Shown here: piece after piece, positions 1 to 64,000 of the stretch | How the letters are laid out: each line of letters starts with the position of its first letter | Numbering within the stretch: position 1 is the stretch's first letter | Source: Corynebacterium ulcerans | Lineage (GTDB): Bacteria > Actinomycetota > Actinomycetes > Mycobacteriales > Mycobacteriaceae | Reading direction: 5' to 3' | Length of the DNA stretch: 64,000 bases | Assembly: GCF_900187135.1 (NCBI RefSeq) | Contig: NZ_LT906443.1 | Coordinates: forward strand, 2,108,001-2,172,000 | Notes under the pieces: model-generated | Seen by the model: only the letters and a program-made list of their open reading frames with translations | The model's database searches: none | What the model was told of the DNA's origin: nothing | Program-made: the position numbers and the translations under genes

Positions 1-2346
1 CGCAGTCTCTTCAGTGGCGCTGCAGTCACCGCAGTGGGAGACCCGATGCAGTCGATCTACGGGTGGCGTGGAGCTACTTCTGCCAATCTTGAGCGCTTTA
101 GAGAGGATTTTGCGTTGGGCGATGAGCTCGCCCAAAAACGTGAGCTGACGGTGAGCTTCCGTAATCCTCCTGAAGTTCTTCAGCTGGCTAATGAGGTATC
201 CAGGGAAGTCCTTGGTGCTCCGGATAATCCTCGTCGAACAGTACAGCCGCTCTCTTCCCGTGAAGGTGCTCCGCATGGGGAGGTGACCCTGGGATTTTTC
301 CCTAGCGCGGAAAAAGAACGAGAATTTATAGCTGACGAGTTGGCGGAGGCTTATAAAAATCGGGGAGAGAATTTTACCGCCGCTGTGTTGGTCCGAAAGA
401 AACGGCATTCTGCCCCCATCGCTTTAGAGTTGCAAGCGCGGGGAGTTCCCGTGGAAATTGTTGGTTTAGCTGGGCTTATCGACGTCCCCGAGGTAGCCGA
501 CATGATCGCAGTTGCGGCGATGTTGATTCGACCTCAAGACACACAATCTGCACTGCGGATCTTAGCTGGTCCACACGTGGGGCTGGGGGCAGCAGATATT
601 CTGGCGCTGGCTAATCGTGCGGCTAACCTCGCGGGACGAGGAAAAGACGATAGAGAAGAGAAAAAGACTGATCCACTTGAGCGTCTGGAACAAATAATCG
701 CGGAAACTTTGCCTAAGGCGCCGGAAGCAGTTGTGGGACTGGCAGAGGCCGTCGCTGACCTTGATGCGCCGAGAGAAGAGGACAGTTCAACTCGCTATAG
801 CGATGAGGGGCTGCGGAGGCTGCGCTTGCTGGCATCCGAATTGAGGTATCTGCGTACCCATAGCTTGGGGCACTCATTGCCGGATCTTTTTGCAGATATC
901 GAGCGAGTATTCGGGATTCGTACCGAAGTGCTACAACGAGAAGACCCTCATGCCGACGGAGCCCCGGGGACTGCACATCTTGATCGTTTTGCAGAGGTCG
1001 TCTCGGATTTTGCTCGGGTTCCCCATGCCACACTGAGCCAGTTTTTGGATTATCTTGAGCTCAGTAGAAGCCATGAGGACGGCCTAGAACCCGGCGAGGT
1101 GCAGGTTCGTTCTGACCGTGTTCAGATTCTTACTGTCCATAAAGCTAAAGGCTTGGAGTGGCAGATCGTGAGCGTTGCGCATGCAGATTCCAGCACCTAT
1201 AAGACAAGAACGTCGACATGGCTGAGCAACGAGTCCGCCGTGCCATCGGCGCTTCGCGGAGACGCACGAGAAGACGACTCTTTGGTGGGAGCTCCTGTTT
1301 GGTATATCGATTCCCCAGAATCCCCAGCTGATCTGAAAAAGCAGGGAGACGCCCACATTGCAGAATTTCGGGCTGTGGAGGAAGAAGAGAATGCGCGGTT
1401 GTTCTATGTGGCATTGACCCGTGCAGAGGAACGCGTACTGGTTACAGCATCAACGGATATCACCAAGGCTTCCCCTCCGGGGCCTTACACACATCTTGAA
1501 ATGTTGCGCACTAAAGTGCCAGACTCCGTGGTGGAGTGGTTTGACGGCGATACCGATGATGCCCTCGAACCTCCTCTTCCAGAAACTGGAGTTTTCCCCC
1601 AAGAGTTGCGGCCCGAGGGAGTAGATGCGGTCAAGAAAGCCATGGTGGAGCTTCCTGCGCTGATAAAAGATGGAGATCTTTTTGAGCGATGGGAACAAGA
1701 GGTCACCGCGCTTATCGAGGAACATCAGCAGCTGAGCACTCCGGTTGTGCCTGTGGAATTAGGCCTTGAGCTTACGGCCTCGGACATCGTGAACCTTTCG
1801 CAGGACCCCCAAGCTTTTGCTAGACGACGTCGCCGGCCAGTTCCTTTCAAACCCAATAGCTATGCCAAACGCGGAACTGCTTTCCACCAATGGCTTGAAG
1901 ACCGTTTTGGTGCCACGGCTTTGTTGGACGCTGAGGAGCTTCCTGGTATCGATGATGCCCTGGATGGAACAGAATTGGAGACTTTGAAAGCCCGATTTTT
2001 GGACAGCGAGTGGGCGGACCGAACTCCTGAATATGTGGAGCATCCGTTTGAAGTGTCTATCGGCGAGCATATAGTCCGAGGACGTATGGACGCTGTGTTT
2101 AAGAACGCAGATGGACAATGGATTGTTGTTGACTGGAAGACAGGACAGCCGCCGGCAGAAGCCGCGGAGCTTCGTTCTGTATCGCTGCAGCTGGCAGTGT
2201 ACCGATTAGCATGGGCTCGATTGCGGGGTGTTGACCCGTCAGAGGTACAAGCGTTATTCCATTATGTGGGGCGTAATTTTAGTTATCAGCCCAGCGAGCT
2301 TCCGGATGAGGCGTCGTTAGCTCACATGCTTACGTTGAACATGTAA
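1..2346 (+). CDS. adnB: AdnB-like ATP-dependent helicase-nuclease, 3' part (5' end outside window)
   Basis: The reading frame is open from base 1, so the gene begins upstream. The visible 781 or so codons start at helicase motif III (GDPMQSIYGWRGA, bases 34-72) and continue through the motif around HKAKGLEW (about base 1138) and motif VI (FYVALTRAEERVL, about base 1402). The C-terminus carries a RecB-type nuclease: GTAFHQWLE (about base 1870), GRMDAVF (about 2083), VVDWKTG (about 2125) and QLAVYRLAW (about 2190). This UvrD-motor plus PD-(D/E)XK layout is that of the mycobacterial AdnAB end-resection complex, which processes double-strand breaks. The following genes (RCK channel, NudC, UvrD2) match the order after adnB (Rv3201c) in M. 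tuberculosis, so AdnB is preferred to AdnA. The Walker A motif lies outside the window and cannot be checked. Confidence 0.88.
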   Translation, partial: RSLFSGAAVTAVGDPMQSIYGWRGATSANLERFREDFALGDELAQKRELTVSFRNPPEVLQLANEVSREVLGAPDNPRRTVQPLSSREGAPHGEVTLGFFPSAEKEREFIADELAEAYKNRGENFTAAVLVRKKRHSAPIALELQARGVPVEIVGLAGLIDVPEVADMIAVAAMLIRPQDTQSALRILAGPHVGLGAADILALANRAANLAGRGKDDREEKKTDPLERLEQIIAETLPKAPEAVVGLAEAVADLDAPREEDSSTRYSDEGLRRLRLLASELRYLRTHSLGHSLPDLFADIERVFGIRTEVLQREDPHADGAPGTAHLDRFAEVVSDFARVPHATLSQFLDYLELSRSHEDGLEPGEVQVRSDRVQILTVHKAKGLEWQIVSVAHADSSTYKTRTSTWLSNESAVPSALRGDAREDDSLVGAPVWYIDSPESPADLKKQGDAHIAEFRAVEEEENARLFYVALTRAEERVLVTASTDITKASPPGPYTHLEMLRTKVPDSVVEWFDGDTDDALEPPLPETGVFPQELRPEGVDAVKKAMVELPALIKDGDLFERWEQEVTALIEEHQQLSTPVVPVELGLELTASDIVNLSQDPQAFARRRRRPVPFKPNSYAKRGTAFHQWLEDRFGATALLDAEELPGIDDALDGTELETLKARFLDSEWADRTPEYVEHPFEVSIGEHIVRGRMDAVFKNADGQWIVVDWKTGQPPAEAAELRSVSLQLAVYRLAWARLRGVDPSEVQALFHYVGRNFSYQPSELPDEASLAHMLTLNM

Positions 2347-2382
2347 TCTTGATGAGCACTTTGAGAAGAACCTAGGAGCATA

Positions 2383-3462
2383 ATGCCGTTGACCAACCGC
2401 GATGCGGGTCGATACCTCGGGGATGAGGAACTCACCGAGTTGCCAGAGCATACCCTGCTCAACGTTATTCGTATCCCCGGAAACCCGTTGATCAGCCCAG
2501 TGCGGTTGATTGCTCGGCGTTTTGGCTATGCGTTGGTGCTGATTCTCCTTGTGGCCTTGATTGTTTACTTTGACAAAGGCGGCTACAGCGAGCATCTGAC
2601 CTTCATCGATGCGCTTTATTATTCGGCGGTTTCTTTGTCCACCACCGGTTATGGCGACATCACACCGGTAACGCAGGGGGCGCGTCTTCTCAACATCATC
2701 ATTATCACCCCGCTTCGGTTGACATTCGTTATCCTCTTGGTCGGCACGACGTTGTCGGTGCTCACAGAGGAATCGCGCCGAGCATGGAAAATCCAGCGCT
2801 GGAGGAAACGCATGCGAAACCACACCGTGGTCATTGGATATGGAACTAAAGGACGTTCGGCAGTTTCGGCACTGCTGGCGGACGGTGTGTCTCCTAAAGA
2901 GATCGTTGTCGTGGATACCGATCCGGTAGCGCTGGAGACTGCGAATACTGCGGGGCTTGTGACAGTTAATGGTTCTGCCACTAAATCAGAGGTGCTCAAA
3001 CTTGCCGGCGTTCCCAAGGCAAAGGCTGTCGTCGTAGCACCCAATATCGACGATACCGCGGTGCTCGTAACGCTTTCTGTGCGAGAGCTGGCGCCGAGTG
3101 CGTGGGTTGTTGCTAGTGTTCGGGAATCCGAGAACCAGCACCTCTTGGAGCAATCTGGCGCAGACTCAGTGGTGATTTCTTCTGAGACCGCAGGCCGCAT
3201 GCTTGGTTTAGCCACGGTGACGCCTTCGGTGGTGGAGATGATGGAAGATCTGTTATCCCCCGATGAGGGTTTTTCCGTTGCGGAACGCCCTGTGGGAGAA
3301 GATGAGGTGGGCGCTAATCCTCGGCACTTGGCAGATATCGTCCTTGGCGTTGTTCGCTCTGGCGAGCTGTATCGGATCGATTCTCCAGAGGCAGAGACCG
3401 TGGAACCTGGCGATCGGCTGCTGTATATCCGACGAGTCTTTAGTGAGGATGTTTCAGATTAA
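2383..3462 (+). CDS. Two-TM potassium channel with RCK (TrkA-N) domain
   Basis: The product is 359 aa. A hydrophobic helix at residues 47-63, a pore loop with the K+ selectivity filter TTGYGD (87-92) and a second helix at about 103-127 form a two-TM pore. A Rossmann-type RCK domain follows, with glycine signature GYGTKG (152-157), and an RCK-C-like tail (about 280-355). This is the architecture of MthK/Kch-type ligand-gated K+ channels of the inner membrane. An AGGAG ribosome binding site lies about 6 bases before the ATG. The gene sits 36 bases after adnB and its end overlaps the nudC start, so co-transcription is likely. The orthologous position in M. tuberculosis is Rv3200c. Ligand and physiological role cannot be read from sequence. 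Confidence 0.92.
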   Translation: MPLTNRDAGRYLGDEELTELPEHTLLNVIRIPGNPLISPVRLIARRFGYALVLILLVALIVYFDKGGYSEHLTFIDALYYSAVSLSTTGYGDITPVTQGARLLNIIIITPLRLTFVILLVGTTLSVLTEESRRAWKIQRWRKRMRNHTVVIGYGTKGRSAVSALLADGVSPKEIVVVDTDPVALETANTAGLVTVNGSATKSEVLKLAGVPKAKAVVVAPNIDDTAVLVTLSVRELAPSAWVVASVRESENQHLLEQSGADSVVISSETAGRMLGLATVTPSVVEMMEDLLSPDEGFSVAERPVGEDEVGANPRHLADIVLGVVRSGELYRIDSPEAETVEPGDRLLYIRRVFSEDVSD

Positions 3463-4177
3463 GAAGTGCCTACTGGTTGATCCCGTTGGACGTGTTCCCG
3501 TCCATAAGGGCAACCCAGTGCTGTCTTCTCCTAGGCCGGATATCTCTGCCTTTAACGTGACGGATCAGCTACTAGTGCAACGAGTTGCTCCTGATGTAGT
3601 GGACTCGATAACAGGCACAGCAACACGGTCTCACATCCCATGGGTAACAACGGCTATCGCAGTCCTACGTAATCGTGAAGTAATGGTCTATGACCCAGCA
3701 TCCGGGGAACGACTAGAATACAACACTCCTACCGTCGGTCGGACACCCGACGGAAAGGACGTGTTTCCTCGCATTGATCCTGCTGTGATTGGACTGATTA
3801 CCTCTGAATCTGACGAGTACGTACTTTTGGGAGAAAATACTCACCGCCGCGGGTACTTTTCCTTGATTGCCGGATACTTGGGAATGGGGGAGACGTTTGA
3901 ACAAGCACTGACCCGAGAAGTGTGGGAAGAAACTGGAAGACGTATCTCTCATGTTTCCTATGTAAAGAGTCAATCGTGGCCTTATAGTGGGGCCATCATG
4001 GTGGGGATGACTGCACGGACAACAGACATGGATGCTGTGGTACAACCCGATGGTGAGCTCACAGAGATTCGCTGGGTAACACGTAAAGATATTGTTCGAG
4101 GCACCATCCAGCTTCCAGCTCCGGGCAGTATTGCGCATGACATGATGTGGGATTGGGTAAACAAAAACGATGATTGA
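3449..4177 (+). CDS. nudC: NudC-type Nudix hydrolase (NAD+/NADH pyrophosphatase)
   Basis: I use the ATG at 3449, which overlaps the end of the upstream channel gene and gives 242 aa; the open frame extends further upstream (3263) but that part lies inside the channel gene. A complete Nudix box is present at about residues 140-163: G-x5-E-x7-REVWEETG, starting GMGETFEQALT. It is followed by the SQ-x-W-P-Y motif (SQSWPY) characteristic of NudC, which hydrolyses NAD(H) and can decap NAD-capped RNA. The four-cysteine zinc ribbon of E. coli NudC is not evident in the N-terminal half, as in several actinobacterial members. The downstream uvrD2 start overlaps by 8 bases, so the genes are translationally coupled. 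Confidence 0.88.
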   Translation: MFQIKKCLLVDPVGRVPVHKGNPVLSSPRPDISAFNVTDQLLVQRVAPDVVDSITGTATRSHIPWVTTAIAVLRNREVMVYDPASGERLEYNTPTVGRTPDGKDVFPRIDPAVIGLITSESDEYVLLGENTHRRGYFSLIAGYLGMGETFEQALTREVWEETGRRISHVSYVKSQSWPYSGAIMVGMTARTTDMDAVVQPDGELTEIRWVTRKDIVRGTIQLPAPGSIAHDMMWDWVNKNDD

Positions 4178-6221
4178 TCTCAATGATCTGGATAGCGACC
4201 AAAGGGCTGCCGCTAGTGCTCCTCGCGGGCCGGTAGCCATCCTTGCGGGTGCCGGAACGGGTAAGACTCGAACGATTACCTATCGGATTGCCAACCTTAT
4301 TGATCGTGGCATGGCTAGTCCTAATCGCGTACTGGCGGTGACGTTTACACGTCGTGCTGCGGGGGAAATGCGGCACCGGCTGGGCGTCATGGGCGTAGGA
4401 GGCGTACAGGCGCAGACGTTCCACTCAGCTGCGATGCGCCAGTTGTCGTATTTTTGGCCGCAAGTGGCCGGGAATCTGCCGTGGAAATTGTTGGATAACA
4501 AGTTTCCGCTTGTGGGCAAGGCTGCGCGCTCGGTGGGCATAGAAACGACGACGGAAAACGTGAGAGATCTTCTAGGCGAGATCGAGTGGGCAAAGGCTAC
4601 GTTGATAACGCCTGACCGTTATGTGGCGCACGTGAAGGACCGTAAGATTCCCGCAGCCGCAGATAAAATCGCCGAGGTATACCGCAGATATGAGCAGGCT
4701 AAAACAACAAGTGAGGGCATGCTTCTAGACTTCGATGACCTGTTATTACACACGGCGGGAGCCATTGAAAATTCGACTGCGATTGCAGAGGAATTTCGGG
4801 AGCAGTACCGCACGTTTGTCGTTGACGAATACCAGGACGTTACGCCGTTGCAGCAACGAGTGCTTGACGCATGGCTGGGGGAGCGCGATGACATCACCGT
4901 GGTGGGAGACGCTAATCAGACCATTTACTCTTTTACGGGAGCGACTCCTAATTATCTTTTGGGATTTTCGCGTAAGTATCCTCACGCAACGGTGGTCAAG
5001 TTACAGCGAGATTATAGGTCGACTCCTCAAGTAACAGACCTTGCCAATACGGTGATCGGGAAAGCACGGGGCCGGGTGGCGGGCACTCGATTGACGTTGG
5101 AAGGAATGCGCCCGCCTGGCCCAGAACCAGAATTTTGCACTTTCGACGATGAACCTGCTGAGGCACGCGCCGTAGCGAGCAGAATTAAAGAACTCCTGAA
5201 CAAGGGAGTAGCAGCGTCGGAAATCGCGGTGCTTTATCGAATTAACGCGCAGTCGGCGGCTTTTGAACAGGCCCTCGCGGATGCCGGGATCGTCTACCAG
5301 GTGCGCGGTGGCGGTGAGTTCTTCCAGCGCGCGGAGATTCGTCAAGCCATGTCTCAGCTGGTGCGCGTCGCACAGCGTGCAGGAACAGAGTCAATTCGTG
5401 GTTCCGCCCTGGAGATCTTGGTGCGCTCGGCGTTAGCGCCTCTGGGATTAACCCCGGAAGAACCGGAAGGCACGCAGGCGCGTGAACGATGGCAGTCTCT
5501 AGAGGCCCTCGCTGAGCTCACAGTAGAGTTGACTCGAGCTACACCGGATCTGGATATCCAGGGGCTTCTAGAACAACTCAATCAGCGGGCAAGCGCCAAA
5601 CACCCTCCGACGATGCAAGGAGTGACATTAGCTTCTTTACATGCAGCTAAAGGCCTGGAGTGGGATGCGGTGTTTCTTGTAGGGCTTGTCGACGGCACCC
5701 TCCCAATCACCCACGCTATTAAGGGGGGAGACTCGCACATTGAAGAGGAGCGCAGGCTTTTCTATGTCGGTGTTACTCGCGCCAGGGAGTACCTTGTGTG
5801 CTCGTGGGCAAAAGCTCGGCAGGAGGGAGGACGCGCGACTCGGAAGAGAAGCCGATTCTTTGACGGCATTGTGGAAGAACCTATCGATATCGCCGTCCCC
5901 CCACGCAGTAAACGTTCAAAGCGCTGCCGTGTGTGCGGCGCGCCCCTGGGCTCCCCCTCAGAAATTGTGATGAGAAGATGTGTCGATTGCCCGTCGGGTG
6001 TTGATGAGGAGGTGTTTGAGACCCTGAAAGCGTGGCGTCTGGACATGGCTAAAGAAGGCGGTGTCCCTGCTTACATAGTCTTCACAGACGCAACCCTGCA
6101 CGCTATTGCCGAGGCCAGCCCAACGACCACAGATGACCTACTACAGATTTCCGGTATCGGTCAGATGAAAGTAGAGAAGTACGGCAGTAGCTTGCTGGAA
6201 ACTTTGGCTCAATTCCGCTGA
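4170..6221 (+). CDS. uvrD2: ATP-dependent DNA helicase UvrD2
   Basis: The 683-aa protein is a superfamily 1A helicase. Walker A GAGTGKT lies at about residues 26-33, followed by motif II VDEYQD, motif III GDANQTIYSFTGA, motif V HAAKGLEWD and motif VI FYVGVTRARE. Two features identify UvrD2 rather than UvrD1/PcrA: a four-cysteine cluster (CRVCGAPL ... RRCVDC, about residues 585-607) and a C-terminal HRDC domain (about 630-683) ending LLQISGIGQMKVEKYG. In mycobacteria UvrD2 is an essential 3'-5' helicase. The ATG at 4170 overlaps nudC by 8 bases. The 3' end overlaps the convergent gene at 6209 by 13 bases. Confidence 0.94.
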   Translation: MIDLNDLDSDQRAAASAPRGPVAILAGAGTGKTRTITYRIANLIDRGMASPNRVLAVTFTRRAAGEMRHRLGVMGVGGVQAQTFHSAAMRQLSYFWPQVAGNLPWKLLDNKFPLVGKAARSVGIETTTENVRDLLGEIEWAKATLITPDRYVAHVKDRKIPAAADKIAEVYRRYEQAKTTSEGMLLDFDDLLLHTAGAIENSTAIAEEFREQYRTFVVDEYQDVTPLQQRVLDAWLGERDDITVVGDANQTIYSFTGATPNYLLGFSRKYPHATVVKLQRDYRSTPQVTDLANTVIGKARGRVAGTRLTLEGMRPPGPEPEFCTFDDEPAEARAVASRIKELLNKGVAASEIAVLYRINAQSAAFEQALADAGIVYQVRGGGEFFQRAEIRQAMSQLVRVAQRAGTESIRGSALEILVRSALAPLGLTPEEPEGTQARERWQSLEALAELTVELTRATPDLDIQGLLEQLNQRASAKHPPTMQGVTLASLHAAKGLEWDAVFLVGLVDGTLPITHAIKGGDSHIEEERRLFYVGVTRAREYLVCSWAKARQEGGRATRKRSRFFDGIVEEPIDIAVPPRSKRSKRCRVCGAPLGSPSEIVMRRCVDCPSGVDEEVFETLKAWRLDMAKEGGVPAYIVFTDATLHAIAEASPTTTDDLLQISGIGQMKVEKYGSSLLETLAQFR

Positions 6222-7072
6222 TTCTCATAGCCCCAGCAGAACGGACACGCTGGGTGAGCAGAAAGACGAGGAAGTTTTTCTGTGGAATAGGCAGAAACTT
6301 GGAGGCTGTCGCCGGGGATAAAAGATTCCGCGTTAGCGGAGTAAGCGTGGTCTTGGTGTGAAAGAAGGTTGTGAACTACAAAACTGGTGTGCGCAGCGGT
6401 GGCTGCGATGAGATGCGGAGCCGCAGAAAAAGGTCGACCAGAAAGTATTGATTGGGTGCGAAGCACAGGCCACTCGGGATCGGAATCTGCGCGGTGGAGA
6501 TCGCTGCAGGCGAGACACGGGCCGCTTCTTTCTAATCGGACAGGACCGATGATCCCGTGGGCGTCGATAAGCCGCACTGGGAGGAGAAAGCCATGTGTGT
6601 TAACTCGGTCTTCGATGCCAGACTCTATTCCACGCGGATTGCACACAATCACGAGGGTTCGGCGCTGAATATGATCCATAAATTCTTCAGTGCTGGGAAA
6701 ATTGGTTGACCGCAGTATGTTCATCCCACTTTTTTCTAGGAGATCCGATATGGCGTCTGCCAGGGGATCGTCGCCGATAACCGCACTCGTATGGGGTTTT
6801 CCCTGCGTTCTGATGACGCCGTGGGTGAGAAGGTCTTCCATGAGCCCTCGCGCGGCGACAGGATGAAGCCCCGCTGACGTAAGTTCAGAAATTATCTGAC
6901 CTTTTGCCCGCGGCTCGCGTAAGCTGCGAAGTATCGGAACTAGTGCATCGATAAGCTCGCGTGGTGCTGGAAAAATTCCTGCACGCGCTGAGTCGAGTCC
7001 AAACTGAATCCCCTCAGTCCGCACTAATACTTGGTGACTAGGACTGAGAACTACGTTTCCCCCCGTGTTCAT
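6209..7072 (-). CDS. Orphan ThiF/E1-like, TOMM leader-binding-like protein
   Basis: I take the ATG at 7072 (MNTGGNVVLSP), giving 287 aa; ATGs at 7099 and 7108 are also in frame but run into the start of the divergent gene. The N-terminus contains a QFGLDSARAGIF segment and a winged-helix-like region (about residues 30-95), then a Rossmann-like core. The C-terminal half has a typical GPCLACSDLHR motif with WPVL soon after, and a terminal CPFC, giving two CxxC pairs that probably bind structural zinc. This pattern is that of the cyclodehydratase-linked E1-like 'TOMM precursor leader peptide-binding' family. No precursor peptide, YcaO or dehydrogenase gene is nearby, so a RiPP role is not supported here. 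The position corresponds to Rv3196 of M. tuberculosis. Confidence 0.7.
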   Translation of the reverse strand: MNTGGNVVLSPSHQVLVRTEGIQFGLDSARAGIFPAPRELIDALVPILRSLREPRAKGQIISELTSAGLHPVAARGLMEDLLTHGVIRTQGKPHTSAVIGDDPLADAISDLLEKSGMNILRSTNFPSTEEFMDHIQRRTLVIVCNPRGIESGIEDRVNTHGFLLPVRLIDAHGIIGPVRLERSGPCLACSDLHRADSDPEWPVLRTQSILSGRPFSAAPHLIAATAAHTSFVVHNLLSHQDHAYSANAESFIPGDSLQVSAYSTEKLPRLSAHPACPFCWGYENQRN

Positions 7073-7106
7073 GACGGTAATTTCAGCACAGAGAGCCATT
7101 TTTGTC

Positions 7107-7622
7107 ATGCCCCGTAAAAACACCCCCGAGCTTCCTGTGGAAGTGATCCGCTCGAAGCGTCGGGTACGCACCGTTTCTGCTCGGCTTATCGACGGGCGCG
7201 TGCAGATCCGAATCCCGGAGTCAATGAGCAAAAGCGATGAACAGCGAGTGATCGCTGAGATGTCCGCAAAAGTGAAACGAAAAACCCAATCCACCGCAGA
7301 ATCGAATGATGAGCTTTTTCAACGCGCGCAGTATCTCAACCGACGCTACCTGGATGGGAAAGCCAACCTAAGCTCCATCAAATGGGTCACCAATCAACGA
7401 CGGCGCTGGGGGTCGTGCTCACAAAGCACGGGGGAAATACGAATTTCTCATCGGTTACGAGAAGTCCCCGATTACGTTGTGGATTCTGTGATTATCCATG
7501 AGCTCGTGCACACGTTCATCCATGACGGTCACAGCAAAGAGTTTTGGGCATGGGCAGACCGCGCCCCTTATGCGGAGCGGGCTAAGGGGTTCCTGGAGGC
7601 TATGCAGCGGGTGAGCGGTTAA
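7107..7622 (+). CDS. YgjP/SprT-like zinc metallopeptidase (M48-type, DUF45)
   Basis: I choose the ATG at 7107 (MPRKNTPELPVEV), giving 171 aa; 14 upstream codons are open but lie over the divergent gene's start. The zinc-binding motif HELVH (about residues 132-136) is followed by HDGHSKEFW, which supplies the third ligand, as in the YgjP/DUF45 family. A conserved RRRWGSC-type motif (RRRWGSCS, about residue 97) is also typical. No signal peptide or membrane helix is seen, so it is likely cytosolic. The substrate is unknown. It diverges from the ThiF-like gene and ends just before a strong bidirectional terminator. Confidence 0.87.
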   Translation: MPRKNTPELPVEVIRSKRRVRTVSARLIDGRVQIRIPESMSKSDEQRVIAEMSAKVKRKTQSTAESNDELFQRAQYLNRRYLDGKANLSSIKWVTNQRRRWGSCSQSTGEIRISHRLREVPDYVVDSVIIHELVHTFIHDGHSKEFWAWADRAPYAERAKGFLEAMQRVSG

Positions 7623-7631
7623 AGGCGCGAG

Positions 7632-7677
7632 AAAACCCCGAGCTAGCGTGCAGTCTAGGAGGCTAGCTCGGGGTTTT
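7632..7677. terminator. Bidirectional rho-independent terminator
   Basis: A perfect 16-base inverted repeat (7632-7647 and 7662-7677) begins AAAACCCC and ends GGGGTTTT, so a T-tract follows the stem on both strands. It separates the convergent metallopeptidase and DUF2342 genes. Confidence 0.9.
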
Positions 7678-7685
7678 ATCGATTG

Positions 7686-9074
7686 CTATGGCTTCTTGGG
7701 CTCTTGATCGTCGGAATCGTCTTCCGGCTTGGGGTTTTCCTTGCTCTCGGGATTTTCGCCCTCAGAAGCGAGCATTTCCTCCAACTTGGCGATCTCTGCG
7801 ATGGGATCAAAGTCGGTGCCAGAAGAGTCGTCGAGAAGCGCGTCGATGAACTCAGCGGAAGATTCGAGATCCTCGGCGGTGGGCAAGAAGTCTGGGTGAT
7901 CCCATACGTGGTCGCGGCGCTCAGTACCCACGGCCACTCCCACTCGGCGCCACAGCTCTTGGGCTTCGGCGACCTTGGGGGCAGCGAACTCAATTCCCAC
8001 GACTTTGGCAAATGCCTGCTCCGCAGAACCGCCAGTAGCGCGCCGGCGACGCCATGCCTCGTTCAGGGCGGCTGTCGACGGGATGCGGTCTCCCATGGCC
8101 TCAGTCACCACTATTTCTACCCAGCCCTCGATCAGGGCGAGGAGAGTCTCTAGCCGAGACGCTGCGTGGGAGTTACGTGAGGTAATGCGAGGGCTCATGT
8201 CCAGACCCTGGAGCTGTTCCATAGCGTTTTGAATCGCAGTGGGGTCGCCAGACTCCAGGTTTAAGTCACGCATGGCTTCTTCGATATGAGACGTGTCGAT
8301 GACGAGGCCCGCTGCGTACTCCTCAACAGAGGAGACGAGACGCTCCCGCAGCCACGGCACATGTTTGAACAGCCGCTGACGAGCTGCCTCACGTGCGCTG
8401 AGATAGACCATGACCTCACGGTCCTCAATTTTTAGGCCAGCAGTTTCTTTGCGCAGGTTAGCGGGCAGTACGGCAGTGACACCTGTCGGGGCGATAGGGA
8501 GTCCGAAATCTGTGCCAGCAATAGTCTGAGTAGCAAGATCACCTAGGGCATGACCTAGCTGCATACCAAAATTCATGCCGGACATTTGATTCATGATCTG
8601 CATCATGGGGCCCACCATCTCTCGCGCCTCTTCAGGCAGCGAGTCCACCTGAGCCTGAGCCATGTTCTCGGCTACCGGGGTGACAAGTCGTTTCCACATG
8701 GGAAGAGTCTTCTCTAGCCACAAAGAAGCATCCCATGCTGCCACGGTATTGCCGGATGCTGGCAAAATGGTGGCGTCATCAAGCCATATTTCCACGAGGC
8801 GGACGGCTTCTTCTACAGCGGCGGTGTCATTGGATGACGCAGCAGTAGAAGAACCGATCTGTTGCTGTGCAATCCGCTCGGCGAGCGCATAGTTCACTGC
8901 GCCCTGTCCCTCGGGGGAATTCATCGTGGAACCCATTCCAGAGAGCATTTGCCCGAATTGGTTCAGCATGTCTCCCAAACCACCGGCGCCAAAGGGGTTG
9001 TTGTTGCGGCCGTTGTTATCATCATCGCCATTGCCGCCGAAGTTGAAAGAAAAACCGAATCCATTGGTATTCAT
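7686..9074 (-). CDS. DUF2342 protein, putative zinc-dependent metalloprotease family
   Basis: The 462-aa protein begins with a Gly/Asn/Asp-rich low-complexity segment (about residues 5-35), then an alpha-helical body typical of DUF2342 (Rv3195 family; length close to the family). The segment around DTSHIEEAMRDLN is the conserved helix that families annotated 'zinc-dependent metalloprotease/coenzyme F420 biosynthesis-associated' share. I see no canonical HExxH, so catalytic activity is not shown by sequence. The C-terminus is acidic and lysine-rich (ends QEPKKP). The gene is divergent from the PDZ-Lon gene at 9156, as in mycobacteria. Function unknown. Confidence 0.82.
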   Translation of the reverse strand: MNTNGFGFSFNFGGNGDDDNNGRNNNPFGAGGLGDMLNQFGQMLSGMGSTMNSPEGQGAVNYALAERIAQQQIGSSTAASSNDTAAVEEAVRLVEIWLDDATILPASGNTVAAWDASLWLEKTLPMWKRLVTPVAENMAQAQVDSLPEEAREMVGPMMQIMNQMSGMNFGMQLGHALGDLATQTIAGTDFGLPIAPTGVTAVLPANLRKETAGLKIEDREVMVYLSAREAARQRLFKHVPWLRERLVSSVEEYAAGLVIDTSHIEEAMRDLNLESGDPTAIQNAMEQLQGLDMSPRITSRNSHAASRLETLLALIEGWVEIVVTEAMGDRIPSTAALNEAWRRRRATGGSAEQAFAKVVGIEFAAPKVAEAQELWRRVGVAVGTERRDHVWDHPDFLPTAEDLESSAEFIDALLDDSSGTDFDPIAEIAKLEEMLASEGENPESKENPKPEDDSDDQEPKKP

Positions 9075-9155
9075 GCTTCATAACCGTACCGATTCTTGTG
9101 CTATTTGTGCCATGTTGGAGGCAACGCTGTGAGCGAACATGTACCCTAAGGACTC

Positions 9156-10211
9156 GTGAAACGTCGTCTAAGCACTCTTACACTGGGAGCCCTTCCCATC
9201 GTCGTCTTGGGAACCCTTGTCACCATTGACCATGTTCCCGGGACTGATATTGATTTGACCGTGCCATATGCGGCGGAAGGCCCAGGTCCTACGTTTAACA
9301 CGCTCGGGCAGATCGACGGGCAAGATGTTGTGGAGATTGGTGGCGCAGACGTTGATAAGACTCGCGGCAACCTCAACATGACAACGGTATCTATCCGCAG
9401 CGGGATGACCCTGGCTCAGGCGCTTAGCCGATGGCTGTTTACGGATGACACGCTTATCCCTTTGGAGCGCATCTATCCCAAGAACAAAACTCCGGATCAG
9501 GTTAACCAAGAAAACCAGATTGCCTTCTCCTCATCGGAAGCCTCCGCGACCATCGCTGCGATGAATCATCTGGGTCGTCCTGTGGAGACAGAGGTCGCGA
9601 GTATCGTCGAAGAATCTGCTGCACATGGGATTCTCCAAGAAGGCGACGTGATAATGGACATCGACGGAACAGCTGTTGGCGGCCCCAAGCAAGTCCGCGA
9701 GACGGTTCGGAAGAAAAAGGTCGACGATAGCGTCACCATTACGTATCGACGTGACGGACAAAAACACGAAGCTACAGTGAAACTGGGCAAGAATCCCAAC
9801 GATCCCGCAATTCCGTTCTTAGGGGTGAGCATGGCTGCTAAACCCGCTGGCGGAATCACGGTCGATTATCACCTTAAAGACATCGGCGGCCCCTCGGCTG
9901 GACTCATGTTTTCCCTAGCTGTGGTGGATAAACTCAGCGGGGGCGACCTCAACGGCGGAAAGTTTGTGGCCGGTACTGGCACCATCGATGATGACGGCAC
10001 CGTGGGCCCTATTGGTGGAATCGCGCATAAAGTTCAAGCCGCTAAAGACGCTGGTGCAGAACTATTTCTTGCCCCTGCCAAGAACTGCTCAGAGGCCGTA
10101 AGCCGAAATCATGACGGCATGACCGTCTTGAGCGTTGATTCTCTGGACGATGCCATCAAACAAATGGACGCTTATAACACCGGCGGCGAGTACACGACGT
10201 GTAAAAAGTAA
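9156..10211 (+). CDS. YlbL-type membrane protease: PDZ plus Lon-like S16 domain
   Basis: The 351-aa product starts with GTG at 9156, with a close AAGGA ribosome binding site. An N-terminal hydrophobic segment (about residues 6-24) anchors or exports it. A PDZ domain lies at about 120-205 (IVEESAAHGILQEGDVIMDI). The C-terminal Lon-type protease domain has GGPSAGLMFSL at about 243-253 (catalytic Ser) and the catalytic Lys in GGIAHKVQAAKDAG (about 287-300). This matches Rv3194c of M. tuberculosis and B. subtilis YlbL. It is followed by a convergent lipoprotein gene only 4 bases away. Substrates are unknown. Confidence 0.92.
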   Translation: MKRRLSTLTLGALPIVVLGTLVTIDHVPGTDIDLTVPYAAEGPGPTFNTLGQIDGQDVVEIGGADVDKTRGNLNMTTVSIRSGMTLAQALSRWLFTDDTLIPLERIYPKNKTPDQVNQENQIAFSSSEASATIAAMNHLGRPVETEVASIVEESAAHGILQEGDVIMDIDGTAVGGPKQVRETVRKKKVDDSVTITYRRDGQKHEATVKLGKNPNDPAIPFLGVSMAAKPAGGITVDYHLKDIGGPSAGLMFSLAVVDKLSGGDLNGGKFVAGTGTIDDDGTVGPIGGIAHKVQAAKDAGAELFLAPAKNCSEAVSRNHDGMTVLSVDSLDDAIKQMDAYNTGGEYTTCKK

Positions 10212-10215
10212 ATGG

Positions 10216-10890
10216 CTAGGGCTTAGCTTTCGCAGATTCTGTAGTCGCAGGAGTCTCCATAGCGGAGCTTTCTGCCTGCGGACGCTGCGCTAAGCCCAGC
10301 GCATAGATCTGTTCCGCTGGATCTTTTTCATCGGTAGAGACCATTTGCTGCATAACCAGACCTTCATCGTTGTCTACCACCGTGATAACTGCGGTGCTCC
10401 CCAGCGTGGACCACCCAACAACGCGACGTCCAGTATCTTCTACCACCCGTGAGCTCCTAAGCTCCGTGAGCAGCTGTGTTGTAGATGCGGCTTTAGAATC
10501 GGACTTAAAAAATTGGAATTGGCCAATTTTTTCCCCAGAACAAGCCATCGAATTTTGAACTCCGTTTGCATCGCAAGAGTCAAACTGATCAAAAAATTCC
10601 TCAGGTGCGAGGGCACCAAATTGCTTGCGGGCCTTCTCCAGATTGGGGTTCTTCTTGGCCTTTTCCGAGCTTGTCGACGCCACCCCGCTGGTCTCTTGCT
10701 CACTAGGCAGAGCAGTCTTCGTAGTTTCTGCCACAGACTGGGAGGAGGTTTCTGATGCCTCAGGGGTCGAAGTCTCCTGATTGCTGCCACACGCTGTCAC
10801 CCCTAGAAGACCGCACAGCGCGAGGGCACATGCTGGGCGTCGAAAAGCACGAATACTCAGCGGCATGCGGAGAAGAGTGGAGGGAAACAC
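10216..10890 (-). CDS. Hypothetical lipoprotein
   Basis: The GTG at 10890 is chosen because AGGAG lies 8-9 bases upstream; an internal ATG at 10866 has no comparable site. The 224-aa product has an arginine-rich n-region, a hydrophobic core and lipobox GVTAC (Cys about residue 34), then a Ser/Thr/Glu-rich linker. The remainder (about 85-200) is a small globular domain with two further cysteines (DSCDANG and SMACSGE) that could pair. It is presumably anchored on the outer face of the membrane. I do not recognise a family. The stop codon lies 4 bases from the end of the convergent PDZ-Lon gene. Confidence 0.8.
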   Translation of the reverse strand: MFPSTLLRMPLSIRAFRRPACALALCGLLGVTACGSNQETSTPEASETSSQSVAETTKTALPSEQETSGVASTSSEKAKKNPNLEKARKQFGALAPEEFFDQFDSCDANGVQNSMACSGEKIGQFQFFKSDSKAASTTQLLTELRSSRVVEDTGRRVVGWSTLGSTAVITVVDNDEGLVMQQMVSTDEKDPAEQIYALGLAQRPQAESSAMETPATTESAKAKP

Positions 10891-10934
10891 AGAATCAGCT
10901 CCTGAGGCATAAGTCGGGCAGAAACAACTCGATT

Positions 10935-11438
10935 CTAATCCAATGTCATGCGCAAAGCGGCGATAACGCCAGGTGCGACCCCTGGTCCGCCTCTAAGCTC
11001 GATTTCATCGGCGGCAAAAGGACCGCGGGCTTCCAACTCTTCTTCCGAGGGACGCATCTGCAAAAGAGTCAACTCATGATCGCCCTGGAGAACACCGGAG
11101 AAAAGGCGCGCCGGGCGAGGACCTGCTGTGGGGTCAGAGGAATCCCTAAACATGATCTCTTGGGCCAAAACAGCGCCTATCACTTGGCTCGGCCAAGATA
11201 TGCGGGAGATGTAATCCCCAAGTTCTTCTGAACCTGGTTGTATATGCTCCGGGAGATTATCTTGGACCACAAGCGCGAGGGGAGAGTCGTCGTCTTCCGG
11301 AATGGCTGAACCCACTAATTCCGCTGGGACCAGGGCAAATAGTGTAGGGGAGGCGTCCCATCCTTCGGCGTGAATGAAGTCGACTGCCTCAAGCATTGCC
11401 TTATTTAACGCTTGGATGGGGTAGTCAGGAGTGCTCAT
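10935..11438 (-). CDS. PPA1309-family hypothetical protein
   Basis: I choose the ATG at 11438 (MSTPDYPIQAL), since AAAGGA lies about 8 bases upstream; this gives 167 aa. The sequence has the conserved features of the actinobacterial PPA1309/Rv3192-neighbour family: an N-terminal helix (ALNKAMLEAVDFIHAEGWD), a FALVPAEL strand and a central region ending in SWPSQVIGAVLAQEI. The protein is acidic and has no signal peptide or membrane helix. Function is unknown. It is divergent from the UPF0182 gene with about 140 bases between starts, a layout conserved in actinobacteria. Confidence 0.75.
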   Translation of the reverse strand: MSTPDYPIQALNKAMLEAVDFIHAEGWDASPTLFALVPAELVGSAIPEDDDSPLALVVQDNLPEHIQPGSEELGDYISRISWPSQVIGAVLAQEIMFRDSSDPTAGPRPARLFSGVLQGDHELTLLQMRPSEEELEARGPFAADEIELRGGPGVAPGVIAALRMTLD

Positions 11439-11579
11439 TAAAAAATCCTTTACATTCACCTGTGAAGAAACTGCCGTAGACTAGGACATTACCTTGTCCA
11501 TCGTAGAAAACTTTTGCATGGGATCCCTGTTGATTTCCGCGAATGTGCCCCTACACAGAATGAAATAAAGGAGTTCGAG

Positions 11580-14546
11580 TTGGCGAACGGCCTTACGCCT
11601 CCGTCCCCCTCGATCGGTCGTCCACCTAAGCTGTTCACCCGGATTGTGGTCCTTCTGGTGATTTTGGGTGCGCTGGTCCCCACAGCAATTGGTCTCTACA
11701 CCAATTGGCTGTGGTTCGGTGAAGTTAATTTTAGGGGGGTGTTTAACAAGGTCATACTGACTCGAATTGCGTTGTTTGTGGTGTTTGCGCTGGTGGCGGG
11801 AATCATCACATGGATTTCCGGATGGCTCACATATCGCGGGCGCCCCGACGAACTCGATGTTTTTGACCTAGAGGGACCAATTCCGCAGTATCGCGCGGTG
11901 GTTGAACGCAGCGTTAAACGCTTCTTGACCATTATTCCCATAGTTATCGCTTTTGTCGCAGGCTTCCTAGGTCAGCAGAACTGGCAAACTGTTCAGCTAT
12001 TCCTTAACCGCCAAAGCTTTGGTGTGTCGGACCCTCAGTTCGGAATGGACTACGGTTTCTACGCCTTCATGCTCCCGGCGCTGCGTCTGGGACTGGGCAC
12101 GCTATCGATCCTTGTCGCAGTAGCGTTCCTCCTTTCTTTGATTGGGCATTACCTTCTAGGGAGTATCCGAGTAGGAAACCAAGCTGCAGGGGTCCGGGGA
12201 AGTATTTCTTCCTATGCGCGAGTTCAGCTTTCCGTAACTGCAGGGTTGTGGATGCTTCTGAAGGTGGCTTCCTATTGGTTTGACCGCTATGACTTGCTCA
12301 ATAACCGCCACGAGACCTTTACCGGTGGTAGCTACACAGACATCAACGCTGTTCTTCCAGCCAAGATTGTGCTGCTGGTTATTGCTGCAGTGGTAGCACT
12401 CTGCTTCTTTTTGGTTGTTGTGCTTAAAGACCTCCGAATCCCGGCTGCGGCCACCGTCCTCATGGTGGTCAGTGCGGTTTCTATCGGCAGTATCTGGCCG
12501 CTCATGGTGGAGCGTTTTTCCGTTTCCCCGAACCGTGCGGAGAAAGAATCAGAATTTATCTCCCGCAACATTCAGGCGACTCGATTTGCCTATGGCATCA
12601 CTGATGACCAGGTAAGTTACTTGAATAACTGGGGCGCTCAAGGACCTAACTCGGAGAAAGTAGCCTCGGATTCTGCGACAGTGAGCAACATCCGCCTGCT
12701 GGATCCAGAGATTATTTCCCCGACCTTTACCCAGCAGCAGCAGTTGCGAAACTTCTACGGCTTCCCTAAGTCACTTGCGATGGACCGCTACGTTATCGAC
12801 GGGGAACTACGCGACTTTGTTGTCGCAGCCAGGGAACTTGATCCGAATGCTCTTCAAGAAAACCAGAAGGACTGGATCAACCGGCACACGGTGTACACCC
12901 ACGGAAATGGCATTGTTGCAGCTCAGGCTAACCAGGTGGACGAGGTTGCTCGCGACGTTGGATCCGCACGTGGTGGTTACCCCGTGTACACAGTGTCGGA
13001 TTTGCAGTCGACGGACGCTGAAGCAAAAGAACTCGGCATTGTGGTCAAAGAGCCTCGCACGTACTACGGCCCCGTGATCGCGTCTGCTCGCGACGGCGCA
13101 GATTACGCAGTGGTGGGCTCTGACCAGGGCAATCCTGTGGAATATGACACCGACTCTTCTACCTACACGTATAAGGGTGAAGGTGGAGTTAACATCGGTA
13201 ATCTCTTTAACCGTTTAGCATTTGCTGTCCGCTACCAGGAACTCAACCTTGTTCTGTCGGATCGCGTTAATAAGAACTCGAAGCTCCTCTTCAACCGCGA
13301 CCCCCGCGAGCGTGTACATAACGTGGCTCCATGGTTGACCACGGATTCCACTACATATCCTGCAGTCATCGACGGACGCATCAAGTGGATCGTGGACGGA
13401 TACACCACGCTTTCCTCCCTGCCGTATTCGGAACGAACCTCTATGTCTGAGGCGACTACCGATACCACCGCACAGGTCGGTAACAGCGCGCAACGCCTTG
13501 TCACCGACAACGTGGGATACATTAGGAACTCTGTGAAAGCCGTAGTAGATGCTTACGACGGCAGTGTGGATCTCTACGAGTTCGATGAGCAAGATCCTGT
13601 GCTCAAGGCGTGGAAGGGCGTATTCCCAGACTCCGTGAAACCAAAGTCGGAGATCTCCGAGGCCCTGATGAACCACTTGCGCTACCCAGAAGACATCTTC
13701 AAGGTGCAGCGTAAGATGCTGGCTCGCTATCACGTCGATGATGCTCGCGACTTCTTTACCAACGACCGCTTCTGGTCAGTGCCAAGCGATCCATCTGCGT
13801 CCGAAGGTCAGCAGAACATAGCGCAGCCTCCGTACTACGTGGTCGCTGCAGACCCTCACACCAAGAAGCCGAGCTTCCAGCTGATCACCCCGTTCCGTGG
13901 TCTTCAGCGTGAGTATCTAGCTGCACACATGTCCGTGAGCTCAGATCCTGACAACTACGGCAAGATCACCGTGCGCGTTCTGCCCACGGACACCCTGACT
14001 CAGGGCCCCAAGCAGGCTCAGGACACCATGATGTCTTCAGATCAGATTGCTTCTGACCGCACACTGTGGCGAGACACAAATGATCTCTTCAACGGCAACC
14101 TTTTGACGCTTCCGGTCGGTGACGGTGAGATTCTCTACGTGGAGCCTTTGTACTCCCAGCGTAAAGACCAAGCCTCGGCGTTCCCCAAGCTTCTCCGCGT
14201 GCTTGTTTCCTACCAAGGAAAGGTTGGCTATGCCCCAACCATTTCTGAGGCGCTATCGCAGGTAGGAATTGACCCCAAGGCTGCTCAGGATCTTGGCGAG
14301 GCTCGGAACCTAGACAAGACACCAAAGACAGACGACGCCAACAAGGACCAATCGAATCAGAAGGAATCGCCTAAGCCATCAGCGCCTGCCTCTGGCACCG
14401 GCGCAACAGGAGATGCGATCCAGAAGATCAACGATGCGCTTAAGGGCTTGGAGGCTGCTAAGGGCAAGTCCAATGAGGAGTACGGTCGTGCTCTCGACCA
14501 GTTGGATAAAGCTGTCCAAGATTACCGCCGCACCACAGGTGGCTAG
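11580..14546 (+). CDS. UPF0182 family membrane protein
   Basis: I choose the TTG at 11580 (reads MANGLTPPSPS), because AAAGGAG lies about 8 bases upstream; the open frame begins at another TTG 66 bases earlier without such a site. The 988-aa protein has about seven membrane helices in its first 330 residues, including a WLWFGEVNF motif after the first helix. A large extracytoplasmic domain follows (NPxxEKExEFISRNI, YGPVIA, RNxxxF), and a charged Ala/Lys/Glu-rich helical tail (about 905-985). Length and layout match Rv3193c-type UPF0182 proteins. Function is unknown. A hairpin with weak T-run follows. Confidence 0.93.
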   Translation: MANGLTPPSPSIGRPPKLFTRIVVLLVILGALVPTAIGLYTNWLWFGEVNFRGVFNKVILTRIALFVVFALVAGIITWISGWLTYRGRPDELDVFDLEGPIPQYRAVVERSVKRFLTIIPIVIAFVAGFLGQQNWQTVQLFLNRQSFGVSDPQFGMDYGFYAFMLPALRLGLGTLSILVAVAFLLSLIGHYLLGSIRVGNQAAGVRGSISSYARVQLSVTAGLWMLLKVASYWFDRYDLLNNRHETFTGGSYTDINAVLPAKIVLLVIAAVVALCFFLVVVLKDLRIPAAATVLMVVSAVSIGSIWPLMVERFSVSPNRAEKESEFISRNIQATRFAYGITDDQVSYLNNWGAQGPNSEKVASDSATVSNIRLLDPEIISPTFTQQQQLRNFYGFPKSLAMDRYVIDGELRDFVVAARELDPNALQENQKDWINRHTVYTHGNGIVAAQANQVDEVARDVGSARGGYPVYTVSDLQSTDAEAKELGIVVKEPRTYYGPVIASARDGADYAVVGSDQGNPVEYDTDSSTYTYKGEGGVNIGNLFNRLAFAVRYQELNLVLSDRVNKNSKLLFNRDPRERVHNVAPWLTTDSTTYPAVIDGRIKWIVDGYTTLSSLPYSERTSMSEATTDTTAQVGNSAQRLVTDNVGYIRNSVKAVVDAYDGSVDLYEFDEQDPVLKAWKGVFPDSVKPKSEISEALMNHLRYPEDIFKVQRKMLARYHVDDARDFFTNDRFWSVPSDPSASEGQQNIAQPPYYVVAADPHTKKPSFQLITPFRGLQREYLAAHMSVSSDPDNYGKITVRVLPTDTLTQGPKQAQDTMMSSDQIASDRTLWRDTNDLFNGNLLTLPVGDGEILYVEPLYSQRKDQASAFPKLLRVLVSYQGKVGYAPTISEALSQVGIDPKAAQDLGEARNLDKTPKTDDANKDQSNQKESPKPSAPASGTGATGDAIQKINDALKGLEAAKGKSNEEYGRALDQLDKAVQDYRRTTGG

Positions 14547-14563
14547 TCCGGAAAGCTAATCAG

Positions 14564-14604
14564 ATCCCCAGTGCTCGGTTATATGGCCGTTGTACTGGGG
14601 ATTT
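14564..14604 (+). terminator. Probable terminator after UPF0182 gene
   Basis: Arms ATCCCCAGT (14564-14572) and ACTGGGGAT (14594-14602) are followed by a short TT run. It lies 18 bases after the UPF0182 stop codon. Confidence 0.6.
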
Positions 14605-14672
14605 GCCTGTTTGATTAGTTCTATGTAGAGTTACTCCTCGTTGCACAGAACAGCTTGTTCTGAAGCAATCGT

Positions 14673-14749
<77 letters not shown>

Positions 14750-14753
14750 GGAT

Positions 14754-14792
14754 CCTCCTGTTCTTTAGAGATAAAGAACAGGAGGTTTTTCT
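14754..14792 (+). terminator. Rho-independent terminator after tRNA-fMet
   Basis: Arms of about 13 bases, CCTCCTGTTCTTT and AAAGAACAGGAGG, with a six-base loop and followed by TTTTTCTTTT. It begins 8 bases after the tRNA. Confidence 0.93.
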
Positions 14793-14994
14793 TTTGCCCA
14801 ATGTCTGAACTAAGTGAATCCGCAAAAGAATTATCCCGCACTGAGTCGCTATCCTCATCTCATAGCTACATTTCTCACGGTTAACGCCGGTGATAGTGCA
14901 CGAGGAATCCGTACCGCCTTCAAGGTGAGTCTCGCATCAGCATAGATGTCGGCCATAGAGTGCCTGAGTCTTTAAGCACCAACCAAATGAGAAC
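14793..14994. other. Intergenic region before the PH-domain gene
   Basis: No gene or clear RNA is seen here. It presumably contains the promoter of the gene at 14995, but no unambiguous hexamers stand out. Confidence 0.5.
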
Positions 14995-15330
14995 ATGGAA
15001 ATCCCAATTCCCGAGGACGTTGTCGGAGTTCTTGTACAAGGGGAACAGGCCTATGCGGCGTACAAAACTCTGCGAGACTCGGCGATTTTCACGTCCAAAC
15101 GTCTGATCGTTCGCGATGCTCAGGGCATCACCGGCAAGAAAGTGGAAATCTATTCGATCCCGTACTCATCAATCATGATGTGGTCCACTGAGAACGCAGG
15201 GCACTTCGACTTCAACGCTGAGGTTGAGTTATGGACAAGAGCCGGAAATCTCACAATTAAGCTTGATAAGAAAATCGACGTGCGGCGCCTTGACCATCTC
15301 ATAGCGACGTGTTTGCTCGCCTCCAATTAG
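14995..15330 (+). CDS. Bacterial PH-domain protein (bPH-type, about 111 aa)
   Basis: This short soluble protein is a single predicted bacterial pleckstrin-homology domain. Visible hallmarks are SAIFTSKRLIVRD near residues 29-42, IYSIPYSSIMMWS at about 54-66 and a C-terminal helix after KIDVRRLDHLIATC. Homologues are annotated 'PH domain-containing protein' (YvbH/DUF1696 type), and their ligands are unknown. There is no signal peptide. The ATG has no strong ribosome binding site. A symmetrical terminator follows. Confidence 0.78.
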   Translation: MEIPIPEDVVGVLVQGEQAYAAYKTLRDSAIFTSKRLIVRDAQGITGKKVEIYSIPYSSIMMWSTENAGHFDFNAEVELWTRAGNLTIKLDKKIDVRRLDHLIATCLLASN

Positions 15331-15361
15331 TTTTGGAGCCCGTTGGTTCATAGAGATAAAG

Positions 15362-15388
15362 AAATCCCCACACTAGTGTGGGGATTTT
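15362..15388. terminator. Bidirectional terminator between convergent genes
   Basis: Perfect palindrome with arms AAATCCCCACAC and GTGTGGGGATTT separated by two bases, with T-tracts on both strands. It serves the PH-domain gene and the minus-strand operon ending at 15426. Confidence 0.9.
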
Positions 15389-15425
15389 CTACAATTCCGC
15401 TGTTGGTGCGTATGCAGCGAGACTA

Positions 15426-16268
15426 TCAATTCCAATAGAGCGATTCACGAGACTTCTCACCGGATTGGTCCCAGTCAAAGCGGACAGACTGCGCTTGCTT
15501 ATTGTTCTCCGAGTCTTGATTTTTAGGGAATACTCCGATGCTTCCGCGTGCGTACACATGGTTGACCTTCAGCTGTGACTCCGATGTCGGTATGCGGTTG
15601 GAAGCTGGGATGCCACAAGCGTTGTCTGCGCCACCGTTGAGATGAAGGGCATTGTCACCCGAGCCAGTTGCTGGCATCAGGGTAGGGGCGGTGACGGCCG
15701 TGTGCTCGGCGTCGGCAAGCCCGGAGAGCGCGAGAGGATCGTCAGAACCTTTGGGGATTGCTCCTAGGAATTCAACGTCGTAGGCGTAGCACATGAAATG
15801 TGACACCTCGTCGGTCTCACTGGCGTTGAGGAGGCTGACCCGCTCTGATGGTAGGCGAACGCCGTCGTGGGCAGTGACAGCCCAGACGAGATAACGGCCT
15901 TCAGTGTCCTCAGTAACTACATGTGCGGGTTCACCGAATTTCAGTTTTGTGCCAAAAGGAGTCATTTTGACTTCTTTACCGTTGGGATAGAGCAATACTG
16001 CTTGCTCAGAGAGCTCTTCAGAAGGCTGTTCTGCGTTTGCCTTAGCAGGTTCTGGGAGATCCTTCTTGTTCACCACATCGTTATGTTTATTAGCGGTGAC
16101 TTTTTTCTCCAACGTTGGCTTGTCTTTGTTAGACGGATGTGGGTGGAATCCTGCCCGTTCGTCTGCTCCGCATGCTGCGATCAGAGTGGTAAGCGTGACG
16201 ACAGCAGAGAGCTTAAGGGCCGAGGCTCCCAATGAGTAATGCGTTTTAGCCCAGTGCGACTTTGACAT
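15426..16268 (-). CDS. Secreted lipoprotein, third gene of Pls/PosA-like operon
   Basis: The ATG at 16268 (MSKSHWAK) is chosen: GAGAAAGAGAA lies upstream and the 280-aa product then starts with a proper export signal. Hydrophobic core at about residues 15-32, lipobox LIAAC (Cys about 33). A Lys/Glu-rich linker follows (about 40-80), then a globular region (85-275) with four cysteines (HFMCYAYD, NACGIPAS and others). I recognise no family. The start lies 17 bases after the stop of the membrane acyltransferase-like gene, so it is the last gene of a three-gene operon that begins with the Pls/PosA synthetase. It may be an envelope partner or acceptor for that system; this is inference only. Confidence 0.82.
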   Translation of the reverse strand: MSKSHWAKTHYSLGASALKLSAVVTLTTLIAACGADERAGFHPHPSNKDKPTLEKKVTANKHNDVVNKKDLPEPAKANAEQPSEELSEQAVLLYPNGKEVKMTPFGTKLKFGEPAHVVTEDTEGRYLVWAVTAHDGVRLPSERVSLLNASETDEVSHFMCYAYDVEFLGAIPKGSDDPLALSGLADAEHTAVTAPTLMPATGSGDNALHLNGGADNACGIPASNRIPTSESQLKVNHVYARGSIGVFPKNQDSENNKQAQSVRFDWDQSGEKSRESLYWN

Positions 16269-16285
16269 GGTGTTCTCTTTCTCAA

Positions 16286-17653
16286 TTAGTTTTCTGCAGC
16301 ACTGACAGTTTTGGGGTGAGTCGGGATGAGAGTCTTGCCCACCCGCTTGGAGATTTTTGACACGATTTCTTCTAGAGGGCCACGACCTATAGCAAGGTGC
16401 CATGCGGTGCCAAAGAGTAAAGCGCCTAGAACGTGAAGAATGAACCAGAGCGTGGGTAGTGCCTCGGTAGATTCTTTGAACGCTGCCATCAGGAGTATGT
16501 GAGAGATGTACAGAGTCAGCGTCATTGCTCCAGCAGAGATCAGTGGAATGAAGAGGTTCTTAAGCATCCGGGTGATCACTAGAAAAGAACCGAGAGCCAA
16601 GGTTGCTGCGCCCAGAGAAGTGAGCAAAGAGAACGGTGTGTTGACGTGGGGGCCATTAATAGCCAGCCACCACCATGTATTTGTGGGGATATGAACCTCC
16701 GGGCCGAAGTCAATGACCTGGAGAATGTCTTCTACATCGTAGTTATCGGTGTGGTAGTACAGCTGGGCGAACCCACCTGCGTAGTCAATTAGGAAAGTCG
16801 AGCTAAGGAATCCCGTGATGGCGGCAACCGAGCCAAGAGCGATGAGCCTGGTTTGGGTAATTAACCACTGTAGATTCATACGGCCCAGAGCTATACCTAC
16901 ACAGATGTACGCCATCCACGTGACTACCGGGTAGGTTCCACCGACAAACAGCGTGATGATGGTGTCAACAGGCAGGCTAATCAATGAAGAGAAGCTGGGA
17001 TTAAGCGTAGTGGTGTATCCGCCCCAAGAGTTGACCGCGAAAATCGCTAGGGGACCAGTCGTAATGAATACCGCTGCGAGGATAAGCAGAGTACGAATCC
17101 GTAGGGAGACAAGAGCGACAGCAAGCAGAAACAGCAGACCGTAGTAAGGCAAGATGTTGGATACCGGCAGATTGATCTCGTCGAGAGCTAGGCCGAGCAC
17201 AAAGACGATCAGTGCGCGGACTGCCAGCGATATTCGGTCACGGTGAAGCGAGCTACCGACATGAGGCATGTTTCCGCCGGTAAGAAGCGCAATAGTCACT
17301 CCCGCGAGCAGCGCAAACAATGCAGAAGAATGCCCACCAAACAACTGCCAGATCAAAGTGGGTTGGTCAGTGTATTTGTTATATGCCGGCAGTACATGCA
17401 CGGCGATCATTCCTACGAGAGCGAATCCACGGGCTGCGTCGATACCAATGATTCGTCGCGGGTCAGCCGACGGGCCAAAAGCAAGTTCTTTGTTCCATCG
17501 TGACGGACGAACTTCAGGCTCTGGTGGCGGGCTATACGGCTGGGGTAGTACCTCGGCTTCGCCATCCCAGATAGGACGGACACGTGCTGGGCCTGGTTGT
17601 GGCCTGGTTGCAGCATCCGGTGTTTGAGGCTGCGTAGATATCTGTGATGTCAT
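16286..17653 (-). CDS. Polytopic membrane acyltransferase-like protein (DUF418/DUF1624, HGSNAT-related)
   Basis: The 455-aa protein has a proline-rich cytoplasmic N-terminus (about 1-60), then a RIIGIDAARGFALVGMIAVH motif (67-86) that is the first helix signature of DUF1624/DUF418 and heparan-alpha-glucosaminide N-acetyltransferase-like proteins. About ten to eleven membrane helices follow. The histidine in GMIAVH is the candidate acyl-transfer residue. AAGGAAT lies 6 bases before the ATG. It follows the Pls/PosA synthetase gene by 33 bases and precedes the lipoprotein gene by 17 bases, so all three are probably one transcript. The likely role is acylation or transfer of the synthetase product across the membrane; this is inferred from context. 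Confidence 0.8.
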   Translation of the reverse strand: MTSQISTQPQTPDAATRPQPGPARVRPIWDGEAEVLPQPYSPPPEPEVRPSRWNKELAFGPSADPRRIIGIDAARGFALVGMIAVHVLPAYNKYTDQPTLIWQLFGGHSSALFALLAGVTIALLTGGNMPHVGSSLHRDRISLAVRALIVFVLGLALDEINLPVSNILPYYGLLFLLAVALVSLRIRTLLILAAVFITTGPLAIFAVNSWGGYTTTLNPSFSSLISLPVDTIITLFVGGTYPVVTWMAYICVGIALGRMNLQWLITQTRLIALGSVAAITGFLSSTFLIDYAGGFAQLYYHTDNYDVEDILQVIDFGPEVHIPTNTWWWLAINGPHVNTPFSLLTSLGAATLALGSFLVITRMLKNLFIPLISAGAMTLTLYISHILLMAAFKESTEALPTLWFILHVLGALLFGTAWHLAIGRGPLEEIVSKISKRVGKTLIPTHPKTVSAAEN

Positions 17654-17686
17654 TGTCGATTCCTTGGATGTGGTGAAATCAATCCA

Positions 17687-20600
17687 CTAGCTGGTAAGAA
17701 CGGCTTCTTTAGGGTGAGTATCTTGGATGGTGCTATCAAAAGCGGTGATGCTTTTAGGGTCCTCGACGTAGGAAACAGGGTTTCCTGACCAGACGCTGTC
17801 GTTAGGGATAGCGTCTTGACGCAAGATCAAAGATCCAGGGCCGATAGTCGCCCGATCGCCGATTGATGAGCCCGGAAGAATGAAACTGTTGGGGCCAAGC
17901 GTGGCGCCTGTTCCCATGGTTACTGTTTCCAGAGCCATAACCCGGTCATGGAATAAATGGGTTTGGAGGACAGTGCCTCGGTTGATCGTGGATCTATCTG
18001 ACAGGGTGATCAGATCGAACTCCGGGAGCCACCAGGTCTCGCACCATACGTCACGCCCGATGCGCGTACCCATGAGGCGTAGCCACCAGTTGTAGAGCGG
18101 TGAGCCGAGCGACATTCTGATGAGCGAAGGCACCGCTAGAAGCTCAGCGATATTATCGATGAGCTCGCCGCGCCAAACGAAGGTGGAAAATAGTGTTCGA
18201 TGCCCTGCAGTAAAACGACCTATAAGCAGCCATTTCAACACGATTGGCACGAGGCTGGCGATAATTCCTGCTCCGAGAACGATGGGGAAAGCCCAAAGCA
18301 GAACTGCCTGGATTCCTCCCCATCCACGTCCGCCCGACATGTATGCCAATGTGCCTAGCCAGACGATGAGGAGGTCGAGATAAGCAGCGACGATGACTGG
18401 CAGCAGTCGGAACAACTCGACGAACGCTCGGGCTACTTTGAGACCGGTAGAAGGGTTAAAGGTGCGTGCGACGTCGGCGTCGATATGCGCGCGCGGGATT
18501 TGTCTCGTCGATCTACCAAGCCACGATGTGCCTTTGCCTGGGCGCTCGGGCGTCGAAGAGAGAACCGCAACCAAAGACTCAGCGGGGAGATCGTGGTCAG
18601 GACCGACGATCCCGGAGTTGCCCACGAATGAACCATCACCGAGGACAGTCGTGCCGACGTGGACCCAGCCGTTGTTATAGCGTGCCGATGTACACATGGA
18701 ATGATCTGCAAGGAAGCAACGGTCGCCGATGGCCGTCAAATGCGGAATCGTCTCGACCGTAGAGATCTCAGTGTCCTTGCCAACGCGGGCCCCTAGAAGC
18801 CTAAGGAAAGCAGGGGTGAGCCAACCGGCGTACACGAAATATGTGGAAGTGAGCGTTTTCTGTAGCAGGGTGTGCGTCATCCACAGAGCCCAGCCAGTGC
18901 TGGAGTGAATCGGGAAGTAACCTGGTCGGATCAACAGTGAACACAGGCGAACCAAGATGACGACCAACGCTAGCCAGCAAACGATGGTGAGAATCGCGAA
19001 AAATGGTGTCCATGCCGCCAAGATCAGGAAGACCTCTTGATACTGGAAGTTATTGATTACCGTGGGCAGGACAAGGAAGGTTGCTGGTAGCACTGCCAGA
19101 ACAGGCAGTATGTTCAGCAACGACAATCCGAGGATGTACAGCAGGTGGTGGGAGAAGAATCCCAATCCGGTGACCATGCCGTCGGCGATAGCTTCCTTGG
19201 GAGTTTGGCTCGGCCAACTGGTCCTGCTTGGACCATTGTCGCTTAGCGGATTTCCGCTGTAGCACCGACCTTTGGCAACTGCTCCGGTGACACAGGAACC
19301 AGGAATGATTTCTACGTCGTCGCCAATGGTTGATCCAGGGGAAACGAACGTTCGCATACCAACGCGCACCCGATCACCGACGGTGATAGGCCTGAGATAA
19401 AAGGTGTCGCCGTCGATCCAGTGTCCGTTGATATCGACTTCGTTTTCTAAAACTGAGCCCTCGCCGATTGTTGCTAGCCCAGTGACTGGCGGGAACGTTG
19501 CCAGCGTGGTTCCTTTACCTACTGTGCAGCCAAAGAGTCGGAACAAGAGCGACATTGACGGAGTATCGAGGAGCGGGTCTAGACGCAGATAGGCCAAGAA
19601 GCGCTCGGCCGACCAGATTCGCAGGTGAGTCCAGCCCCCACGTGGGTAGTCGCCAGGTTGGATACGGAAAGTAGCGACGCGAGCCACAATCGCGGCCTGC
19701 AGAATTTTTCCTGGAGTGGAAAAGAGCACGACCATACCGATGAACACCGGCCAGAATGGAACGGTAGGAACCCATGCTGCAGAGAAGAAGAATCCGAGTG
19801 CCCAGACAACAAAAATCGTTCCGACGACATAGCGAGCAACGTTGACAGCGTAGATGCCACAGACGACCAGGAATTGTACGATACCGGACCACCATGGGAT
19901 TTTCTGTGGTAGTGGCCGCTGTTCGGTATCAGTGTGGAGCGTATCTACGTAGTCGGCCATCATCGACAACGTGGGATTGTCGTATAGTGCTCCGATGTCC
20001 AGCGCGGGATGAGATTCCCTCAAAGCGATGGCTAGTTTTGCGATAGCCACGGACGAGCCGCCGAGATCGAAGAAGCTGGAGTTCTCTTCGATCGGAACAG
20101 GTCCAAGCTGGTCTATCCATTTATCGGCAAGCCAACGCAGGTGTTGGGGCAGTGCTTCAACAGAATCACGGGAATCCGGTAGCGGCCAAGGAAGAGCCTT
20201 GCGGTCAACTTTGCCGGAGGTCTTCATAGGGAGCTCATTGACAATGCACAATGTGGGCGCGATTCCACCAGGTAGAACAGTGGACAGATGGGTGCGAGCT
20301 TTGTGCAGATCGATAGTGCCGGGTTTGCCGTTGTCTTCTTCGGGGACAACATAACCGATGATGACGTCGGATCCTGCGGTCGTCGTCTGCTTAGCTGCTG
20401 CTGCAGCAGCTACCCCAGGTACGGAGGCTAGGGCTCGATCGATTTCACCAAGCTCCATGCGACGTCCACCGAATTTGATTTGATCGTCGGCACGGCCTGC
20501 AAAGATGATTCCTTCTTGTTCTGCCACAACAAGGTCACCGGTTCGGTAGGCGCGCTCCCAACCTAGGGACTCCAGAGGAGCGTAGGCTTCGGCATCTTTT

Positions 20601-21691
20601 TCTTGATCGAGGTATCGGCCTAGACCAACACCTGTTACAAGTAGCTCACCAGTTTCTCCCCAACGTACGGGTTCACCGGTCTCAGGATCCACGATGGCTA
20701 ATTGCCAGCCGGGTACTGGTCGGCCGATTCGGACGGGTTCTTTATCCGTCATCGGTTTCATGAGATGACCGGAACAGATGATGGTTGCTTCTGTTGGGCC
20801 ATAGGTGTTCCATAGCTCGCGCCCTGGGGCTGCGAGTCGATTGACAAGCTCTACAGGAAGAGCTTCTCCGCCAAAAATCAATAGGCGTACTGCGGCCAAA
20901 GACTCAGTAGGCCAGAAGGAAGCGAGGGTCGGTACCGTGGAGACAGCAGAGATTTTGTTTCTTGTAATCCATTCACCAAGAGCATCCGCGGAACGAACAA
21001 TATCCCGAGGGGCAGGGACGAGAGCTGCGCCATAACGCCAGGCCAGCCACATTTCTTCACAGGAAGCATCGAAGGCTACGGAGAGGCCTGCCATGACACG
21101 ATCTTGAGGACCAAGCGGGTCATTGACTAGATACATGCGTGCTTCAGCATCGACGAGAGCTGCTGCAGAACGGTGGGACACGGCTACACCCTTGGGCTTA
21201 CCCGTAGATCCGGAAGTGAAGATGATCCATGCATCATCTGCTGTTGTGGGCTCGCAAGGAGTAACCGGAGTGAGATCGTCGCCTCGGAGGTCGAGGGAAA
21301 GCTCTGCACCATAGACTGCGGTGGCATTGGCTTCTTCCCAGACGGTGTTTGCACGAGAGTCCGGGTCGTCCCAGTCAACAGGCACGTAGGCCGCTCCCGC
21401 GCAGATCGTGGCCAGAATTGCTATGTAGAGATCGGTGGTACCTGATGGAACTCGAATGCCAATACGGGCTCCACGCCCAATACCAAGCTGAGCAAGGCGC
21501 TCTACTTGATCGTCGATGCGCTCTGCCAATTGGCTATAAGTCAGAGATTCGTTTGTGCCAATAAGCGCGGTGGCGTTGGGGTAGTGATGTACGGTCTCGC
21601 GGAAAATATCAACGAGTGTGCGTGGGTCGGGGACTGTATCGACGCCGTAAATTGCACAGGTACGGTCGTCGGACGGGAATGGATTTCCCAC
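17687..21691 (-). CDS. Pls/PosA-family non-ribosomal peptide synthetase (A-T plus membrane hexapeptide modules)
   Basis: I use the GTG at 21691 (1334 aa), since AAAGGA lies about 9 bases before it; a TTG 39 bases upstream is the outer limit. An adenylation domain fills about residues 20-490: IFTSGSTGKPKGVAVS (A3), NTYGPTEATI (A5), YRTGDLV (A7), GGRRMELGEI (A8), TSGKVDRKALP (A10). A carrier domain follows with FFDLGGSSVA (phosphopantetheine Ser about 543). After it come three repeats of transmembrane helices plus left-handed beta-helix hexapeptide stretches (about 750-810, 985-1060 and 1225-1300). This is the layout of epsilon-poly-lysine synthetase relatives. No condensation or thioesterase domain is seen. 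The amino-acid substrate cannot be stated. First gene of the operon with the acyltransferase-like protein and lipoprotein. Confidence 0.9.
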   Translation of the reverse strand: MGNPFPSDDRTCAIYGVDTVPDPRTLVDIFRETVHHYPNATALIGTNESLTYSQLAERIDDQVERLAQLGIGRGARIGIRVPSGTTDLYIAILATICAGAAYVPVDWDDPDSRANTVWEEANATAVYGAELSLDLRGDDLTPVTPCEPTTADDAWIIFTSGSTGKPKGVAVSHRSAAALVDAEARMYLVNDPLGPQDRVMAGLSVAFDASCEEMWLAWRYGAALVPAPRDIVRSADALGEWITRNKISAVSTVPTLASFWPTESLAAVRLLIFGGEALPVELVNRLAAPGRELWNTYGPTEATIICSGHLMKPMTDKEPVRIGRPVPGWQLAIVDPETGEPVRWGETGELLVTGVGLGRYLDQEKDAEAYAPLESLGWERAYRTGDLVVAEQEGIIFAGRADDQIKFGGRRMELGEIDRALASVPGVAAAAAAKQTTTAGSDVIIGYVVPEEDNGKPGTIDLHKARTHLSTVLPGGIAPTLCIVNELPMKTSGKVDRKALPWPLPDSRDSVEALPQHLRWLADKWIDQLGPVPIEENSSFFDLGGSSVAIAKLAIALRESHPALDIGALYDNPTLSMMADYVDTLHTDTEQRPLPQKIPWWSGIVQFLVVCGIYAVNVARYVVGTIFVVWALGFFFSAAWVPTVPFWPVFIGMVVLFSTPGKILQAAIVARVATFRIQPGDYPRGGWTHLRIWSAERFLAYLRLDPLLDTPSMSLLFRLFGCTVGKGTTLATFPPVTGLATIGEGSVLENEVDINGHWIDGDTFYLRPITVGDRVRVGMRTFVSPGSTIGDDVEIIPGSCVTGAVAKGRCYSGNPLSDNGPSRTSWPSQTPKEAIADGMVTGLGFFSHHLLYILGLSLLNILPVLAVLPATFLVLPTVINNFQYQEVFLILAAWTPFFAILTIVCWLALVVILVRLCSLLIRPGYFPIHSSTGWALWMTHTLLQKTLTSTYFVYAGWLTPAFLRLLGARVGKDTEISTVETIPHLTAIGDRCFLADHSMCTSARYNNGWVHVGTTVLGDGSFVGNSGIVGPDHDLPAESLVAVLSSTPERPGKGTSWLGRSTRQIPRAHIDADVARTFNPSTGLKVARAFVELFRLLPVIVAAYLDLLIVWLGTLAYMSGGRGWGGIQAVLLWAFPIVLGAGIIASLVPIVLKWLLIGRFTAGHRTLFSTFVWRGELIDNIAELLAVPSLIRMSLGSPLYNWWLRLMGTRIGRDVWCETWWLPEFDLITLSDRSTINRGTVLQTHLFHDRVMALETVTMGTGATLGPNSFILPGSSIGDRATIGPGSLILRQDAIPNDSVWSGNPVSYVEDPKSITAFDSTIQDTHPKEAVLTS

Positions 21692-22477
21692 CGAAAGAGT
21701 TCCTTTCAATTGGGTTGGGTTTGCCTCCAAAATCGCTATTGGAGACCCTGATGTCAGTGGGCTGTCGCCTCAGATGTAATCTGTATGCCTTGTATGCTCA
21801 GTGTTGCTGAATAAGAAGATAAGAACAACGGGATCTCAATCTAATAACATCTTCAGTTTGTGTGCAAATTGATGAAAAATTGGTATTTACACTAGTTGTG
21901 ATAGTTATTTTCTTAAATTTGCTGGTCATGGAAACTTTTTCACTGGAACCCTGAGCGGACTTTGTAAAAAGTCCAAATGTGAGTTTGGACGCATTCGCGG
22001 GGGTAAATATGGGGATAGGGTGCAATTTGACAAGGGGGAGGTAATCAATCTTTTGGATAACCCTGCATTTTTATTTGAAGGAAACTATCGGGGGCGAATT
22101 TCGGAATTTTTAGCAGGACTATCTGCGAACATCTTTTTGTATTGATCCGTTTTTCCTGATTACGTGACAAATGTTTTGGATAGCTTTGCGATGCAAAGGT
22201 TCCTGTTTGTAAAAAGCTGCTGGGGTAAATAAGGGGCTGTATTTGGTCCTATTGGGGAATCTGGCCGGGGTATATGTGGGAAATTGGCGTTTTTGACCTA
22301 AGGGTTATTGTCGGACGCTAATTAATTGGGTTTTCTTAATTAATTGATCCAAATGCTGAATTTTGAATATGCTGACACAGGCGGGTTAAAGTTACTTATT
22401 TGTTATTTCGGAAAATAAATTGATGAAAATCTCAGTTTATTGTCGATGTCCTGGCTTTAATGGAATTGGGAATAAAA
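21692..22477. other. AT-rich divergent intergenic region
   Basis: About 790 bases with no supported gene; several short open frames lack ribosome binding sites and family signals. It is visibly richer in A+T than the flanking genes. TAATTAATTG occurs twice (22319-22328 and 22337-22346), each copy containing the palindrome TTAATTAA. The region must contain promoters for the Pls/PosA operon (minus) and the adhesin gene (plus), and it leaves an unusually long leader for one or both. Confidence 0.6.
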
Positions 22478-25400
22478 ATGTATAGGGAAGCCTCGCGTAA
22501 CTGGCGAGTACTTGTGAATCGTTTAATAAAAGCTGTACATATATCGCAAGGGATATGTGTAGCTGCCATTGTTGCTCTGGTGTTTTCTGTTTTAAGCGTT
22601 GCGGCTGGAACACCAACTGCCCATGCCCAAAATAGGGAATGTGCAGGGACGTGGGACAACCTCAAGTGGGAGGAGGGGAGTGGGGTAAAAAATGGTAGTT
22701 ATACGAACGTAAGCCAGTTTGCTGTTGCAAGCTTTGATTGGTCGGTTCCTGATACTGCGAAAGCAGGAGAAACCTTTACGTTGAAATTGCCAGATCAGCT
22801 AAAGCCTGCGTCGGGTATTTCAACTTCCTTTGAGCTGAAAGATGCAAGCGGCATAAAAGTTGCCGATGCCGCTTGGGAAGGCAAGACTCTTAGGATCACT
22901 CTTGCTGATTATGCGAATTCTCGTTTCAATGTGAAAGGCCAAGCCCGTGTATCGCTTGAATGGGATCGAAGTGGTATCGATACAAACCGCGGATATGACA
23001 GCAAAACTGATGGATCACTGAACTTTACTGGTTGTGGTAACGGTGGCCTTGAAGGCGTCTACCCTAAAGATGGTCCTTCTGGCGATACACATGAAAATGC
23101 CAAAAGAGGGCAATATGATGGCGAATATGTAGTGGAAGGAACTTCTTACTACCTTACTCGTTGGACGGTTTACGTTGATGGCAGGACTAAAGGAACCGAT
23201 GGAATTAATGATTTCACGGTTACAGACACTGCCCCTGATGGGCACAAATTTGTTTGTGATTCCAAATACAACAGGGGATTGATACCTACTGAAGTAGGGA
23301 CTTTTTATCAAAGTGCTTACCAAAGGGACCGAATCATTGATGCTGATGAGAGAAATCAGGGTGGGTATTACGCAGGCGTAACCGCGAACGGAATGCTTCA
23401 CACAGGTTATGGGTTTGAGCTGAACTGTTCAGCGAATCAACTCACAGTCCGCTTTCCGTATGGAGTATCACAAAATTCTGGCCCACTCGTTAATTTCTAT
23501 ACTTACACCACCGAGCGGCCACAGCCTTTCTCTACTCAGAAGAACACGGCTTATATCAGCGATAAACAGGTAGAAGGTTTCACCTATATTCCGGGTGCAG
23601 ACGGGTCGGGGTCTGGCAATACTGGCGGCTTCTCGATTAAGAAAGTTGTTATGGGTGGTGCTGGAGCTCAGATCCCAGCGTCATTCAAATTTAATTACAA
23701 GTGCGTGCGCGAGTCGACGACACTCGAGAACACCATTGAGGTTTCTCCGAATAACGGTTTTGTCCACGTCAAAGACATTGAAAAGGGCATGCGTTGTGAG
23801 ATTACGGAAGTTTCCCAAGAAACCACAGCACCGAAGCCACGTTTAACATGGGAAATAGATGGTAAACCTGCGGACAAGGCTGAATTTGAAGCGCGCTCTC
23901 CGGAAGAGAAATCCATCGACCTCATCGCAATTAACACGTACGACTCCACGCCTAAAACTGGAACATTCACTATTACTAAGAAAGTTTCCGGCTGGGATGA
24001 GGAAAAAGCGAAAGGCAAAGAGTTCACCTTTAGCTACCAATGTGAAGCTGCTGGGCATGCCGAAGTTAAGGGAGAAATCCAGGTAAAGGGCAATGCGCAG
24101 AAGACACCCGTCTCGCAGCAGATTCCTGTTGGTGCAAAGTGCAAAGTCACTGAAAAAACTGACAGCGCGCAGATCGAGGGATACTCGTTAAAGACGACGG
24201 TCACTCCGGAAGAAGTGACTATCACAGACACAGAAGGCGATAACGCGGTTGGCTTTGAAGCTGTTAACCAGTACGAAAAGACTGCAGGAACTTTCCGGAT
24301 TGAGAAGCAGCTGGTGGGTGCGGAGGACGTCGTTAAGCAGCTAGAAGACCGCGAATTTACCTTCAAATACACGTGCGGCAACGATGCTGAAGCTACAGCA
24401 AAAGTTTCTAAGAATAAGCCGTTTGAATCGAGCAAGCAGTATCCCCTAGGAACCGAATGCACGGTGAAGGAAGAGACCGCGGGTACTGAGGTTAAGGACC
24501 AAAAGTGGTCTCATACGCTTACTCCTGCTGATGGAAAGATCAAGATCAGTGCAGAAAACACTGCAAAGGTAGTGGCCTCGAATACGTACACGCCGGTTCC
24601 TAAGGGGCGGTTTACCGTGAATAAGAAGATCGAGGGATCGGCTGCTTTGCTTGCAGATGAGTCTGTGCAGAATCGTAAATTCAAGGGTCAGTATCGCTGC
24701 GGTACTCAAGACTGGACTCAGTTCGAGTTTTCTGTGAAGGAACCTTTCGTTTCTCCTGAATACCCAGAAGAAACTTCATGTCACATAGAAGAACACACCA
24801 ACAGTACGGAAATTCCTGGTTTCACGTGGTCAGGGGCAAACGACAACAAGGAAGAGTTGTCGATCCTGCGTGACAACAATGCAAACATTCAGGTTGAACT
24901 GATCAATAAGTACACCCAGAAAGTCGGTGGTTTTAAGCTCACCAAGTTTGTTGATGGCCCTGCGGCTTCGTTGGCAAAAGACATTGAGTACAAGTTCGAT
25001 TATGTCTGCGGCGAGAAAACAGGCTCGCTCAAAGTCAAGGAAGGTCAGACCGTCGATGGTCCCACAGATATTCCTATCAATACGAACTGCACTATTACGG
25101 AATCCGAGGTTGATGTCCCAGCCGGTGTGACGTGGCTAGGTACACTCCCCAACGGTGGAAAGTTCACCATTAAAGAAGGCGAAACCGTTGATATTCATGC
25201 CAAGAATACTTTTGAGCATTCCAAGGGTGGGTTCTCGATTCTCAAGACCGTAGGCGGAGACGCTTCAGATCTCGATGCATTGAAGTCAAAGCAGTATGAG
25301 TTTACCTATGTCTGTGAGCAACCAAATGGTCAGCCAGTTAAAGGCAGTATCAGTACAACTCCTGGAAAGAGCGTTACGGTTAAAGACATACTTGTTGGTT

Positions 25401-26491
25401 CTGAGTGCAAGGTAACGGAGACTCAGTCTGATTATCCGAACGTTGACTGGTTGGTTGAGTTTTCAGGTGAAGGCGTGGAAGTCGAGGGAAACAAGGCAAC
25501 GTTTAGGATTGCGGATCACAATAAGCCTTCAGTCAATCTGAAAGCAAAGAACACTTTCACTCAATATAAGGGCGGGTTCTCTCTTGAGAAGACTGTCGCG
25601 GCTGAAGACGGGATCAAGACCCCTCAGAAGTTTGACTTCACATGGACATGTGGCAACGTGAACGGTGAGGTGAAAGTACCAGTTGAAAACGGCAAGGGGT
25701 CCGTGGACGTCTCTGAAGAGATCCCTGTTGGTACTTCTTGCGTGGTGGTTGAAAAAGACGCCAAGGTTGCTGGAACGGAACTAGTGACAGAGTGGAAAAA
25801 TCAAAGATTCACCATTGGAAAGAAATCGGAAATTGTTCGGGTTTCCGCGAAGAACACCTATACGCATGAGACTGGCGGATTCCTCATCGAGAAACAAATT
25901 ATCGGTGGTGCTAGGGATAAGGCAGCAGATAAGACGTTTACATTCGATTATGTTTGCACCAAGGATGGTAAAGAAGTAAGAAAAGCGTCCACGCAAATTA
26001 GGGGCGAAGGGCGCTCCGAGCTTATCGACGCCCTACCTGTTGGCACCGAATGCCACATAGAGGAGCACGACGCCAAGATCAGTGGAACGCAGTGGAAACA
26101 CACCATCTCTGATCACGGGAAGTTCAAGATTTCTAGCGCACACGTGACCTACAAGGCAACGGTGGTCAATGGATATGAATCGCTCAATTTCCTTCCGATC
26201 CTCCCGCTGATACCGCTCATCCCGTTGATACCTTTTATTGTTGGACCATCGTCACAACCACCGGTGATTACACCTGTAGCGCCGATGGAAAAGAACCCGA
26301 CAGCGGAGAAACCTCGTGAGGTAAAGACCGCTTCCAAGCGTGATAAGCCTTCATTGGCAAAGACTGGTGCTAATACACTAGGAATTGCTTTGGCTGCGTT
26401 CTTGCTAGTGGGAATGGGGATGTTGTTGGTACGCCGCAATCGGCGAAACACAATAGCCACAAAAGAATCAACCCAGGAAATTAGAGACTAA
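22478..26491 (+). CDS. Large cell-wall-anchored adhesin with eight DUF5979 (CnaB-like) repeats and LAKTG signal
   Basis: The ATG at 22478 (MYREASRNWR, 1337 aa) has GGGA 8 bases upstream; an ATG 18 bases earlier is possible. Signal peptide at about residues 1-49, with AHAQ as the cleavage area. The N-terminal adhesive region (50-375) resembles MSCRAMM-type Ig-like N2/N3 domains. Eight repeats of about 100-115 aa start near residues 382, 494, 604, 710, 817, 917, 1032 and 1133 with GGF/GTF-x-I-x-K. Most have a Cys pair (F-x-Y-x-C and G-x-x-C), a downstream Glu and a closing N-x-Y/F. A hydrophobic PLIPLIPLIP stretch (about 1240-1250) precedes the sorting signal LAKTG (about 1293), a membrane helix and RRNRR. 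It is likely attached by a sortase that accepts LAxTG. Binding target unknown. A strong terminator follows. Confidence 0.9.
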   Translation: MYREASRNWRVLVNRLIKAVHISQGICVAAIVALVFSVLSVAAGTPTAHAQNRECAGTWDNLKWEEGSGVKNGSYTNVSQFAVASFDWSVPDTAKAGETFTLKLPDQLKPASGISTSFELKDASGIKVADAAWEGKTLRITLADYANSRFNVKGQARVSLEWDRSGIDTNRGYDSKTDGSLNFTGCGNGGLEGVYPKDGPSGDTHENAKRGQYDGEYVVEGTSYYLTRWTVYVDGRTKGTDGINDFTVTDTAPDGHKFVCDSKYNRGLIPTEVGTFYQSAYQRDRIIDADERNQGGYYAGVTANGMLHTGYGFELNCSANQLTVRFPYGVSQNSGPLVNFYTYTTERPQPFSTQKNTAYISDKQVEGFTYIPGADGSGSGNTGGFSIKKVVMGGAGAQIPASFKFNYKCVRESTTLENTIEVSPNNGFVHVKDIEKGMRCEITEVSQETTAPKPRLTWEIDGKPADKAEFEARSPEEKSIDLIAINTYDSTPKTGTFTITKKVSGWDEEKAKGKEFTFSYQCEAAGHAEVKGEIQVKGNAQKTPVSQQIPVGAKCKVTEKTDSAQIEGYSLKTTVTPEEVTITDTEGDNAVGFEAVNQYEKTAGTFRIEKQLVGAEDVVKQLEDREFTFKYTCGNDAEATAKVSKNKPFESSKQYPLGTECTVKEETAGTEVKDQKWSHTLTPADGKIKISAENTAKVVASNTYTPVPKGRFTVNKKIEGSAALLADESVQNRKFKGQYRCGTQDWTQFEFSVKEPFVSPEYPEETSCHIEEHTNSTEIPGFTWSGANDNKEELSILRDNNANIQVELINKYTQKVGGFKLTKFVDGPAASLAKDIEYKFDYVCGEKTGSLKVKEGQTVDGPTDIPINTNCTITESEVDVPAGVTWLGTLPNGGKFTIKEGETVDIHAKNTFEHSKGGFSILKTVGGDASDLDALKSKQYEFTYVCEQPNGQPVKGSISTTPGKSVTVKDILVGSECKVTETQSDYPNVDWLVEFSGEGVEVEGNKATFRIADHNKPSVNLKAKNTFTQYKGGFSLEKTVAAEDGIKTPQKFDFTWTCGNVNGEVKVPVENGKGSVDVSEEIPVGTSCVVVEKDAKVAGTELVTEWKNQRFTIGKKSEIVRVSAKNTYTHETGGFLIEKQIIGGARDKAADKTFTFDYVCTKDGKEVRKASTQIRGEGRSELIDALPVGTECHIEEHDAKISGTQWKHTISDHGKFKISSAHVTYKATVVNGYESLNFLPILPLIPLIPLIPFIVGPSSQPPVITPVAPMEKNPTAEKPREVKTASKRDKPSLAKTGANTLGIALAAFLLVGMGMLLVRRNRRNTIATKESTQEIRD

Positions 26492-26508
26492 TAGTTTTCT
26501 ATAATTCG

Positions 26509-26556
26509 AAATAACTGGAGTATGTCGCGTATAAAGACGTACTCCAGTTATTTTTT
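26509..26556 (+). terminator. Terminator of adhesin gene
   Basis: Long inverted repeat with arms AATAACTGGAGTA and TACTCCAGTTATT, followed by TTTTT. It starts 18 bases after the stop codon. Confidence 0.93.
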
Positions 26557-26945
26557 GTCACGAATATCACACGGATAAATAAGGCCGAAATCTTAGTGCT
26601 AGCGGGAGAATCTAGCGCCCAAAAAGAGATTTTTTAATGAGAAAAAGATAAAAATGGGACACTGTGTTATTTCACACTAATGAAAGAATGTGTCCTTTGT
26701 GTACGTCTATGCGGGTGGGGAAATTTCAAAGATTTCTACACTTACCTGCGTAAATAAAGTTTCTCCCAGGGTTTGGCAACCTCGCAGTTCCGTTTCTTTT
26801 TAAAAAAAAGTGACAAAAACCTCAGTTTACTAATCGGAATTTATTAGGATAGTTTTAGTTTTTGTGAAAAAAGTGTAAGTTTCTAAGTGCACTGATCGGA
26901 TGCATTTCATTTTAATTTCCACTTCTATCTAGGGAGAGTTTTATC
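26557..26945. other. AT-rich intergenic region before a small secreted protein gene
   Basis: About 390 bases with low GC and long A and T runs. No gene is supported. It probably holds the promoter and a long leader for the gene at 26946; no hexamers are distinct enough to call. Confidence 0.5.
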
Positions 26946-27251
26946 TTGAAGATTCGTAAGATCACCCTTACCATTGCGGGCGCAACTCTGCTGGTGGGTT
27001 CTGCAGCAGCGATCACTTCGGCGCAGGCAAGTACTCATTCGCCAGAGCGGCACCCTCACGAGTGGTGCCATAAGACCTTCGGTGATGATCAGCATGACCT
27101 TTGTAACTACTACAACTGGGCTAAGGACGCTGCTCATGAGCTGCGTTCAAATGGGGAGATTGAGGATGCCGACGCTTATGAGAGTCAGGCAGCCAAGGCG
27201 CTTAGCCGTCTTTATGCAGAGCAGAAAGCAGAGCAGAAGCAAGGCATTTAG
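26946..27251 (+). CDS. Small secreted hypothetical protein
   Basis: The start is TTG at 26946, decided by a strong AGGGAGAG site about 8 bases upstream. The 101-aa precursor has a positively charged n-region (MKIRKIT), a hydrophobic core (about 8-22) and likely cleavage near ITSAQA-S. The mature part of about 73 aa contains two cysteines in CHKTFGDDQHDLC, suitable for one disulfide, then an amphipathic Ala/Glu/Lys-rich helix. I recognise no family. It follows the large adhesin gene, from which it is separated by a terminator and an AT-rich gap, so it is probably transcribed alone. Confidence 0.78.
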   Translation: MKIRKITLTIAGATLLVGSAAAITSAQASTHSPERHPHEWCHKTFGDDQHDLCNYYNWAKDAAHELRSNGEIEDADAYESQAAKALSRLYAEQKAEQKQGI

Positions 27252-27301
27252 TCTTACATTTTTGTAGCTCTGGCTATTGATTTTCGTTACTTGTCATCAA
27301 G

Positions 27302-27348
27302 CCCCTTACGGTTCTTTCACCGCCAACTGGAAGATCTGTAAGGGGTTT
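27302..27348 (+). terminator. Possible terminator after the small secreted protein gene
   Basis: Arms CCCCTTAC (27302-27309) and GTAAGGGG (27338-27345) with TTT following. The loop of 28 bases is long, so this is a moderate call. Confidence 0.5.
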
Positions 27349-27669
27349 GCCGTTGTAAGGCTCAAAGGGGGGCTGTGTGCTCTGCAGTGAGGTCTTGTCG
27401 TGGTCTTGCAAAGAGCCGTATTTTCGTGTTTTTACTGTCTTTATTGGTGCGCTAAAAACTTTTAGTTGAATTGTGATCTTCATTGCAGCCATGTTGCTGT
27501 GTTCTTTTAGTGAAAGTGGCTTTTAGCTGCGCAATGTGGTGAAAGTCTGTGCGACGGCGTCGAAAAGCTTTATCGATAACTATTACTTGATAGCTTTCAC
27601 CGTGTAGTTTCTCTTTATCGCTTAGTACACAATGTGCTGGGCTTGGTCCGAAAAGGTCGGTCAGATTTT
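27349..27669. other. Intergenic region before the amino-acid permease
   Basis: About 320 bases without a supported gene. It presumably contains the permease promoter; no regulator site can be named. Confidence 0.5.
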
Positions 27670-29109
27670 ATGGCTCATACAGACTCCTCATTTCTTACAG
27701 CGGATCAGGAGGGATACAAAACAACACTGAGTTCACGTCATATCCAGATGATGGCACTTGGTTCTGCGATTGGTACGGGACTCTTTATGGGAGCCGGTGG
27801 GCGTTTGGCCACTGCGGGGCCATCGTTGGTTTTGGCATATCTTATCTGTGGTTTTTTTGCTTTCTTTATTTTGCGTGCCGTAGGAGAACTTGTTTTATAC
27901 CGTGCGTCTTCCGGTGCTGTCGTCTCCTGGACTCGTGAATTCATGGGAGAGCGGGCTGGTTTTGTGGTGGGATGGGTCTACTTCATGATGTGGGCCTTGA
28001 CAGGAATTGCGGACACTACGGCTATCGCGATTTATCTAAAATTCTGGAACCTTTTCTCAGATATCCCGCAATGGGTACTTGCTTTAGCTGCATTAGTTAT
28101 TGTGCTGCTTCTTAATCTCATCTCGGTTCGAGTATTTGGTGAGATGGAATTTTGGTTCGCGATGATCAAAATTGCTGCGATCTGCTTGTTCATGGCTGTT
28201 GCAATCTTTTTTGTGGTGACGGGCCGCATCGTGGTGGATCAACCAGCAGGCTTTGCCAATATTGCTGAACATGGCGGAATCTTCCCTATGGGATTCTTGC
28301 CTTTGGTTGTTGTCATCAGTGGCGTGGTGTTTGCTTACTTTGGTATTGAGCTCATTGGTACGGCAGCAGGAGAGACCAAGGACGCTGAGAAAGAAATGCC
28401 TAAGGCTGTTAACAGTGTTATTTGGCGCATCATTGTGTTCTACTGCGGCTCGGTTATGCTGCTAGCTTTGGTGCTTCCATATACTGCATATTCTGCGGGT
28501 GTCTCGCCGTTTGTGACCTTCTTTGATTCGATAGGCGTTCCTTCTGCTGGCACGATCATGAATTTGGTCGTTATTACTGCGGCTTTGTCTTCGCTCAATG
28601 CTGGCCTGTATTCCACTGGGCGCACTATGCGTACCATGGCTCGTGCTGGGACAGCTCCGGAAATGTTGGGGGCTTTTAATAAGCGAGGTGTTCCTTTTGG
28701 TGGCATCGCGTTGAACTCTACAGTGGTGCTCATCGGCGTGGTCATAAACTACCTTGCTCCGGGTAAGGCTTTTGATATTGCGCTTAATATGACTGCAATC
28801 TGTGTGGTTGTTAACTGGGCTTTTACCATCGTGTGCCATATGCGGATGATTAAGGCGGTAGAGGAACGCCCTGCATTCCGGATGCCGTGGGCTCCTGTGA
28901 CTAACTGGATAACTCTGGGTTTCTTGGTATTGATCGTTATTTTGATTGCTGCTGGTTCCTGGGATGGATTCCTGACGGTGGTGGCATCTGTATGCACGGT
29001 TCCGCTGTTTGTGCTGGGATGGTATGCAACCCGTGGGCAGGTTGAGAAGCGCCGTGCAGAACACGCACGGGTAATTGCAGAAAAGCAAGAGAGCGTTATA
29101 GAGGTTTAA
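27670..29109 (+). CDS. Amino-acid permease, APC superfamily (AnsP/CycA type)
   Basis: I choose the ATG at 27670 (MAHTDSSFL, 479 aa). The hallmark first helix segment of the AAT family is present: LSSRHIQMMALGSAIGTGLF (residues about 18-37), which carries the GSAIGTGLF substrate-binding unwound motif. About twelve membrane helices follow, and FAYFGIELIGTAAGETKDAEK (about 205-250) is the conserved helix 6 region. Members import amino acids such as asparagine, D-alanine, D-serine, glycine or aromatic residues by proton symport. The exact substrate is not decidable here; AnsP/CycA relatives seem closest. Single gene, followed by a hairpin. Confidence 0.88.
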   Translation: MAHTDSSFLTADQEGYKTTLSSRHIQMMALGSAIGTGLFMGAGGRLATAGPSLVLAYLICGFFAFFILRAVGELVLYRASSGAVVSWTREFMGERAGFVVGWVYFMMWALTGIADTTAIAIYLKFWNLFSDIPQWVLALAALVIVLLLNLISVRVFGEMEFWFAMIKIAAICLFMAVAIFFVVTGRIVVDQPAGFANIAEHGGIFPMGFLPLVVVISGVVFAYFGIELIGTAAGETKDAEKEMPKAVNSVIWRIIVFYCGSVMLLALVLPYTAYSAGVSPFVTFFDSIGVPSAGTIMNLVVITAALSSLNAGLYSTGRTMRTMARAGTAPEMLGAFNKRGVPFGGIALNSTVVLIGVVINYLAPGKAFDIALNMTAICVVVNWAFTIVCHMRMIKAVEERPAFRMPWAPVTNWITLGFLVLIVILIAAGSWDGFLTVVASVCTVPLFVLGWYATRGQVEKRRAEHARVIAEKQESVIEV

Positions 29110-29125
29110 GCTTGTCGACGTTCAT

Positions 29126-29167
29126 CGGGTCGCGCGGAACACTATGTTACTGCGTGGCCCGGTTTTT
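29126..29167 (+). terminator. Probable terminator after permease gene
   Basis: Imperfect arms CGGGTCGCGC and GCGTGGCCCG followed by GTTTTT, 16 bases after the stop. Confidence 0.65.
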
Positions 29168-29391
29168 ATGTGCATGGTTATACCAGTGATTTATTGTGAC
29201 TGATTTATGATTTTTTCATTTTAGTGAAAAACTTCACAGGTAATTTTCTAGATATGGGATCGGACATTTCCGAGCGTAAAAAGCCGTTTTACCTTAGAAA
29301 ACAACTCAGTCTGTCCGGTTTTTATTTGGGTTTTGTTGGTTTTGTGATCTATTCCGTGTGAATCTGCCGTGCAACTGAACTCAAATCCGCA

Positions 29392-29397
29392 TAGATT
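29392..29397 (+). promoter_or_regulatory. Candidate -10 hexamer placing a leaderless start at the 5S gene
   Basis: TAGATT ends 7 bases before the ATG at 29405, and no ribosome binding site precedes that ATG. This spacing would start the transcript at the A of the start codon. Leaderless mRNAs are common in corynebacteria; the call here is inference. Confidence 0.4.
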
Positions 29398-29404
29398 GTG
29401 AACT

Positions 29405-30886
29405 ATGAGCCCAAGAAAAATTGGAGTGACCGAGGTCGCTTTACGCGATGCGCATCAGAGCTTGTTTGCAACTCGTATGGCCATGGAAGACATGGTTGAC
29501 GCATGCGAGGACATAGATAAGGCAGGATTCTGGAGCGTCGAGTGCTGGGGTGGTGCAACGTTTGACGCGTGCATCAGATTCCTTAATGAGGATCCCTGGG
29601 AGAGACTTCGCACTTTCCGTAAATTAATGCCAAATTCCAAGCTCCAGATGCTGCTCCGTGGGCAGAACCTTCTGGGATACCGCCACTATGAAGACTTGGT
29701 GGTGGACAAGTTCGTTGAGAAGTCCAAGGAAAACGGCATGGATGTGTTCCGTGTCTTTGACGCTCTCAACGACCCACGCAACCTGGAACACGCTATGCGT
29801 GCGGTGAAGAAAGTCGATGGGCACGCCCAAGGAACCATCTGCTACACCGTTTCACCACTGCATACTGTCGAAGGATATGTTGAGCTTGCGGGCCGACTTC
29901 TAGACATGGGGGCAGATTCCATCGCGCTGAAGGACATGGCAGCGCTGTTGAAGCCTCAGCCGGCATACGATGTTATCCGCGCGATTAAAGAAACCTATGG
30001 CGAAGAGACTCAGATTAACGTCCACTGCCACTCCACAACCGGCGTTACACTCGTGACCTTGATGAAGGCCATTGAAGCTGGCGCAGATGTTGTGGATACT
30101 GCCATTTCTTCGCTCTCCCTCGGCCCGGGACACAACCCCACTGAGTCCCTCGTAGAGATGCTTGAGGGCACCGACTACACCACAGATCTAGACATGGATC
30201 GTCTGATCAACGTCCGCGATCACTTTAAAGCAATTCGCCCGAAGTACAAGGAATTTGAGTCCAAGACGCTGGTGGATACCAATATCTTCCTCTCCCAGAT
30301 TCCTGGCGGCATGCTTTCTAACATGGAAAGCCAGCTCACCGCCCAAGGTGCCGGAGATCGTATTGATGAAGTGATGCGTGAAGTCCCCATCGTTCGTAAG
30401 GATGCCGGATACCCGCCACTGGTCACGCCGTCTTCCCAGATCGTGGGAACCCAGGCTGTCTTCAACGTCCTTATGGGACGCTACAAGGTCATGACTGCAG
30501 AATTCGCGGACCTCATGCTTGGCTACTACGGCGAGTGCATCGGCGAGCGCAATCCTGAAATCGTTGAACAAGCAAAGGCTCAGACTAAGAAGGAAGCCAT
30601 TACTGAGCGCCCGGCTGATCTCCTTGAGCCAGAGTGGGATCACCTTGTGGAGGAAGCCAACAAACTTGAGGGCTGCGATGGTACAGACGAAGACGTACTG
30701 ACCAATGCGCTGTTCCCAGGCGTTGCTCCAGGGTTCTTTAAGAACCGCCCCGAAGGGCCAAAGAACGTGGGTAAGGACCCATCAAAGATCAAGACCCGCG
30801 AGAATGAGGCCGTTCTCGAACCGATTACCTACAAGGTCACCGTGGGCGGTCGCAGCCAGACCGTCAAGGTCGAGCCCGCCGAGTAA
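29405..30886 (+). CDS. Methylmalonyl-CoA carboxyltransferase 5S subunit
   Basis: The 493-aa protein is the pyruvate/oxaloacetate half-reaction enzyme of the biotin-dependent transcarboxylase, related to pyruvate carboxylase CT and oxaloacetate decarboxylase alpha. The N-terminal HMGL-like barrel shows EVALRDAHQSL (metal-binding Asp), GGATFDACIRF (about 49-59), LLRGQN, a carboxylated-lysine region ALKDMAALL (about 178-186) and metal ligands HCHSTTG (about 211-217). The C-terminal conserved carboxylase domain includes PGGMLSNMESQL. It transfers carboxyl from carboxybiotin to pyruvate or the reverse. It is the first gene of 5S-12S-small-1.3S. No ribosome binding site is seen at the ATG, suggesting a leaderless start. 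Confidence 0.92.
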   Translation: MSPRKIGVTEVALRDAHQSLFATRMAMEDMVDACEDIDKAGFWSVECWGGATFDACIRFLNEDPWERLRTFRKLMPNSKLQMLLRGQNLLGYRHYEDLVVDKFVEKSKENGMDVFRVFDALNDPRNLEHAMRAVKKVDGHAQGTICYTVSPLHTVEGYVELAGRLLDMGADSIALKDMAALLKPQPAYDVIRAIKETYGEETQINVHCHSTTGVTLVTLMKAIEAGADVVDTAISSLSLGPGHNPTESLVEMLEGTDYTTDLDMDRLINVRDHFKAIRPKYKEFESKTLVDTNIFLSQIPGGMLSNMESQLTAQGAGDRIDEVMREVPIVRKDAGYPPLVTPSSQIVGTQAVFNVLMGRYKVMTAEFADLMLGYYGECIGERNPEIVEQAKAQTKKEAITERPADLLEPEWDHLVEEANKLEGCDGTDEDVLTNALFPGVAPGFFKNRPEGPKNVGKDPSKIKTRENEAVLEPITYKVTVGGRSQTVKVEPAE

Positions 30887-30901
30887 AGGAGAACCGAAGA
30901 C

Positions 30902-32458
30902 ATGTCTCAAGAACCTACTATGTCTGAGCGCCTAGACCAGCTCGCTAAGGCTCGTCATGAGATCGAGCTAGGCGGCGGCGAAGCTAAAATCGAAAAGCAG
31001 CATGAAAAAGGCAAACTAACAGCTCGTGAGCGCGTCGCAGCGCTTCTCGACGAAGGCACATTCCGCGAAATCGGCATGTTTGCCAAGCATCGCACCACGC
31101 ACTTTGGCATGGATAAAGCAGTCGCGCCGGCAGACGGCGTTGTTACTGGCTCGGGAGCGATTTTTGGTCGTGCCGTCCACGTAGCATCACAGGATTTCAC
31201 CGTGATGGGCGGATCAGCTGGCGAGACTCAGTCCAACAAGGTCGCAGCGATGATGGAAGCTTCTGCTACCACTGGAACTCCTTTCATCTTCATCAACGAC
31301 TCCGGTGGAGCACGCGTGCAAGAGGGAATCGACTCCCTTTCGGGCTACGGCAAGGTGTTCTACCAGAACGTTCTTCTTTCCGGACTTGTACCACAGGTTT
31401 CGATTATCTCGGGCCCATGCGCTGGAGGCGCTGCATATTCGCCTGCTCTGACTGACTTCATCATTCAGACTCGCAAGGCCAACATGTTCATCACTGGCCC
31501 TGGCGTGATTAAGTCGGTCACGGGTGAAGAGGTCACCGCAGATGCTCTAGGCGGAGCAGACGCTCATATGTCTAAGGCCGGAAACATCCACTTCATTGCT
31601 GATGATGACGAGCAGGCGATCCTCATCGCGCAGAAGTTACTGAGCTTCTTGCCACAGAACAATACGGAAGAACCACCGGTTGTTGAACCAGATCCAATCG
31701 TTACTCCCGATGAGGAGCTGCGGGAGATCGTTCCAGTCGATGGAAAGCGCGGTTATGACGTTCGCGATATTATTTCGCGCGTTGTAGACCGTGGCGACTT
31801 CCTTGAAGTGCAGGCTGGATATGCACAAAACCTCGTCGTGGGATTTGCCCGCATCGTAGGCCGTACTGTGGGCATTGTGGCTAACCAACCAAACGTGATG
31901 TCCGGTGTGCTGGACATCAACTCCTCGGATAAGGGAAGCCAGTTCATCCGTTTCTGCAACGCCTTTAACATCCCGCTTGTGACTTTTGTGGACGTTCCAG
32001 GCTTTATGCCGGGTGTTGCTCAAGAACACGGTGGCATCATCCGACATGGCGCCAAGATGCTGTACGCATACTCGGCAGCCAGCGTGCCAAAGATCACGGT
32101 GGAGCTGCGTAAGTCCTACGGTGGAGCGCACCTAGCTATGTGCTCGAAGGACCTGGGAGCTGACCGCGTGTTTGCATGGCCCACTGCAGAAATCGCAGTG
32201 ATGGGCGCAGAAGGCGCAGTCAATGTGGTCTTCCGCAAGGAGATCGAAGCCGCAGAAGATAAGGAAGCCAAGCGCGATGAGCTCATCCGCCTGTACAAGG
32301 AGACTTTCTCCACTCCGTATATGGCAGCCTCCCGTGGCTTGGTTGATGACATCATCGATCCCGCAGAAACCCGCCTGCATATTGCAGATGCGCTTGAGGT
32401 CTTGACCAACAAGCGAGTAGTTCGCCCTGCCAAGAAGCACGGCCTAGGTCCGGTATAA
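30902..32458 (+). CDS. Methylmalonyl-CoA carboxyltransferase 12S subunit
   Basis: The 518-aa protein is an acyl-CoA carboxyltransferase (crotonase fold). The N-terminal half has GSGAIFGR, GGSAGETQSNK and INDSGGARVQEGIDSL, and SGPCAGGAAYSPAL forms an oxyanion hole. The C-terminal half has DVPGFMPGVAQEHGGIIRHGAK and a second oxyanion loop SYGGAHLAM. It moves carboxyl between methylmalonyl-CoA and biotin. A clear AAAGGAGA site lies before the ATG, 15 bases after the 5S stop. It could be mistaken for propionyl-CoA carboxylase beta, but the neighbours (5S and 1.3S subunits) decide for transcarboxylase. Confidence 0.92.
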   Translation: MSQEPTMSERLDQLAKARHEIELGGGEAKIEKQHEKGKLTARERVAALLDEGTFREIGMFAKHRTTHFGMDKAVAPADGVVTGSGAIFGRAVHVASQDFTVMGGSAGETQSNKVAAMMEASATTGTPFIFINDSGGARVQEGIDSLSGYGKVFYQNVLLSGLVPQVSIISGPCAGGAAYSPALTDFIIQTRKANMFITGPGVIKSVTGEEVTADALGGADAHMSKAGNIHFIADDDEQAILIAQKLLSFLPQNNTEEPPVVEPDPIVTPDEELREIVPVDGKRGYDVRDIISRVVDRGDFLEVQAGYAQNLVVGFARIVGRTVGIVANQPNVMSGVLDINSSDKGSQFIRFCNAFNIPLVTFVDVPGFMPGVAQEHGGIIRHGAKMLYAYSAASVPKITVELRKSYGGAHLAMCSKDLGADRVFAWPTAEIAVMGAEGAVNVVFRKEIEAAEDKEAKRDELIRLYKETFSTPYMAASRGLVDDIIDPAETRLHIADALEVLTNKRVVRPAKKHGLGPV

Positions 32459-32467
32459 GGAGCAACG

Positions 32468-32731
32468 GTGAGCGAATCAAACAGCGAGCAACTTGCTCAA
32501 TTAGTCGCGGAACTCTCAGCGCGGCTTGATGCGGCGGAAGCTGAGCTTAAAGAGCTGCGTAAGCGTTCCGACGCTTCCATCCCAGAAGACGTCATCATTG
32601 CTATTTCTGCAGCGGTGTCAGCCTTCATGGGTAATCGCGGCACGATTAAGGCAGTCCATTACTCCCGCGAAAGAACGTGGGCAGCGCAGGGACGTCAGAA
32701 GGTCCAGCATCACATTCCGGGTCAGCTGTAG
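32468..32731 (+). CDS. Small OadG/epsilon-like subunit of the transcarboxylase operon
   Basis: The GTG-initiated 87-aa protein starts 9 bases after the 12S gene, with AAGGAG inside the end of that gene. Residues 5-30 form a predicted coiled coil (LAQLVAELSARLDAAEAELK). The C-terminal part (IAAISAAVSAFMG-like segment, then RERTWAAQGRQ) resembles the cytoplasmic tail of OadG/MmdD delta subunits and actinobacterial epsilon subunits, which link carboxyltransferase to biotin carrier. No membrane helix is present, unlike OadG. It is probably a structural assembly subunit; this rests on position and weak similarity. Confidence 0.75.
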   Translation: MSESNSEQLAQLVAELSARLDAAEAELKELRKRSDASIPEDVIIAISAAVSAFMGNRGTIKAVHYSRERTWAAQGRQKVQHHIPGQL

Positions 32732-32755
32732 GCATCCGAAGGTAGAAGGTAAAAC

Positions 32756-33118
32756 ATGAAACTTAACGTGACAGTCAACGGGATCGCCTATTCTGTCGAG
32801 GTCGAGGTGGAAGAGGAGAAGCGTCAGATCGCTCCCATCTACTTTGGTGGCGGCTCAGGCGCAACCCATTCTGAACCAGCCAACGCGAGCGTCTCCGGTG
32901 TATCGGCAAACGCTGTCGTCGCTCCGCTTGCCGGATCGGTCTTCAAGATCTTGGTTGAAGAAGGCGAAGAGATCGAGGCCGGCCAGGTGCTCCTGATCCT
33001 CGAAGCCATGAAGATGGAGACCGAGATTACGGCTCCTAATGCGGGCACCATCAGTAGCGTTCGCGTTGCCGTTGGTGATTCCGTTCAGGGAGGTCAGGCC
33101 CTTATTACCATCGATTAA
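32756..33118 (+). CDS. Biotin carboxyl carrier protein, 1.3S subunit
   Basis: The 120-aa protein has a biotinyl-lipoyl domain at about residues 48-120. The biotinylation motif EAMKMET is clear, with the target lysine at about residue 86. The N-terminus (1-45) is a short beta-rich segment that binds the partner subunits in the Propionibacterium 1.3S protein. The carrier shuttles carboxyl between the 12S and 5S sites. AGAAGGTAAA precedes the ATG. Last gene of the operon. Confidence 0.94.
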
Positions 33119-33213
33119 ATTCGCGTCGGTGTGGCGGGCTATGCGTACGCTCAAATACATGGTTATATGAGTGGGAAATGCTCGTCTGAATAGCGAAAAG
33201 GAAGCCTCGGTAC

Positions 33214-34398
33214 ATGCGAAACCGCAACCACCATACCCGCCGTTTGTTTATCACAGCAGCAATCACAGGGATGGCGGTCTTCGGTTCGCCAGGTGCCGGG
33301 GCTTCTGAGATTATGCCGCAGCAGGCTCCGGTTTCCACGTGGGTGAATCAGGTGGCTGAGCAGCTGCGTGGAGCAGGCATCGTTGCTCCTCCTGTAGACC
33401 CTGCAGCGGTTGTTTCTGCAGACGCAGCGGTTGCTCGTATGCAATCTGACATGGACGCTTTTAATGCGAATGTTCAAGCAGCAGGGGCACAGGCACAAGC
33501 AGCTCTAGGACAAGCGTTGCAGCCTCATAAGCCACAAGCTATTCATCAGACACCGACTCCGCGTGCACATACCCAGCCAGTGCACAAAGATGCGCAAGGC
33601 CGTACGATCCCCGAGGTTGTACAACGGGAAAAGACCTTTGAGCCCATCATTGATGGCCCTAACTATCATTGGCGTACGGATCTCCTCTCGCAGTTTATGG
33701 CACAACACCCCGGGAAAGTTCTCAATCGAGTAGCCGGTAGCTGGTTCAACTCGCCGGATATTCCAGCTGAATCCTTAGCCGCAGAACAACGCGGAATGTC
33801 TCTGTATGGCCCAGGAACCCCTGTGTATGTGGGAAAGAATTCTCTGTGTACTGTCGCTGCGACGGGACACGATGCCGCGGGGCGCGCGGTAGCCATTACC
33901 GCGGGACACTGTGGGGCAGTGGGACAAAGCGTGGAATCTGCTGACTCTTGGCGAATCGGCCCAAGCGGAACAGTTGCCGTTCGGGGTGAGCATTTGGACT
34001 ATTCGGTTATTGAGCTTGGTTCTAATGCACAGGTAACCAATGAGTACAACGGGATTCGCGTTAATTCGGTGGGAGGCCACAACCCTAATGCCGGAGAAAC
34101 AGCATGCAAGCAGGGTGTGGCTACCGGACACTCCTGTGGACATATCTGGACCAAAGACGCACGCACTTCAATGTCGCAGATTTGTGCTCGCCAGGGCGAT
34201 TCTGGTGCACCGGTGATCGTGGGAGATCGCGTCGTGGGGATTATCAAGAGAGGTGCTATCAATAACCAAGCTCTTGCATGCCATACCCCATGGCAGGGGC
34301 CGATGTTCATGCCCACGATTTCCACCAATATGGATGCCGTTATCGCAGATATAAACGCCAAGAACGGTGTTGGCGCTGGCTTTAAAATCGCGAAATAG
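33214..34398 (+). CDS. Secreted trypsin-like serine protease (S1 family)
   Basis: The 394-aa precursor has a signal peptide (about residues 1-30, hydrophobic LFITAAITGMAVFG). A helical pro-region of about 150 residues, rich in Ala and Gln, follows. The catalytic domain (about 190-390) contains TAGHC (His), LDYSVIEL (Asp) and QGDSGAP (Ser), the complete triad of chymotrypsin-type peptidases. Paired cysteines flank the His and Ser regions. AAAGGAAG precedes the ATG. Processing of the pro-region is inferred. It follows the transcarboxylase operon but is probably an independent unit and ends in a strong terminator. Confidence 0.92.
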   Translation: MRNRNHHTRRLFITAAITGMAVFGSPGAGASEIMPQQAPVSTWVNQVAEQLRGAGIVAPPVDPAAVVSADAAVARMQSDMDAFNANVQAAGAQAQAALGQALQPHKPQAIHQTPTPRAHTQPVHKDAQGRTIPEVVQREKTFEPIIDGPNYHWRTDLLSQFMAQHPGKVLNRVAGSWFNSPDIPAESLAAEQRGMSLYGPGTPVYVGKNSLCTVAATGHDAAGRAVAITAGHCGAVGQSVESADSWRIGPSGTVAVRGEHLDYSVIELGSNAQVTNEYNGIRVNSVGGHNPNAGETACKQGVATGHSCGHIWTKDARTSMSQICARQGDSGAPVIVGDRVVGIIKRGAINNQALACHTPWQGPMFMPTISTNMDAVIADINAKNGVGAGFKIAK

Positions 34399-34408
34399 AA
34401 GATAAAAC

Positions 34409-34452
34409 AAAGGGCAGGTGTCGCTGAATAAACAGCGGACACCTGCCCTTTT
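34409..34452. terminator. Terminator between protease and hisN genes
   Basis: Arms AAAGGGCAGGTGTC..GCTG and CAGC.GGACACCTGCCCTTT with one bulged base, then TT. It lies between convergent genes and may act in both directions. Confidence 0.88.
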
Positions 34453-34470
34453 AATATTTAATCTTGGGAG

Positions 34471-35277
34471 CTAATCACGTGACTCTTGTTTTTGCGTACC
34501 CAAAACATCCAGCGCCGGGGCGTGGAGTAGGCCGTTGGACGCAATCGCACTACCGCCGTGCGGTCCTCGTTCACCCGTGAGAGAGGTGAAAGTGCCGCCG
34601 GCTTCCTCTACCAATACGGTTAAGGGTGCTAGGTCCCAGAGTGAGACCTCCGGTTCTGCAGCGATGTCCACCGCACCTTCTGCGACGAGACAGTAGGACC
34701 AAAAATCTCCAAAACCGCGTAGTCGCCACGTTCGCTCGGTTAAGTCAATAAAGCGTTGGTCCAAACCTAGGGTTTGCCAACCGCTGAAGGAAGAAAACGA
34801 GAGGGAGGCGTGGTCGAGGTCTGCAACGCGAGAGACGGACAGCTTTGTGGGGGTTCCGCCGTTGAAGGTGCGCCATGCCCCTTGACCGGAGGCAGCCCAC
34901 CAACGGCGCGCTAGAGCTGGCGCTGTGACCACACCGACTACCGGGGTGCCGTCGACAAGCAAAGCGATAAGTGTTGCCCATGCAGGGACGCCTCGCACAA
35001 AGTTCTTTGTGGCGTCAATGGGATCAATGACCCACTGCCGTCCCTTTAACTCCACGTCACCGCCAAATTCCTCCCCGAGGATGGCGTCGTCGGGGTAACG
35101 TGCAGCGATGAGCTCCCGGAGGGCCTTTTCGCAGGCGAGGTCGGCATCGCTTACGGGGGTCATGTCTGGTTTGGAGTCTACAACCAGGTCGCTTGAGTCG
35201 AAGCGTTTGAAGGTTATCGCATCGGCGGCGTCAGCAAGTGATAGAGCAAATTCAAGATCAGAATTATAAGAAGTCAT
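34471..35277 (-). CDS. hisN: Histidinol-phosphatase HisN (inositol monophosphatase family)
   Basis: The ATG at 35277 ([10 protein letters not shown], 268 aa) has AGGAAAG about 9 bases upstream. Mg-binding motifs of the IMPase family are complete: GEEFG (about residues 77-81), [11 protein letters not shown] (about 92-102) and SLWDLAPL (about 213-220). The DATKNF variant (rather than DGTxNF) is typical of actinobacterial HisN, which removes phosphate from histidinol phosphate. It lies 44 bases downstream of a second IMPase gene in the same direction, the arrangement known in C. glutamicum near prfB. Confidence 0.87.
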
Positions 35278-35321
35278 ACACACCAGCTTTCCTGAGATGC
35301 GTTGCAAAAACTAGGGTCGGA

Positions 35322-36206
35322 TTAATTCGCAGGAGGTAAGGCGCGAAGAATCGTTGCGATTTCATCAGCTGCCTGCGGATTCGCAGCAATACACCAGGTC
35401 ACACCCGCGGCTTCAACTTTGATGCACGTGCCGCCTACGCCTTCCACGAGAGCACGGCCGGGGAGCCAATCCCAATCCTGGACAGTGTGTTGGACATAAG
35501 CGCCCAAGGTGCCGTCAGCAACTCCACCCAGGTCAACCGAACCCGCCCCGATCATTCTCCAGCTGAGGAAGCCCTGTGCAAGGGAAAGCCATGCGTTAAG
35601 CAGTGCCGGCTCAGCGATGAAAGGAGGGTTGAGATACGTGGCCATGCTGATGAGCTCAGTGGATTTATTCTCTAATGATGGCAGGGCTTTGCCGTCGCGG
35701 GTTGTGGGAATATCTTTGCCACCAAACCAGGTGTACCCCATCGCAGGCCTGTGTACAGCGCCGAAACAGACCTTATCCGGATGCGCAGGATCGCCTTCTA
35801 CCAACGCAAGGGCGGAACACCAATAGTCTGAACCGCTAATAAAATTGTATGTTCCATCAACCGGATCGATCACCCATGTGCGCCCGGAGGTTCCAGCTTT
35901 GTGGGTGCCTTCTTCGCCGAGGATGCCGTCTTCCGGCCGAAGCGCGCTAATCACACCTGTGACAAACTGCTCGGCTGCACGATCTGCATCCGTGACTACG
36001 TCGGAGAGGGAGGTCTTAAAGTCTGTAGATACTCCCTGCTCGCGCATCCTCCACGCCAAGCGGCCCGCATTGAACACCAGCGCTTGTGCTAGGTGCTCAT
36101 CAGAATCTTGATCGTGGGCGATAACAAAAGTCTTGGTGATCGTTGCGATCATGTCAGCTAACGAGGAATGTAATGCAGTATCCCGAGGTTGATCCATATC
36201 CACCAT
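35322..36206 (-). CDS. Inositol-monophosphatase family protein
   Basis: The ATG at 36206 (MVDMDQPRDTAL, 294 aa) has GGAAAAGG 5 bases upstream, so the longer open frame is rejected. Metal-binding motifs are LGEEG (about 110-114), VIDPVDGTYNF (about 127-137) and DWDWLPGRALVEG near the C-terminus. This is a classical IMPase/SuhB-like phosphatase, probably acting on inositol phosphates or a related sugar phosphate. The corynebacterial envelope needs myo-inositol for phosphatidylinositol mannosides, which makes inositol phosphate a reasonable substrate; this is inferred. First gene of a pair with hisN. Confidence 0.88.
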   Translation of the reverse strand: MVDMDQPRDTALHSSLADMIATITKTFVIAHDQDSDEHLAQALVFNAGRLAWRMREQGVSTDFKTSLSDVVTDADRAAEQFVTGVISALRPEDGILGEEGTHKAGTSGRTWVIDPVDGTYNFISGSDYWCSALALVEGDPAHPDKVCFGAVHRPAMGYTWFGGKDIPTTRDGKALPSLENKSTELISMATYLNPPFIAEPALLNAWLSLAQGFLSWRMIGAGSVDLGGVADGTLGAYVQHTVQDWDWLPGRALVEGVGGTCIKVEAAGVTWCIAANPQAADEIATILRALPPAN

Positions 36207-36395
36207 TGTCACCTTTTCCCAGGAGAGTTGCCAACCGTGGCGGAGTAGCAACCCCACAAAACATGGGGAATAGGTTCTTGGATTTGGCTTCCTGGCTGAT
36301 CATCGCAGCAAAGTGCCTGTTTGTCTGCTAAAAAGCAGCCGGAACAGCGGGTGCAAAGCAGAAGATGGATATGTATCCCGCTAAACTAGTTCTTC

Positions 36396-37499
36396 ATGCG
36401 CCCGGAAATTCTCGCTGCTCTCAATGAACTTGATGCAACCTTGACCACGATCGAAAAGGTCATGGACCCCGAGGAATTAGCATCGCGCGTCCGTGAGCTG
36501 GAGCAACAAGCCTCCGACCCCACGTTGTGGGATAACCCTGACCATGCTCAGAAGGTGACCACGGAGCTGTCTTCAGTACAAGCGCAGCTGAAGAAACTTA
36601 TAGGCTTGCGGCAGCGTATCGACGACATCCCGGTGATGTACGAACTCGCCGAAGAAGAGGGCGACGGCACCGAGCTTGCCGACGAAGAGCTGGCCGAGCT
36701 CACTGCAGAGATTGAATCTCTAGAAGTGAAAACCATGCTATCCGGCGAATATGATTCCCGTGAAGCCGTGATCAACATTCGCTCTGGGGCAGGCGGCGTT
36801 GACGCTGCAGACTGGGCAGAGATGCTGATGCGCATGTATGTCCGCTGGGCGGAAAAGAACGACCGCAAGGTCGACATTTATGACATCTCTTATGCGGAAG
36901 AAGCGGGTATTAAATCAGCGACGTTCGTTGTCCACGGTGAATACATGTATGGCCAGCTCTCTGTGGAGCAAGGCGCACACCGGCTAGTAAGAATTTCTCC
37001 GTTTGATAACCAAGGACGCCGCCAGACCTCATTCGCTGAGGTAGAGGTTCTCCCCGTGGTTGAGCAGACGGACCACATCGACATTCCAGACTCTGAAGTA
37101 CGCGTGGACGTCTATCGCTCCTCCGGGCCTGGCGGACAGTCCGTGAACACCACTGACTCGGCCGTGCGGTTGACGCATATTCCTACAGGGATCGTGGTCA
37201 CCTGCCAAAACGAGAAATCCCAGATTCAAAACAAGGCCTCTGCTATGCGAGTTCTCCAGGCTAAACTCCTGGAGAAGAAGCGCCAAGAAGAACGAGCTGA
37301 ACTCGATGCCCTGGGTGCTGGTGGCAACGCCTCGTGGGGAAACCAAATGCGCTCCTACGTGTTGCACCCGTATCAGATGGTGAAAGATCTGCGTACCAAT
37401 TATGAAGTCAATGATCCGCAAAAGGTGCTCGACGGAGACATTGATGGCTTGTTAGAAGCTGGCATCCGCTGGCGTATGGCACAGCAGCAGGAACAATAA
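36396..37499 (+). CDS. prfB: Peptide chain release factor 2
   Basis: The 367-aa protein recognises UGA and UAA stop codons. The catalytic GGQ motif is in [15 protein letters not shown] (about residues 245-259), and the stop-codon-reading SPF motif is ISPFDNQ (about 202-208). The reading frame is continuous from the ATG, so the programmed +1 frameshift at codon 26 found in E. coli prfB is absent, as is usual in actinobacteria. Conserved neighbours on the same strand are ftsE, ftsX and smpB, but an AbgT transporter gene on the other strand separates them here. Confidence 0.95.
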
Positions 37500-37536
37500 C
37501 GGAGGGAAGTCCTGGGAGGGGCGTCGAGAAGCTTTG

Positions 37537-37729
37537 TTAGCGACGTCGAATCTCAGTTTTTCCCGGATACTTCTTCGCGATCTCCAGGTAGTGCTTGCGT
37601 TTTGCCCTTGTGCACGAGTCCCACAGCACCCATGTAAGGAAAGTAAAGTCAATTTTCTCCGGGCATCCCGCCGCCGTAATAGCAGGCTAAACGACGCACA
37701 ACTCGCCACAATCTGATCATGCGCGGCAC
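37537..37729 (-). pseudogene. Probable small gene with a one-base insertion (frameshift)
   Basis: On the minus strand a frame starting MPRMIRLWRVVRRLACYYGG.. (GTG at 37729) runs to a stop just after GMPGEN. One frame over, the sequence continues as IDFTFLTWVLWDSC, TRAKRKHYLEIAKKYPG and ends KTEIRRR at 37537. Deleting one A from the AAAA run in between joins them as MPGEIDFTFLTW, giving a protein of about 63 aa. The protein-like composition on both sides suggests a real gene broken by a homopolymer insertion or a sequencing error. I recognise no family. The true start is uncertain. Confidence 0.4.
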
Positions 37730-37772
37730 GAGAATCACGATGATGCGGTCAGCCTGCTCTTAGAGTTTGGCC

Positions 37773-39401
37773 TTACCCATAATGGATAGGGGTTCCAGGA
37801 CCGATAGGAATTCCCAAGAAGTACCACAAGACAAAGAACAAGAACCATCCCACCAGCATGGATATGGAATAGGGAAGAGCTAGGGACATGAGGGTTCCCA
37901 CACCCGCAGGCTTGTAATAGCGCTGGAGGAACGTCAGCGCTAGAGCAAAGTAAGGGCTCATGGGAGTGATGATGTTTGTCGGGGAATCGCCTATGCGGAA
38001 GAGCATCTGCGAGACCTCTGGAGAAACCCCTATGTACATCATCATGGGAACAATCACCGGTGCCATAAGGGCCCACTGGGCCGAGCCCGATGTAATAGCC
38101 AAGTTAAGTAAGGCGACCATAGCGACCAGCGCGCCGAATAACACGTAGACCGGCAGGTCCCATTGTTGGAGTAACTCCGCCCCTTTAATCGCAGTCCACA
38201 TGCCCAGATTTGACCATTGAAACCATGCCAGGAACTGCGCGACCATAAAGAACAAGACGATCATAGGAATGAGAGTTTTGAGCCCACGCCCCATGAACTC
38301 GGGAATATCTCCCAGTCGTGTGATCGTTTTAGCGGCAACGCCATAGACGATGCCTAACCCTAAGAACATCATCGCGATGGGAACCGCGATGGCTTTAATC
38401 AGCGGGCTAGCTAGTGCTCCCTCTTCTGAATACAGCGGTGACGCTGGGATAAACAGCAGCGCAAAGTATGCGGCAAGCAGGAGCACAAAAGCGCCACCGG
38501 TAAACGCAAGGGCGCGGGCTTCACCAGGATGCAGCTTGATTTCTTCGGCTAAATCGTCATCTGTCTTATCTTTGTGAGATTGCGCGCCGGGAGAGCCTTC
38601 CGCATTTTTGGAAAACGTGAGCTCGGAATGATCGATGCGGTCATGATCTACTAACTCACGGGCTTTCTTTTTGATAAAAAGCTCAGTGACCAGCGTGATG
38701 ATCAACGCAAGCACGATAGATGAGGCCACTACAAAGAAATAGTTTGCCAGGGGAGAAACGTGGTACTCGGGGTCCACGAGTTGTGCCGCAGATGTGGAAA
38801 TCCCGCCCAGGAGTACGTCAGTGATGTTCAGAATCAGACTGGCATTAAAACCTGCCGATGATGCAGCGAAGGCCACCATTGCACCCACGATCGGTGATCT
38901 TCCCAGTGCTCGAAAGCTCATGGCGCCTAAGGGGATAAGGATGACATAGACGGCATCCGATGCAATAGAACCGGTGACTCCCGCCAGTGCCACCACAAAG
39001 GTCAGTGTGCGTGGTCCGACTTTGGCCACCATGGCTCGAATAAGTGCACTAATAAAACCAGAGTGCTCGGCTACAGCGACTCCGAGCATAACTGTGAGGA
39101 TGACTCCGAGAGGTGGAAAAGACACAAAGTTATTCACCGCCTCAGTAAGCATTGTGCTTATGCCCTCTTTGGTGAGGAGATTGGTGACGGTAACTGGGGA
39201 ATTGTCCTGGGGATTAATGGCGCTCATGCCAGCTTTTGACCCCACCCAGCTACTGATGGCTACCAGTCCAGCGAGAATAACAAAAAGCCAGAAAGGGTCG
39301 GGGAGTAGGTTGCCCACGCGCTCCACAAACCCCAGAAATCCTTTCGGCTTGGGAGGCGCGTCGTTCCTGTTTTCTAGCTTCTGCTCTGAAGTCGTGCTCA
39401 T
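37773..39401 (-). CDS. AbgT-family transporter
   Basis: The 542-aa protein has the AbgT signature start (GFLGFVERVGNLLPDPFWLF, about residues 19-38) and about eleven to twelve membrane segments with two re-entrant hairpins. The region SGSAQWALMAPVIVPMM and RIGDSPTNIITPMSPYF near the C-terminus is typical. AbgT proteins import p-aminobenzoyl-glutamate or export sulfonamides (MtrF type). GGAG precedes the ATG. It stands alone on the minus strand between prfB and ftsE. Confidence 0.92.
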   Translation of the reverse strand: MSTTSEQKLENRNDAPPKPKGFLGFVERVGNLLPDPFWLFVILAGLVAISSWVGSKAGMSAINPQDNSPVTVTNLLTKEGISTMLTEAVNNFVSFPPLGVILTVMLGVAVAEHSGFISALIRAMVAKVGPRTLTFVVALAGVTGSIASDAVYVILIPLGAMSFRALGRSPIVGAMVAFAASSAGFNASLILNITDVLLGGISTSAAQLVDPEYHVSPLANYFFVVASSIVLALIITLVTELFIKKKARELVDHDRIDHSELTFSKNAEGSPGAQSHKDKTDDDLAEEIKLHPGEARALAFTGGAFVLLLAAYFALLFIPASPLYSEEGALASPLIKAIAVPIAMMFLGLGIVYGVAAKTITRLGDIPEFMGRGLKTLIPMIVLFFMVAQFLAWFQWSNLGMWTAIKGAELLQQWDLPVYVLFGALVAMVALLNLAITSGSAQWALMAPVIVPMMMYIGVSPEVSQMLFRIGDSPTNIITPMSPYFALALTFLQRYYKPAGVGTLMSLALPYSISMLVGWFLFFVLWYFLGIPIGPGTPIHYG

Positions 39402-39697
39402 TTCTGGGCTCCGATCTTTGGGGAAGTGATGGGCGCTAGTCTAACGCGATGAAAGTGATGCGTCTCATAGATTTATGAAAACTTTATCCATTCGGGGTGA
39501 GTGAGGGGAGGAGAGATATCTAAACATATAGATGTAATTATGTGTACGGCCAGGGTGGCGGTGTGATATCTCCATGGCGGGGTGAATGTATGGGGTGTGG
39601 GTGGGCGTCGTTACGCATGTCGCCTATAGCGCCAAATCCGATCCCATTTGTCACAAACGTTTCAATTGCCACAGTGGTTTGGCTAAGGTGTTCAAGT
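39402..39697. other. Divergent intergenic region, AbgT / ftsE
   Basis: About 296 bases. An open frame continues upstream of ftsE from 39542, but it has no ribosome binding site and no FtsE similarity, so it is treated as non-coding. Promoters for both flanking genes must lie here. Confidence 0.55.
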
Positions 39698-40387
39698 GTG
39701 ATCACGTTCGACAAAGTCACCAAGTCATATAAAACGTCTACCAGGCCGGCGCTGGATAACCTCTCGCTCACTATTGATAAAGGCGAGTTTGTTTTCCTCA
39801 TCGGCCCTTCCGGCTCGGGAAAATCAACCTTCTTGCAGCTCATGATCAGAGAGGAGAACCTCACGAGCGGTGATCTCTACTTGTCCGATTTTCACGTGAA
39901 TAAGCTGCATGGCCGGCAAATTAACAAGCTGCGCCAGCACATCGGTTACGTATTCCAGGATTTCCGTCTTTTGCAACAGAAGACGGTCTACGACAACGTG
40001 GCCTTTGCGCTAGAAGTTATTGGGACACGGAAAAGCCGCATTAACAAGTTAGTGCCCGAAACTCTTGAGATGGTGGGTCTTTCTGGAAAAGCACACCGTA
40101 TGCCTCATGAGCTTTCCGGCGGCGAGCAACAGCGTGTGGCCGTAGCCCGCGCCTTTGTCAACCGGCCGTTGCTTTTGCTTGCCGACGAGCCCACCGGCAA
40201 CCTGGATCCCGAAACCTCCGACGGCATCATGGTTTTGCTTAATCAGATCAACAAGACGGGCACAACTGTTGTTATGTCCACTCACAATGCGAGGGCCGTT
40301 AATGACATGCGTCGTCGTGTTATTGAACTGAACCTGGGCAAGCTCGTGCGCGATGATGCCCACGGTGTCTACGGCGAAGCTCAATAG
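39698..40387 (+). CDS. ftsE: Cell division ATP-binding protein FtsE
   Basis: The GTG at 39698 ([12 protein letters not shown], 229 aa, the usual FtsE length) has AAGG about 7 bases upstream. ABC ATPase motifs are complete: Walker [10 protein letters not shown] (about residues 36-44), Q-loop, signature [14 protein letters not shown] (about 138-151), Walker [15 protein letters not shown] and the switch His STHN. FtsE with FtsX couples ATP hydrolysis to septal peptidoglycan hydrolases; in mycobacteria the partner is RipC. ftsX follows by 21 bases. Confidence 0.95.
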
Positions 40388-40408
40388 GTGCAATAGGTAA
40401 GGAACCTC

Positions 40409-41311
40409 ATGAAACTTGGATTTGTATTCCGAGAGGCCTTCCGTGGGCTCGGACGTAACATAACGATGACCATTGCGCTCATCATTACCACGGCTATTTC
40501 TCTAGCACTTCTGGCTACCGGTTTTCTAGTCACACACATGACGGAAGCCACAAAAAGTATTTATCTTGACCGCGTAGAAGTCATGGTGCAGCTGAACGAG
40601 GACATCTCTGCCAATGACAAAGATTGTGCATCAGACGCATGCAAGCAGGTGCGTGAAAAGCTCGACGGACAAGAAGGAATCGAATCTGTCACCTTCCGCA
40701 GCCGCGAGCAGTCATATCAGCGTTTTGTCGAGGTTTTCAAGGACACAGACCCGCAGCTTGTCGCAGAAACATCTAAAGATGCTCTGCCGGCGGCGCTGCA
40801 CGTTCGCCTTGTAGACCCGCTAGACACCAAGCCACTTGATGCAGTCCGTGGTCTGGAACAAGTAACCACCATTGTGGATCAGGTAGATGATCTGCGTGGG
40901 GCGACGAACAACCTTGACGCTATCCGCAACGCAACGTTCATTTTCGCGGCGATCCAAGCGATTGCGGCAGTGTTCTTGATTGTGAACATGGTGCAAATTG
41001 CTGCATTTAATCGTCGTGAAGAAATTTCGATCATGCGCATGGTGGGCGCGTCTCGCTGGTATACCCAAGCCCCCTTTGTGCTTGAAGCCATGATCGCGGC
41101 GCTCTTTGGCGCTGTGCTCTCCGGAGTGGCTTTGTTTGGTGGCAAGGAATGGGTGGTGGACAAGACCCTCAAGGGTCTCTACGATTCCCAGCTCATTGCA
41201 CGGGTGACGAGCTCCGACATCTGGGCAGTGGCCCCGGTTGTGGCAGTGATCGGAGTGGTCTTTGCGGCGATCACCGCTCAAATCACGCTCCGCTGGTACG
41301 TACGTAAATAA
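40409..41311 (+). CDS. ftsX: Cell division protein FtsX
   Basis: The 300-aa protein has the FtsX layout: one membrane helix at about residues 20-42, a periplasmic domain (about 45-165), then three helices in the C-terminal half (about 170-195, 220-245, 268-292). The C-terminal permease region EEISIMRMVGASRWY is diagnostic. Two cysteines (DCASDAC, about residues 72-77) sit in the extracytoplasmic domain and could form a disulfide. It transmits FtsE ATP hydrolysis to cell-wall hydrolases. AAGGAA lies before the ATG. Confidence 0.95.
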   Translation: MKLGFVFREAFRGLGRNITMTIALIITTAISLALLATGFLVTHMTEATKSIYLDRVEVMVQLNEDISANDKDCASDACKQVREKLDGQEGIESVTFRSREQSYQRFVEVFKDTDPQLVAETSKDALPAALHVRLVDPLDTKPLDAVRGLEQVTTIVDQVDDLRGATNNLDAIRNATFIFAAIQAIAAVFLIVNMVQIAAFNRREEISIMRMVGASRWYTQAPFVLEAMIAALFGAVLSGVALFGGKEWVVDKTLKGLYDSQLIARVTSSDIWAVAPVVAVIGVVFAAITAQITLRWYVRK

Positions 41312-41433
41312 CCACGCATGAGCCGCTGGCTATGAGCTGGCGCAGTAGCGTGAGAACTTTAACCTTCCACATCGAGCTGATGTGGAAGGTTTTTGCATGC
41401 GCAAGGCGGGCACAAGGTACGATCAGTGGCATT

Positions 41434-41925
41434 ATGGCGAAGAAGAAAAAAGCTGCAAACAACAATCCTGTGATCGCGACTAACCGCAAGGCACGCCATG
41501 ATTACAAGATTCTAGAGACCTACGAATGCGGCATTGTCCTCCTCGGTACAGAAATTAAATCGCTGAGAGAGGGCAAGGCCTCCCTTGTCGATGCCTTCGC
41601 CACCATTGACGAGGGTGAGGCCTGGCTCCGCAACCTCAACATCCCGATCTATTCCATGGGGTCGTGGACCAACCACAGCCCCAAGCGAACCCGTAAGCTG
41701 CTACTGCACCGCCGCGAGATTGACTCGTTGATGGGTAAAGTACGCGACGGCAACAAGACGCTTGTGCCGTTGTCCCTTTATTTTTCTGGCGGACGGCTCA
41801 AGGTGGAACTTGGCCTTGCCCAAGGTAAGCAGGATTATGACAAGCGCCAAGACATCAAGCGCAGGACCGAAGAGCGCGAAGTGGTTCGGGAGCTTGGTCG
41901 TCGCGTTAAAGGCATCCACGCATAA
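41434..41925 (+). CDS. smpB: SsrA-binding protein SmpB
   Basis: The ATG at 41434 (MAKKKKAANNNPVIATNRKARHDY in part) gives 163 aa, the normal SmpB length; the upstream extension lacks SmpB similarity. Conserved stretches are ATNRKARHDY, YECGIVLLGTEIKSLREGK, and NIPIYSM. The C-terminal basic tail ends VKGIHA after DKRQDIKRR, which mimics mRNA in the ribosome channel. SmpB delivers tmRNA to stalled ribosomes, and the tmRNA gene follows 138 bases downstream. Confidence 0.96.
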   Translation: MAKKKKAANNNPVIATNRKARHDYKILETYECGIVLLGTEIKSLREGKASLVDAFATIDEGEAWLRNLNIPIYSMGSWTNHSPKRTRKLLLHRREIDSLMGKVRDGNKTLVPLSLYFSGGRLKVELGLAQGKQDYDKRQDIKRRTEEREVVRELGRRVKGIHA

Positions 41926-42063
41926 AATATTCCTGTCTTTGCAGCTTATCGACGTCCCCTCGACAGCACGTACCGCAGGAGGACTTGAAGCTGCTCATTG
42001 CACGGAGTAGGATGATCCAAACTACGGATATGCTGCACAGCATCCCAATCCGTAGCCGCATGA

Positions 42064-42445
42064 GGGGCTGATTTTGGTTTCGACTGCGTAGATTGAGCCA
42101 GGGGAAGCGTGCCGGTGCAGGCTAGAGACCACCGTAAGCGTCGTAGCAAACTGATAAGCGCCGAGAAGACTCAGCGCGACTACGCCCTCGCTGCCTAATT
42201 TGTAGCGACCTGCGTGTCTGTCAGCCTAGGTTTGTCTCTGGCCTAGTGTCTGGCATCGACTAAGAGACTTGCTGATTCCATCGTGTCAACGGGGTGGGTC
42301 GGGACTTTTACCGATGACTGGGCTCATCATCCGGATGTGTTCGTCCTAGCCGGAGAGCCGAGTAGAGATCTATGCACGGACTGCGCACGGAGAAGCCCTG
42401 GCGAGGTTGCGTAGGACCCGGGTTCAATTCCCGGCAGCTCCACCA
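42064..42445 (+). ncRNA. ssrA: tmRNA (transfer-messenger RNA)
   Basis: The ends form the tRNA-like acceptor: GGGGCTG (42064-42070) pairs with CAGCTCC (42435-42441), followed by ACCA encoded in the DNA. The T arm GACCCGGGTTCAATTCCCGG is present. The internal reading frame at 42160-42198 encodes the tag AEKTQRDYALAA followed by TAA, close to known corynebacterial tags. It lies downstream of smpB, its protein partner. Confidence 0.97.
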
Positions 42446-42449
42446 CCTA

Positions 42450-42480
42450 CCCCGCTTACCACTTTGGTAAGCGGGGTTTT
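42450..42480 (+). terminator. Terminator of tmRNA gene
   Basis: Arms CCCCGCTTACC and GGTAAGCGGGG with a five-base loop, followed by TTTT. Confidence 0.95.
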
Positions 42481-42883
42481 ACTTATTTACCTGTAAAACA
42501 CAAAATGCAGAAGATAGATGATGCGCTACAAATATCTTCATATGTGGCCCACACGTGGCATGAAGTACCTATAGAAGGCGAACCTATGGGGCGATATTTT
42601 GTTCGTCGAGTCTCGCGACATTGACGACATGTCGGCTCTGTACATTTATGTTTTCGCACCGATTTTAAGAGAGTTTTCTCACAGATGCTCGTAGTTAGTG
42701 CAGCCTTAGATGCTATGTGAATAGGTGTTGCTGTTTTCTCTGCTCACGTGATGTTTCTGCTTTGTTAGTACGGGATTGTGTGTTTGTCTGATCATTGATC
42801 CCGTTGTTTGTTCCAGCTCGTCGGCTAGAACAAAAATGCTATACCTTTGAATCAAAAGTACGACTAGAGACTGGAGCTTGCAC
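42481..42883. other. Intergenic region, tmRNA / carbonic anhydrase
   Basis: About 400 bases with no supported gene; open frames on either strand lack start signals. It likely contains the carbonic anhydrase promoter. Confidence 0.5.
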
Positions 42884-43606
42884 ATGCCTACAAGGAAGTC
42901 ATACAGCCGTCGCCAGATTTTACAGGCCTTGGGATTCGGGGCAGGGGCTACGGCCCTTGCCGCCTGCACAACTGAGCCAACCAAAGCCGCCAGTGGTACT
43001 GGTGATCCTATTATTGATGGGATCAACAAATTTGAAGACTCCACCTACCCGGACAATAAAAAGCTCTATGAGGGCTTGGCGGATTCTCAATCCCCGCACA
43101 CACTCGTGGTCACATGCTCGGATTCACGCATCGATGCGGAGACTCTCTTGTCGGCCAAGCCCGGTGAGTTGTTCCACCTACGCGATATTGCCAACATTAT
43201 CCCGCATGCTAGCAAGCCGGAGTTCGGAGTTCTTGCCCCGGTAGAGTACGCGGTGTCCAGCTTGGGTGTTTCCACTATCGCTGTGATCGGACATTCCAAC
43301 TGCGGAGGCATGGCAGCGCTGCAGCATCTCGATGAGTATGCAAAGAAATTGCCGGCTACTCATGATTGGTTGACCCGCTCAGAGGGAGTGCTCGCCAGCC
43401 TCGACGGTGATCGTAAAGCTGAAGATTTCTCGCTTCGTCTGGAAAAGGCTAATGCGGCGGCTCAGCTGGATAACTTGATGTCTCACGCTTTTGTGGTGGA
43501 TCGGGTGAAAGCAGGTGACCTCAAGCTGGAGGCGTATCACTACGACATCGGCAAGGGTGATGTGACCAAGTTTGATCAAGAAAAAGGCATCTTTGTGGAT
43601 GTCTAA
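42884..43606 (+). CDS. Beta-carbonic anhydrase with Tat/lipoprotein signal
   Basis: The ATG at 42884 (MPTRKSYSRRQIL, 240 aa) has CTGGAG about 8 bases upstream. The zinc site of beta-class carbonic anhydrase is complete: CSDSR (Cys about residue 78, Asp and Arg dyad) and GHSNCGG (His about 136, Cys about 139). The N-terminus carries a twin-arginine-like RRQIL, a hydrophobic stretch (about 15-27) and a lipobox ALAAC. It should thus be exported folded and lipid-anchored, where it would interconvert CO2 and bicarbonate outside the membrane. Most beta-class enzymes are cytosolic, so this location is notable but predicted only. Confidence 0.9.
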   Translation: MPTRKSYSRRQILQALGFGAGATALAACTTEPTKAASGTGDPIIDGINKFEDSTYPDNKKLYEGLADSQSPHTLVVTCSDSRIDAETLLSAKPGELFHLRDIANIIPHASKPEFGVLAPVEYAVSSLGVSTIAVIGHSNCGGMAALQHLDEYAKKLPATHDWLTRSEGVLASLDGDRKAEDFSLRLEKANAAAQLDNLMSHAFVVDRVKAGDLKLEAYHYDIGKGDVTKFDQEKGIFVDV

Positions 43607-43616
43607 TTGATTTTGG

Positions 43617-43657
43617 TTCAATGTGCATGCTGTACGGGGCGCAGCATGCACATTGAA
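43617..43657. terminator. Perfect inverted repeat between convergent genes, likely terminator
   Basis: A perfect 16-base inverted repeat starts TTCAATGTGCATGCTG with a nine-base loop. There is no T-tract on the plus strand, so it is either a T-less bidirectional terminator or a protein site. Confidence 0.5.
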
Positions 43658-43670
43658 CAATCCGGGATAA

Positions 43671-44432
43671 CTATGCTGCCTGTGCTCTGACCTTGGGTTC
43701 CGCTGCACGTAGATCAATCCCAAACACGTGCCGGATTGTCGAGATAGCATTATGGATTGCTCTATGGCACGACGGAGTCTTAGAAAAGGCGCACATACGT
43801 CCGGGGTGCTGGGGATGTCTTGCCTTGTAATGGGTTTTCCCATTCTCGACTGTAAAACCGAATTCTTTCAGAACTAGAAGGAATTCTTTTGTATTTTGGG
43901 GCATGGGCCTGCGAGCAGGTTTCTGTGCTTTACGTGGGGGAATAGGCGCATGGGGGCGTCGATAAGCAGGCTTTGTTGTCGATTTTGTAGCGCTTTCTTC
44001 GTGTGCGTTGAGCAACGTAGCGCCGTCGGTAGTAAACCAAAAGGAAAAGTTGTCGGCATAGACAGCGATATGACGCTCTGTTTGTATCGTGGAACTAGCC
44101 TGGGCAATAAGTTCTATAGCGTGGCTATGCTCAATCCCAAGTTGCTCCAGATCGAGAACGGCACTGGGGGCAAGGGAAAAATTGTCTTTTACCGTGAGGT
44201 TGCGCTCGGTTACTGGCGCGGAGCAGAAGCGCTGTTGAAGTGCGTTTATGGATGCTGCCAGGTCTTCTTGAGAAAGGGGAGGCTCGTGTGGCGCAACCGG
44301 AGTGTGGCTGTGGTGGTCTGTCTGTGCCTCTTGGTGATCCTGAGATTTTTGAAGATCACTATGAAAGGCCACCGTGATCAGCATTGCCGCGGCGGCAATC
44401 ATTAAAAGAACAACGATGACGTTAAAAAGCAT
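43671..44432 (-). CDS. Membrane-anchored protein with C-terminal HicA-like domain
   Basis: The ATG at 44432 (MLFNVIVVLLMI, 253 aa) has AAAGGA about 9 bases upstream. One membrane helix (about residues 3-23) is followed by a His/Pro-rich linker. A small middle domain (about 55-150) ends before a basic Pro/Arg/Lys linker (150-185). The C-terminal 60 residues look like the HicA-type dsRNA-binding fold found in actinobacterial proteins: KEFLLVLKEFGFTV, then THYKARHP, and SKTPSCHRAIHNAISTIRHV. No HicB antitoxin gene is adjacent. Function is unknown; a toxin role is not supported by context. Confidence 0.6.
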   Translation of the reverse strand: MLFNVIVVLLMIAAAAMLITVAFHSDLQKSQDHQEAQTDHHSHTPVAPHEPPLSQEDLAASINALQQRFCSAPVTERNLTVKDNFSLAPSAVLDLEQLGIEHSHAIELIAQASSTIQTERHIAVYADNFSFWFTTDGATLLNAHEESATKSTTKPAYRRPHAPIPPRKAQKPARRPMPQNTKEFLLVLKEFGFTVENGKTHYKARHPQHPGRMCAFSKTPSCHRAIHNAISTIRHVFGIDLRAAEPKVRAQAA

Positions 44433-44446
44433 GGCGTTTTTCCTTT

Positions 44447-44472
44447 CATACTGTGCGTATGTGCTCAGTATG
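44447..44472. promoter_or_regulatory. Inverted repeat near the start of the HicA-like gene
   Basis: CATACTG (44447-44453) and CAGTATG (44466-44472) form a 7-base inverted repeat 15 bases upstream of the ATG at 44432. It could be an operator or a leader hairpin. Confidence 0.35.
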
Positions 44473-44685
44473 AGAAACGGGTGTGACATCGATGCTTGCT
44501 TGTTGGCCTACATGTTCGAAGAAGGAGGCCGATTGTAGAGGGGTCTTTACGCTGTCCACGGGAAACGCCTCGTGCGGGGCCTTAGGCACCTCACTCCAAG
44601 AAAGTTCATTGAGTCAAACTATTATCTTCATTACTAACTCCAAAAGTGGGGAAGTGAGTGAATGCTCTACCTCTTTTGAATATCT

Positions 44686-44707
44686 GGGGGTAAGTAAGTT
44701 TACCCCC
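44686..44707. promoter_or_regulatory. Perfect palindrome, candidate operator
   Basis: Arms GGGGGTAA and TTACCCCC are separated by six bases. The spacing differs from the DtxR consensus I know (TTAGGTTAGGCTAACCTAA), so the binding protein cannot be named. It lies about 190 bases upstream of the siderophore-binding protein gene. Confidence 0.45.
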
Positions 44708-44833
44708 TTATGGGTTCAGGCTTTTGTTTTACTGGCCTGTGACCTGCATGGATAGAGAGGGGATGGGATGGCTAGATGAGGGCTATTCAAAATTCTTGTC
44801 TTTTTCTGAGGGTCTCTATAGCTTGGATCGAGT

Positions 44834-44852
44834 GAAAGCAAGCCTGTGCTTA
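44834..44852. promoter_or_regulatory. Weak DtxR-box-like sequence
   Basis: The 19 bases match a DtxR-type consensus at about 12 positions, mainly in the left half (GCAAGCCT). It lies 40 bases before the first gene of an iron-uptake operon, where DtxR control is expected from the C. glutamicum orthologue. Confidence 0.3.
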
Positions 44853-44892
44853 CTGAGGTTTGCCAATCCATCTCGATAAGGATAAGGGTCTT

Positions 44893-45885
44893 ATGGTTTC
44901 CAGATTTACTAAGTTCGCTGCGGTTTTTACAGCGGCTGGCCTTGCATTGAGCGCTTGTAGCGATTCCGGTACTAAAGACAGCGCTACTAGCGCGCAGTCG
45001 AGTGCAAATACCGTGACCGTTCAGGACAACTACGGAACAGTCGAGATTAAAACTCCCGTTGAGCGGGTTGTTGCTACGGATAACCGCACGTTCCAAGTTT
45101 TGGATCAGTGGGGCGTAACTCCTGTTGCCGTGCCTAAGCCGATCGCCCCGTCGACCGTGCCTAACTTCCTTAACAACGATCAGATTGTGGATCTGGGAAC
45201 TCACCGTGAGCCCAATCTTGAGGCAATGGTGGCTACCGACCCGGACCTGATCATCTCCGGCCAGCGCTTTTCCCAGCACTACAAAGAGATGAAGAAGCTT
45301 AACCCCGGTGTCCCTATCGTGGACTTTGAACCTCGCGACGGCGAAGCCTTTGACGCAGAACTTAAGCGCCAAGTGACGGAAATGGGCGTTATCTTTAACA
45401 AAGAAGGCGAAGCCAAGAAGCTTGTGAAAGACTTCGAGGATGCCGTTGCTCGGGCAAAGAAGGCTTACAACGGATCTGACAAAGTCATGGCTGTGAACGT
45501 ATCCGGTGGCGCAATCGGCTACATCGCACCGCATGTTGGTCGTGTGTATGGTCCCGTTTTTGATCTGTTGGGTCTCAAGCCTGCGCTACAGATTGAGGGT
45601 GCCTCCTCAAACCACAAGGGTGATGATATTTCTGTCGAGGCAATCGCGGACTCGAATCCTGACTGGATTCTTGTTCTCGACCGCGATGGAGCAATCATGG
45701 CTGATGACGCAAAGTACACCCCTGCTAAAGACGTGATCGCTAAGAACCAGGCGCTGGCAGGAGTCGCTGCGGTAAAGAACCAAAAAGTACTTGTTGCTCC
45801 GCAGGACACCTACCGCAATGAGTCGATCATCACTTACACGAAGATCTTCAATTCGATTGCCGACGCTTTCGAACAGGGTAAATAA
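44893..45885 (+). CDS. Iron-siderophore ABC transporter substrate-binding lipoprotein
   Basis: The ATG at 44893 (MVSRFTKFAAVF, 330 aa) has AAGGATAAGG upstream; the longer frame is rejected. Signal peptide with lipobox LSAC (Cys about residue 22). The body is a PF01497-type periplasmic-binding domain: VERVVATDNRTFQVLDQWGV, ATDPDLIISGQRF, and a C-terminal NPDWILVLDRDGA. The closest remembered relatives are YclQ/CeuE-like petrobactin or catecholate siderophore binders and C. glutamicum cg0924. It captures ferric siderophore outside the membrane for the permease pair and ATPase encoded downstream. Confidence 0.9.
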   Translation: MVSRFTKFAAVFTAAGLALSACSDSGTKDSATSAQSSANTVTVQDNYGTVEIKTPVERVVATDNRTFQVLDQWGVTPVAVPKPIAPSTVPNFLNNDQIVDLGTHREPNLEAMVATDPDLIISGQRFSQHYKEMKKLNPGVPIVDFEPRDGEAFDAELKRQVTEMGVIFNKEGEAKKLVKDFEDAVARAKKAYNGSDKVMAVNVSGGAIGYIAPHVGRVYGPVFDLLGLKPALQIEGASSNHKGDDISVEAIADSNPDWILVLDRDGAIMADDAKYTPAKDVIAKNQALAGVAAVKNQKVLVAPQDTYRNESIITYTKIFNSIADAFEQGK

Positions 45886-46000
45886 CATCTGTGCCGTGTG
45901 CGGTGGACTTTATTAAAAGACTGGGGATTGCTAGCCGAGAGGTTGAGCAATCCCCGTTCTGCCGTTCATCACTGGTGTTCACTCGTAGAGCTCGATTTTT

Positions 46001-46967
46001 ATGAAAACACATACTACGCTGACGCAGCGTTTCAATGTCCGCCTTCTTTTGGCCGCGTGTGCCGTTGTTGGCTTGCTTATAGTGTCCCTTCTCACCGGCG
46101 AATATGACATTTTCTCTGGCGGAGAAGTAGACATTTTTGGAATTACGCGGATTCCAAGGACCGTAGCGCTTGTCTTGGCAGGGGCCGCGATGTCTATGTC
46201 GGGCCTTGTGATGCAAATGATCACGCAGAACAGATTCGTGGAACCAACCACGACAGGGACTACGGAATGGGCTGGGTTGGGACTGCTATTTTGTATGCTG
46301 ACGTTCCCACAAGCCAGCATTCTGGATCGAATGCTTTCTGCGGTGGTTTTTTCTTTTGCCGGAACAATGGTCTTTTTCCTTTTCTTACGCAGAGTCTCCT
46401 TGCGCTCTTCGCTGGTAGTTCCGATCGTTGGAATCATGTTGGGCGCCGTGGTTAGTTCGGTTTCTACTTTTGTTGCACTAAAAACTGACACCTTGCAGAC
46501 CTTAGGTGTGTGGTTCCAAGGAAGTTTCACCTCTGTGTCTAAAGGACAATACGAGGTTCTGTGGGCGGTAGCACTAGTGGTTGTCGCGGTCTTTTTCTAT
46601 GCGGATCGTTTAACTGCCACGGGCTTGGGGGAAGATATAGCAACCAATATCGGTGTCAATTACAACCGCATGGTGCTTATCGGTACGTCGCTGATCGCTC
46701 TTGCGACTGGCGTTGTCACTGTCGTCATCGGCAATCTGCCGTTCTTGGGGGCTTATTATTCCCAATTTGGTTTCTATCTTTAGGGGGGATGACCTGCGAG
46801 GAAACCTACCGTGGGTATGCCTAAGTGGGATAGGGCTGGTGACGGTCTGCGACCTCATTTCGCGCACCATCATTTCTCCTTTTGAAGTGCCGGTTTCCGT
46901 GGTGTTGGGCATGTTTGGGGCAGTTGTTTTTGTGGGGCTCATTGTGAGGCAGGTTCGACGTGGCTAG
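46001..46967 (+). pseudogene. FecCD-type siderophore permease, frameshifted at a G run
   Basis: The frame from ATG 46001 encodes about 250 residues of a FecCD permease (RIPRTVALVLAGAAMSMSGL, MQMITQNRFVEPTTTGTTEWA, up to VIGNLPFLG) and then ends abnormally at 46783. The missing part continues in the next frame as GLIIPNLVSIFRGDDLRG, LPWVCLSGIGL and so on to 46967. Removing one G from the GGGGG run at 46747-46751 restores NLPFLGLIIPNLVS, exactly the family sequence, for a protein of about 322 aa. Without that correction the last two or three membrane helices are lost. It is either a true inactivating mutation, a slippage switch or a sequencing error. The next permease gene overlaps the restored 3' end. 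Confidence 0.9.
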
Positions 46968-48018
46968 GGGACTATCTCAAAAAGTAAGAGCGCACGATCC
47001 CCAGGATTTGACTAATAATCGGCGATCCGGAGCGTTTCAGACGCGTCGGGAGCAACGGCGATATTGGATAATTCTTTCCATCGTTGTTTTTGCCGGTTTG
47101 TCCTGCGCTTTTGGTCTTTTGGTATACAAAAATCCGATGCCTTTTGGCACACAGCGTTTTTGGCTCATCGCAGAACGACGAACAAATGCCATCATTGCGA
47201 TGGCCGTAGTGGCTTTTTGTCAGTCATTGGCCACGGTGGCGTTTCAAACGGTGACAAATAATAGAATTATTACACCGTCAATTATGGGATTTGAGTCGCT
47301 GTATCGTGTGATTCATACGTCGACAGTGTTTTTCTTTGGCTCTGTGGGACTTATGCAGTCGCGTACTGTGCCAATGTTCCTTCTGCAACTTGCGCTGATG
47401 ATTGGTCTGTCGATGGTGCTTTACGCATGGTTGCTCACCGGCAAGAACTCTAATATGCATGCGCTGCTGCTCATCGGAATTATTATCGGCGCTGGTCTAG
47501 GTAGCCTCGCTACGTTTATGCAACGATTGCTTACCCCGAGCGAATTCGACGTGTTAACCGCACGGCTTTTCGGGTCAATCAGCAATGCAGACCCCGTGTA
47601 TTTCCCGATCGCCATACCTTTGGTCCTCGTGGCTGGTGGGGCGCTTCTTGTGATGGCAAGACAGCTCAATCTGCTGCAGCTGGGACGTGAAGTAGCAATC
47701 AACGCCGGAATGAATCACAAAGTGCTATCAGTGCTCACTTTGGTACTGGTATCTGTGCTGATGGCTACCTCGACCGCGCTGGTTGGGCCTATGACATTCC
47801 TGGGTTTCTTGGTAGCTACGTTGGCGTATCAATGTGCGAATACTTTTGACCACAGGTACGTCTTTCCTATGGCATGGGCGTTGGGATTTGTGATTCTGAC
47901 GTCTGCATATTTTGTGATGAACCATATTTTCTACGCCCAAGGTGTGGTCTCTATCATCATTGAACTAGTGGGCGGAATTATTTTCCTTATCGTCATTCTG
48001 AAAAAGGGGCGTCTGTGA
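46960..48018 (+). CDS. Siderophore ABC transporter permease (second subunit, FecCD type)
   Basis: The GTG at 46960 overlaps the 3' end of the first permease by 8 bases. The 352-aa protein has a basic N-terminal extension (about 1-30) and eight to nine membrane helices. Conserved positions are AMAVVAFCQSLATVAFQ, NRIITPSIMGFESLY, the coupling region LGREVAINAGMNHK and STALVGPMTFLGFLVATLAYQ. This pairs with the broken upstream permease to form a heterodimeric channel, as in YclN/YclO. The ATPase gene start overlaps by four bases. Confidence 0.92.
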   Translation: MARGLSQKVRAHDPQDLTNNRRSGAFQTRREQRRYWIILSIVVFAGLSCAFGLLVYKNPMPFGTQRFWLIAERRTNAIIAMAVVAFCQSLATVAFQTVTNNRIITPSIMGFESLYRVIHTSTVFFFGSVGLMQSRTVPMFLLQLALMIGLSMVLYAWLLTGKNSNMHALLLIGIIIGAGLGSLATFMQRLLTPSEFDVLTARLFGSISNADPVYFPIAIPLVLVAGGALLVMARQLNLLQLGREVAINAGMNHKVLSVLTLVLVSVLMATSTALVGPMTFLGFLVATLAYQCANTFDHRYVFPMAWALGFVILTSAYFVMNHIFYAQGVVSIIIELVGGIIFLIVILKKGRL

Positions 48019-48770
48019 TTCAGCTAGATCACGTAGCAAAGAACTACAACAGCGAAGTCTCCATTGGTCCTGTGGATCTTGAAATTCCTCAAGGCGGTAT
48101 CACAGCTTTCATCGGTCCCAACGGGGCAGGGAAGTCCACACTTTTGACGATGATCGGAAGGCTTTTGCCTATCGACGCCGGCCAGATCGCCGTAGCCGGC
48201 TACGACGTTGCAGCTACCAAATCCAAGGATCTTGCAAAGATTGTCTCCATCCTGAGGCAAGAAAATCACTTCATCACCCGGCTTACAGTGCGCCAGCTTG
48301 TCGGCTTCGGGCGCTTTCCCTACTCAAAAGGAAAGCTAACTGCTCAGGATGAGGAGATCGTTTCTAAGTACATTGATTTTCTTAACCTGCGTCCTTTAGA
48401 AAATCGCTACCTTGACCAGCTCTCAGGTGGACAGCGCCAGCGCGCGTATGTGGCTATGGTGCTGGCGCAGGAAACCGACTATGTGCTTCTCGACGAACCC
48501 CTCAATAACTTGGACATCGCACATTCCGTGGAAATGATGCGCCACCTGCGCGATATCGCACGGGACCTAGGTCGAACAGTCATAGTGGTTCTCCATGACA
48601 TCAACTTTGCAGCGCGTTATGCCGACTACATTTGTGCGGTTAAAGACGGAAACGTAGCTCATTTTGGTCCAGTAGCCACTGCGATGGACAGCGAGATACT
48701 GACCCAGATATTTAATACCCCTGTACGAGTCATTGACGGGCCTGATGGTCCATTGGCTTGTTATCACTAG
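48015..48770 (+). CDS. Siderophore ABC transporter ATP-binding protein
   Basis: The GTG at 48015 overlaps the permease stop codon. The 251-aa ATPase has Walker A GPNGAGKST (about residues 35-43), signature LSGGQRQRAYVAMVLAQ (about 136-152), Walker B YVLLDEPLNNLD and switch VLHD. The stretches GRFPYSKGKL and NLDIAHSVEMM closely resemble B. subtilis YclP and CeuD-type ATPases of catecholate siderophore importers. It energises uptake through the two permeases. A strong terminator follows. Confidence 0.94.
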   Translation: MIQLDHVAKNYNSEVSIGPVDLEIPQGGITAFIGPNGAGKSTLLTMIGRLLPIDAGQIAVAGYDVAATKSKDLAKIVSILRQENHFITRLTVRQLVGFGRFPYSKGKLTAQDEEIVSKYIDFLNLRPLENRYLDQLSGGQRQRAYVAMVLAQETDYVLLDEPLNNLDIAHSVEMMRHLRDIARDLGRTVIVVLHDINFAARYADYICAVKDGNVAHFGPVATAMDSEILTQIFNTPVRVIDGPDGPLACYH

Positions 48771-48774
48771 CGAT

Positions 48775-48810
48775 AAAGCGCCGTAGGAATTCCTTTTCCT
48801 ACGGCGCTTT
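48775..48810 (+). terminator. Terminator of siderophore importer operon
   Basis: Arms AAAGCGCCGTAGGAA and TTCCTACGGCGCTTT with a short loop; a T-run (CTTTTTA) appears six bases after the stem. Confidence 0.9.
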
Positions 48811-49550
48811 GATGCTTTTTACGGCCTTGTTGATTGAACGCTGCTTAAATAATGTGTGAAAAACGTGTTCTGACCTGGCAAGTTGTGTGTTCCGCACGTG
48901 GTGTGTAACTTTATGTGAGTCGCCGCGACCGACAGCGCCCCTCACAGAGGCAAACACCACGAAGGTGATTGTGAATCAGTGAGTGTAAGGCGAGAGGAAA
49001 ACAAGCAGGCGATAAACAAAAAGTATTCTTACATTCAGTACACACCAATATCGTTGGTGTGTGGGGTGTGGGTGTGTTGTTTGAGAACTCAATAGTGTGC
49101 CAATGTACTTATAAATTTATTTTATGGTTGACATGGTGATAGCTACGTTTTGTAGTTAAACAATGATGCGTTGTTGCATGATGTTTATGTGATGATCACG
49201 GTATACACAGTTTTGGCCGGCAAGTGTGGCTTGCTTGTAAAAATGTTGTGCCGAGGAAATAAGTTGTTTATGCGAAACATGGTGTGTGTTTCATGTCCAT
49301 GACTCTTGTGTGGGTTGTGGTGTGGGATTCCATGTGAACAAACAATATTCACACGCATGTTGTGTGTGTGGGTGTTGGGTGGTTGTTGTGTTGTCTCGTC
49401 AAGGCATCGATGATCACTGTTTTTTGCTTTACTTTTTTCATTATTTTTTTGATGAATGATCAATAGGATTATTTTTTGTTGGTTGTTTGTTTTTTTGCCA
49501 GTTTTGGTTGGGCTTTTCACGAAGCCTGGTTGGTCTTTTTTGACTGATTT
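48811..49550 (+). promoter_or_regulatory. Promoter and leader region of the rRNA operon
   Basis: No protein gene is supported over about 740 bases. TTGACA occurs at 49128-49133, with TAGTTA 19 bases later as a poor -10. A segment TGTGTTGTTTGAGAACTCAA.. (about 49073-49099) recurs in the 16S-23S spacer and is the likely antitermination/processing element. The sequence is rich in TG and GT repeats, as rRNA leaders of corynebacteria often are. Confidence 0.6.
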
Positions 49551-54523
<4,973 letters not shown>

Positions 54524-54645
54524 TTTGTGGTGTGTTAAATAATTGTTGTGCCTGGAGCGTTTGAAAAAGAAGAAGAGTTTTGTTGCTTGTGTTCACTGTG
54601 CAGTGTCTGACATGACACGTGTTGTGTGTTGTGTTATATAGGATG

Positions 54646-54763
54646 TGTTGGTGGTTATAGCGTCGGGGGTACGCCCGGTCCCTTTCCGAACCCGGAAGCT
54701 AAGCCCGATTGCGCTGATGGTACTGCACCTGGGAGGGTGTGGGAGAGTAGGTCGCCGCCAACC
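54646..54763 (+). rRNA. rrf: 5S ribosomal RNA
   Basis: About 118 bases. The 5' GTTGGTGG pairs with 3' CCGCCAAC. Loop A-C sequences GGTCCCTTTCCGAACCCGGA and AAGCTAAGCCC are typical. It follows 23S by about 120 bases. Confidence 0.95.
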
Positions 54764-54794
54764 AAAAAATTTGATACAAACAAAAAAAGATTAT

Positions 54795-54859
54795 GGAGAG
54801 TCTAGGTGTGATGCCTTACCCTGTGGGGTGGGTGTGGTGCTTAGACTCTCCTTCTTTTT
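54795..54859 (+). terminator. Terminator of rRNA operon
   Basis: A long stem with arms GGAGAGTCTA and TAGACTCTCC, partly paired inside, is followed by TTCTTTTT. Confidence 0.9.
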
Positions 54860-54971
54860 GTGCATACCCATATTAAAAACCCCGGAAGACAGGGGGTGTT
54901 CCCTAGGGATTTTAAGAGGCTGACGGGGGTTAAGCCCTTTTTCCTAGGGAGCTTTTATACGTAGCAGCCTC

Positions 54972-56141
54972 TTAACAAGCAGGGGCTTTCAGACACCCAA
55001 TCGCCGTGAGGATCTCTTGTCGCTCTCTGCAGTATGCAAAGCGGATCGCGTTGCTCCAGCCCACGGAAGAGTCTGTAAAAGGTTCTATTGGGATGGCTGC
55101 TACGCCTTTCTCTTGGGGGAGATCGAGGCAGAATTGGTTGCCGTTTTTATCAGTAATAGAGGAGATATCGGCGACAACGTAGAAGGCGCCGTGGGTGTCG
55201 TAGACGTTGAATCCTGCTTGGCGCAGGCCGTCGGAAAGCAGAATGCCTTTAGCTTCGGTCTCTGCAACGGTGCTGCGGATCCACGCGTCTTCATGGTCTA
55301 GCGCATAAGCGATAGCGGGCTGGAATGGGGTGGCACCGACATAGCTCATGAATTGCTTTGCTTTGAATACTGCGTCGAGTAGCGGCGCGGGGGCTAGCGC
55401 CCATCCAGTTTTCCAGCCGGTTACGTTGAACGTCTTAGCTGCGGAGGAGACCGTAATGGTGCGTTCGAGCATACCTGGAAGGCTCGCTATCGGGACATGA
55501 GAGTGGTTGCCAAAGGTGTAATGTTCATAAACTTCATCAGAGAGGACGAGGAGATCATGCTCAGCACAGACCGAGGCGAAGGCCTTGAGTGTTTGTTCAC
55601 TAAAAACAGCGCCCGTTGGGTTATGAGGTGAATTGATAATCACCATGGACGTGCGAGGGGTAATAGCAGCTGTAAAAGCGTCTATGTCAAGCGTCCACGA
55701 GCGTCCATCTGGAATGAGTGGAACAGCTATACGACGCGCCCCAGCGAGCGCGATGGACGCAGCATAAGAGTCATAATAGGGCTCAAAGACGAGGACGTCT
55801 TCGCCGGGTTCTACCAGGCCCAATATCGTGGCGGAAATCGCTTCGGTTGCGCCCACCGTCACAAGGACTTCGGTATCAGGATCGTAGGAGACACCGAAGT
55901 GTCGTTCTCGGGCGCTAGCAATGGCTTGGCGCAAACGAGGAATCCCACGAGCCGGCGCATACTGGTTGTTGCCTTTAGCTATTTCTTGCTGAGCACGTTC
56001 GAGCATGGCTACGGGGCCATCGCTTTCGGGAAAGCCTTGACCAAGGTTGACTGCATGGAATTCTGCGGCCTTTGCACTCATCGTGGCAAAGATGGTTTGG
56101 CCAAATTCGTTTAGGCGCTGCACACCGGGACTATGCGTCAT
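54972..56141 (-). CDS. Class I/II pyridoxal-phosphate aminotransferase
   Basis: The 389-aa protein is a fold-type I aminotransferase, with VNLGQGFPESDGP (about residues 31-43), the substrate/PLP Asn in INSPHNPTG, the Asp/Tyr pair LSDEVYEHYTF and the Schiff-base lysine in SSAAKTFNVTGWKTGWA (about 229-245). It most resembles the kynurenine/glutamine aminotransferase-like group; the M. tuberculosis gene at the same relative position (Rv0858c) is annotated DapC. I cannot choose between succinyl-diaminopimelate aminotransferase and a broad-specificity enzyme. The ATG at 56141 overlaps the stop of the next upstream gene (56141-56143), so the two genes are co-transcribed. Confidence 0.88.
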   Translation of the reverse strand: MTHSPGVQRLNEFGQTIFATMSAKAAEFHAVNLGQGFPESDGPVAMLERAQQEIAKGNNQYAPARGIPRLRQAIASARERHFGVSYDPDTEVLVTVGATEAISATILGLVEPGEDVLVFEPYYDSYAASIALAGARRIAVPLIPDGRSWTLDIDAFTAAITPRTSMVIINSPHNPTGAVFSEQTLKAFASVCAEHDLLVLSDEVYEHYTFGNHSHVPIASLPGMLERTITVSSAAKTFNVTGWKTGWALAPAPLLDAVFKAKQFMSYVGATPFQPAIAYALDHEDAWIRSTVAETEAKGILLSDGLRQAGFNVYDTHGAFYVVADISSITDKNGNQFCLDLPQEKGVAAIPIEPFTDSSVGWSNAIRFAYCRERQEILTAIGCLKAPAC

Positions 56142-56782
56142 TAGTCGATCACCAGCAGATCAAATTTGGTTTCTTTAACGTCGTCCAACCGGGTGAGGTT
56201 TTTGTGCAATGTGTTCCACTGCTCATCAGGAATTTCCTCCACGGCGCGTTCAATAACGGTGGGATCAGTGGTAGCCCACCCGATGGGCATGGGAGAAATC
56301 TGATCCCAGGTGCCTTGGCTGTGTACAGAGCGTTGTCCTGCAACAGCGACCACCGGGACGCGTTGGCCCACGGTGCGCTCTACGCCTTCAAGATTGGTGA
56401 TGTTGCGGGTAGCCAGAGCCCACGTGGGAGGAGCCTGATCATCAACATTTGCATTGACTAATGCCATGACAACAAAATCGCGGGGATTAACCTCTGCGAT
56501 CATTCCTGCTGCTAAAGGATAGTTCTGGTAGAGGCTTTCTGCAGTTCCCACTTTTTTAGGAATCACGGTTATCATCGCAAAGCTAATCAGGGCCATGATC
56601 GCAAAAATTGCAAAGACTATCCCGCCAAAAGTCCCTCCTAGGGCCAAGAGCAAGGCGATACCTATGACGAGCTGTATGAGTCCAAAAAGGCCAGCTGAAA
56701 GCTGTAAGCGTTTGGTGTCCTTTAACAACTCATTATTCTTTTTGGCGTAATCGGAGTCGATAGGGAAAGAAAACTTTTGCAT
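56141..56782 (-). CDS. DUF3239 membrane protein
   Basis: The 213-aa protein has two adjacent membrane helices (about residues 30-50 and 53-72), then a soluble domain of about 140 residues. The conserved middle LAAGMIAEVNPRDFVVMALVN and the terminal TKFDLLVID are features I associate with the corynebacterial DUF3239 family. Function unknown. It starts with MQKFSFPIDS at 56782, and its stop overlaps the aminotransferase start. It may be a membrane partner of that enzyme, but only linkage supports this. Confidence 0.72.
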   Translation of the reverse strand: MQKFSFPIDSDYAKKNNELLKDTKRLQLSAGLFGLIQLVIGIALLLALGGTFGGIVFAIFAIMALISFAMITVIPKKVGTAESLYQNYPLAAGMIAEVNPRDFVVMALVNANVDDQAPPTWALATRNITNLEGVERTVGQRVPVVAVAGQRSVHSQGTWDQISPMPIGWATTDPTVIERAVEEIPDEQWNTLHKNLTRLDDVKETKFDLLVID

Positions 56783-56848
56783 GATTGGTCAGGTTCCTTG
56801 GTAGAAAACGCGGAAAGCAGCCTTGGACTGCTCTTATAGCTTAACTGT

Positions 56849-58498
56849 CTAGACGAGGTCGGCTGCATCGATGATCCGGTATGCATAGCCTTGTTCGGCT
56901 AGGAATCGTTGTCTGTGTGCTGCATACTCACTATCCAGGCTGTCGCGGCTCACAACGCTATAGAAGTGAGCCTCTGAACCATCGGACTTTGGGCGTAACA
57001 GCCTTCCTAGCCGCTGCGCCTCCTCCTGCCGTGAACCGAAAGTGCCGGACACCTGGATGGCTACTGCGGCTTCCGGTAAGTCGATAGAGAAGTTAGCTAC
57101 TTTGCTCACTACGAGAGTGGTGATGTCACCAGCGCGGAATTTGTTAAATAACTCTTCACGCTTTTTATTGCTTGTCTTCCCCTCAATCACAGGAACACCA
57201 AAACGTGTCCCGAGTTCTTCTAATTGGTCGATGTAAGCGCCGATGATGAGCGTCGGCAAGCCTTGATGGCGTTGCAGGAGCGTATCGACGGCGCGAAGCT
57301 TGGACTCCGCGCAGGCAGCAATGCGATAGCGATCTTGGTTTTCCGCCGTGGCATAGAGCATGCGCTCTTCTTCTGTCATGGTCGTGCGGACTTCAGTACA
57401 CTCTGCGGTGGCGATAAACCCACGTTGTTCTAAGTCTTTCCACGGGGCGTCGTAACGCTTTGGCCCAATCAAGCTAAATACATCGCCTTCTCGACCGTCC
57501 TCTCGGACAAGGGTCGCAGTAAGACCTAAGCGTCTGCGTGATTGGAGATCGGAAGTCATTCGGAAGACTGGTGCCGGAAGAAGGTGGACTTCATCGTAGA
57601 TAATGAGTCCCCAGTCACGAGAATCAAAGAGTTCAAGGGCACGGTATTCCCCTTTGGTTTTACGCGTGACCACTTGATATGTTGCGATGGTCACCGGTCG
57701 AATCTCCTTTTTCTCCCCGGAATATTCGCCGATTTCCTCTGGTGTTAGCGTTGTACGCCGTAGCAGCTCATCGCGCCATTGTCGTCCGGCTACGGTGTTG
57801 GTGACCAAAATAAGAGTAGTGGCCTGTGCTTGGGCCATGGAAGCGGCTCCCACCATGGTTTTTCCTGCCCCACAAGGGAGCACGACTACGCCGCTTCCTC
57901 CTTCCCAAAAAGAATCCGCAGCCATCTTTTGGTAGTCGCGTAGCTCCCAGTGCTCATGCTCCTGAGACAACGCAATCGGATGAGCCTCACCATCCACATA
58001 GCCTGCGAGATCTTCAGCCGGCCAGCCGACTTTGAGCAGCTCTTGTTTGAGTCGACCTCGCTCAGAAGGATGCACAACGATCGTTTCTTCATCGATCTGT
58101 GCACCTAACATGGGACGGATCTTCTTATGGCGAATCAACTCAGCGAGAATTGCCGGTTCTGCCGATTCCAGAATAAGACCATGCGCAGGATGCTTGTGCA
58201 GCCGTACTCGACCGTACTTAGACATGGTCTCGGCGACGTCGATAAGCAAAGCCTGCGGGACGGGGAATCGCGAGAATTTTTCTAATACATCGACAACGCC
58301 TTCTGCGTCATGACCTGCGGCACGGGCGTTCCATAAAGCTAAAGGAGTGATCCGATAGGTATGAATATGCTCAGGAGCTCGCTCCAACTCCGCAAAGGGG
58401 GCTAGCGCAGCTCGTGCTGCACCGGCTTGGGCGTGGTCGATTTCTAACAAAACGGTTTTATCCGACTGAACGATCAGCGGACCGTCACCAAATGCCAC
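56849..58498 (-). CDS. XPB/ERCC3-like DNA repair helicase
   Basis: The GTG at 58498 (MAFGDGPLIVQSDKT, 549 aa) is chosen because GAGGAG lies 9 bases upstream and the start then matches mycobacterial XPB (542 aa); a TTG 24 bases earlier is also open. Superfamily 2 motifs: Walker A PCGAGKT (about 203-209), DEVH box IIYDEVHLLP (about 300-309), TATL (about 325-328), and motif VI QEEAQRLGRLLRP. An N-terminal damage-recognition-like domain (residues 1-150) includes VLLEIDHAQAGAARAAL. XPB is a 3'-5' DNA helicase thought to act in nucleotide excision repair. The helicase-C gene upstream on the same strand is its usual neighbour. Confidence 0.93.
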   Translation of the reverse strand: MAFGDGPLIVQSDKTVLLEIDHAQAGAARAALAPFAELERAPEHIHTYRITPLALWNARAAGHDAEGVVDVLEKFSRFPVPQALLIDVAETMSKYGRVRLHKHPAHGLILESAEPAILAELIRHKKIRPMLGAQIDEETIVVHPSERGRLKQELLKVGWPAEDLAGYVDGEAHPIALSQEHEHWELRDYQKMAADSFWEGGSGVVVLPCGAGKTMVGAASMAQAQATTLILVTNTVAGRQWRDELLRRTTLTPEEIGEYSGEKKEIRPVTIATYQVVTRKTKGEYRALELFDSRDWGLIIYDEVHLLPAPVFRMTSDLQSRRRLGLTATLVREDGREGDVFSLIGPKRYDAPWKDLEQRGFIATAECTEVRTTMTEEERMLYATAENQDRYRIAACAESKLRAVDTLLQRHQGLPTLIIGAYIDQLEELGTRFGVPVIEGKTSNKKREELFNKFRAGDITTLVVSKVANFSIDLPEAAVAIQVSGTFGSRQEEAQRLGRLLRPKSDGSEAHFYSVVSRDSLDSEYAAHRQRFLAEQGYAYRIIDAADLV

Positions 58499-58613
58499 AG
58501 GGAAACACTCCTCAACCCTCAAGGGAAATACAGACTGTCCATTATGGCATTGAGCGACTTGGCATCCCAGCTTTTATGCACGAATACGCTGTTATATCGA
58601 CAGGGCGTGGCTA

Positions 58614-60920
58614 TTACTCGGACTGGTTGATCACTACCTCGGTGATTCTGTGGATGGTAAAACGATGCATGGAACCGTCGATAGGATCTACGGCAGAAAG
58701 CTGACCACTAGAAACAGTGATGGGCGTGACCACCCTATGCACTGCGTGGCCATGTTTATCCACGAATCCGAGCGTGACGGTGCGCTTGGCACGAATCGCC
58801 GACTGCAGCGCGCTGAGAACTCCTGAGCCATGAACTGTCGCTTTTGTTCCAGCCGCGACGGCTTCCTTAGCCACATCATGTCGCAGAATAGACGCTATGG
58901 CGGCGGCAATATGTGCCTCATTGTCTTCCTCTGGGTGCTGTGACCGCAGTGGCGTGGACACACGAGAAGGCGCGGGGCGGATATCGATGCTGATGCCATT
59001 GGCGTCTTCAGCCACCGGGTGGAAGCCCTCTTCGCGCAGCGCCTGGAGCACTCGAACCAAGGGTGCTTGTGATATGGCAACAGTGGGCGCGATGAGCCTG
59101 AGCCCAACAACTTCTGCAGCGGAGGTTCGGCTTACTTCTAGCAGTAAAGCTTCATCGGCGCAGCGTAGATAACTCACGGCGGGCCCGCCTCTTAAAGAGC
59201 CGTGACGACGCGCGACGTCGGTGATGAGATACTCGATAGATTGTGGCAGCTCACCCAGGACATGAGCTCTGAGAAAACCTGTGAGCTCTTCAGGCGTACG
59301 CCCTGCGTCTAAGGCACGTCGTACGCTTGATTCCGTGATGCGATAGACGCTAGCCAACCCCATTGATTCGGCCTCGCCCAAAAGTGTCATCTCTTGCATA
59401 AGAAGCTGGGGCAATGGACCAGGCGCAAGGATTGTCATATCGGCTTGTGGGATGAGCTGTGTGACCTCTGCAGGGGTTAATGATTGCGTTACCTGATCAA
59501 GACGTGAAAGCGCAGTGGACTCGGTTCCGTTGACAAGGGTATCTAGCACAGAAGTAGTGCCATTGCTTGCGGTAAGCACGCCGATCCAACGAGCTTCTGC
59601 AATGAGTTGATCAATATGCTCAGGGGAGACCCTAGACACACGCAGCGGGGCTGTAAAACCGATATGTGCGCGGAGTGAATGGTCAGAAATGCCTGAAGAC
59701 GTGGAATGCTGTGCTGCAGTCCGCAGGGTTAGTTCACGCAGCAACGGTAGTTTCTCATTCCACGTGGCTGGTGAGAGGAAGCGCTGGGGTTTGCCCTTAT
59801 CATCTAGGGTATTGACCATCCAAGGGCGCAAAACCCCATGAAAATACCAGCCGTACACCAACTGTGACCATTGGTGAGCCAGCGGAGAAACGAGCCATTC
59901 GTCGGCGCGGTGAGTCGGGCAGAGATAGTCACCTCCTGTGTCGTCGGCGGGGAGAGGATCTGGTACTCCTCTGGCGACCAAGTCACAAGATATAGCCAGG
60001 GACATAACACGCAGGGCTGTGAGTTCGTCGGAATCAAGAAACCGGGTGAGCGTGGTGACGCTACGAACTCCCAGAACTCCGTCTTTGAGCAGAGGCATGG
60101 GATCATGCCCGAGCTCTCGAAGAAGTATCCGCATAAGGCGTACTACCTCTAGACCAGTTCCGGCGCTATTCTCATCATTCTTGCTGGACGCAGCGAACTC
60201 CACGCGGGAACTCGGTAGTACAGGGATAAGCGGTGGCTGTTGGCCTCTCAGAAGGTATCTCACAGGCATAGAGAGGCGAACAGTCGTGGAGTCAACCCTG
60301 ATAAGAAGCCCTTGCGCGATCAGTCGCGGTATCGGTCGCTGAGGGTCTGCGTCAGGAGCCGCATCTTTGGTTATTCCTGTGCCTCCGGATCGATCAAGGG
60401 TAGCGAGGATTTTATGATCGCGTTCATCCAATGCATCCAGAATCTGCTGGAAATCAGTTTCTTCTTGTGCGCTCACTCCAAATAATTGCCACCCGGTAGG
60501 AAGTGCATTCATCGCCTCAGGGACAACCTTGAAAGACGCGGGGGAACCATACATGAGAGCACGCAGTACAAGTGCGGTAACAGCTTCTTTGACGAGTACA
60601 TCAAGGTTGTCAGGGGCTTGTTTCCCAAGATAGCGGTGGATTGCATCCACCAGATTGGGGGCAACCACAGGTTCGAGTTCTGCTCCAAGGGAACTGGCCG
60701 CCTCAAGCGTTAAGAGCTCGAATGCGTTGAGAGACATCAATGCACGTGCCAAGGATGCGCGTAACTGTAAACGGGCAGCTAATGAGGATATTCCAGGAGG
60801 AAGCGGGTGGGTGACGTCGGGTCTATTTTTCAGGATGGCTGCGAGGTTTTCCTCGTCGAGGGAACTCAACCACTCGCGGAAACTAAGGGGCCACGGAGAA
60901 GGTGCAAAAGAAGAGCGCAT
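58614..60920 (-). CDS. XPB-associated helicase-C-domain protein (Rv0862c-type)
   Basis: The 768-aa protein lacks Walker motifs of its own. It belongs to the actinobacterial family next to XPB (Rv0862c), annotated 'helicase-associated/helicase conserved C-terminal domain'. The N-terminal segment SFREWLSSLDEENLAAILKNRPDV (about residues 12-35) and winged-helix stretches (DERDHKILATLDRSGGTGIT, about 190-209) are typical. The C-terminal region ends in a WYL-like small domain (KRTVTLGFVDKHG, about 710-722; DPIDGSMHRFTIHRI). It probably acts with XPB in DNA repair, or as a DNA-binding regulator. The ATG is at 60920. Confidence 0.82.
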   Translation of the reverse strand: MRSSFAPSPWPLSFREWLSSLDEENLAAILKNRPDVTHPLPPGISSLAARLQLRASLARALMSLNAFELLTLEAASSLGAELEPVVAPNLVDAIHRYLGKQAPDNLDVLVKEAVTALVLRALMYGSPASFKVVPEAMNALPTGWQLFGVSAQEETDFQQILDALDERDHKILATLDRSGGTGITKDAAPDADPQRPIPRLIAQGLLIRVDSTTVRLSMPVRYLLRGQQPPLIPVLPSSRVEFAASSKNDENSAGTGLEVVRLMRILLRELGHDPMPLLKDGVLGVRSVTTLTRFLDSDELTALRVMSLAISCDLVARGVPDPLPADDTGGDYLCPTHRADEWLVSPLAHQWSQLVYGWYFHGVLRPWMVNTLDDKGKPQRFLSPATWNEKLPLLRELTLRTAAQHSTSSGISDHSLRAHIGFTAPLRVSRVSPEHIDQLIAEARWIGVLTASNGTTSVLDTLVNGTESTALSRLDQVTQSLTPAEVTQLIPQADMTILAPGPLPQLLMQEMTLLGEAESMGLASVYRITESSVRRALDAGRTPEELTGFLRAHVLGELPQSIEYLITDVARRHGSLRGGPAVSYLRCADEALLLEVSRTSAAEVVGLRLIAPTVAISQAPLVRVLQALREEGFHPVAEDANGISIDIRPAPSRVSTPLRSQHPEEDNEAHIAAAIASILRHDVAKEAVAAGTKATVHGSGVLSALQSAIRAKRTVTLGFVDKHGHAVHRVVTPITVSSGQLSAVDPIDGSMHRFTIHRITEVVINQSE

Positions 60921-60987
60921 GATGGTATCTCAGTTTAGTTGCTCTTTCAGATGACTTTTACCCCTAAAGTTTGAAACAATAGGACAC

Positions 60988-61176
60988 ATGGCAAACATGG
61001 AGAAAAAAGGATACGTCGATCCGGGCTGGCCTGCACACGTCCCGGGTGGCGGGCACGCTGTGACCGAGCTTGTGGCTAAAGTCGCTGGTGCTAATAGCCC
61101 GTGGGGCGACATCGAGCTACCTGTTCCTGCAGAAGAAACTGGTTATGTTCACCCTTATACCCGGGTGAATAAGTAA
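60988..61176 (+). CDS. Small conserved hypothetical protein (62 aa)
   Basis: Starts ATG at 60988 with AGGA 6 bases upstream, divergent from the helicase-C gene. The 62-aa protein is Gly/Pro/Val-rich (GYVDPGWPAHVPGGGHAV, then GANSPWGDIELPVPA and GYVHPYTRV). No signal peptide or membrane helix is present. I do not recognise the family; its position after the XPB pair fits the small Rv0863 locus of M. tuberculosis. It may be a protein-interaction peptide. Followed by an inverted repeat at 61251. Confidence 0.65.
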   Translation: MANMEKKGYVDPGWPAHVPGGGHAVTELVAKVAGANSPWGDIELPVPAEETGYVHPYTRVNK

Positions 61177-61250
61177 CCTGTAGCTCCACTATCTGCGGCG
61201 TCTTCCTTGTCTAACAAGTGAGGGCGCCGCAATTTTGTATGCAAAAGAGA

Positions 61251-61292
61251 TAAGTCCCGTTACCGCCAAAGAGATTAGCGTAACGGGACTTA
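61251..61292. terminator. Inverted repeat between convergent genes, likely terminator for rpf
   Basis: Perfect 13-base arms TAAGTCCCGTTAC and GTAACGGGACTTA with a 16-base loop. On the minus strand it is followed by CTCTTTTGC and lies 16 bases after the rpf stop codon. Confidence 0.7.
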
Positions 61293-61307
61293 CATTTTAG
61301 GCGTGTT

Positions 61308-62240
<933 letters not shown>

Positions 62241-62751
62241 TTTATAACGGTTGTGTCACGTTTTTCTTTCTTTTTAGTGGTGAAATTCCTGGGAGTTTTT
62301 TGGAAAAACGCTGGTCAAAGGCTGTTGTTGTGAGATGGAAATTTTTTATCACAGAGGCTAAAAAGAAGGCGTTTTTTAGAAATCTGCACCTTATCGCTGT
62401 TTTTATTGTGGCCGTGTGAGGTGGGTGTGACGGCGTCTTGAGCTGCTTTTGAAATGAGCTATACTTTGACTTTTACTGTCTCAAACTTTCCCTGGGAAAA
62501 TAGTGCATAGGCCGCCGCATCGTCTGAGGAATAATAATCAGTCGCGGTGGTTTCTTTTATTGCTGGCTTCAGCGGGAAATGTGCGATAAATCTCGGATCG
62601 GCACAGAGGGCTGGTGTGGGAGTCAGTGAAACTAGGTACCTGTCATACTTGACTCTGAGTGTTTGATTGCGTGATTTGCTGCGGTTTTGTGTGCGAATAT
62701 CGCAAGATAACCATGAGGATCATGTAGATAAAATATGGAAGGAGTCTTGTC
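62241..62751. other. Divergent intergenic region, rpf leader / cspB
   Basis: About 510 bases with no supported gene. A short palindrome TGCGA-ATA-TCGCA lies at 62692-62704, about 47 bases upstream of the csp start. Promoters for rpf (minus) and the csp gene (plus) are expected here; no hexamer pair is decisive. Confidence 0.5.
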
Positions 62752-63144
62752 GTGCCGATTGGCAGAGTTCGGTGGTACGACCCCGAAAAGGGCTACGGAT
62801 TCGTTTCTAATCCTGGAGACGAAGACTGCTACGTGGGCAAAAATGTGTTGCCGGCGGGCGTCGATAAGCTTGAAAAAGGTCAGCGAATCGAGTTTGATTT
62901 TGCGGACGTGGGGAAGAAACCTCAGGCATTACGCATAAAAATTCTTGAGGCGCCCAAGACACGTAGGCCGCAACATCGGCATAAGCATAGCCCTGAGGAA
63001 CTTCACGGCATGGTGTCGGATCTTGTGACCATTTTAGAGCTCAAGGTGCAGCCAAGTCTGAGAAGCGGACGGTTCCCAGAGCGTAAAGACGGTCGTCAGA
63101 TTGCTGGAATCCTTCGAGCAGTGGCAAAGGAACTTGATTCCTAG
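62752..63144 (+). CDS. cspB: Cold-shock-domain protein, long CspB type
   Basis: The GTG at 62752 has GGAAGGAG about 8 bases upstream. The 130-aa protein has an N-terminal cold-shock domain (residues 1-68): GRVRWYDPEKGYGFVSN carries RNP1 (KGYGFVSN). RNP2 is altered: DCYVGKNVL in place of the usual DVFVHxSAI. The C-terminal extension (70-130) is basic (KTRRPQHRHKH) and then helical. It matches the long Rv0871/CspB group in mycobacteria, also downstream of the rpfA/XPB cluster. It probably binds single-stranded nucleic acid. Confidence 0.88.
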   Translation: MPIGRVRWYDPEKGYGFVSNPGDEDCYVGKNVLPAGVDKLEKGQRIEFDFADVGKKPQALRIKILEAPKTRRPQHRHKHSPEELHGMVSDLVTILELKVQPSLRSGRFPERKDGRQIAGILRAVAKELDS

Positions 63145-63154
63145 AAGCATAAGA

Positions 63155-63205
63155 AAATACCGACTATGAAGAACGAAATGTCTTTATAGTCGGTATTTGT
63201 CTTTT
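63155..63205 (+). terminator. Terminator of csp gene
   Basis: Arms AAATACCGACTAT and ATAGTCGGTATTT, followed by GTCTTTTT. It lies between convergent genes. Confidence 0.88.
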
Positions 63206-63217
63206 TGAAGAAGACTC

Positions 63218-63745
63218 TTAAGTCACTGTGGTGCGTATAGACCAGGTGACTGTGTAAGGAGTTTCCTCGCCTTTCTCGTCATGGCCTATGAGTACGGAAG
63301 AGACTTCAATAACAACAAGTTTTGTGCGATCCTGGGAATCTTTTTTCAGGGGAGTGGAAACCGGAACAGTGACTTCGGTTGTCTCATGTGCGGTGTAAAA
63401 AGACTGGTCGTTTGCTACGGGATCGTCATAGATTTTCAGTAAAGTCCAGTCATGGTCAGAAACCTGTGGTGGAACTTTGACGGTGAGCTCCTGATCCGCG
63501 TTCACCGTTATAACCGGAACAGTGTTTTCCGGGCATGTGACACCGGGTTCGCAGATGCTAAAAGGGAAAACCTCTTGGCTAGATGAGGGCGAAGAAACCT
63601 CGATCGAGACCTCACGTGGTTCCTTTTCTGGACGGTTATTCCACCACGTTTGGAATGCTATTGACCCCGCTACCACTATTGCTACAGCCACGATGAGGGC
63701 AGTGATTTGAATGAGGTTTCTGCGTCGAGTTGTGCGACTAGCCAT
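63218..63745 (-). CDS. Membrane-anchored DUF2771-like protein
   Basis: The ATG at 63745 (MASRTTRRRNLIQI, 175 aa) gives a proper N-terminus: basic residues then one membrane helix (about 13-31). The extracytoplasmic part contains a Cys pair (ICEPGVTC, about 66-73) and ends in a beta-rich domain, VVIEVSSVLIGHDEKG and TVTWSIRTTV. This layout fits the DUF2771 family of corynebacterial membrane proteins, which lie beside glutamine cyclotransferase genes. Function unknown. The upstream, partial cyclotransferase gene ends 28 bases before its start, so the two probably form one operon. Confidence 0.7.
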   Translation of the reverse strand: MASRTTRRRNLIQITALIVAVAIVVAGSIAFQTWWNNRPEKEPREVSIEVSSPSSSQEVFPFSICEPGVTCPENTVPVITVNADQELTVKVPPQVSDHDWTLLKIYDDPVANDQSFYTAHETTEVTVPVSTPLKKDSQDRTKLVVIEVSSVLIGHDEKGEETPYTVTWSIRTTVT

Positions 63746-63773
63746 GGTGAGCAATACTACCTCGCCTGGAGAA

Positions 63774-64000
63774 TTACGGGGATATGCGCTGGACAAACCG
63801 AACGCGGTAGAGATCCGGCCACCGTTTGCCAGTGATATAAAAGTTGTCTGTGCCCGGTATATGGGCAATGCCGTTGAGCACGTTGTCAATATCTGGTTGT
63901 GCGTTGTTGGGGATACGGGAGGCGTCGATACGCTCTCTGACAACTCCACTGGTTGCGTCGATACCTAGAATGTCGGTGGATAAAAACTTATTTGCATAAA
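63774..64000 (-). CDS. Glutamine cyclotransferase, C-terminal part (5' end outside window)
   Basis: Reading the minus strand from the window end, the open frame runs without interruption to a TAA at 63774-63776. It includes STDILGIDATSGVVRERIDA and VLNGIAHIPGTDNFYITGKR with WPDLYRVRF. The motif N-G-I-A-x-x-P..F-x-x-T-G-K-x-W-P is the conserved C-terminal end of glutaminyl-peptide cyclotransferases of the beta-propeller (plant/bacterial) type, which form N-terminal pyroglutamate. These enzymes are normally exported. The start and signal peptide are outside the window. Confidence 0.82.
   Translation of the reverse strand, partial: YANKFLSTDILGIDATSGVVRERIDASRIPNNAQPDIDNVLNGIAHIPGTDNFYITGKRWPDLYRVRFVQRISP

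Follow-up and report, generated by a model that had tools for sequence, protein, structure and literature searches.

A Pls/PosA-Family Synthetase Gene Adjoining a Transmembrane Acyltransferase Gene in Corynebacterium ulcerans

Gene organization of the locus and the synthetase

Three genes lie together on the minus strand of the window (the whole stretch of Corynebacterium ulcerans DNA that was analysed, 64,000 nucleotides): one for a synthetase of the Pls/PosA family, one for a protein of the transmembrane acyltransferase (TmAT) superfamily, and one for a lipoprotein (Table 1). They were found at the predicted place with all reading frames open and intact, and the strand and the gaps (33 bases between the synthetase and TmAT genes, 17 bases between the TmAT and lipoprotein genes) were those of a preliminary description, which had read the three genes as an operon. 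The synthetase gene starts with a GTG at 21691, with an AAAGGA box upstream, and an in-frame TTG is present at 21730. The start of the lipoprotein gene was set at 16268, since a longer reading frame, reaching 16403, overlaps the TmAT gene. The same description had closed the operon with a terminator. A palindromic hairpin does lie just past the lipoprotein gene, between it and a convergent PH-domain gene, but terminator-like sites in the region showed no enrichment over shuffled sequences (7 versus a mean of 6.6), and the hairpin is at most a possible terminator.

Table 1. Features of the synthetase-TmAT locus in the window.
Feature	Position	Strand	Basis
Pls/PosA-family synthetase, 1334 aa	17687..21691	-	TIGR02353 512 bits; 7wew closest solved structure
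Adenylation domain, pocket DAETIGTIIK	20174..21658	-	7wew alignment, pocket columns, core motifs
Carrier domain, FFDLGGSS, phosphopantetheine Ser547 of 1334	19946..20137	-	PP-binding 35 bits
Three tandem transmembrane / left-handed beta-helix C modules	17774..19876	-	NRPS_term_dom, internal repeats, hydrophobic segments
TmAT-superfamily acyltransferase, HGSNAT/AT3 type, 455 aa	16286..17653	-	
Catalytic-type motif D72-x2-R75-x10-H86, transmembrane helix 1	17396..17440	-	Alignments; AT3 motif per PMC12423673 (available portion)
Motif RPxPG(x)nRxxWxG, TmAT cytosolic N-terminal tail, predicted disordered	17561..17605	-	47/50 partnered loci
Lipoprotein, 280 aa, lipobox Cys33	15426..16268	-	Without Pfam/NCBIfam match
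Palindromic hairpin, 11-pair stem, possible terminator	15362..15387	-	Consensus scan, site number at chance level

Profile searches of the synthetase gave matches to AMP-binding (E 7e-64) and PP-binding (E 2e-8) domains and to hexapeptide repeats, and residues 619-1319 of its 1347-aa frame matched NRPS_term_dom (TIGR02353) with 512.4 bits, above the curated cut-off of 423.1. The C modules are mutual repeats in pairwise BLAST (C1/C3 E 3e-12, C1/C2 2e-5, C2/C3 7e-4), and hydrophobic segments are grouped at residues ~600-670, 850-915, and 1085-1148, with two more stretches within the adenylation (A) domain. The protein is therefore composed of one A domain and one carrier domain, both with their active residues, and three C modules split by membrane helices. 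By its domains and family profile it is a member of the Pls/PosA family of cationic homo-poly-amino-acid synthetases, a single-module layout that the preliminary description had correctly recognized; the homopolymer inference made there is likewise supported. An inactive A domain or carrier, which would have spoken against that proposal, was unsupported: the motifs FTSGSTGKPKG, NTYGPTE, YRTGD, and TSGKVDRKAL are all in place, and the carrier Ser is aligned in 70/70 homologues. Two genes of the PPTase superfamily in the window genome could activate the carrier, and a Pfam search of genomes G000, G043, and G173 detected no condensation domain (PF00668).

The solved structure closest to the A domain is 7wew (583 bits), the A domain of the S. 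albulus epsilon-poly-L-lysine synthase, and identity to the S. albulus enzyme is 58.8% over the aligned domain. The ten pocket positions were taken from the alignment to 7wew, and the positions of the code in the A-domain alignment were assigned through assumed motif positions. Prediction of specificity from the pocket, suggested in the preliminary description, gave a lysine-type code: eight of ten residues are identical to the DAETIGTVVK of S. albulus, Val being replaced by Ile at positions 8 and 9. In the clade of the window synthetase (48 rows, after dropping the unreadable L032), position 9 is Ile in 48/48 and position 8 is Val or Ile; two relatives have Ser for Thr at position 7, and the other pocket residues are as in the lysine enzyme. 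The exact DAETIGTVVK was present in all 21 sequences of the common Pls kind described below. The pocket Asp and Glu are kept in the window clade, and position 2 is Ala, where the ornithine enzyme PosA carries Met; this position has been proposed to set chain length, with Phe for short diamino acids, Met for ornithine, and Ala for lysine (PMC10522769, available portion). Because of this Ala and of a pocket so near that of S. albulus, L-lysine is the likely substrate, and the Ile at position 9 leaves room for a close analogue. A polymer of a lysine relative (ornithine, diaminobutyrate, or beta-lysine), which would be a different polycation, seems unlikely. The amino acid could differ because position 9 is Ile and not Val throughout the clade, and the corresponding residue of PosA (Ser313) touches the substrate (same source), but the remaining pocket residues are lysine-like, including the chain-length Ala, and no aminomutase or diamino-acid synthesis family was found among the window neighbours scanned.

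Two kinds of Pls and their neighbouring genes

The window genome, a single contig of 2,453,761 bases, carries two full-length family members: the first is the window gene (515 bits), the second a gene (768 bits) at C1:1089855-1093637 whose pocket code is identical to that of S. albulus. Three weak partial matches were also obtained. The kind represented by the second gene is the common one, and the window kind is sporadic. A family match of either kind was obtained in 153 of 201 Corynebacterium genomes (E 1e-60), and the window kind in at least 31 of the 201 (at least 53% identity), G150 and G176 holding further broken copies. In a family-level sample, 136/151 genomes matched the window protein, and none of these matches, the window gene aside, exceeded 1185 bits. 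The nearest named relative of the window synthetase is that of C. silvaticum (95% identity), which we take to place the gene with the C. ulcerans / pseudotuberculosis group. Members of the window kind were also found in Kocuria, Rothia, Yaniella, Brevibacterium, and Arthrobacter. The window kind was monophyletic in FastTree analyses (local support 0.986 for A domains, of which 41 distinct ones from the window clade were taken in, and 0.979 for full-length proteins), and its spread across families suggests horizontal transfer.

The two kinds differ in their neighbours. A TmAT gene comes next, on the same strand and within 600 bases, in 50/50 window-clade loci where 1.2 kb or more follows the synthetase; a same-strand TmAT gene was found in 0/21 loci of the common clade, where a single weak match (L146) is on the opposite strand. 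The count started from 55 unique loci, five of which were excluded for having less than 400 bases past the synthetase. These loci are non-independent, as they include split genes (L128/L129, L130/L131, L030/L034), two loci of one genome, and close species, and the neighbour-count queries included proteins from some of the counted loci; of the 21 common-clade loci, one belongs to the window genome and 20 were chosen by hand, non-randomly, from more than 100 listed. The same pairing was obtained from whole-genome coordinates, Micrococcales included. TmAT-like genes are widespread (a match at E 1e-10 in 65 of 201 Corynebacterium genomes), and a TmAT that is an unrelated neighbour brought there by chance synteny might have been considered on this ground. 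That explanation is exceedingly improbable and was rejected, given the 50/50 versus 0/21 contrast, which holds across families and with varied further neighbours.

The third gene is far less constant. The lipoprotein gene is kept in 12/55 window-clade loci, a hydrolase-like protein, probably secreted, is encoded in 32/55, both occur together in two, and a phosphopantetheinyl transferase-like gene is present in 12/55; each of the three genes was found in 0/21 common-clade loci. Two inspected copies of the hydrolase-like protein have a GxSxG, and the two scanned gave no Pfam family; one distant query, run with no positive control, did not find this protein in the window genome. The stable core is thus the synthetase plus the TmAT, with a third gene that varies by lineage. 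The joint conservation of the operon partners implied in the preliminary description holds for the TmAT, and is weaker than implied for the lipoprotein. A PldII-type peptidase is absent as an operon neighbour in the window.

The lipoprotein, earlier described as unrecognised, indeed matched neither Pfam nor NCBIfam. Its lipobox is LIAAC, its homologues formed four clusters in the protein search, and its structural model (pLDDT 48.7) is too poor to read. If the TmAT capped or lipidated the chain end, the lipoprotein would serve as receptor for an envelope-anchored polymer, whose role would be structural and not antimicrobial. This is quite improbable, as no lipoprotein was detected in 43/55 loci (contig ends truncate some of these) and its model is of low confidence.

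The acyltransferase and its N-terminal tail

The second protein, called acyltransferase-like in the preliminary description, is a member of the TmAT superfamily by its profile match, motifs, and predicted fold. It matched PF07786 with 39.7 bits (cut-off 22), and PF01757 with 27.5 bits, under the gathering score of 31; the predicted structure has the 10-helix TmAT fold and is HGSNAT-like. A sequence search of solved structures gave no match. Residues D72, R75, F113, G118, and R146, corresponding to DxxR, FxxxxG, and the helix-3 Arg, are invariant in 43 aligned sequences, and in a separate TmAT set the D, R, and H are jointly kept in 40/43. The motif DxxRx10H has been described in AT3 proteins, and HGSNAT has Asn where AT3 has the motif His, along helix 1 (PMC12423673, available portion); His86 was found in 48/48 homologues, and not Asn as in HGSNAT proper. 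The acceptor of HGSNAT is an amine (PMC11357348, available portion). Whether the charge of the outer loops would betray a cationic acceptor was examined, with a null result: net charge was -9.1 in 43 rows taken as paired and -7.7 in 20 unpaired ones (p 0.37), and the largest outer loop alone gave p 0.08.

The TmATs partnered with a synthetase share a short motif before helix 1, [PS]G-x(3,6)-[RK]-x(1,3)-W-x-G. It was found in 41/43 proteins of one set, the two misses being a second, unpaired copy (L009_20) and a protein with its start cut by a frame change (L026_12), and in 47/50 paired loci overall, the other three being L023, where the motif is missing, L031, where Ala replaces the last Gly, and L125, which has a broken frame. 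Among unpaired relatives the motif occurred in 0/24 rows, which correspond to 23 distinct genes (L112_1 and L171 are the same gene, and L022_9 adjoins a paired locus on the other strand). A second control, in which 17 unpaired copies were read from stop to stop (15 of them new, 14 of these from Kocuria-type and Rothia genomes), gave two hits, which are one near-identical sequence found twice and precede the likely start codon. A scan of 1154 other reading frames over their first 150 residues detected the motif in three, one of which is a TmAT fragment at a contig end. In the TmAT model the tail has a pLDDT near 50, as expected of a disordered segment. Since this is a short conserved motif in a predicted disordered cytosolic tail, kept beside the synthetase, it resembles a docking peptide for the synthetase or for another cytosolic partner.

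TmAT relatives also exist apart from any synthetase: a close one in G087, extra copies in G154, and seven of the nine matches in the Kocuria-type genome G344, the other two being paired. The unpaired copies in Kocuria-type genomes show that such enzymes have other substrates, and surface sugars are the main known targets of AT3-type enzymes (PMC12423673, available portion). It may thus be that the product is plain epsilon-poly-lysine and that the TmAT acylates peptidoglycan, arabinogalactan, or lipoglycan, so that the polycation binds less and the producer is immune. Strict pairing fits immunity equally well as it fits modification of the polymer, and a peptidase is the neighbour elsewhere (in C. 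variabile, whose Pls may belong to either clade, and at L147, where an M1 peptidase follows a common-clade Pls). We regard immunity through the envelope as less likely than acylation of the polymer; the tail motif of the paired TmATs suggests contact with the synthetase or another cytosolic partner, which would be superfluous for an enzyme acting on the envelope.

Proposed function and comparison with known systems

The reading we prefer, to which we give a probability of roughly 45%, is that the operon makes an isopeptide homopolymer of L-lysine and also modifies it by acylation. The Pls would activate lysine and hold it on the carrier domain, and the C modules would link side chain to carboxyl and assist the exit of the chain from the cell. 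The TmAT, perhaps tethered by its tail motif to the synthetase or to another cytosolic partner, would pass an acyl group from cytosolic acyl-CoA across the membrane to an acceptor outside; the emerging polymer would receive the group, most likely an acetyl, on its free alpha-amino groups or at its end. Acylation would cut the positive charge and the toxicity to the producer, or alter where the polymer stays, and the lipoprotein would be a lineage-specific accessory at the outer face. The likeness of the A domain and its pocket to the S. albulus enzyme, the conserved carrier Ser, the two PPTase-superfamily genes, the 50/50 versus 0/21 pairing, the monophyly of the clade, the tail motif, and the fold of HGSNAT, an enzyme with an amine acceptor, argue for this reading; the null loop-charge result, the position-9 Ile, the unpaired TmATs, and the sufficiency of Pls alone in S. 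coelicolor (see below) argue against it. A wider and more tentative proposal is that of a second Pls system, in which a synthetase-TmAT membrane complex held by the tail motif would make, export, and acylate polylysine in one pass; it would have spread among Micrococcales and Corynebacterium and been taken up by the ulcerans/pseudotuberculosis group as nrpS1. If acylation of the polymer were true, biosynthesis of the antimicrobial polymer polylysine would gain a tailoring branch, present in corynebacteria and in Kocuria and its relatives, that has a membrane acyltransferase built in. Such a branch would point to polylysines with altered charge, hint at a chemically modified natural polymer, and provide a testable product for a C. 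pseudotuberculosis synthetase that has figured as a candidate virulence factor since 2010.

That synthetase is one of two NRPSs of C. pseudotuberculosis FRC41, nrpS1 (cpfrc_00565) and nrpS2 (cpfrc_01801), and in the available portion of PMC3022926 it is simply named as a nonribosomal peptide synthetase and as a candidate virulence factor, and no product is proposed for it. The same source describes cpfrc_00562 as a secreted trypsin-like protease, and an NRPS-like gene tag, from either of the two NRPS genes, as induced 44-fold in macrophages. Genome G043, which its TmAT marks as of C. pseudotuberculosis type (87% identity, the same value as for the C. pseudotuberculosis protein P0122), has a row of genes for a trypsin-like protease, a lipoprotein (frame split), a TmAT, and a synthetase, with a spacing that fits cpfrc_00562 to cpfrc_00565. 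From this gene row, and because no condensation domain was found in G000, G043, or G173, the window synthetase is probably the orthologue of nrpS1.

The synthetase kind itself is known, and what appears new is its pairing with a TmAT. The preliminary description had called this pairing undescribed; in agreement with it, no account was found in the open-access literature (most subscription papers lie outside this coverage), and the available portions of PMC12113857, PMC2830990, and PMC12188740 contained nothing about an operon of synthetase, TmAT, and lipoprotein. Its statement that no product is known for the group was too strong: the Pls of C. variabile made epsilon-poly-L-lysine in S. coelicolor when the Pls gene alone was introduced (Jiang et al. 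2021, PMC8117764, available portion), from which it follows that a TmAT partner is unneeded for synthesis. C. variabile itself gave no polymer under the conditions tried, and its Pls operon has a peptidase (same source).

The window synthetase resembles the Pls of S. albulus and C. variabile in having an A domain, a carrier, and three membrane C modules with no condensation or thioesterase domain, and shares nearly the same lysine pocket with the former. It differs from Pls as described in the available portion of PMC8117764, whose operon has a PldII-type peptidase, whereas the window clade has a TmAT and the position-9 Ile instead. PosA, the delta-poly-L-ornithine synthetase of Acinetobacter baumannii, is alike in family and architecture, and differs by the Met for Ala at pocket position 2 and by its single-gene operon (PMC10522769, available portion). 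The window TmAT shares with HGSNAT and the AT3 proteins (OafB) the predicted 10-helix fold, DxxR, FxxxxG, and the helix-3 Arg, and with AT3 the His of DxxRx10H (PMC12423673, available portion); at 455 aa it is without the extra outer domain, and it is set apart by a tail motif of its own and by its strict pairing with a peptide synthetase.

The operon slot and its flanks

Comparison of loci identified a relative (locus L173) whose UPF0182 protein was 76% identical and in whose corresponding slot neither the operon nor the surface protein was matched, indicating that the operon site is a variable locus; a tRNA-Met gene lies close to it in the window. The LPXTG surface protein gene is oriented divergently from the operon, and domain searches assigned to its product one Big_8 domain and eight DUF5979 repeats. 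At the C. silvaticum locus L006, the surface-protein matches were broken up into several separate pieces. The synthetase gene has a long leader that contains a hairpin and, after it, a T run; terminator-like sites in the surrounding region were about as frequent as expected by chance.

Features of the window and of compared loci
Feature	Coordinates	Strand	Remark
tRNA-Met gene	14673-14747		window
Hairpin, then T run	21971-21990	-	synthetase gene leader
LPXTG surface protein	22460-26491	+	window
Amino-acid permease and two carboxyltransferase-type subunits	27634-32458	+	farther out than surface protein
Lipoprotein, split reading frame	L174:6609-7456	-	C. pseudotuberculosis-type genome
Second-synthetase locus	L067:5104-10656		same genome as window
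Relative's locus L173	G007:C2:527000-546500

Proteins associated with the operon

A conserved hydrolase-like protein, probably secreted, was found near the synthetase operon in 32 of the 55 unique loci of the window clade (L117, L120, L127, and 29 others). No Pfam family matched in the two copies scanned; the protein could be a polymer hydrolase. The lipoprotein of the C. pseudotuberculosis-type genome (L174) is split, the signal-peptide part being in one frame and the remainder in the other.

Permease gene and the second synthetase

The permease and carboxyltransferase-type subunits showed 94-99% identity to their counterparts in the C. pseudotuberculosis-type genome. An acyl-CoA carboxylase tag is likewise among the gene tags given by the macrophage study of C. 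pseudotuberculosis (PMC3022926), and may or may not correspond to a carboxyltransferase-type gene of the window. The second synthetase of the window's genome belongs to the common clade; ahead of it lie a regulator of MarR type and a protein resembling lipases, and this MarR cluster was present at common-clade synthetases in 13 of the compared loci.
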